From: Aduncisulcus paluster
Lineage: Eukaryota > Fornicata
Length of the DNA: 33,438 nt
Direction: 5' to 3'
Assembly (NCBI GenBank): GCA_024181965.1
Contig: BQXS01010884.1
Coordinates: forward strand, 8,402-41,839
This document shows, piece after piece, positions 1-33,438 of this stretch. Numbering within the stretch: position 1 is the stretch's first letter; every line of letters starts with the position of its first letter. The notes below the pieces were generated by a model. The model saw nothing but the letters and a program-made list of their open reading frames with translations, did not search any database and was not told the DNA's origin. A program made the translations under genes and the position numbers.

Positions 1-471
1 AGGAAGAGAAGTAGCAGTAGATGCTTGAGCAATGTTTGAAAAAATCCGTTTGATTGAATATGTCGGAATATCTCCAGAATAGAGATGAATAATAAGCAAT
101 GGCTTATGTTTTAAATGTTTGTTATGCTTAAATTCAATAATTCTATCAATTAATTGTATAGATCTTGGGGACGATAGTTTTGACTTTTCTACATCTAAAA
201 CAAGAGCAATAGCATGTGAATACGCTAAAATAATATCTGATAAGGGGGTTCCGAACGGGGTTTCACGATCAATGGCACAAATAGCTAACTTATGATCCCC
301 TCCCAGTTTAACTTTGGTAAAACTAGAATGACGAACTTGACTACTTTCAGATTTCATTGGTAATGAATTTTTTAGAGCGGACACAACTTTACATCCTTCT
401 TGACCATAGTGAATTGGGATGAATACAATATGGGGTATTATCTTAACAAAACCCTTGAAAAACGAAAGCAT
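1..471 (-). CDS. Hypothetical protein, 3' end beyond the window
   Basis: An open frame starts at an ATG at 471 and runs leftwards off the window edge without a stop, giving 157 residues. I found it by translating the edge by hand. The N-terminus is hydrophobic (MLSFFKGFVKIIPHIVFIPI). A later stretch has alternating hydrophobic strands around 'AIALVLDVEKS' (about residues 87-97) and 'KPLLIIHLYSGDIP'. This faintly recalls the strand pattern of a small-GTPase fold, but no Walker A or NKxD motif is visible, so I make no functional claim. Codon use fits the other genes in the window. Confidence 0.5.
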   Translation of the reverse strand, partial: MLSFFKGFVKIIPHIVFIPIHYGQEGCKVVSALKNSLPMKSESSQVRHSSFTKVKLGGDHKLAICAIDRETPFGTPLSDIILAYSHAIALVLDVEKSKLSSPRSIQLIDRIIEFKHNKHLKHKPLLIIHLYSGDIPTYSIKRIFSNIAQASTATSLP

Positions 472-822
472 ATAAATTGTTATTAAGTATATGGATAAGA
501 AAAAAACTTTGAAAAAGAGATGAAATTAGTTTTGTGTTCAAATCAGCACACCGCTTGTGGCAAATCGCCAAAACAACATTAAAACTAATTTTAGTGAAAA
601 TAACGAAGTGATTTTGGATAATAAAGGTTACTTTTGAGGGGTAATTATTATTTAATATTGGAATTCATGTAAAATCGGTTTTGTGAGTAGCTCTCTCAAG
701 AACCATGAATATTGGTACTGTTAGGGAACATTCTTTCTGGTTTTAATTGTCTTCAATGTTATGTTATTTCATCTAATTCTCAATTTAATCATGGGGTTAA
801 CTTAACCCGTTAAAAATACTCA
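472..822. other. Intergenic, no gene seen
   Basis: AT-rich spacer upstream of the left-edge gene (reading left) and of the small ORF at 823 (reading right). No RNA gene or long frame is visible. It probably holds the promoter of the left-edge gene, but no promoter motif can be named for this organism. Confidence 0.4.
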
Positions 823-1014
823 ATGTGGAAATGTCTTGACATCTTTGGCGATGAATTCAAACATGAACTCGGTGCTCACAAGGTTAAACTGGTTCAGACA
901 TCAGTTTCTGCATCTGTAGGTGCTGCTTGGTTGAGTGGAGTGTGGAGTTCAACTCAAATTAATATTCCACTAGAAAGATCAGGACTTCATAAAACCATCC
1001 TTGAAATAAATTAA
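823..1014 (+). CDS. Small ORF, possible gene fragment
   Basis: A 63-residue ATG-started frame. The translation looks protein-like rather than random: it is mixed and globular, with the segment 'KLVQTSVSASVGAAWLSGVW' near residues 22-41. A G-A-A followed by a small hydrophobic helix occurs near the C-terminus of many ASKHA sugar kinases, so this could be the tail of such a gene whose 5' part has decayed or lies beyond an intron. I cannot find the rest upstream. It could equally be a short independent gene or a chance frame. Confidence 0.25.
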   Translation: MWKCLDIFGDEFKHELGAHKVKLVQTSVSASVGAAWLSGVWSSTQINIPLERSGLHKTILEIN

Positions 1015-1469
1015 TATTAATTATTTTTTAATTGAGAGTGTTTCTGCTTTGTTTTCTCCTCTCTTTGCATATCACCTAAAAATAGAGTGAGATTCAAGAC
1101 AATGATAAAATCCTTCTTTTCTTGCGTCGATGACGAAAAACTTTTCGAGCAGAGTTAGCCACGATGATTTTATTGTTTATACTACTCAATCAAACACCCA
1201 AGGCGTTTATTAGTTAAGAACTTTCCTTTTATTTTTATTTACATTTTTTTGTGTCATTTATCCCTTCTACTTGGCCTTAATCGACGGGTTTTTGATAACA
1301 TTTTTCCCTGATTCTATCACTCACTTGCAGATTTATGTCATGTTTCATTTCACTCATCTCTCTATTCTATCGAAACTCGCCATCGAAGCTATAAACGGCA
1401 ATATTCACTCGTAGCACCACAGATGTTTCTTTATTTCCACAATGTTTTTATCTTTTCCAATGATTATTC
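1015..1469. other. Intergenic, no gene seen
   Basis: About 455 bases with many stops in all frames. I see no RNA gene, repeat or recognisable coding remnant until homology to the neighbouring repeat-protein gene begins at roughly 1470. Confidence 0.4.
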
Positions 1470-2690
1470 AATGGAAGGTAACTCAAGTCTTGTATAAATA
1501 TTTGACTCCAAAAACAACCAAGAACTCGATATTGTATTTGGAATGTTCCCATGACTATAAAAGACAATTGTTTCATTTCGTTTGCTCTCCGATTTTGTAA
1601 AAACAAGAGAGTAGAAACAGTCTGTTTCAAACAGAATTTTTTTATTTTGGTTCGAGTCCCACATTCCTTTCCTTCAACTTCACACACAATACAATATTCG
1701 CCAAATCAATAGGAAGGAAGTGCCGCTTAAATTCATGTTCAGGCCAAGTAAATTCATACTTCTTGGATGTATTCTCTTACCATCAGTCGAGTGTGTGAAA
1801 GTGAGGAGATGGTGAACTGAAATCCTCATTCACACACACATATATATAAGCACCTTTCATGGGACTAGGTGATGGGAAAGGGATAGAAAGATTGGATAAC
1901 CAAACAAACCATTCCCCTTTTAACGTTCTTATAGCAATAAAAAGAATTCGTTGAACATCACCCTAAAGTCGTAATAGATTGCTTTGCACGGTGGAATTTA
2001 AGTATTATTTAAAATTGACCCTTAAACGTAATTCTCGACCAGTAGAATCGATCAATTTCCAATCTTGTAACTTGTTCTTCCTCTTTCTTTCATATACATA
2101 CGGAAAAAGGAAGCAATTTGTTGAAGACTGTGTTGAATCAAGCACAATGATATTACAATACATAAAATGAGCTTTTGGAGCACATTCGACAGGCTCTGAC
2201 ACCATGAGTTGAACTTTATCCGTGAACGTGACATTCTTATAGCAAACCATAGTTCCTCTTTGCTTCTCGGGCTAATATTTCTAAGGCTTAGGGGTTTCTT
2301 CTCGTTGTAATAAAAACAAGGGACCAGATTCTAAAATACCTCTCATCTCTTCCTTTCCCTGTAATCTCACATAAAATAACATCAGGAAGATTAACAGGAA
2401 GGAAATACGAGTTACGATCACGATCCAATACTGTTCTCTACTGTCTTACTACAATACGAAATATAGGATGAAAATTGAATTGTTTGATTGTTTTCTCACC
2501 CTTTGAAGATGTCAAAGTGAAGAAAAGATGTGATGTAGACAAAGTAACAAGTATGTAGACAAATAAAAGCGCCTTTCATTGGAGAAGAGGAAGAGAAAGG
2601 AATGGAGATATGTGTTCAACACCCCAATAAGTTATTGGGACAGACAGACCATTATACTCTCCTTTCATCATATCTTAACAGCATACAACA
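1470..2690 (-). pseudogene. Decayed paralogue of the two-repeat protein at 2876-4027
   Basis: Two blocks match the intact neighbour at nucleotide level, in the same order and strand. About 1475-1940 resembles the C-terminal repeat (roughly 2890-3300): both share 'ttggaatgttcccatg', 'aatcaataggaaggaagtgc', 'attcatacttcttggatgt' and 'gcacctttcatgggactagg'. About 2310-2690 resembles the N-terminal repeat (roughly 3540-3850), with shared 'ctcttcctttccctgtaatc' and 'actctcctttcatcat'. Stops and indels interrupt every frame, so no full product is possible. The middle (about 1950-2270) does not match the intact gene. It carries an 81-aa ATG frame on the minus strand (2005-2250) that may be a remnant of a further divergent domain or chance. 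The arrangement points to tandem gene duplication followed by decay. Confidence 0.75.
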
Positions 2691-2875
2691 CCAACATAAC
2701 GAAGAGAATTTCATTATTGAATAATGATTATTCTTAACCAAAATAATGGTAAATGCACTCAGAGCTAAGGAGTTAGAATCCCCATAATGAAGATGCATTT
2801 CCAACCAGAAAACTCAATATTTCTCAGACGAAGTCCTCCTTTTCCCAGATGATTTATTCCACAAGATGTCAGATC

Positions 2876-4027
2876 CTATCCAAAAAAGCATGTATTCTCA
2901 AGTTTTGTCATGATATCATCTTTGGAATGTTCCCATGGCAGAAGGGATAATAGTTCACTCACAACTATTTCTTCTGGCATAGTAAATACAAGGGAGTTGA
3001 TCCAAAAATTGCTACTAGTCTTATCAAACCATGTTCCTTTCCCTTCAATCTCACATATCACAACATTATCTAAATCAATAGGAAGGAAGTGCCATTCATA
3101 TGAATGTTTAGGCCTTGTGAATTCATACTTCTTGGATGTCTTCTTACCATCACAATCAGTGAAAGTGAAGAGAAGAGAGGGTGAACTATAACAGTTATTC
3201 ACACAGATATAAGCACCTTTCATGGGACTAGGTAAAGGGAAAGGGATGGAAAGATGGGATAAGGATACAAAATATTCCCCTTTTAACATTCTTTGTGCAT
3301 CTGAACTCTGATCATAATACTTAGATTCCTTACTCAGCGAACCTCTCTTGCACTTAATCATTGAGAATAAAGGATCTACAAGCTTTGGATCATCTCGTGG
3401 AATGGGAATAGAATCTCTACCTTTAGATTCTTCATCTCCTTCCTTAACAAACTCTGCTTTCACAACTGGAGCTTCAGACCATAGTTTTTCTCTGGCTTCA
3501 CGAGCTTTGATTTCTTCATGAGTTTCTTCTCTACTAATGAAAACGAGGGATTGCATGTTAAAATACTCTTCCTCTCTTCCTTTCCCTGTAATCTCACACA
3601 AAACAACATCAGGGAGATCAACAGGAAGGAAACACCAATGCAAACCTTCAAATTCAGGAAATTCATATTTCTTGGATGTTTTATCACCTTTTGAAGATGT
3701 AAGAGTGAAGGTAAGATGTGATGGAGGTGAATAGTAACTATATAGACAGATATAAGCTCCTTTCATTGGGGAAGATGATGAAGAGAAAGGAATCGAGATA
3801 TGGGTAAACAATCCAGCATTAAACTCTCCTTTCATCATCTTTTGTGCTTTAACACTTTGATCGTACTCTTTGTCATCTTCTTTCTCCGTTCCATCTATTG
3901 CTGTGATAGTTGGGATCTCTGAACTCTTAATATTCGGGGAATCTCTAGGAATTGGACAGCAATTAAAAATATATCCTTCATGAATAAACTCTGGTTTTAC
4001 AATTTGTATTTCGGTGGAAGAACTCAT
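2876..4027 (-). CDS. Two-repeat protein with 'PMKGAYIC' repeats, function unknown
   Basis: A 383-residue protein. I start it at the ATG at 4027, not the in-frame TTG six bases upstream. It holds two homologous units of about 110 residues, near 56-166 and 237-350. Each runs YDQS-x(3)-AQ(K/R)M(M/L)KGE(F/Y), then (I/L)SIPF, SPMKGAYIC, a polar loop, K(K/T)TSKKYEF, W-x-FLP(I/V)DL, VV(L/I)CEI-x-GKG and SLVF. A charged linker joins them, and a 'PIPRD-P' motif precedes each unit. The alternating strands suggest a beta-sandwich. There is no signal peptide or membrane segment, so it is probably cytosolic. I do not recognise the family. A decayed copy lies immediately downstream in the gene's sense direction, which implies a locally expanding, lineage-specific family. 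Confidence 0.75.
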   Translation of the reverse strand: MSSSTEIQIVKPEFIHEGYIFNCCPIPRDSPNIKSSEIPTITAIDGTEKEDDKEYDQSVKAQKMMKGEFNAGLFTHISIPFSSSSSPMKGAYICLYSYYSPPSHLTFTLTSSKGDKTSKKYEFPEFEGLHWCFLPVDLPDVVLCEITGKGREEEYFNMQSLVFISREETHEEIKAREAREKLWSEAPVVKAEFVKEGDEESKGRDSIPIPRDDPKLVDPLFSMIKCKRGSLSKESKYYDQSSDAQRMLKGEYFVSLSHLSIPFPLPSPMKGAYICVNNCYSSPSLLFTFTDCDGKKTSKKYEFTRPKHSYEWHFLPIDLDNVVICEIEGKGTWFDKTSSNFWINSLVFTMPEEIVVSELLSLLPWEHSKDDIMTKLENTCFFG

Positions 4028-4535
4028 TGCCAATGGAAAAGAGTCGGGATCTAAGAAAAAATTTAAAACAAAAATTTAATTACAATACAGTGAATATAAT
4101 TGCATGACATCGCATAAAATATGTCTTAATGTGCATTTAATGAAATATATGACATACGATAAATCTTGTATTGCTTGCAACGAAGGAAAAGCAGAAGACG
4201 AAAACACAAAGTCGCGAATGACAACCTCAGGAAGCAATATCATACAATATATAAATAAATTTATATGGTCATTTTTCTTTCTATCATATATTGCATGCCA
4301 TCCTTGTGAGTCCACTCCTGACACGAAATCGTTTCATAACTTCGACATTTGTTTACATAGTGGATTATAAGGTGACAAAATATGCTGATGAGTTGCAGTT
4401 GAAATCCATGAGTATTGTGAATATATCATCGACTCGATATTCACCAACATTATGAGGGGAAAAGTTGATGATATTTTCGAGTGTCATGATTTATTAATAA
4501 CATAAAAGTGGAGATTATATTGATATAATTATTAA
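4028..4535. other. Intergenic, no convincing gene
   Basis: Lies between two minus-strand genes, upstream of the two-repeat protein gene and downstream of the phosphatase gene. A plus-strand frame of 88 codons (4104-4370) and an overlapping minus frame with a non-ATG start show no domain and are probably chance. A perfect hairpin sits at its right end (see 4520-4544). Confidence 0.4.
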
Positions 4536-4544
4536 TTATATCAA
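4520..4544 (-). terminator. Perfect 11-bp hairpin spanning the stop codon of the phosphatase gene
   Basis: TTGATATAATT, a 3-nt loop (ATT), then AATTATATCAA form a perfect inverted repeat. The arms contain the last codons and the TAA stop of the phosphatase gene (stop at 4536-4538). A stem at this place could affect 3'-end formation or transcript stability, but no such role is established for this organism. With this base composition it could also be fortuitous. Confidence 0.35.
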
Positions 4545-5684
4545 AGTATCGCCGAGTCCAAACGACTTTTGAAGAGGAATCCTTACATCCTCTTCCTCAA
4601 CAATACTATCCAAATATTCGGCAAGTCTCAACAATGCAGTATCTTCTTTGTCGTCGAACCAACTTGAGATAGGAATGGCATTGTCAACATTCGCACTATA
4701 ACTAATAGGACTATTGTCAACGATAATGATACTTGAGAGGTCTCTGCCGAGCTCACCAAGATCCTTCACAAACATACCGTCATGCTGAACACAGGCTTCA
4801 CGGTATAGTCGAGAGGAGATCGTTTCATGAATGTCCAGTTTATCTAATAAAGGATCGGCATACTTGCTCAAACTGGCTGTAAATATAACTATTTCATACA
4901 AGCCGCTCATACGACGCATGAATTCATCAACATATGGCCGTTTAGAGACGAAAATGGCTCTTTTCTTTCCATCAAGCTCCACAGCAATCTGAAAGTCTTC
5001 ATATCCCGTGGGTTTGAAGGAAGAATGGACGAGAGTTTCATCCAAATCAAGAACAAGACACTTTTTACCCCGATTATGCGGATCAAGAGGGGGGAGAAGA
5101 GCCGGACGATATTCTTCAGTTACGTCTGTCGTAACATCTTTTAATTGTGGATCGTTGGGGTCATCACTAACAGCTTTTTTGGTTATTTGAGTTTTGGAAT
5201 CATCAACTGCAGCATCAGGAACCATCGTATGGACTGGTTTTATGGTGGCAATTGGATTCGTTTTAGTTTCAACTTTTATCGAAGGAGAGGGAACAACTTG
5301 AACAATATCATCCTCTTCTTCCTCATCTCGAAAGGATGGAGATATGCAGCAGCATAAATACTGCCATAGTTTGCATCTTCTTGTGGCATTTTTAGAAGAA
5401 GGTGAAGGAACCTTTTCTTCTTCAAGAAGTGCACTTTTTGAGACTTGTTTGGGGGCTTTAGTATCTTTTTGAGGAGAAGTAGAACTGATATCAGTGGAAG
5501 TTCCCTTTTTCTCATCGGGTTTTTTAACTTGGGTAACAAGGGCTGAAAAGGCGGCTTCATCATCGGATTCTTCTTTTTCGTCAACAGTTTCGACAAATGT
5601 CGCTTCCTTAGCCTGACGAACATCGTGATCTTCACAATGATCGTGAGGTGAAGATGGAAGTGGAGACATTAACTCTGAAGACAT
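4536..5684 (-). CDS. SCP/FCP1-like HAD phosphatase (CTD small phosphatase family)
   Basis: A 382-residue protein. The C-terminal half (about 205-371) is a complete FCP1-homology/NIF domain. It has the catalytic DLDET at 213-217 followed by LVHSSF, the RP-x-VDEF and 'IVIFTASLSKYADPLLD' segments, and the signature VDNSP at 322-326 followed by NAIPI and SW. In the family these enzymes remove phosphate from serine, classically of the RNA polymerase II C-terminal domain, using the first Asp as nucleophile. The N-terminal 200 residues are low-complexity and acidic, with a Cys cluster (CKLWQYLCCC, about 104-113). Membrane-associated animal SCPs also have N-terminal cysteines that are palmitoylated, so membrane tethering is possible here by inference. 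All key residues are present. The true substrate cannot be read from the sequence. Confidence 0.9.
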   Translation of the reverse strand: MSSELMSPLPSSPHDHCEDHDVRQAKEATFVETVDEKEESDDEAAFSALVTQVKKPDEKKGTSTDISSTSPQKDTKAPKQVSKSALLEEEKVPSPSSKNATRRCKLWQYLCCCISPSFRDEEEEDDIVQVVPSPSIKVETKTNPIATIKPVHTMVPDAAVDDSKTQITKKAVSDDPNDPQLKDVTTDVTEEYRPALLPPLDPHNRGKKCLVLDLDETLVHSSFKPTGYEDFQIAVELDGKKRAIFVSKRPYVDEFMRRMSGLYEIVIFTASLSKYADPLLDKLDIHETISSRLYREACVQHDGMFVKDLGELGRDLSSIIIVDNSPISYSANVDNAIPISSWFDDKEDTALLRLAEYLDSIVEEEDVRIPLQKSFGLGDTLI

Positions 5685-6231
5685 TATTATTGGTAATATG
5701 GTAAAATATTAATGAAATTCAGGGGTATTATCAAATATTTATGAGAGTACTAGTCCAACAATACGAATATAATATTTAAGGAAAGGTAAATGCATAAACG
5801 AAAAAAATAAGATATATTCAATATTATAAATGGGTCTTTGAATATAAAATGTATTTTATTATGATTAGATTATGTATAATGAGCGAGATAATGTAATTCA
5901 GTCCCAAAATCACTTGGAAATCAATATGCAGTACATTTTGAGACATAAAATGATTTATTCACTTACTAATATGAGTAAATATTTAAACATTTAGATGAAA
6001 TTTTTCATATTTGGTGGTCTATATTGAACATTCGGATAGAGGCTAGTTTAGTCATCTTTGAACTGATTGAATGATTATTTTGAGATTTTCTCTCCATTAG
6101 ATAATTGTTTAATTGCAATAATAGGAAATCTTATGTGTAAGCTGAATGACACGTCCTTTGTTCCGAGTTGATTCTTGAGTTTTTCTTTGCACCCAGGACA
6201 TAACAAATAGTGAAATAATTAAATACATAGT
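5685..6231. other. Divergent intergenic region between the phosphatase gene and rpt5
   Basis: The two genes point away from this 547-base spacer, so it should hold both promoters. It is very AT-rich with frequent stops. I see no RNA gene or coding remnant, and no motif that I can name as a promoter element. Confidence 0.4.
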
Positions 6232-7479
6232 ATGAGTGCTAGCGAAGAGATTCCAACTGATGTTCTTCAAATGAGTGATTCACAGATCCAACAACAAATA
6301 GCCTACCTCAGACAAGAAATAGGATTTTTTGAAAATAATGCAAGGGCATTGAAACATGATATTGCAGCTAAGAAGGCAGAAATGAAAGATTTGAAGAAAA
6401 AAATTAAGCTTTATAGACAGCTTCCTTATCTCGTTGGTACCGTTGCCGAGATATTGGATATGCCTGAAGTTCAGGAAGATAAGACTGATATATCATTAAA
6501 AGATGTGAAAGAAGGGAAGTGTGTGGTTGTGAAAACTACGACTCGGCACACAATGTTTCTTCCTGTTCCTGGATTGATAAGATCCCATGAAATTGTTCCT
6601 GGAGATATGGTTGGAGTGAACAAGGATTCGTACCTTATTTTAGAAAAGCTTCCTCCTGAGTATGATACTCGAGTTACTGCCTTTGAGGTAAAAGAGAAAC
6701 CAAAGGAATCATACACTGATGTTGGTGGACTCGATGATCAAATTAAAGAGCTTCGGGAAGCTGTGGTTCTTCCCATGGAGCAACCTGAGATATTTGAAGC
6801 TGTTGGGGTTAAGGCTCCAAAGGGTGTTCTCATGCATGGACCTCCAGGAACTGGAAAGACTTTACTTGCCCGTGTCTGTGCTGCCCAAGCAGGCGCAACA
6901 TTCCTTAAACTGGCGGCCAGTGAGTTAGTACAGAAATATATCGGTGAGGGAGCTCGTATTGTTCGTGATACCTTCAAGCTTGCCCGTGAGAAACAACCAG
7001 CAATATTGTTCATTGATGAGCTTGATGCTGTTGGTACAAAACGTTTTAGTAGTGAAGTTAGTGGAGATAGAGAAGTTCAGAGAACAATGCTTGAGCTCTT
7101 GAATCAAATGGATGGATTTAGCAGTGATGATAGGATCAAAGTTCTTGCTGCCACTAATAGGATTGATGTCCTCGATCCGGCTCTGCTTAGAAGTGGTCGT
7201 TTTGATAGGAAGATAGAGTTTCCATTGCCTAAGTTATCTGCAAGAATGAAGATTCTCAAGATCCATTCTCGGAAGATGAATGTAAGTGCTAAGGTCAATT
7301 TAAAAGAAATTGCTGGAATGTGTGAAGATTTCAATGGTGCTCAGCTTAAAGCTGTCTGTGTGGAAGGTGGAATGATTGCTCTGAGAAGAAGGGCTCGAAT
7401 TGTTGAACACGAGGATTATGTTGAAGCTGTGGCTCAAGTTAAGAGTAAGAAGGTAAAACATTTGAAATATTTCATCTGA
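6232..7479 (+). CDS. rpt5: 26S proteasome regulatory ATPase Rpt5 (PSMC3 / subunit 6A)
   Basis: A 415-residue AAA+ ATPase of normal length for this subunit. It has an N-terminal coiled coil (about 15-62), an OB-fold region with '[13 protein letters not shown]' and '[15 protein letters not shown]' (about 64-138), Walker A GPPGTGKT at 203-210, Walker B with IDELDA at 261-266, and arginine fingers in RSGRFDR (320-326). The segments 'GTKRF', '[20 protein letters not shown]' and 'IHSRKMNVS' identify Rpt5 among the six Rpt paralogues. In the family it is part of the hexameric ring that unfolds ubiquitinated substrates and opens the 20S gate in cytosol and nucleus. The C-terminus ends LKYFI, so the gate-opening HbYX tail (YYA or FYA in well-known Rpt5 proteins) carries Phe instead of Tyr. 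The gene is uninterrupted and ends in TGA. Confidence 0.96.
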
Positions 7480-7540
7480 GTTGGTTATAATAGAGCTAAT
7501 TTTTATCAAAATTTGAATTAATGAGAATAAAGACCCATTC

Positions 7541-7554
7541 TTTTTTTTTTTTTT
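7541..7554 (+). repeat. T14 homopolymer downstream of rpt5
   Basis: Fourteen consecutive T residues about 60 bases after the rpt5 stop. It may act in transcript termination or simply be homopolymer drift. Read-length error is likely in such a run. Confidence 0.6.
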
Positions 7555-7764
7555 GACTGCAAATCTGTATGGGGGCTAATGAAAGTCAGCCAAAAGTTGT
7601 ATATACTCAACAAGATGTATGTTTTATTCGTTTTTAGTAGTTTTTTTGGCAAGATTACATGACAAATCATTATGTAGTATCTGATCTTCCACCGTCGGTT
7701 TATTTAACGCCTATTTTTTGATTGTTCATGATCATAGTTATCTGGAGTATCAACTCATCAAGGA

Positions 7765-9057
7765 ATGACTATTAATAATGAAATACTTGATGACCCTATC
7801 ATTAAAGAATTGGAAGATTTGACATTACCCGAATATATTGTAAGAAAAGGAAGAAAAAAGCAAAAAAAATATTTAAATAAGGCATTAAAAGAGATATTTC
7901 AAGATAGTTTGCCATTTAGTCCCCATGTTTCGGAAAGATGGAGAGATGGTACATTTTCTGCTCCCCAGAGTCCAACAGTGGACCCAGGTCATGAAGAATC
8001 CGAGACGGATGTGTCAAGTTCAGAAAGTACAATGTCAACCTCAATTTTATCTTCTCCAACTCATGACCATTATAGTCAGACTTATATCGGGTCAAAGGAG
8101 TACCTTTCAATTGTCAAACAGATATGTAGAGATGCCAAAGAGCAGTGGCATGGAGATATTGATCGTCAATTTCTTAGATTTTTTATGGAATCCGTATCTA
8201 GGTCATCTATCATTTTACCAATGACCTTAATTCCAAATATCAATATTATTCATGATTCAAGTCCTAAAATGTTGGGAACATATCCTATTATTCAATTTAA
8301 AGAGGTTTTTCTTTCTTTCGTTGCACATAAGTTTGAGAAGGCTGATATTTTTGGTATTCAGCGGAAAATTATTGAAAAAATGAAAAATATTTCTAAATCT
8401 TTTAATCATTTTAGAGTTTTACACGAAAGACAGCCAGAAATAATCTCACAACGTACCTTTTTCCGACTTCGACCAATTGTTGAACGTATTTCTGTTATGA
8501 ATACAGAGGAGAAGCTTTCCATCGATGATAAACAATTTGGGGTCATTCCGAGCCATATTTTAGGACCTCAATACTTTCAAATTGGATCATCACGCTTATT
8601 GGGATCTTGTGGAGCGATGTGGCCATTTTGTAATGTCACTTTGAAGCTTCAAGGCTGGCTTCCTTCTCACCGAGCTCCAAAAATAGAAGTCAAAGAAGAT
8701 AAACGTGGTTCTTATGATCCGAATAGATATAATATGTTTTTGAGGCCACAAATTGATGCATTTCATCCCCTTTTTCTTTCTCTAGATGGATACAAAAGCC
8801 CCATTCTCAAAAGAAGTTCTGTTGCCACCACCCAGTTGCCGGTTCCTCCCAGCCACCGACTTCTTATGAGAGATACAGCTCAAGAATTGGCATTTATTGA
8901 AGATATTTTACTTGATTGCCGAATTACTCTTGAAGACTCTATATCAAGGCTACGAATGCTTTGGCTGACCTTAAACAACACTGTTCCAGTTCTTGAGAAC
9001 ATACAAAGTGAGAAAATGATTGAAATAATACTAGGCGATGATTCACTCCACAAATAA
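7765..9057 (+). CDS. Hypothetical protein, 430 aa
   Basis: An ATG-started, TAA-ended gene on the same strand as rpt5 and 285 bases after it. The N-terminus is charged (RKGRKKQKKY, about 27-36), followed by an acidic Ser/Thr-rich low-complexity stretch (about 70-105). From about residue 110 onward the protein is mixed and globular, including 'LGPQYFQIGSSRLLGSCGAMW' in the second half and an amphipathic C-terminal helix region. I see no signal peptide, membrane segment or known catalytic motif, and I do not recognise the family. It ends only 57 bases from the convergent TRAPPC9-like gene, typical of this compact genome. Confidence 0.75.
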   Translation: MTINNEILDDPIIKELEDLTLPEYIVRKGRKKQKKYLNKALKEIFQDSLPFSPHVSERWRDGTFSAPQSPTVDPGHEESETDVSSSESTMSTSILSSPTHDHYSQTYIGSKEYLSIVKQICRDAKEQWHGDIDRQFLRFFMESVSRSSIILPMTLIPNINIIHDSSPKMLGTYPIIQFKEVFLSFVAHKFEKADIFGIQRKIIEKMKNISKSFNHFRVLHERQPEIISQRTFFRLRPIVERISVMNTEEKLSIDDKQFGVIPSHILGPQYFQIGSSRLLGSCGAMWPFCNVTLKLQGWLPSHRAPKIEVKEDKRGSYDPNRYNMFLRPQIDAFHPLFLSLDGYKSPILKRSSVATTQLPVPPSHRLLMRDTAQELAFIEDILLDCRITLEDSISRLRMLWLTLNNTVPVLENIQSEKMIEIILGDDSLHK

Positions 9058-9114
9058 TATTATAATATAAAATTAATCGGTAAAATGTCTTTGAAATAAA
9101 TTAATGATTCGTTT

Positions 9115-12100
9115 TTAAAATAGATCCAATTCTTTGCCTTCCGTATCTCCAAGAGGAATGACTTGAGAATAAGTGTGGTCGAGGGAAAGGAGGAGCTTAT
9201 CTCTCCTTCTTGAATGGCCTCTCTCTGCTGAAACGATATTTATAGCAACATAGAACTCATGATCTGCAGAAGAGAGGAGAACAAAACTCACAGGAATCTT
9301 TATGCATGAAAATGCATTTAATTCCATCCATTTTCTCATTTCTCCCTTGCTATTTTTAGTACCACAAGCGATTACATCCTCATCAAAGCAAAATACAGAA
9401 ATACAGAGTGACAATAGATAGTGTGATTGATTCCTTACAATAATATTTCCAACAATACGGTCAGATGTTTTCTTGGAACAAAAAGAAATGTTAATTGGGT
9501 TTCCAAGAATTTTACAAAGAACCTTACTGGTTATACAAATGGGGAAATCTTGGACTTTGACACCATCCAAAACAAGATTTGACTTCTTGCAAAGAATCTT
9601 CCGGCATTCACTTTCAAGAATCTGTCCAATTTTCTCAAACTCTTCCAAGATATCGCGATCAAATTTAAATGTTTCATCCAAACCTAATTTTAGAACATGA
9701 GAAATATCATCTTTTGACAAAGCTAATGGAAGATAGAATTGAATTGAAGAAGAAGGTGTGAGAAGGACAACATCTGAAGAATGGGAGATAGCTCTGGCTT
9801 TTACATATGTTGGTGTCGATTGAGGGTTTGTTACAGTAAATCTAAGTGAATTGGAAACATCAAGAATTGAATTGTGGATTTGAACGGAATCTTCAACAGG
9901 AATCTTGATTCTTATTGCTGTATCAAAAGAGTGATGTTTTCTTTCTCTTGACGATTGTTGGACCAATCTTGAAGCAGTAATTTGGATCCCAAGCTCTGAA
10001 GCAATATAAGGGACAAACTCAATCAAGATCGTCCCAACGCTTCCTCTCTCCCTCTTTCCTTTGTCACTTGAGATGATTTCCGCAGAACAATGATGTTTGG
10101 AGGAATTCAGGATAGAAATGCATTTAATGGTAACATCCGCACTGACTGTGAAGTGAAGACAAAGAGAGGCGACATTTCGAGGTCTTGATGGTGGCAAATG
10201 GGATATTTCAACATCTTCACCGTTCATCTGGCCGTTTTTGTGGAAATGGACGTGAGAAACAGGGGGAATTATGATGATAGGATATGATTTGATTGGGGAA
10301 TGGATGATAGAGGAGGAAGAAAGATCAATGAGCTTAACGCCAACAATTTCTCCAAATACCTCACGGGAAATATCAGATGTAATACCAACTGGAATGAAAG
10401 AAACTGTTGAAGTGGATTGGTAGGAAGCTGAGAGAGAAACAAAACCTGTAGCAGGAATTATAATCTCTTTCTTAACTATTTTAGTCTTTGCATCAAGGCT
10501 GGCATCAAGAAGTTGAATAACAACACCGATAACATTCAATTGGGTTCCAACATGATATCTTTTCCACTGAAATCTGATCGGAATGGTCTCACCTTCAGGG
10601 AGTAAAGGAGCTTCACGAACTTCTGGAAAACATATTATAAATGTACTATTCCCCATGCCAATTCCGACATCAACACCAGTGATTGAAATATATTCGACTA
10701 AAGAAAGAGATACATCAGAATCAGAATCTATTTTTAGACATTCCCAAGGATGATATTCTTGAATATGATGGGCTTCTGGCTTGTTTGGATGAGTTGAAAA
10801 CAGAACAAACTTAAAAGGACTAGGACAGGCTGTGATATGAAAGGAATATTCGTGTATAAAATTCATCCAGACTTTCTCATCATGGAGACCCATTTCCTCG
10901 GCCAATAATATTGGAATTTCACTTGCTATTCCTTCAAAAACGCGTGAACAGAAAGCATACACAAGGAAAGATAATCGTTTGTGAGGGGAACGGACCAGTA
11001 AAAGAAGGATTCGAGCCAGACCACAAAATGTCCACAAAACTTGCCTAAATTCAGGAGCATGGGATAAGGCATTTGGAAGCGAACTTTCAATATATTTATC
11101 GCACACAGAATGGCAAATGGAATTTATAGAATCGCGACACGAAGAAAAAACATCCAAATGCTCTTGATAAGAAGCCATATGATGATCATTCATTATTTGG
11201 GCTCTTCTTAACTTTAACAAGGAAAGAGTAAGAGGAAAATCATGAAGTTGCTCCCTATTTTTCTCACATTCATTCAAGAGACCAAGAGTAGTGTATACCA
11301 ATTCTTCTTCTTTTATCTTGACTTCACGAAGTTTTTTTTCCGCCAATTCCCTGCCCTTTTCCTTTGCCTCCAGTTTTTTAGCTAGTTCTTCTTTTTTTTC
11401 TTTCGATTCTGCCTTTAATTTTGTGTCAGCTATTTGCTTCGTTATTTCGGCTATTTGCTTCGTTATTTCGGCATCATCCTTGGCTATTTCTTCTTCCATC
11501 TTTCTTTTAAATTCGGCAAATGGAGCAAAACCTTGAGAATAGAAAATACATGCTTTAGTTTCAGCAGCAAACACAAGGGAGATATCAAGATTATCGTCTT
11601 TAGGTTGTTCCATATATATCTTGAGAAAGTTGAGGGCAAGACTATGTAAATGCAACAGAAAACAAACATCGGCTACAACTTTCATCGCCCTAAACTTTCT
11701 GTTTGTGCGGAGGTGCTGCTGCATTACTGTTTTGTTCTCTGAGGTCGAGGATATCTTTAATTCGGCCTTAACATCACCATGGGGAGTAAAGATATCACAT
11801 GGAAGCCATACGGCACTATTGGATATGTTTTCATATAATAATGCACTAATAATAAGAGTGTTTGTGACTTTGGATGCAACTTCTTGCATCAAAGTTGGAA
11901 GTTCTTCGGAAGAGAGGAGGCAAACGTCAATACTAGGTTTTCTAGGTAAATTAGGTTCCAAACTACATGAAGATTTGGTGAAATACTCATCTAAAACATC
12001 AAAATCACAACAAACAAGGTCTGTAGATTCAACAAGGATAGGCTTGTAATCATCTTCATCATATCCATCAATCCAGATATATATTGGAATTGGAAACATT

Positions 12101-12687
12101 CCATATAAGCTATTTAATCCAGATGCTAGATTTTTACAGCGTAATTTTATGCAATCTATTTGTTCAATCTCAGTAGATTCAGCTCCGGCTATTTCAGCAA
12201 AATAATCGATGATAACATCACTCAAAGATTTACCCTTAAGGGAAGGATAATAAATATATCCAATGATATAGTGAATGTCTTCCCAAACATTCATTGATAA
12301 TCTTGAAATCTCTTCAATTGAGCATCCATGAAGCCACCCACCCATTTCGGCCCGCACTTCGTCAAAAGAACGAGTATCCCGAGGGGTAATACAAGTGAGG
12401 GTCTCATAATTTCTTTTTTTTGAGTGATAGTACGCAGCTAATTTATCAACAGACCACACTTCGGGCTGTAATTCAACAGACACTCCATCCCAACCCAAGA
12501 AAAGCCATTTTCCAACACTTTCATCTTTGATAACTGGTTTTTGTAAATCTGAATGTTCAAATTTGGAATATTTTTTAATATTAGACACAAATTGTTGCAA
12601 TGGAATGGAAGGAACTTCATTAATAGGGGTAATGATTCCACGAATTTTCCCACAGTTGGAGAGGGAAGGATCTAAGTTTGTAAACAT
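9115..12687 (-). CDS. Large TRAPPC9/Trs120-like protein (TRAPPII subunit candidate)
   Basis: A 1190-residue protein. The N-terminus ('KIRGIITPINEVPSIPLQQF', about 13-32, then a hydrophobic strand before GWDG) resembles the start of Trs120/TRAPPC9. The central 'RKFRAMKVVADVCFLLHLHSL' with downstream alpha-helical repeats resembles its R-K-x-x-AD-x-x-L helical region. The C-terminal half is rich in beta strands, compatible with the Ig-like domains of TRAPPII subunits. In the family this subunit helps TRAPPII activate Rab GTPases at the Golgi. An unusual highly charged coiled coil occupies about 390-465 and includes a 7-residue tandem repeat (AEITKQI twice). The size fits the family, but the match is by weak pattern only; another TRAPP or coat-like protein is possible. 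Confidence 0.45.
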   Translation of the reverse strand: MFTNLDPSLSNCGKIRGIITPINEVPSIPLQQFVSNIKKYSKFEHSDLQKPVIKDESVGKWLFLGWDGVSVELQPEVWSVDKLAAYYHSKKRNYETLTCITPRDTRSFDEVRAEMGGWLHGCSIEEISRLSMNVWEDIHYIIGYIYYPSLKGKSLSDVIIDYFAEIAGAESTEIEQIDCIKLRCKNLASGLNSLYGMFPIPIYIWIDGYDEDDYKPILVESTDLVCCDFDVLDEYFTKSSCSLEPNLPRKPSIDVCLLSSEELPTLMQEVASKVTNTLIISALLYENISNSAVWLPCDIFTPHGDVKAELKISSTSENKTVMQQHLRTNRKFRAMKVVADVCFLLHLHSLALNFLKIYMEQPKDDNLDISLVFAAETKACIFYSQGFAPFAEFKRKMEEEIAKDDAEITKQIAEITKQIADTKLKAESKEKKEELAKKLEAKEKGRELAEKKLREVKIKEEELVYTTLGLLNECEKNREQLHDFPLTLSLLKLRRAQIMNDHHMASYQEHLDVFSSCRDSINSICHSVCDKYIESSLPNALSHAPEFRQVLWTFCGLARILLLLVRSPHKRLSFLVYAFCSRVFEGIASEIPILLAEEMGLHDEKVWMNFIHEYSFHITACPSPFKFVLFSTHPNKPEAHHIQEYHPWECLKIDSDSDVSLSLVEYISITGVDVGIGMGNSTFIICFPEVREAPLLPEGETIPIRFQWKRYHVGTQLNVIGVVIQLLDASLDAKTKIVKKEIIIPATGFVSLSASYQSTSTVSFIPVGITSDISREVFGEIVGVKLIDLSSSSIIHSPIKSYPIIIIPPVSHVHFHKNGQMNGEDVEISHLPPSRPRNVASLCLHFTVSADVTIKCISILNSSKHHCSAEIISSDKGKRERGSVGTILIEFVPYIASELGIQITASRLVQQSSRERKHHSFDTAIRIKIPVEDSVQIHNSILDVSNSLRFTVTNPQSTPTYVKARAISHSSDVVLLTPSSSIQFYLPLALSKDDISHVLKLGLDETFKFDRDILEEFEKIGQILESECRKILCKKSNLVLDGVKVQDFPICITSKVLCKILGNPINISFCSKKTSDRIVGNIIVRNQSHYLLSLCISVFCFDEDVIACGTKNSKGEMRKWMELNAFSCIKIPVSFVLLSSADHEFYVAINIVSAERGHSRRRDKLLLSLDHTYSQVIPLGDTEGKELDLF
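11430..11471 (-). repeat. 2 x 21-bp perfect tandem repeat inside the TRAPPC9-like gene
   Basis: Two identical 21-base units, adjacent and in frame, encode AEITKQI twice within the charged coiled coil. Seven residues equal one heptad, so the duplication lengthens the coiled coil without disturbing its register. Confidence 0.85.
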
Positions 12688-12981
12688 TCAAAAAATAATA
12701 AATAATAATCGGTGTATGTATTCAAATGATAAAGAAGATAAGACATTCTTGAAGAGCAAAATATCTAAAATTAGAAATTTATTATTTTTTTTATATAAAA
12801 AAATTAAATATAATACAATTAAATATGTAATAGTCAAATTTACTAAATACAAATTTTAATGTTCTATTTTTAGGTATTTTCGGTTTTTAATTTGTCCACA
12901 ATTTTTCCAATCATAAACAAGCTGGACGAAGTAGTATCTATCTTGTTTTTATTATCTTATGGTAACGAAATTATTTCTGAG
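12688..12981. other. AT-rich spacer between two minus-strand genes
   Basis: About 294 bases, with the run at 12770-12860 almost purely A/T. It lies upstream of the TRAPPC9-like gene and downstream of the receptor gene. A plus-strand frame crossing it is low-complexity Lys/Ile/Asn and not credible. Confidence 0.5.
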
Positions 12982-13516
12982 TTAGAATATTATTGGTGTC
13001 GGACCACATATTTTTCTAAGAACAAATATTGTGATGATGGCCAATATCGTCAGCCCAAGAGTAAATATTATTAGTCGAATTTCGTAAGATGAAAGGAATA
13101 GAAATTCAGAGTTATATGAATTAAGAGATACTGAAAATACATCATCTAAGCAACCAGAAATATATTCTTCACTCGCTTGATAACTTGATTGGGTGAGGGA
13201 AGGGCATTGATCACACACAGAAAACCCTTCTGTTTGGAAGGAAAAGGCATAGTCTGACAAACAGGATTCAATTAGATTATGATTTGAGGATGAAATGGAA
13301 ACTGATGATGCTGAAATAGGTGAAGAGAGGTCACTAATATGAATTATAAATATATTCATCTCAGGAATTTTAAAAATATAGAAATCATAATCAAGGGAGC
13401 ACGTCGAAGTAAATGAAACGATAGAATAACTGATCGTATCATCTGATACAACATAAAAATCCGACAACATGCTATCTTCGACAATATAATAGTCATAACA
13501 CTGGCAAATACTTGAA

Positions 13517-13874
13517 CACTGAACATTTGAATATTTTACAATGATTTCAGCACTTACAAGGCTTTGAAAAACACATGGATCAAGTGCACCCAGAAAGATC
13601 TGCTCTTCAGAGGCAGTAGCTTCCGTGATAAGCATTGTATGGGAAGATATTGATGACTGAAGAACGGTGGCAGAATCGGTGATAACATATGTAATGGAAG
13701 AAGAGGAATCGATCAGAGAAGAACTTGCAAAGACATCAGAAATTGTATCGATGCTCAGGCCAATGGTAGCAACACCGATCATTTGTTCATCGAATAAGAT
13801 TTTCTGACTCATGTTAAAACCTGTAGTTTCAAATATATTTGTTGGACCCGTAATAATTAAATCTTCGACAGAAT
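13517..13874 (+). repeat. 358-bp direct repeat, copy 1
   Basis: Identical by eye to 13875-14232 and directly adjacent, with an offset of exactly 358 bases. Because 358 is not a multiple of three, the copy shifts the receptor frame. It begins CACTGAACATTTG and ends TCTTCGACAGAAT. Confidence 0.95.
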
Positions 13875-14232
13875 CACTGAACATTTGAATATTTTACAAT
13901 GATTTCAGCACTTACAAGGCTTTGAAAAACACATGGATCAAGTGCACCCAGAAAGATCTGCTCTTCAGAGGCAGTAGCTTCCGTGATAAGCATTGTATGG
14001 GAAGATATTGATGACTGAAGAACGGTGGCAGAATCGGTGATAACATATGTAATGGAAGAAGAGGAATCGATCAGAGAAGAACTTGCAAAGACATCAGAAA
14101 TTGTATCGATGCTCAGGCCAATGGTAGCAACACCGATCATTTGTTCATCGAATAAGATTTTCTGACTCATGTTAAAACCTGTAGTTTCAAATATATTTGT
14201 TGGACCCGTAATAATTAAATCTTCGACAGAAT
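13875..14232 (+). repeat. 358-bp direct repeat, copy 2
   Basis: Second tandem copy of 13517-13874. The unique sequence just to its right (14233-14253) reappears in the gap region at 20432-20452. Confidence 0.95.
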
Positions 14233-16992
14233 GTTTGGTTTGGATGAACCATGGAGTTTCGAGTGGAGAATAGCTCGTGTCAAAGGATTCTCCGGGAAAA
14301 GAAATAAAAATGCCCGATAATCCAGAAACACCAATGGAAAGAACATTTGAATCCCATTCATCAAGGTCAGAAAAGGAAGAGATGAAGGTTGGAGATAGCA
14401 AGGAGAATATATTCGCTTCAATAATTGGTGTTTCATAGAAAATCGAGGCGTTTTCATTCGAGGGGTTTGAATAATTTCTCGACAAATCATCTGAAGCCTT
14501 TTGGAAGAAATCTTCTTCAATCAAGAGAGGATTGAGAAGAAATGGGCTATCTTCTCCAAAAATATCATTAATTACATCAAAATTGTGATCGCTCGGAGGG
14601 ACGTGAGTGGCTGTGTGAGTTCTCATTAGTTGAATATTCGATCGTAATGTATCTTCTGGGTAAACATTATACCCAAGAATATAATCATATTTGGTCTGCA
14701 ACGACTCGACAGCTTGGCTGATGTATCCGTAAACAAGATCACAGGAACAGAATTTCCCCTCGATAAGAGGATTCTCAACACCGATATCCTCACACCGATG
14801 GATTGGTGGTTGCAAAATACTGATTGAATAATCAACACTAGCAAGGGAAAATACAATGATAATATCATATTTATGGATATATTTCCAGAAATACGTTGTA
14901 GAAACATCTTGAAATCTTCCATCATATAAATATCGAATGGTATCAACAGTAATGTTTCCTTGGTCAATATTCAAAGAATAAGTAGAACCAAAAATAGAAT
15001 CTGAGAAAGTAGATCCTCCTGTTGATGTTGTACCAGATAAATGAAACTGCTCAAGATCATCAATTTGGATTTGCTGAGGAGTAATTCCAGTTGAATTCAA
15101 GATGGGATGAGAAAGAATAGTTCCATCTGGTCTAAAAATAGAAAAATATGACATATCTGATATTGACGGATGAGAAACAAGTGAGATAAGCTGTTTTGAG
15201 TCGAGTTGCATGAAGATAGTTACGAAAGAGTCACCAGTGTATACAAGCTTTGATAAGACAATACTCTGCCTGTTGTATAACATTCCATGGGTGGGTACCA
15301 TAACAACAGGAAGAAGTTTGGAGGAATAAAAAGGATCGCAAAGAGTATCTCCGTTCTCATTCACAAGATATTCTGACGGACAATCGACTAGCAAACGAAA
15401 TAATCGAAAGGCATGCTGTGTGAAGAATTTCGTCATCCTGTCGTCAATTCCTTTTAATATCGACGACTCAGACCCGTGATACCATAAATTAAGCCCGTCA
15501 AGCACACCAGATATCTCATCTATATTTTGATGGACTGAACCTCCGCCCAATTCGTGATACTTTGAGACATCAATAAGTTCATAAATACCGTTGCGTTCCT
15601 TGACGATCCTTCTGAGGGTCATTTCGGTGTTGTCAATGTAATGAATACCAGAAACGAGCCCATTGTCCTTTGCGAATGAAGCTAAAGAAACACGATAAAA
15701 TATTGGGATTATTGGATTGTATGTATTGTGAATATCAATATTTGAATAGAAAAACGATGAAAATGAGTGTGGAAAGAGGGAACCAAGAGAAATACAAATA
15801 ATATAGAGAGGAGATGGTGAAACAAGGGGTCGATTGGATGAAATATTAAACATTTTGGAGGGGCTTACATTTATATTCGCACTTCCGAGAGGTGATGATG
15901 CAAGTTTCTCACGTAAAACAGTCTGAGCGCCAACATTAGAAGTAAGAGAGGAGAATAGAAGGGAAGCGGCGTCTTGAAACGCTTGAGAAATAGAAGATTG
16001 AGCGTCATTCACAAAGGAAGAGAAGGAAAGATCTTGAACAGTGAGAGTTTGAAGAGAGGAAATATTCATACCCTCAAAATAATCTGCGAGAGAAAGTCTG
16101 GCTTTGGAAACAGTCAAAGGGGTGGCTTTGGCCAATCCTCGAAAATGAGTGCACGAATCGGATGAAGCTTCTAACGATCCATTGTATTCACCATCGGTGG
16201 ATAATATGGTGAAATAGTCGAGAGGAGTGAGTCCAGATAATATCATGTCGGAAATATCACGCAGAATGTTGATAGCGGAGGTTACTAGACCATCTTCTGA
16301 ATCAAGAAAATATTTAATCGTCTCATCGATAGTTGTGTCGATGATAATGGCAATACCTCGTCTAAAACCAGAAAATGAAGACGATTTTATGCTCAGGGAG
16401 GATGCTGGATCATATTTGGCTCTATAGCTAACATCTACTGGTAATGATGGATGGAGAAAAGCAGCGGCGGGATAGTACAACATCGATGAGTTGGAAATAA
16501 CTCCAGATAAACTCACAACCGAACTAGTCTCATCAGAACACTCAACTTCCATAGATTCTGAAATATCACATGAAGGGGATTGATTCGAAACAAAAGATGA
16601 TCTAAGAGCTTCAACAATGGAAGAAGAAGAAAAGAAATCTTCTTTTTTATCGCAATCTGTGGAAAAGGTTGGATTACAGTAAAGAGTGGCATTATCAGAT
16701 CGGGGAATAGAAACGATATCGGAATCCATAAAAAAAGAATATGAATTAATTTCTGAAGATATTTCATCTTCATCTAACATTTCACTGTAAAAATGCAATT
16801 TTGTTGTTTCATCAGAATCGGGTTGAGTTATGGATGTTTCAATGTCATAAATTGATTTTAAAGCGGAATCAACACAAGATGATAATGAAGATTCCGCAAT
16901 GGTTACTATACTGCTTCCATCACACGAATATGTATTAATTACACTTTGTTCTGCAATATCAACAAAAGAATCGATTGGAATAAATGAATTGA

Positions 16993-17467
16993 ATGTTGAT
17001 TTTAATTGAGTATATAAAGAATATGAACTTTCTGCAGCAGAATCAAGCGATTCCAAGGTTAAAGCATAAAATAGGGAAAATACAACTAAAAATATGATGA
17101 ACTCCTGCATAATATTTATATTATTAAAGTTATTGAAAATAGAGGTGTTAAAAATAGCTCTATTTTATGTAGAAAGAGAACAAACATGGAACTTGTCATT
17201 TGTGGTTTCGAAATATTCCAAGATAATCGATGGTTTGACGATTTATCCATGTGCGAAGAAATGGATGAGAAGGAATTTATTATCAAAAGGGGGCTCTATT
17301 TTTCAAAATATGCAGAAATTTATGTTGCTACAGAGATTGCGACGAGAAGAACAGTTGTGCTGAAGGATCTATTTTATATAAGTGACGGGAAAGTCGATGA
17401 AAAGATGTTAGTCCTTGTCAAAAGGGAGATAAATATTCATTCGGCACTTTCTCACCCGAATATAGTC
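16993..17467 (+). repeat. 475-bp direct repeat, copy 1
   Basis: Identical by eye to 17468-17942, with an offset of exactly 475 bases. It covers the first codons of the receptor gene (minus strand), the whole divergent promoter, and the first 94 codons of the kinase gene (plus strand). Confidence 0.95.
17111..17185. promoter_or_regulatory. 75-bp divergent promoter between receptor and kinase genes
   Basis: Only 75 bases separate the receptor ATG (17110, minus) from the kinase ATG (17186, plus). A second identical copy lies at 17586-17660 because of the 475-bp duplication. Both genes must start transcription within this space or inside each other, so shared regulation is likely. No named element is recognisable. 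Confidence 0.5.
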
Positions 17468-17572
17468 ATGTTGATTTTAATTGAGTATATAAAGAATATG
17501 AACTTTCTGCAGCAGAATCAAGCGATTCCAAGGTTAAAGCATAAAATAGGGAAAATACAACTAAAAATATGA
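17186..17572 (+). pseudogene. Truncated duplicate of the kinase 5' end
   Basis: The first 94 residues are identical to the intact kinase at 17661. The frame then crosses the duplication junction at 17467/17468 and reads antisense through the repeated start of the receptor gene for about 34 unrelated residues. It lacks the whole C-lobe, including the catalytic loop and DFG. It is a by-product of the 475-bp duplication and probably does not exist in the real genome if that duplication is an assembly error. Confidence 0.8.
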
Positions 17573-17942
17573 TGAACTCCTGCATAATATTTATATTATT
17601 AAAGTTATTGAAAATAGAGGTGTTAAAAATAGCTCTATTTTATGTAGAAAGAGAACAAACATGGAACTTGTCATTTGTGGTTTCGAAATATTCCAAGATA
17701 ATCGATGGTTTGACGATTTATCCATGTGCGAAGAAATGGATGAGAAGGAATTTATTATCAAAAGGGGGCTCTATTTTTCAAAATATGCAGAAATTTATGT
17801 TGCTACAGAGATTGCGACGAGAAGAACAGTTGTGCTGAAGGATCTATTTTATATAAGTGACGGGAAAGTCGATGAAAAGATGTTAGTCCTTGTCAAAAGG
17901 GAGATAAATATTCATTCGGCACTTTCTCACCCGAATATAGTC
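17468..17942 (+). repeat. 475-bp direct repeat, copy 2
   Basis: Second tandem copy of 16993-17467. The unique sequence just to its right (17943-17955, CACTTTTATGGAA) reappears in the gap region at 20419-20431. Confidence 0.95.
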
Positions 17943-18554
17943 CACTTTTATGGAATGATTCATGAAGATGATCGTTATACGTTGGTACTAGAATATTGTA
18001 AGCATGGTGATTTAGGGCATAAATATAATCGTGATGGGTTATTATCAACAGAACTCATAAAGGAAGTCGTAAAAGGGATTGGGCGAGCATTGGAATATTG
18101 TCATAAAAAGGGAATAATACATGGGGATATCAAACCAGAAAATATATTTTTAGATTCGGAGAATTGTGTAAAATTAGGGGATTTTGGAGGAGCAGTCTTA
18201 TTATCTTCAAAAGAACAAAAGAAAGATATTTATGCTCATGGAACAGCTGAATTTCTCCCTCCAGAGGTGTTGGTCGTTGAAAAGAAATTCGAACTGACTG
18301 AAAAGGCTGATATATGGTCATTTGGAGTTACTCTTATTGAAATCATGAGTGGAGAAAACCCTTTCTCTTCGGATGAAGGAAAAGATGAAATATACAGAAA
18401 AATAGTTGAAGATGATATAATATTTGAGGATTTTGATTGCATAGATGAATTGGGAATGGATTTAATAGAAAAAATGCTTGAAAAGGATCCACAACAAAGA
18501 ATTGGGCTTTCTGAAATTCTAACACATCCATTTCTTCTACATTCTGAAAAATAA
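17661..18554 (+). CDS. Protein kinase, Ser/Thr type, non-RD (HGD) with degenerate glycine loop
   Basis: A 297-residue single-domain kinase. The glycine loop region 'RGLYFSKYAEIYVA' (about 35-48) keeps only one glycine. Lys60 in VVLKD is the likely ATP lysine and Glu81 its partner. The catalytic loop reads HGDIKPEN (154-161), so Arg of HRD is Gly. DFG is at 174-176, the P+1 region is 'GTAEFLPPEVL' with PPE for APE at 200-202, DIWSFG is at 217-222, and Arg280 lies in the final subdomain. Asp156 and Asn161 remain, so catalysis is plausible. Loss of the HRD arginine suggests that it is not controlled by classical activation-loop phosphorylation. It is head-to-head with the alpha2delta-like receptor gene. 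A NEK/Aurora/CAMK-type assignment cannot be made by eye. Confidence 0.9.
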   Translation: MELVICGFEIFQDNRWFDDLSMCEEMDEKEFIIKRGLYFSKYAEIYVATEIATRRTVVLKDLFYISDGKVDEKMLVLVKREINIHSALSHPNIVHFYGMIHEDDRYTLVLEYCKHGDLGHKYNRDGLLSTELIKEVVKGIGRALEYCHKKGIIHGDIKPENIFLDSENCVKLGDFGGAVLLSSKEQKKDIYAHGTAEFLPPEVLVVEKKFELTEKADIWSFGVTLIEIMSGENPFSSDEGKDEIYRKIVEDDIIFEDFDCIDELGMDLIEKMLEKDPQQRIGLSEILTHPFLLHSEK

Positions 18555-18738
18555 TTCAATATTGGTTTGATATTGACATTAATTTGTGTTTTAATATTGA
18601 AATAAGACGAGAATACGAGGAAAATTTTCAAGGGTGTTTGTGTAGCATCATGCTAGGATGATCCTATTGTAAAGGAGAATAATTAAAAATCATAAGCTGT
18701 TTTTAAAGGTACTATTAAAGCGGAAAATTGTCATTGGT

Positions 18739-19023
18739 ATGTCACTAAAAATGCTGTTCTTGAGCAAAACACTGAAAGTTGATTTCTCTGTGATTAATAT
18801 GGAATCAAAAACGAAAGAGGAACTGATTGAGGAAAATCAACATTTACAATCTCAAATTGATCATTTAACAAAGGAATTAAAGATGTCAAAAGAAACTCAC
18901 ATCCCTTCACTCCAAACTTTGGTGAAGAAGCAAGCAGAACTTATTTCGACACTAAAAATGAAATGTATCTGTCTTGAATCATGTATAAAGGATGAGGATA
19001 TTATTGATGTATTGAAAGAATGA
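18739..19023 (+). CDS. Small coiled-coil protein
   Basis: A 94-residue frame from the ATG at 18739. An internal ATG at 18799 (MESKTKEEL) gives 74 residues and is a better start, since the 20 residues before it look like translated leader. From there the protein is a charged helix with heptad-like Leu/Ile spacing (ELIEENQHLQSQIDHLTKEL), followed by a second helix and a short acidic tail. There are no membrane segments and no known family. It lies after the kinase gene on the same strand, 94 bases from the convergent membrane-protein gene. Confidence 0.55.
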   Translation: MSLKMLFLSKTLKVDFSVINMESKTKEELIEENQHLQSQIDHLTKELKMSKETHIPSLQTLVKKQAELISTLKMKCICLESCIKDEDIIDVLKE

Positions 19024-19117
19024 CTCATAATAATACTTTCTCGCAACTTTTCGTTCAATATTATCTGCATTCTATTGCTAAAAAATATATTTATTGTTGA
19101 CTATAAAGAATATTATA

Positions 19118-19948
19118 TTAAACGAGTTGAGAAGGGGCCACATCAAAATCCTTCTCAATTATTTCGGCCACGGAGGCTCCGATATCGTCTTCTCCACCAA
19201 GAAGATCCCCATTGTTACCATCTCTTCGCTCCCCTCTTTCTCTCATCTGTGACGGACCTCCACTTGCATTCATCCGCTTCCACTTAATGGCTTCATAAAG
19301 GATAGCAACACATCCACCAGTTACAATGCAGAATGGCTGAAAAATAAAAAGCGAGAGCAAAAATCCGGTGTTATGCCCCAATGTCTCAAATAATAGGGCT
19401 GGGAGACCAGAAATAAATACAATAACACACAGGAGAAGCATTTGAAGAAATCCATTGAGCGGACGCAAAGAAAACATCAAAGAATACCAAGAATTCTTCA
19501 AACATATTATAATGTCCATTGAAGGATTTTCTATCTTATAAAAGACAGCAGGAACAAATCCAGCAATTGTCAGGAATATGCCAACACCCAAACCTACTAT
19601 CCCTGATATTGAGGCAAAAAGGCAAAGAACCATAAAAAATACTATTTCTAGATATTTGTATCTTAATAACTCAAATGATGAAGACCATAAATGAGTTTTA
19701 GTTTCTCTCAAGATCAAATCGAAAATATTTTTTAGAAGGGAGGCAAATAAAGGTAACATCAGGAAAATTCCACATAGAATAGAAATGGAAATGGGTATCC
19801 ATGCTACTGATTCTGGCAATAACCAGAAAAACTCCAGTAAGATGATAGGAGCATAAAATTCAAGAAGAAGAATAGATAGGTGGGAAAATTTGGTCTTATA
19901 TACTTGAAATACTTCAGAAAATATGCTTTTTACCGATAAATCGCTCAT
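19118..19948 (-). CDS. Six-TM membrane protein, DUF975/GPDPase-membrane-domain-like
   Basis: A 276-residue protein with about six hydrophobic segments (roughly 24-44, 47-70, 98-120, 121-137, 164-187, 193-220). A cytosolic-looking, Gly/Arg/Glu-rich C-terminal tail of about 55 residues follows. The N-terminal amphipathic stretch 'SVKSIFSEVFQVYKTKF' and the element 'P-x-x-F-Y-K-I-E-N-P-S-M-D-I-x(3)-LKNSW' (about 133-154) match the pattern of bacterial YciC/DUF975 and glycerophosphodiesterase membrane-domain proteins, where a conserved 'ALkrSw' follows the fourth segment. The function of those proteins is poorly known. No catalytic motif is visible, so transport or scaffolding in an internal or plasma membrane is only a guess. 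Confidence 0.7.
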   Translation of the reverse strand: MSDLSVKSIFSEVFQVYKTKFSHLSILLLEFYAPIILLEFFWLLPESVAWIPISISILCGIFLMLPLFASLLKNIFDLILRETKTHLWSSSFELLRYKYLEIVFFMVLCLFASISGIVGLGVGIFLTIAGFVPAVFYKIENPSMDIIICLKNSWYSLMFSLRPLNGFLQMLLLCVIVFISGLPALLFETLGHNTGFLLSLFIFQPFCIVTGGCVAILYEAIKWKRMNASGGPSQMRERGERRDGNNGDLLGGEDDIGASVAEIIEKDFDVAPSQLV

Positions 19949-20264
19949 GATAGTTCCCTATTACGTGAAGGTGGATGAAAAAGAAATGTGTGCTGTTAAA
20001 GAAGGAGAAAATTTAATTTACGGGAATAATATAAAAATATGTTCCCAATAAGGAATGAATAATCAGACGAAAAAAATAGGGTGGCACTATTTCCCGAAGA
20101 AAAAGAATTTTCGTTTGTATGACCTCAGAGTAGTAAATCACGAGCCACGAAAAGAGGAAATATATGATTTATTTAGGGTATGGCGTATTTTTAGATTATT
20201 CTACTTTCTCAGCATCCTTATCGTATGCACCGACGGGTTTTGTAAAATCGCAATTCCTACGCGA

Positions 20265-20418
20265 AGCTGCTGGATCCATGGCAAAACCATCAAGTTGACC
20301 TTTGTACCCTTTAGTTGTTCTACCTTCTTTTTGGGCAGCTTCAGCCCAGAAAGATATCGATCCAACTGTTTCCAAATCTTGAGCTGATTTTTTTGAGATA
20401 GTTTGAGAATGAGGGGGG
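20265..20418 (+). repeat. 154-bp direct repeat, copy 1
   Basis: Starts AGCTGCTGGATCC and ends in a run of six G. It matches 20473-20626 with an offset of 208 bases. The G run is six here and seven in copy 2. Confidence 0.95.
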
Positions 20419-20452
20419 CACTTTTATGGAAGTTTGGTTTGGATGAACCATG
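20419..20452 (+). other. Junction made of two displaced sequence tags
   Basis: Bases 20419-20431 equal 17943-17955, and 20432-20452 equal 14233-14253. Those are exactly the first bases to the right of the 475-bp and 358-bp duplications. Nothing else lies between the repeat copy and the N run. Confidence 0.9.
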
Positions 20453-20472
20453 NNNNNNNNNNNNNNNNNNNN
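20453..20472. other. Assembly gap (20 N)
   Basis: Twenty unknown bases, a round number that suggests a placeholder rather than a measured gap. The flanks are copies of each other, so no sequence may actually be missing. Confidence 0.98.
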
Positions 20473-20626
20473 AGCTGCTGGATCCATGGCAAAACCATCA
20501 AGTTGACCTTTGTACCCTTTAGTTGTTCTACCTTCTTTTTGGGCAGCTTCAGCCCAGAAAGATATCGATCCAACTGTTTCCAAATCTTGAGCTGATTTTT
20601 TTGAGATAGTTTGAGAATGAGGGGGG
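20473..20626 (+). repeat. 154-bp direct repeat, copy 2
   Basis: Begins directly after the N run and repeats 20265-20418. It encodes the same C-terminal segment (about 'KSAQDLETVGSISFWAEAA' to 'GFAMDPAA') of the minus-strand hypothetical protein. Confidence 0.95.
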
Positions 20627-21090
20627 GTGGAAATTACCTCTTCTTTATCTTTTTCAACAGAATCTTTAATAAAGGATAAAATAGGAACATTCGATTTTGT
20701 TTTTGCTTTACCATGAATAGAATGAGAAAAAGAAATAGTAGGATGACTTGCTTCAATTCTATGATGATGTTGTTCCTCCATACGTTTATCTTCAGCTTGT
20801 ATACGGTCCATGGCTAATCTCATTAAATCATCATCTTCTATTTTTTGAGCAGGAAAGACATCACGAGGCTTGTGTTGCTCTCCAGTGAATGTTGATCTGA
20901 GAGTACTATCGAAATGCATTGTATAATCATGTTGGGCAGATATGGCAACTTCTTTTAATCGGATCCCGGATTTTTCTACTTTTTCTTTTTCAAGGGAATA
21001 GGCCTCATTTTCTTGCCAAAATCCAATTTTTGTTGGATTTGGTCGTTTTTGATTGTAAGATTGTGCTCCTAATGTTAGGTGAAGGGACAT

Positions 21091-21413
21091 TTTTGGACAA
21101 AAATGAAATATTTTTCGTAACTCTCGAGGCGCTCCGTAAATTGAAAACTTACATGAGAATAATGATATTATACTATTTTAATAGACCAAATATTTTTCCT
21201 TAATTTTGTGAATCTAGCTCAAGGTATTTTAAAAATCACTCACTTTTTCATGGCTATTATTTCGGAAGAAAAATGCTATATTCAGAGTTTACAAGGAGTA
21301 TATTAGAAATAATAGTAAGATATGAAATATTAATAGGGTACGACCTTAGATCAATCTTTGATGGGTTTTTGCACGTTTTAGTTCTTACTTTTTTCTTTTA
21401 AGTATCATTCAAA
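21091..21413. other. Divergent intergenic spacer
   Basis: AT-rich spacer between the minus-strand gap gene and the plus-strand small ORF. No gene, RNA or repeat is visible. It probably carries the promoter of the gap gene. Confidence 0.4.
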
Positions 21414-21590
21414 ATGAAGAAAGATCAATTCTTTGATTCATCCTTATTCTCTCATGAATTAGCCACTCTGCTGTTACACCAAAATTCTGCTCCTTGTTAC
21501 GGAAGACCTTGTGCTCCTACTCCTGCTTTGATACATCATCCGTCTGAGATTTCTTTAAGCACTTCCTTTTTTTGCTATCAATCTAAATAA
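21414..21590 (+). CDS. Small ORF, 58 aa, uncertain
   Basis: An ATG frame that I translated by hand, ending in TAA at 21588-21590. The product begins MKKDQFFDSSLFSHELATLL and later has a Cys/Pro-rich stretch (CYGRPCAPTPA). Its base composition is richer in C than the flanks, as expected of coding DNA here. There is no signal peptide, membrane helix or known motif. It may be a genuine short gene or a remnant. Confidence 0.3.
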   Translation: MKKDQFFDSSLFSHELATLLLHQNSAPCYGRPCAPTPALIHHPSEISLSTSFFCYQSK

Positions 21591-21965
21591 TTGTTTATTT
21601 ATTTATGTTTTTCTTGAGATTTATTCTCCCACTTTCGTTTTCTCACTCATGTCGCTTGCTTAATGTTGTTTTTATTTGTTTTAATATAATTATTATATCA
21701 TCGCTTCTTTTTCCTGCTTTTGTTTCTATTTTTTTTGGTGTTGGAGGTCTTATGGCTCAGACACAGTGAGGTTTATGAGCATCAAGGCGATCTGTTGATG
21801 GTAACACCATATTATGTGTGATTTCAATCCGTTACAACTTTGTTTGATTAATAAAATAACATTCAATTTTATTTTTCATTCTTTCTATGACATAGAATCT
21901 ATGTCCTGAGGAACACTGATTGTGTTAACCGTGTTTTGGAACCAAATAGATTTATCGTGAGTAAT
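21591..21965. other. Intergenic, no gene seen
   Basis: T-rich spacer ahead of the GNAT gene, with stops in every frame. No RNA gene is visible. A GTTAACC element at 21924 lies just upstream of the GNAT start, but I cannot assign it a role. Confidence 0.35.
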
Positions 21966-22454
21966 ATGGAAAGTTTTGGGGATCCTAGATTTCAAATAAT
22001 GAAATCTCTTAGCGATATTGATCCAATTACACTTTTTAACTATTTGAAGCTTAGAGCGGAAGTATTTATTATTGAACAGGCTTGTAGATACGAAGATTTG
22101 GATGACTATGATCTCTCTTGTTCTCATATCTTGGTATTTGATGATAAAAATGATCTAATCATTGGGTGCGCTAGGGTGATCTTTCATGGTAAAATCGCTA
22201 AAATTGGTCGCTTGCTTGTTAAAAAATCTTATAGAAAACGTAAAATAGGCTCAAAATTACTCTTGAAATGTATTGAATACATTCAATCTCACGAAGAAAA
22301 AATGGAGATCAGGTTGGATGCCCAAACACAGTATATTGGATTATATTTAAAACAAAATTTTATTCAGTGTGGTAAAGAGTATGTTTTGGATGGAATTCCT
22401 CACGTTCCTATGATATTTTCGACAAAAGAGGGAAGAGAAGACATAATACATTAA
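21966..22454 (+). CDS. ElaA-like GNAT N-acetyltransferase
   Basis: A 162-residue protein from the ATG at 21966. An extension to 21936 would need a TTG start, and ElaA-type proteins are about 150 residues. The N-terminal 'LRAEVFIIEQACRYEDLDDYDL' (29-50) followed by S-H-I-L is the signature of ElaA-type acetyltransferases. The acetyl-CoA binding strand-loop is 'IGRLLVKKSYRKRKIGSKL' (80-98); the usual R-G-x-G-I-G turn reads R-K-R-K-I-G, so one glycine is a lysine. The motif B region ends in 'YIGLYLKQNFIQCGKEY' and is followed by H-V-P-M, also typical. The physiological substrate of ElaA-like enzymes is not firmly known. The family is mostly bacterial, so lateral acquisition is possible. Confidence 0.85.
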   Translation: MESFGDPRFQIMKSLSDIDPITLFNYLKLRAEVFIIEQACRYEDLDDYDLSCSHILVFDDKNDLIIGCARVIFHGKIAKIGRLLVKKSYRKRKIGSKLLLKCIEYIQSHEEKMEIRLDAQTQYIGLYLKQNFIQCGKEYVLDGIPHVPMIFSTKEGREDIIH

Positions 22455-22605
22455 ATCTACATTGGGAGAAATTTATTTGCTGGAATGAAAATAAATAATT
22501 AAACTGAACTCGATTAAACGAGTCTATTTGTTAGAATTTGCTCTATTTTTCTTTCTGGAAAATGTTACGAAGATGATCGTGTCTCATGATTATTGGAATT
22601 TTTTA

Positions 22606-23631
22606 TCACTTTTTACCCAATTTCCAGGCAACAGAAGATATATTAAATGCTTTTTCATCCTCTACCTTTTTGGATAATTCCAAGGTTTGAACTCTGTCAG
22701 AATCGTAAATTATCGATTCTAAGCCTTCAACTTTTTTGAATTCAACAGATATTTCGGATAAATTAGAAGAGAGGGCAAGAATGTCCTTAAGATCATACTT
22801 TTTAACTTCAGAAGACCCATATCCACTTTCTAAAGAATCTGGGGCAGATGAAGAAAGTGTTGGGAAAGAATCGTCGACGAGCCTTTTACCGCGTGATTTG
22901 GTGGAGGTAAGCTTCTTACGAGAACTCTTTCTCGGTTTCTTGGAGCGGTCACCTTTTTTGCCTTTCTTTCCATCGTCTTTCTTGGCAAAACTAGGTAATG
23001 TAGAAAGAAGGGAAGTAATGAGAGGAAGAGGACTAACGGCAGTACCAAAAGCCATATCCTTCTCTTCAACTCCTTTGGCTTTAGCAGCATCCTTGATGAG
23101 TTTAGTGTATGACACACGAGAAGTAGCTGGCTTGGTGAAGGCACAGGAACTGGGGTTATCAGCTCTAGAAAAGGATTTAAACGTCAGAGCCTTATGAGCA
23201 ATGTGATGAGCATGCTCTGTCCCACAAAAAATAGTCCATTTGTCATCAACAAGTTCAATTTTTTCAAATTCAGCCTCACCGAGAAGATTTTTAATGATCT
23301 CTTCGTTCAACTCTTCTTTGTTATTTTTTAAAGTAATAATTGTACAAACTGGTTGTTCTATGTTGGGAGAAATTGTGGCTTTAGATTTATCAATCACAAA
23401 TTTCTCTCCCTCCAATTCGAGAATGATTTTGTTGATATCTTCCTTGGAGATATCGGTATACTTTTTATATACATCTGCGAAATCAGAGATGTACTGCAAC
23501 TGTTGGAGGGGAACATCGAGCCCATTCATCGATGAAAGAAGATAGGGATTCTTGACGAGGTTTTCGGGTGAAAAATGAAAATTAAGCAAATATCTAAGTA
23601 TAACCTGAAGTTCGGTCGTCTTGTCGCTCAT
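22606..23631 (-). CDS. La-related RNA-binding protein (La motif plus RRM-like domain)
   Basis: A 341-residue protein. Residues about 6-80 form a La motif: 'YLLNFHFSPENLVKNPYLLSSM', then V-P-L-x-x-L and a winged-helix end 'INKIILELEGEKFVID'. An RRM-like unit follows (about 94-153) with strand 'CTIITLK' and a helix 'NEEIIKNLLG'. A Lys/Arg-rich stretch at about 217-251 and a D-D-S-F-P-T-L element fit RNA-binding LARPs. In La, an aromatic/Asp pocket grips 3' UUU-OH ends. Here several pocket positions look changed (Phe-His where Tyr-Tyr is usual, Asn for Asp), closer to LARPs that do not bind oligo-U. It probably acts in cytosolic or nuclear RNA metabolism. Which LARP class cannot be decided. Confidence 0.78.
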   Translation of the reverse strand: MSDKTTELQVILRYLLNFHFSPENLVKNPYLLSSMNGLDVPLQQLQYISDFADVYKKYTDISKEDINKIILELEGEKFVIDKSKATISPNIEQPVCTIITLKNNKEELNEEIIKNLLGEAEFEKIELVDDKWTIFCGTEHAHHIAHKALTFKSFSRADNPSSCAFTKPATSRVSYTKLIKDAAKAKGVEEKDMAFGTAVSPLPLITSLLSTLPSFAKKDDGKKGKKGDRSKKPRKSSRKKLTSTKSRGKRLVDDSFPTLSSSAPDSLESGYGSSEVKKYDLKDILALSSNLSEISVEFKKVEGLESIIYDSDRVQTLELSKKVEDEKAFNISSVAWKLGKK

Positions 23632-23983
23632 TTACCTCTTCGCTCTCTCTCAAATTGCTGATTGAATTCAATCAAGAGATAGAAGATCCAAAAATAGTAC
23701 AAGTTCTCATGGTCATTATCTTTGCTTTTTATTAATTAATACCTTGGTAGAATACTTAAATTTGAACGGAATTATTTCCAAGATCATAAATTCCTGTTTT
23801 CACTGTTGTAACACCAACAGAACTGTCAATTACTTTGAGCCTATATTCTTTAATTATATGCAAATAAAATATATAAAAAAGATGTGATTAAGAGCTTAGA
23901 CAAATAATATGTTAAATATCTAATCATCCTTTTATTACAACATAATTTCGGATTTGATGAAGACCAACCGGTAAACAATAGTA
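23632..23983. other. Intergenic, no gene seen
   Basis: AT-rich spacer between two minus-strand genes, upstream of the La-related gene. No frame, RNA gene or repeat is evident. Confidence 0.4.
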
Positions 23984-24892
23984 TTACAACTTCTTAAGTC
24001 CTCTGGATGCAAGGTAGAAGGCACCAATTAATCCAGGGTGGGATAATTTCGGGGGGACAATGTATTTGTCCACCGGAGGGACAGAAACATAATCATTGAG
24101 ATATTTAACGAACTTCATCCGGATGAGTTTAAATAAACAGGAGCGTTGCATGACCCCGCCGCCAAGTACAATTCTTTTTGGACGCCACATGAGGGTGATA
24201 TTAAGACATAAGTGAGCCAAATAGTGAGCTACGTTATTCCAGACATCATGATCATCAGGGAGTGATTTCAATTCAGAGGGATCAATCCCAGCTCGTTTAG
24301 CTATGGAAGACGCACATGCCATGCCCTCGATACACCCGCATTTATGAAATGAACATACACCAGGAAATCCAGTGAGTTGATCAACACGAGAAACTGGACA
24401 AGAAGCATGTCCAGCTTCACAGAAAATTGTGGATTCATCTTCAAAACACACACTGGCGCCTATTCCAGTTCCTACTGTAACATAGGCCGTCGAAATAGAT
24501 GGACTTTCAAATGTCTCTTTCGACTCGGCTAAAGCTGGAGGATAAACATCAGTATGCATTGTACACACCATAGAAGGAAAAGACTTTTCAAAAAAGCCAA
24601 GAATATTTGTGAATTTCCACTGTTCTTTGGGAGTAGTTGTTATATACCCATAAAATTCACTACCTTCAGTGAGATCGATTGGACCGAAAGCAGCGACCCC
24701 AATAGCAAGAATATTGTGGCTTTTACCCCACAATTCAATGATCTTTTTGCACTGACCGAGAGTTTCTTCGGGTGAAACGGTTTCTATCCTCTTTGATATC
24801 ACGATATTGTGAATATCCTTAATGGCGGCTAATCCCAATAAAAAACTGGTCCCACCTGCTTCTATCCCAACAATAAATCCAGATTTATCCAT
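23984..24892 (-). CDS. ROK-family fructokinase-type sugar kinase
   Basis: A 302-residue protein of normal length for ROK fructokinases. The phosphate-1 loop is GIEAGGT (9-15). 'AAFGPIDL' and 'YGYITTTPKEQWKFTNI' (81-97) are hallmarks of the bacterial fructokinase subgroup. The catalytic Asp is D115 in 'HTDVYPPALAE', where Asn usually follows DV. The phosphate-2 loop is TVGTGIGA (139-146). H162 with C180, H183, C185 and C187 forms the zinc site. The adenosine loop is LGGGVM (243-248). The expected reaction is ATP-dependent phosphorylation of fructose or a related hexose, feeding glycolysis in the cytosol. All key residues are present except the unusual Tyr after DV. The family is mainly bacterial, so lateral transfer is plausible. 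Confidence 0.9.
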   Translation of the reverse strand: MDKSGFIVGIEAGGTSFLLGLAAIKDIHNIVISKRIETVSPEETLGQCKKIIELWGKSHNILAIGVAAFGPIDLTEGSEFYGYITTTPKEQWKFTNILGFFEKSFPSMVCTMHTDVYPPALAESKETFESPSISTAYVTVGTGIGASVCFEDESTIFCEAGHASCPVSRVDQLTGFPGVCSFHKCGCIEGMACASSIAKRAGIDPSELKSLPDDHDVWNNVAHYLAHLCLNITLMWRPKRIVLGGGVMQRSCLFKLIRMKFVKYLNDYVSVPPVDKYIVPPKLSHPGLIGAFYLASRGLKKL

Positions 24893-25696
24893 GAAATATT
24901 TTTAAAACGAAATTGTGTTGCCAAGGATGAAGGAACGGAATATGTGAAATTTGTTTTGAGCTGTTCAGGATGGATGCAGTCGTTTTCAGCATAGATAATC
25001 TGCTAAAATAATTTTTATCTGTATTTTAAAATTCTTTTGCACTACTAAGTTTTGTGGCTATTGTGTTTAGCCTGTTTGGAATGTGACAATGGTAATTTAT
25101 CGATTTGCATCGCGATAGTTAATGCTGAAGAGTATTTTATAAATTCTTTGATAAAATATAGATGAATTATTTCGATATTTAATATGATAATAGTATTTTG
25201 CTATCTTTTTTAGATATATCCATCTATTTCATTTTTTCTATTTTATTGTAATCATTTCTCATGCCAATATTTATATATTGTTTGATTATGCGTACATTAT
25301 ATCATTTTTCTTGGTTCGATTGTCATTTTTTCTCCCAAACCATTCCAACAATATGTAGACAATTATTTTTGGATTTGATTTCATTTAATTATGATTAAAT
25401 TGAAAAATGGTTACGTAAAGGTAGAAATATATGGTAAATTTACTTATTTTTTGTCGTTCAGGCAAAATCATTAGAAATCTTTCTTTTTTTTTCTGCAATA
25501 TAGAGCTTTCTCTTTGTTTTCTTTCTTAAATTTGATTGTTTTTACACATATAATACAATATTAGTTGGGTTTACCGAACATTTTTAATTAATATTATTCG
25601 GATACCTTTTGATTTCAAAAAACATTGTTATTGTTGGAAAAACTAATTTTAAAAACTAATATTATCTTAAAATATATTATTATTCTTATTGTTAAA
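24893..25696. other. 804-bp divergent intergenic region
   Basis: Separates the fructokinase gene (minus) from the Ser-rich protein gene (plus) and should contain both promoters. It is strongly AT-rich, with T-rich tracts near 25480-25500. No coding remnant or RNA gene is visible. A non-ATG frame extends the downstream gene back to 25625, but those codons read like leader sequence. Confidence 0.4.
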
Positions 25697-27658
25697 ATGG
25701 GTGACCAATTTTATTATATACATCCAGCCTTTTCTGATTCAACTTCTTCCAAACATATTTCTCTCGATTTATTTGGGAAAAGTTCGGATAAAGAATATTC
25801 CCTTCAGATAAAACTTGAAGGTGACGAAGATGATGGACATAAGTCTCACTTAACTTTTCCGCCAGATTCCACATATCCAGATTCTTCATCTCTTCTCGTA
25901 ACTTCTCATATGATACCAACCTCCAAGCCTGAATCGACGACTCCAACTGTTCCTCTTCTTTCCCACTCTGACGGATTGTTACAAGAAATGGTTCCATGCT
26001 ATTCTCCGTCGCCCGATCATCTATTACGATCTCACTTATCGTCACAAATCCTCATGCAAGAAGATAAAGAAGGTGGCGAAACATACAATCCCCTCGACTT
26101 TGGGTCAGTTATTTCGAGTGGTCTATTGTTGGATGATACCCATTCAATTATCGGAAAGAGGAGAACTGTATCATCTCCTATATTGTCAACTGAAGATACC
26201 TCGATCGATGGGATTATTCGAAAGACTCTCCGCGGTTCAAGTTCAACCCCTGAACCCAACCATCCTTCCACACTTTATGAAGCTGCTGATATTCATTCTT
26301 TGACTGATCCATCAAAAGAGAAGCCAAAGGATCCTGAACAAATCACTTCAACGAATGATAACATCCTTAAACTCCCCTTTTCTGCCCGTCGTGTCCATAA
26401 TCTCTTGGATTCTACTCCTCCACAGACCCATCTAACTTCTTCAAGAATTTTGACTCCGATGAATGCCGTTCCAAAAGTTCTTCCTTGGATTTCTGTTTCG
26501 CCGCATGAAGCGTGGGTGGTCGAACATCAGAAAATTATGGGTCACGAAAAAAAAATGGAGCAAGAGAGCTCATTAAAGGAGAGACATGAAAGAAAGAAAT
26601 TTAGATTTGACTCTGAGTTGCGTGACGATGAAGAGTATGAAGGTGATGATGATGACGAATATAAGCCTCCTGAAAGGGTCGGGAGGATGCCTAAACCCAA
26701 GAAACATATGTCTCCGACTAGTAAGAGATCCTCAAAACATTCATCTCGGGAACGATCGTTATCCCATGTGTCCTCCTCATCATCATCCTCAACATCCTCT
26801 TCCGCTGCAGGGATTATATTGGATCATCTCTTGGAACCTCCATTTGCTATCTCAAAGAAAACAGTCGATAGCTTACCATTTAATAGACGCCCTATGAGTA
26901 CAGTGCTGAATGTCGTGAAGTCTATTGGTCTCGGCATCAGTGTTGGTGCCACGGATATTAGCAAACGGGGTGTTGCATCAGACAACAAGAGAATGGGTTT
27001 GACAGAGTTAGGTGCTGTTTTGTTCCTCCAATCTCTTGATGATGGCACTGATTATTCCGAAGAAGATGAGGATCGAAGTCACATCTCATCTGATCGTCAC
27101 GGAATCACGTTGCACTCGAATGGGAATATTATTCTGACACATCTTTTGTTGTCATATGGACTTTTGGCTGGTATTTCTTCAATGTTAAAACGATCCTTGT
27201 CGCACCTTCAAAATGTTGTTCTCTCTGTGGCATCTGAACATCAAATGGCAAAACCCATTTCATTCTCGTGTGCTAGTTTTTCGGAAACTTCTGTAGAAGG
27301 CATTTCAGAAGGAGATTTTTCAAGGGGTTGGCTCGGAAAGAGAAAGAATGTTTCTCACATCCAACGATCTATTCCTATTTCGCTTGAAGAATCTATCAGA
27401 TCTGAGATAGAAGGTGAGATAAGGAAAAGAGAGATCGAGCGGGGCAAAGTAAGGAAAAGGTATTTGGAAGGTAAGAAAGTGCCTCAGAAAATGTATATGT
27501 TTCCATCCTATGGAAGTATTACTTCTTCATTTAAATCAACAATCCAAATTATTCTCACATATTGGATAGAGTTATCAGAGAAACGATATCTCGAGCCCGA
27601 ATCGATTAATGAACAAGCTGTTAAAACGTGTTTGACCAAGTTTAAAGATCAAGGTTGA
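25697..27658 (+). CDS. Hypothetical Ser-rich, charged protein, 653 aa
   Basis: I start it at the ATG at 25697 (MGDQFYYIHPAFS). The frame is open to 25625 only from a TTG, and that extension is Leu/Ile-rich leader-like. Roughly the first 270 residues are Ser/Thr/Pro-rich and acidic. Then come charged helices (about 275-315), an Asp/Glu run (EYEGDDDDEYKPPE), a Lys/Arg/Ser-rich patch with a long Ser run (about 340-375), and a more conserved-looking globular part. The C-terminus has a charged helix (IRSEIEGEIRKREIERGKVR) and a final helical segment ending TGA. The composition suggests a nuclear, phosphorylated, chromatin- or RNA-associated protein, but no domain is recognised and this is a guess. 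Confidence 0.75.
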   Translation: MGDQFYYIHPAFSDSTSSKHISLDLFGKSSDKEYSLQIKLEGDEDDGHKSHLTFPPDSTYPDSSSLLVTSHMIPTSKPESTTPTVPLLSHSDGLLQEMVPCYSPSPDHLLRSHLSSQILMQEDKEGGETYNPLDFGSVISSGLLLDDTHSIIGKRRTVSSPILSTEDTSIDGIIRKTLRGSSSTPEPNHPSTLYEAADIHSLTDPSKEKPKDPEQITSTNDNILKLPFSARRVHNLLDSTPPQTHLTSSRILTPMNAVPKVLPWISVSPHEAWVVEHQKIMGHEKKMEQESSLKERHERKKFRFDSELRDDEEYEGDDDDEYKPPERVGRMPKPKKHMSPTSKRSSKHSSRERSLSHVSSSSSSSTSSSAAGIILDHLLEPPFAISKKTVDSLPFNRRPMSTVLNVVKSIGLGISVGATDISKRGVASDNKRMGLTELGAVLFLQSLDDGTDYSEEDEDRSHISSDRHGITLHSNGNIILTHLLLSYGLLAGISSMLKRSLSHLQNVVLSVASEHQMAKPISFSCASFSETSVEGISEGDFSRGWLGKRKNVSHIQRSIPISLEESIRSEIEGEIRKREIERGKVRKRYLEGKKVPQKMYMFPSYGSITSSFKSTIQIILTYWIELSEKRYLEPESINEQAVKTCLTKFKDQG

Positions 27659-27771
27659 TTTTACATGTTATGATAGTTATGAATATTGACAAAATTGAAT
27701 AAATATCCAGAATTATTAACGAATTTAATTAAATTGTTATGGATTAGTAAATTTTGGGATAGGATTGTCAC

Positions 27772-27777
27772 AAAAAA
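27772..27777 (-). terminator. RNA polymerase III T6 terminator of tRNA-Asp
   Basis: Reading on the minus strand, the tRNA is followed by A and then six T residues, the standard Pol III stop signal. Confidence 0.85.
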
Positions 27778-27778
27778 T

Positions 27779-27852
27779 CGCTTCCACCGGGGTTCGAACC
27801 CGGGTCTGCCACGTGACAGGCGGCCATACTAAACCAACTATACTATAGAAGC
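27779..27852 (-). tRNA. tRNA-Asp (GUC)
   Basis: A full cloverleaf of 74 nt including the discriminator. The acceptor stem GCTTCTA/TGGAAGC has one G-U pair. The D arm is GTAT...GTAT as in eukaryotic tRNA-Asp. The anticodon stem is GCCGC/GTGGC with loop CTGTCAC, giving anticodon GTC. The variable loop is AGAC, the T arm is CCGGG-TTCGAAC-CCCGG, and the discriminator is G, as usual for Asp. CCA is not encoded. There is no intron. Confidence 0.97.
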
Positions 27853-28315
27853 TATAAATAGTAACTGGCTAAAATCTATCAATGATAGAAAGATCAAAAT
27901 TCTTTAGAAAAAAGGAAATTCAATATCTCATATGAAATTTAGCCAAAATTAAATTTGATAAAGAATTTTATTTCCAAAAACTCGTTGTCATTGTCTAAGA
28001 AAAGATAAATTTGTTCTTGGAAGGAAATTCATGCTAATTGTCCTTAAAAATATCCAAAATAGAATATACTTGTACATGTTGCTTTCAATAAACTTGTTGA
28101 AAAGTTTCATAACACTTTGATGAATGCAAAGCTGAGACTCAGTCATTCGGATTCTTTTTTTTTTTTTTTTTTTTGAGTGATTTCATTTTTATTAACATTT
28201 TTTAATTTATTTTTATCATTTTTCTGTGAAAATTTTGCAAAATATTTCATTTTTTTAGGAAATAGCTCGCTATACAGTTCATTATTACTATCACATCCAG
28301 ATCTATCAATATCCC
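27853..28315. other. Intergenic spacer upstream of tRNA and 719-aa gene
   Basis: AT-rich, with a 20-base T run at 28155-28174 and an A/T-rich stretch up to the next gene. No coding frame is convincing. Confidence 0.45.
28155..28174 (+). repeat. T20 homopolymer
   Basis: Twenty consecutive T residues, 142 bases upstream of the ATG at 28316. This could be a poly(dT) promoter element that excludes nucleosomes, or just a variable homopolymer. The exact length is unreliable. Confidence 0.7.
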
Positions 28316-30475
28316 ATGTCAGATTCACTCTCTGTTTATGAATTATTAGATTTAAGGGAAAAGATAAAATCATCTTCTCCAGAAAAAATGTCTGCTCTCT
28401 TTTCTGAATTTTCCAGCCGTATCAGAAGAACTTATAGAGACTTTTCCATGAATCCTTCCATTGTTGATACTAATAGAGAGCTGTTTGATCTTTTTTGGGA
28501 ATGTATTTTTCAATTTGTTCTACTAACTTTAGAACGTAGACCTTCAGAATCTTTTCAATCATTTCTCTTTGAAGTTTTCTCTACGCCCAGGCATGATGAG
28601 GATTGTGATATACGTCATGTTACAAAAAATGATACGGCGAGTTCAGATCTTGATCCTCTATCCAAATGGCTGTCTGATATTGCCACTCTCTCAGAACGCA
28701 AGTTTCCTACCCTCCAATCCAAATTAATTCCTCAAATATCTTCTATTGTCATAAAAAAACTAAACAATATCATGTTTATTATCAAATCATCTCGTGATTG
28801 TGACTCGATCTCAAAGATCTTCTATGAGTATCGTGACTATTTTCTTTCCATTATTTTTGCTTTTGATTCAATGCATATTCAACAATACAAAAGTGTAATG
28901 ATCCAATGTTTTAATTGTTTAAATTGGATGATTCAACATTCTTCTCCTGATTGCATATTTCTCCCAATTTCTCCACTCATATCTCTTATTGATTCATTTA
29001 TTCAACATATTTCGAGGATTCATTTGAAATCTGAAGAAATATTCGATTCCCAATTCTTGGAAATAATTTACTATATCATTTCAAATTGCTCTCGACATGT
29101 TCAACAGGCTCCTGTTCCCCTTATCGATTCTATTGGATATATATATGAAGAAGTTATTATGAAGTGTATTCCCAACTTTCATGCTATATTTAGAAGAGGT
29201 TGTGTTATAAAATATGTTGGAGATCCTTCATACCATTTATTCCAGTCTCTGAACACTATTGCTGAATTCTCGTATAAATTGAGAGGATCTATTCTTTCCT
29301 TAATCAAACCTTATGTAAAGGATTGGCTTCAATTATATGACAAAATACAGGGGAAAATCTTCAAAGTTTTAGTGAATTGTTCTTCTCCTTCGAAAGATTC
29401 TGATGATAATTTCGGTTGTTGTTCGTTAAAATCTGGGATATTCGAAGATTCTTGGAGTATCTTGCCAATAGTTGTTAAATTTTTTAACGATCAATTCATA
29501 TCAATGGATCAGAATGGTCATATATCGCAAATATCCCCAGATATTCTCTCTCAGGATCGTGATTATGTCATCCAATTCTTCTCAAACTTATGTTTCGACT
29601 CGACTCATACTGTAAAAGTATTCGAAGTGATTAGGAACATATTGTCATGTTTCACAAAAGTGTTAAGGAGACGATATATAAAGAATTGTGGGATTGAGAA
29701 ACTATTCTTCTTGTTGTCTTCAGTTTCATCACTCATACCAGAATTATCGCCAAAATATGATGATTTTATGCAGTGGTGTTTGGAAAATTGTGGATTTGAT
29801 AACAAAAAATATTTTGATTTGTATTTTCCTTCCATTTGTTCATTTATTTCGACTTCATTTATCACTAATCTTGGACATTCTATTCCAATAATATCAACTA
29901 TTCCAACGATTGAAACTTCTCAGGATCCTTATTTTGATGGATATTTTTACGCTTCACATGTTTCTTGTTGGTTAGAATTTGCAATATCAAAGATTTCAAA
30001 ACCTGGCTACAAAAACTTGGAACTAATATATAACATTATTTCTGGAACCGAGGTTCTTAATCATCAAATAGATTTTGTGAAATATTCTCGAAAAGCCTCC
30101 TCATCAAAATCTAATCGATCTGAGTTTGATTCTTTCTTTTCTCACTTTCAAAGCATTTTTGGAGAGAAAGAAGATGAGAAAGATAATGATCCAGGAATTA
30201 ATAAGAATCATTTTAGACATTCTTCTCTCATTCAATACACTTTCCGACACCATCTCGTGAAGATGCGATGCATTGAGGAGAGATCATTGAGGCAATCCGT
30301 GTATGACCTGATTGAACGAACAGGTGCAGGAGTTGAGGCTTTATTTGATGCAGAGACATGTTCATTTGAAGGGTATGATCAAGATGGGTGGAGAGAAACA
30401 ATGAGACATGTGGAGAGGTGGAAAGAGGAAGAAAGGGAAGAGGAGGAAATGTTTGAATATTCAGAGTCTGAATAG
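28316..30475 (+). CDS. Hypothetical alpha-helical protein, 719 aa
   Basis: ATG-started, TAG-ended. Nearly the whole protein is alternating hydrophobic/polar helix pattern, rich in Phe, Ile, Ser and Cys, in segments of about 30-45 residues ('FLSIIFAFDSMHIQQYKSVM', 'FLEIIYYIISNCSRHVQQ'). This suggests a HEAT- or ARM-like alpha-solenoid without clear repeat consensus. The last 50 residues are highly charged (VERWKEEEREEEEMFEYSES). There is no signal peptide, and the hydrophobic stretches are too short and too interrupted for certain membrane helices. I do not recognise the family. A scaffold or transport-factor role would fit the architecture but is inference. Confidence 0.75.
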   Translation: MSDSLSVYELLDLREKIKSSSPEKMSALFSEFSSRIRRTYRDFSMNPSIVDTNRELFDLFWECIFQFVLLTLERRPSESFQSFLFEVFSTPRHDEDCDIRHVTKNDTASSDLDPLSKWLSDIATLSERKFPTLQSKLIPQISSIVIKKLNNIMFIIKSSRDCDSISKIFYEYRDYFLSIIFAFDSMHIQQYKSVMIQCFNCLNWMIQHSSPDCIFLPISPLISLIDSFIQHISRIHLKSEEIFDSQFLEIIYYIISNCSRHVQQAPVPLIDSIGYIYEEVIMKCIPNFHAIFRRGCVIKYVGDPSYHLFQSLNTIAEFSYKLRGSILSLIKPYVKDWLQLYDKIQGKIFKVLVNCSSPSKDSDDNFGCCSLKSGIFEDSWSILPIVVKFFNDQFISMDQNGHISQISPDILSQDRDYVIQFFSNLCFDSTHTVKVFEVIRNILSCFTKVLRRRYIKNCGIEKLFFLLSSVSSLIPELSPKYDDFMQWCLENCGFDNKKYFDLYFPSICSFISTSFITNLGHSIPIISTIPTIETSQDPYFDGYFYASHVSCWLEFAISKISKPGYKNLELIYNIISGTEVLNHQIDFVKYSRKASSSKSNRSEFDSFFSHFQSIFGEKEDEKDNDPGINKNHFRHSSLIQYTFRHHLVKMRCIEERSLRQSVYDLIERTGAGVEALFDAETCSFEGYDQDGWRETMRHVERWKEEEREEEEMFEYSESE

Positions 30476-30693
30476 ATTGTGGTTGATTGTTGTTCACCCA
30501 ATGGGCAATGCCATGTTGAGAGATTCTTTTGATTTTCGTTTGAATAATCCATTTTCATTCTTCAACTGAATTAGAGGTATTTTATTATATTTTTACATGA
30601 TATTATTGTTAAATAATTATTTTGTCTTGAATTTATTCCGACAATTAATTAAATTGCTGGCAGAACTCTTGGAGAACAAAGTACTCATTTTGA

Positions 30694-30990
30694 TGCCTCA
30701 TTGGTTTGTTGGAGAAGGATGTGCGATGGAAAGTTCAAGCCAATGACAATCTTCTTACAGCCTTCGAGGGTATCATGGAGCCAGACAAGTCCAAACGAAT
30801 GACGATCCATGATGCACGTAAACTGACGGATGAGATCAAGCATTTACTTCCCCATGTTGGAGAAGGATGGGAGTGTCCATCCATCGAGGAGTACATTCAT
30901 CGTCAGCTTGAGGAGTATGAGGGACGAACGGGCTTAGACTCCATCAAAGAGTCAAATGGGGAAAAGGAATCAAAAGAGAGGGGAGATTAG
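30694..30990 (+). pseudogene. Protein-kinase C-lobe remnant (or 3' exon)
   Basis: A frame of 98 codons, open from the stop at 30691 with no upstream ATG; the first in-frame ATG is internal. The segment 'LLTAFEGIMEPDKSKRMTIH' (about residues 21-40) matches the last kinase subdomain, where a helix is followed by (L/M)-x-P-D-x-x-K-R-x-T. A charged tail follows, including 'GWECPSIEEYIHRQLEEYEG', ending TAG. No ATP-binding or catalytic region precedes it within the 200 bases to the previous gene. It is therefore a decayed kinase, a transposed fragment, or the last exon of a gene with an intron. It is richer in G+C than its surroundings. Confidence 0.4.
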
Positions 30991-31150
30991 AAAAATTTTA
31001 TCAACACTACTCGATATCTAGATCATCTGGAGAAGAATCAAAATTATAAAATTCTAAGAGATATGAAAATAATGGAAACCCAGATGAGAAAAAGGAGAAT
31101 CACCAAAAAGTTTGAATATATCCAAGTTTTCGATGATTCCAAAATACATA

Positions 31151-31180
31151 AATTCTATTTTTAGAAATTCTATTTTTAGA
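31151..31180 (+). repeat. AATTCTATTTTTAGA x2 tandem repeat
   Basis: Two exact 15-base units side by side. The same double unit recurs at 32158-32187, and part of it in inverted orientation at 31302-31319. TTCTA-TTTT-TAGAA within the unit is itself a small hairpin. Confidence 0.85.
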
Positions 31181-31301
31181 AATCACTCTTTCATTCCTTT
31201 GTGATTTATCTTACAGTGCATTTAAACTTCCTCAAAAGGCTCATAGCATTGATCAAAAATATTTTGTAGCTGACTGCGAGTTTCAAAACTTTCAAAACAG
31301 A

Positions 31302-31319
31302 TGATTTCTAAAAATAGAA
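31302..31319 (-). repeat. Inverted copy of the 15-bp motif
   Basis: TGATTTCTAAAAATAGAA is the exact reverse complement of 31168-31185, so an 18-bp perfect inverted repeat bounds 152 bases. I see no target-site duplication outside it. Confidence 0.8.
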
Positions 31320-31590
31320 CAACATTTCTTTGAAGAGAGAAACCATTATACAAAAAACTATATAGGATCACATGATAATATTATTATTATTAGTAATTAT
31401 CATTGATATCTAGAAGTATTTCTATATATACTAAAATAAAAAGAATCTGTTAGTTTATCTGGGATTTATGTCCGTGAACAAATTTATTAAAATAAAAGCG
31501 CAAAATCTCTTTACAATAATTTTTGGATCTCCCAGAAATGGAAGTCAAAAAAGTATTAATCTCTGCAAGGTGGCGACAATAATTAATTCG

Positions 31591-31620
31591 AATTATATTA
31601 ATATAATAATTAATATAATT
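31591..31620. repeat. AT-only hairpin, 12-bp stem and 6-nt loop
   Basis: AATTATATTAAT, the loop ATAATA, then ATTAATATAATT. The left arm is also part of a 16-bp palindrome (31592-31607). It could be a fragile or replication-related site, or chance in AT-rich DNA. Confidence 0.6.
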
Positions 31621-32157
31621 ATAATCCTAAAATAAAATAATAAAATAAACCATTGTAATATCAGTCCTGCTAACAAATCTTTTAAAAAGATAAACCTGAC
31701 GTCAAGAGAAAACCACTTCGAAAGACATATGATATCGAATAGGAGTTGATGCCACAGTGTTGCTGTAGTGGTGAAAGGTCACCATATCTGGAATAGGCCT
31801 TTTATGGCATAGAAGTCAATACCACAGTTCTTCAGTCCTGTCACATTTCTATTTGATGGATTATATAAGCCAAACGGTCACAACCAAGTGAAAGTCCAAC
31901 AAATAATGGGGTGAATCACTACGTATGATGGTTTACTTTAAATCACGCTGTATTTATCTCTAGGTGGAGTTTGGAAGATAATTGAACACATAGGTGTTGG
32001 CGACGTAAGAAGAAGGCTCATAACCTCAGAAAAGGTATGGGAAGAGCATGAGCAGCTGATCTATAGAGACTATAGAAAGGTCGGAAGTCACCAAATAAAT
32101 CATATTTAAATAAACTAACTCGCTTCTATCATGAAAAATCAAAATATCGAAAATACA

Positions 32158-32187
32158 AATTCTATTTTTAGAAATTCTATTTTTAGA
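32158..32187 (+). repeat. AATTCTATTTTTAGA x2 tandem repeat, second locus
   Basis: The same 30 bases as 31151-31180, about 1 kb away. Both are preceded by a similar AAATACA context, so the two loci share slightly more than the repeat itself. Confidence 0.85.
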
Positions 32188-32339
32188 TTACCAAAAATCC
32201 TATATCCAATTTTTTGTAAAAATACAATCATAAATTCATGTGAATTGACATTTTCATCAATATCAAATATGGAATACTTAACTTTGGATCATATTTCCAA
32301 TCTTTCTCAGAGACAATAACAATAAACAATTCTCTTTCC

Positions 32340-33416
32340 TTACATTTCTAATATTTCTGTAATAATTCTCTCAAAAAAGCTCCTAAAAGATGCCAAATAA
32401 TCATCAATCCACTCTACATGTCCTAAAACATTGTATCCAATTTTAATCAACCTTTGAGCAGCTCTAAAGTACCTCAAACATGGTATGGATGAATGGTGAA
32501 TATGCTTGTCCCGAAGTTTCTCAGTATTTTGGCGCAATGATTTCGAAATAATTTTCATGAATTTTGCAGACTCTTTTTGAAGTTCGAGAAAACTAATAGA
32601 ATTAAATCGCGATAAATTTTGACTTATTGAATGCCCAATAAAATATTTTTCTGAACTTTTAACACTTTTAGCAATGCTTTTCTTGGCCTTTTCTTTTTCA
32701 TCCTGTTTTGAATGACTTTCATTTGGAGTTTTTTGGAATTTTCCATAAATCTCCTCGATTTTTAATTGCTTTTTGAAGTACAACTTATAAGATTTATCGA
32801 GAATATCGTGTTGAATTTTGATATTTCGCAAATGAATGCCATCGACAAAATGGAAAAGCATGCGAAAAATACAATTCATTGGCCCACTTTGTTGTTGCCC
32901 CCAATATCCTTCTTTGAATTGCAAAGCACACAAAATAAGATCACTTTCCAATTCAAATGGATGGCTATAAATCAACGATTCTAGCCTCAAAAATATTGTC
33001 GAGAGTGGAAGTGGAGGTCCGAGATCAGGAATAGAAAATGGAGGACTTGTGAGAAAAAGAGGAGGTGAAAATAATTGATGGAAATCAATATTTGTGTCAA
33101 CAACTTCAAAAGGGCTTTTATAACAAGATTTGAAAAACATGTGCTCTTTCCTGGCTTTCTCTTCAGTCCACCAAACAGAGGTTGAATCTTTGCGCAAAGT
33201 TGAGGATTTTTCATCCACAAATAACCATCTAAATTTAGAATATTTCTTCTTCCAATCCTTTAAGAATACCTTTTTCTCTTTGCGATCTTCAATTTTTGAA
33301 ACCTCATAGTTTCTCAAAGCAATCAAACCGAGGGACCAAGCTGGAACATTCCACACCGATTTAAGTGCCTTAATATAGGCCTTTTCCATAATAGAACGAA
33401 TAATATTATCTTTCAT
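32340..33416 (-). CDS. Hypothetical protein, 358 aa
   Basis: A complete frame from the ATG at 33416 to the stop at 32340. The N-terminal part is basic with several Trp ('WNVPAWSLGLIALRNY', 'FLKDWKKKYSKFRWLF'). A Pro/Phe/Leu-rich segment follows ('FSPPLFLTSPPFSIPDLGPP', about 115-134), then a helical middle, a Lys-rich linker (about 227-250), and a helical C-terminus. There is no signal peptide or clear membrane segment, and no catalytic motif is visible. I do not recognise the family. The next gene upstream lies outside the window. Confidence 0.7.
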   Translation of the reverse strand: MKDNIIRSIMEKAYIKALKSVWNVPAWSLGLIALRNYEVSKIEDRKEKKVFLKDWKKKYSKFRWLFVDEKSSTLRKDSTSVWWTEEKARKEHMFFKSCYKSPFEVVDTNIDFHQLFSPPLFLTSPPFSIPDLGPPLPLSTIFLRLESLIYSHPFELESDLILCALQFKEGYWGQQQSGPMNCIFRMLFHFVDGIHLRNIKIQHDILDKSYKLYFKKQLKIEEIYGKFQKTPNESHSKQDEKEKAKKSIAKSVKSSEKYFIGHSISQNLSRFNSISFLELQKESAKFMKIISKSLRQNTEKLRDKHIHHSSIPCLRYFRAAQRLIKIGYNVLGHVEWIDDYLASFRSFFERIITEILEM

Positions 33417-33438
33417 ATATTGTTTTATGTCATGAAAA

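What the first reader, a model, noticed from the sequence alone, without database searches (positions are those of the whole stretch)
20419..20452. Junction before the N gap is built from the exact right flanks of two distant duplications
The 34 bases between repeat copy 1 and the Ns are a 13-base copy of 17943-17955 followed by a 21-base copy of 14233-14253. Each tag begins at the very first base after the 475-bp and 358-bp tandem duplications. Chance cannot account for both boundary-exact matches. All three sites therefore share one cause, most simply a gap-closing or contig-joining fault that recorded overlap flanks. A biological template-switching event is a much less likely alternative.
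Basis: seen in the sequence. Interest (0 to 1): 0.75.

Follow-up and report, generated by a model that had tools for sequence, protein, structure and literature searches.

The report
Misplaced contig ends in genome assembly
Two exact tandem duplications and a strange 34-base tag beside a gap are best explained as one assembly error, in which overlapping contigs were spliced into each other and their leftover ends pushed downstream, so they are probably not a feature of the organism's DNA.

Summary
The window is from Aduncisulcus paluster, a free-living flagellate, assembled with MaSuRCA from ~500-bp Illumina fragments. Proposed mechanism: contigs A-B-C-D truly overlap by 379, 488 and 154 bp. 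The joiner missed this, spliced B into A 21 bases before A's end and C into B 13 bases before B's end, and pushed the leftover ends right, last in first out, up to the gap before D. This nesting reproduces window 13001-21200; other orderings tried do not. Near-exact, size-capped (154-497 bp) duplications recur at eight loci in 131 kb of this genome, both 20-N gaps seen are flanked by one, and reading frames and public gene models behave as if the sites were single copy. Against: three duplications in two wholly read contigs show no displaced ends. The software step is inferred; reads were not available.

The parts
13517..13874 (.). copy 1 of the 358-bp tandem duplication; in the model, the end part of contig A
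   Evidence: exact repeat
13875..14232 (.). copy 2 of the 358-bp duplication; in the model, the start of contig B. Junction 13874|13875 has no microhomology
14233..14253 (+). source of the 21-nt tag: first bases after the 358-bp duplication, so the A/B overlap would be 379 bp
16993..17467 (.). copy 1 of the 475-bp tandem duplication; in the model, the end part of contig B
17468..17942 (.). copy 2 of the 475-bp duplication; in the model, the start of contig C. Junction 17467|17468 has no microhomology
17943..17955 (+). source of the 13-nt tag: first bases after the 475-bp duplication, so the B/C overlap would be 488 bp
20265..20418 (.). copy 1 of the 154-bp repeat; end of contig C in the model
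20419..20431 (+). 13-nt tag, in the model the displaced last bases of contig B
20432..20452 (+). 21-nt tag, in the model the displaced last bases of contig A
20453..20472 (.). gap of exactly 20 N
   Evidence: a second 20-N gap of the same kind lies in contig C124
20473..20626 (.). copy 2 of the 154-bp repeat; start of contig D in the model
12982..17110 (-). probably one coding sequence, split in two by the 358-bp duplication (ORFs 13874-17110 and 12982-13884 read the same residues through the repeat, in register)
   Evidence: public models P0241 and P0242
20341..21090 (-). ORF that runs through the 154-bp repeat, gap and tag; copy 1 in the matching frame carries its sequence on to a stop
17661..18554 (+). 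intact protein kinase gene; copy 1 of the 475-bp duplication holds only a truncated 5' piece of it (from 17186)

Best explanation
It is a contig-joining artefact of a short-read assembly. The true sequence is covered by four contigs A, B, C, D whose ends overlap by 379, 488 and 154 bp. The joiner did not find these overlaps. For A/B and B/C it acted on a much smaller nominal overlap (21 and 13 bases) and placed the next contig at that point inside the end of the previous one. Instead of discarding or merging the last 21 bases of A and 13 bases of B, it kept them, pushed to the right of everything inserted: A minus 21, B minus 13, C, then B's last 13, then A's last 21. The C/D junction was treated as an ordinary gap and written as 20 N, with its 154-bp overlap left on both sides. 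Shown: the exact matches, their order, a second 20-N gap with the same kind of flanks, other such duplications in the same assembly, and the assembler named in print. Inferred: the contig identities, the nominal overlaps, and the step in the software that does the nesting.
For: (1) The nesting rule reproduces window 13001-21200 exactly. Of six orderings run, two (equivalent) match; tails queued in the order met, tails overwritten, plain concatenation, and left-to-right insertion counted from the growing end do not. The contigs were defined to end in the tags, so this tests order and position, not the existence of the tails. (2) Self-comparison of 131,158 bases of this genome (11 pieces, window included; same strand, alignments of 60 bases or more) shows eight loci of near direct repeats with shared blocks of 154-497 bp: 358, 475, 154 in the window; 306 and 207 in C1; 495 in C2; 344 in C124; a 427/467 triple in C200. 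They are exact or within one indel; BLAST lists the C1 rows at 98-99% because it extends into similar flanks, and one C200 row at 95.5% because it bridges copies of unequal length whose shared blocks are exact. No other row has more than 80.5% identity; the eight remaining rows are 67-80% identical at offsets of 399-1913 bases. Short-period arrays in C3 and C126 were set aside. (3) 2 of 2 20-N gaps seen are flanked by terminal duplication: 154 bp, and 344 bp with a one-base difference in a T run. (4) C124 has no tandem duplication and no tag at its gap, as the model predicts (30,000 of 31,826 bases read). (5) The ORFs on both sides of the 358-bp duplication are in register through it, and the ORF entering the 154-bp repeat is carried on through copy 1 to a stop. 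Public models: P0241 ends at the duplication junction; P0242 (NCBI ADUPG1_008178) starts inside copy 1 and is fused to the next ORF. (6) The genome paper (PMC9933649; announcement text read) gives 150-bp paired reads from DNA sheared to ~500 bp, assembled with MaSuRCA v3.3.3. Another paper (PMC5737279, passages) states that Celera Assembler is part of the standard MaSuRCA pipeline, followed by its gap closer. A ~500-bp fragment would explain a ceiling near 500 bp on missed overlaps (inference).
Against: Displaced tails are seen at one place only. Contigs C1 and C2 were read whole and hold three exact tandem duplications without a displaced tail (one 10-base match flush with the C1 207-bp duplication lies at 11067, beside neither an end nor a second flank, and is taken as chance). 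Their junctions differ too: 4, 3 and 2 nt of microhomology, and in C1 the right flank matches the unit start at 16 of 24 positions in both cases (about 1e-4 each by a random control). Both C1 duplications are in frame inside one 1313-codon ORF, as real duplications could be. So the assembly either handles missed overlaps in more than one way, or some of these are genuine. The software code, contig files and reads were not available. The 20-N minimum gap and the ~20-base missed-overlap constant of Celera Assembler are recalled, not from a call.
Confidence: 0.93

Rival explanations
1. Artefact of another make: the contigs were joined by one program, leaving plain unmerged overlaps, and a later gap-closing or consensus step wrote the trimmed ends into the next open gap.
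For: A gap closer follows Celera Assembler in the MaSuRCA pipeline (PMC5737279 passages), and the tags sit directly against an open gap.
Against: It needs a buffer of trimmed ends kept over two junctions and written out in reverse order; nested insertion gives this order at once.
Confidence: 0.05
2. Real biology: chained template switching or end joining with templated filler copied two stretches twice and inserted two short pieces at a third break.
For: Short templated insertions beside rearrangements are a known outcome of such repair (own knowledge; papers holding these terms seen as a listing only). Junction microhomology and, in C1, homeology occur at duplications elsewhere in the same assembly.
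Against: Both window duplication junctions have 0 nt of microhomology. Both inserts start flush with duplication edges, which no repair model that I know requires. The third site is an unclosed gap with a 154-bp repeat on both sides. Two of the three events damage ORFs. No ageing series of such duplications is seen in the 131 kb examined.
Confidence: 0.015
3. The two tandem duplications are real and only the tag and gap are an artefact.
For: The 475-bp duplication leaves an intact kinase gene and an intact 5' end of the neighbouring gene, so it is tolerable.
Against: The tags begin at the edges of exactly these two duplications, so one cause most likely makes both; the 358-bp one splits an ORF.
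Confidence: 0.005

Closest known systems
Duplicated overlapping contigs (Kelley and Salzberg 2010, PMC2864568, passages)
   Same: Neighbouring contigs whose ends overlap are both kept, giving a false duplication; the 154-bp site and the C124 gap have this form.
   Different: Theirs come from divergent haplotypes on separate contigs; here the copies are identical, two of the three junctions have no gap, and the contig ends are displaced. They say that duplications within one contig are rarely mis-assembled.
Homotype false duplication (Vertebrate Genomes Project, PMC8081667, passages)
   Same: At contig boundaries, about as long as the reads, one example traced to an assembler bug.
   Different: No displaced contig ends in the passages seen; long-read assembler.
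Artifactual tandem duplications from negative gaps, as removed by BisCoT (PMC8389630, passages)
   Same: Artifactual tandem duplication introduced during scaffolding, described there as a negative gap.
   Different: Arises in optical-map scaffolding; no nested displaced ends in the passages seen.

Membership tests
False duplication from unmerged contig overlap | Copies (nearly) identical | tested here: met
   358, 475 and 154 bp at 100%
False duplication from unmerged contig overlap | Lies at a contig boundary (gap) | tested here: inconclusive
   met at the 154-bp site (20-N gap); the two tandem sites have no gap, so their contig boundaries are inferred
False duplication from unmerged contig overlap | Length bounded by read or fragment length | tested here: met
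   154-497 bp at eight loci against ~500-bp fragments (PMC9933649)
False duplication from unmerged contig overlap | Half read depth per copy and no spanning reads | not testable with these tools
Template-switch or end-joining rearrangement with templated insertion | Microhomology at the junctions (usual, not universal) | tested here: not met
   0 nt at both tandem junctions of the window
Template-switch or end-joining rearrangement with templated insertion | Continuous sequence through the third junction | tested here: not met
   the tag ends in a 20-N gap followed by a restart of the 154-bp repeat

The most novel reading that the evidence does not exclude
The organism, a fornicate in whose relative Carpediemonas canonical DNA-processing complexes were reported missing (title only, in the reference list seen; that the protist of the title is Carpediemonas is recalled), really makes exact 200-500-bp tandem duplications all over its genome by frequent backward template switching, and the ends left behind at each switch are inserted, last in first out, at a later break.
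Probability: 0.015. Interest if true: 0.85.

Novelty: not a real feature. Interest (0 to 1): 0.1.

Why it matters
It matters for users of this draft genome: false tandem duplications and displaced contig ends split or fuse gene models (P0241 and P0242) and would inflate counts of duplicates. In the sequence read here near-exact duplications of this kind stand at eight loci in 131 kb; outside the window, which was chosen for them, at five in 97.7 kb. The nested-tail signature is also a handy marker: a short tag beside an N gap that matches the right flanks of upstream tandem duplications points to a splice-in joining fault without any reads.

Tried and rejected
Tritrichomonas foetus was my first guess for the organism; dropped when P0242 named Aduncisulcus paluster. 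Search with the Rpt5-like protein: in the 120 listed of 7,997 hits, the others are 55-65% identical, no close genome. Kinase search: in the 120 listed of 459 hits, only distant kinases besides the window's own. Search with the 1078-residue ORF: two hits, both on the window's own contig. Displaced tails in C1, C2 and C200, right and left flanks: no tail found; isolated 10-base matches and one 13-base match (left flank in C1, not flush with the duplication) were seen, one 10-base match in C1 and one reverse-strand 10-base match in C200 being flush with a duplication edge. C200 was read for 17,000 of 19,859 bases. Similarity between the right flanks (which hold the tag sequences) and the starts of the duplicated units in the window: 4 of 24 and 9 of 24 identical, no more than chance. 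Papers on Celera Assembler with 20-N or negative gaps: two listed, passages of one read (PMC3158087), which speak of negative gaps in another assembler and not of this fault. A search for MaSuRCA with duplication-artefact terms gave three papers; in the passages shown of one (PMC5508607, 12 of 18 places) nothing matched. Passages of PMC5518131 were of no use. The MaSuRCA paper itself is not held. I found no print report of nested displaced contig ends in the listings; these searches are narrow and do not show that none exists.

Full report
Observation. Every coordinate in the finding holds. The window has two perfect tandem duplications (13517-14232, 2 x 358; 16993-17942, 2 x 475), a perfect 154-bp direct repeat split by a tag and a gap (20265-20418 and 20473-20626), a 34-nt tag (20419-20452) and a gap of exactly 20 N. 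The tag is tiled exactly by 17943-17955 and 14233-14253, the first bases to the right of the two tandem duplications, with no base over and none short. The 34-mer occurs once in the assembly held. Chance is excluded by the boundary-exactness (expected about 4e-17), although 10 of 31,277 other 34-base stretches can also be tiled by two pieces that recur somewhere.

Origin. The window is the right part of a contig in a eukaryotic assembly (G000:C125:8402-41839; 7,088,625 bases in 397 contigs held). Proteins include a proteasomal AAA ATPase, a NIF-type phosphatase and a protein kinase. A gene model that overlaps the 358-bp duplication is in the public protein set as ADUPG1_008178 of Aduncisulcus paluster, on a contig listed as 47,055 bases, the same listed length as for the window's kinase, Rpt5-like and 1060-residue proteins, and it maps to the window residue for residue. 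A. paluster is a Carpediemonas-like fornicate. Its genome paper (PMC9933649; announcement text read, part 1 of 2, the rest being references) reports 150-bp paired Illumina reads from DNA sheared to about 500 bp, assembled with MaSuRCA v3.3.3 into 29.4 Mb in 25,863 contigs, with 40.4% of BUSCO genes found. That MaSuRCA makes super-reads and that Celera Assembler and then a gap closer are part of its standard pipeline is stated in PMC5737279 (passages; version 1.9.2), and the first two in PMC5691383 (passages; version 3.2.1).

Mechanism. Let A end 21 bases beyond the 358-bp repeat, B begin with that repeat and end 13 bases beyond the 475-bp repeat, C begin with the 475-bp repeat and end with the 154-bp repeat, and D begin with the 154-bp repeat. 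The true overlaps are then 379, 488 and 154 bp. If each next contig is inserted n bases before the end of the previous one (n = 21, then 13) and the cut-off end is kept, the result is A without its last 21, B without its last 13, C, B's 13, A's 21; adding 20 N and D gives window 13001-21200 exactly. Queuing the ends in the order met, overwriting them, concatenating the contigs, or inserting left to right counted from the growing end do not. The model explains four things at once: why the duplications have blunt edges, why the tags start flush with them, why the tag order is 13 then 21, and why the tags stand between C and the first unclosed gap. It cannot by itself show that A and B ended where I put them.

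The same kind of fault elsewhere. In 131,158 bases of this genome (11 pieces of contigs, window included) self-comparison (same strand, alignments of 60 bases or more) finds eight loci of near direct repeats with shared blocks of 154 to 497 bp: three in the window, two in C1, one in C2, one in C124 and a triple in C200. The blocks are exact, or in C124 exact but for one base of a T run; the copies in C200 were checked again. BLAST lists the C1 rows at 98-99% and one C200 row at 95.5%, for the reasons given in the For line. The other eight rows are 67-80% identical. Short-period arrays were set aside. Real tandem duplications would be expected to show a spread of ages and no ceiling near the 500-bp fragment size (inference). 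Both 20-N gaps in the sample are flanked by terminal duplications, 154 bp and 344 bp. C124, with no tandem duplication in the 30,000 of 31,826 bases read, has no tag at its gap.

Genes. The ORFs 13874-17110 and 12982-13884 (minus strand) read the same residues through the 358-bp repeat and are in register when the offset of 358 is taken out; the stop of the first lies on the junction itself. The public gene set shows the effect: P0241 ends at the junction, and P0242 starts inside copy 1 and is joined to the next ORF through a called intron of 333 bases. At the gap, the ORF 20341-21090 enters copy 2 of the 154-bp repeat, and copy 1 in the matching frame continues to a stop. The 475-bp duplication leaves the kinase intact and adds a truncated 5' piece of it.

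What speaks against. The displaced tails are a single case. In C1 and C2, both read to the end, three exact tandem duplications have no displaced tail; their junctions carry 4, 3 and 2 nt of microhomology, and in C1 the flank resembles the unit start at 16 of 24 bases twice, with both duplications in frame in one long ORF. These could be joins made on a spurious short overlap, or real duplications. The end of C200 could not be read. No reads were available.

Comparison. The nearest known kinds are false duplications from overlapping contig ends: duplicated overlapping contigs (PMC2864568 passages), homotype false duplications, at contig boundaries and about read length, one example traced to an assembler bug (PMC8081667 passages), and artifactual tandem duplications described as negative gaps (PMC8389630 passages). 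[quoted passage not shown] The nested displacement of contig ends is a detail that I did not find in those passages. It is a curiosity of software, not of biology, and the finding is scored low.

Noticed in passing
L006 (contig C1) 4355-4970 and 5801-6217: Two exact in-frame tandem duplications (306 and 207 bp) in one 1313-codon ORF, each with a right flank resembling the unit start (16 of 24 bases); artefact joins on spurious short overlaps or real homeology-mediated duplications.
   Followed up: partly
L008 (contig C2) 7209-8200: Exact 495-bp tandem duplication over a gene boundary, 2 nt of microhomology at the junction, no displaced tail found in the whole contig.
   Followed up: partly
L021 (contig C200) 3992-5354: Three copies of a 427/467-bp unit, the first one shorter; looks like a small contig of about 467 bp placed between two larger ones that both contain it.
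   Followed up: partly
L012 254-960 (contig C124 10254-10960): 20-N gap flanked by a 344/343-bp terminal duplication that differs by one T in a homopolymer run.
   Followed up: yes
20413-20418 and 20621-20627: Contig C in the model ends after six G of a run that has seven G in copy 2, so the contig may have broken at a homopolymer.
   Followed up: no
1528-3865: Diverged repeats (67-79% over the longer stretches) with offsets of about 543-1913 bases, mostly in coding sequence; an old repeat, unlike the exact duplications.
   Followed up: no
whole contig C125: The protein collection lists the contig as 47,055 bases, the held genome copy as 41,839 with the first 8,401 withheld; the difference was not explained.
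   Followed up: no
window 13005-12673 (minus strand): The public model P0242 joins two neighbouring ORFs through a called intron of 333 bases; it may be a mis-fusion, possibly helped by the false duplication.
   Followed up: partly
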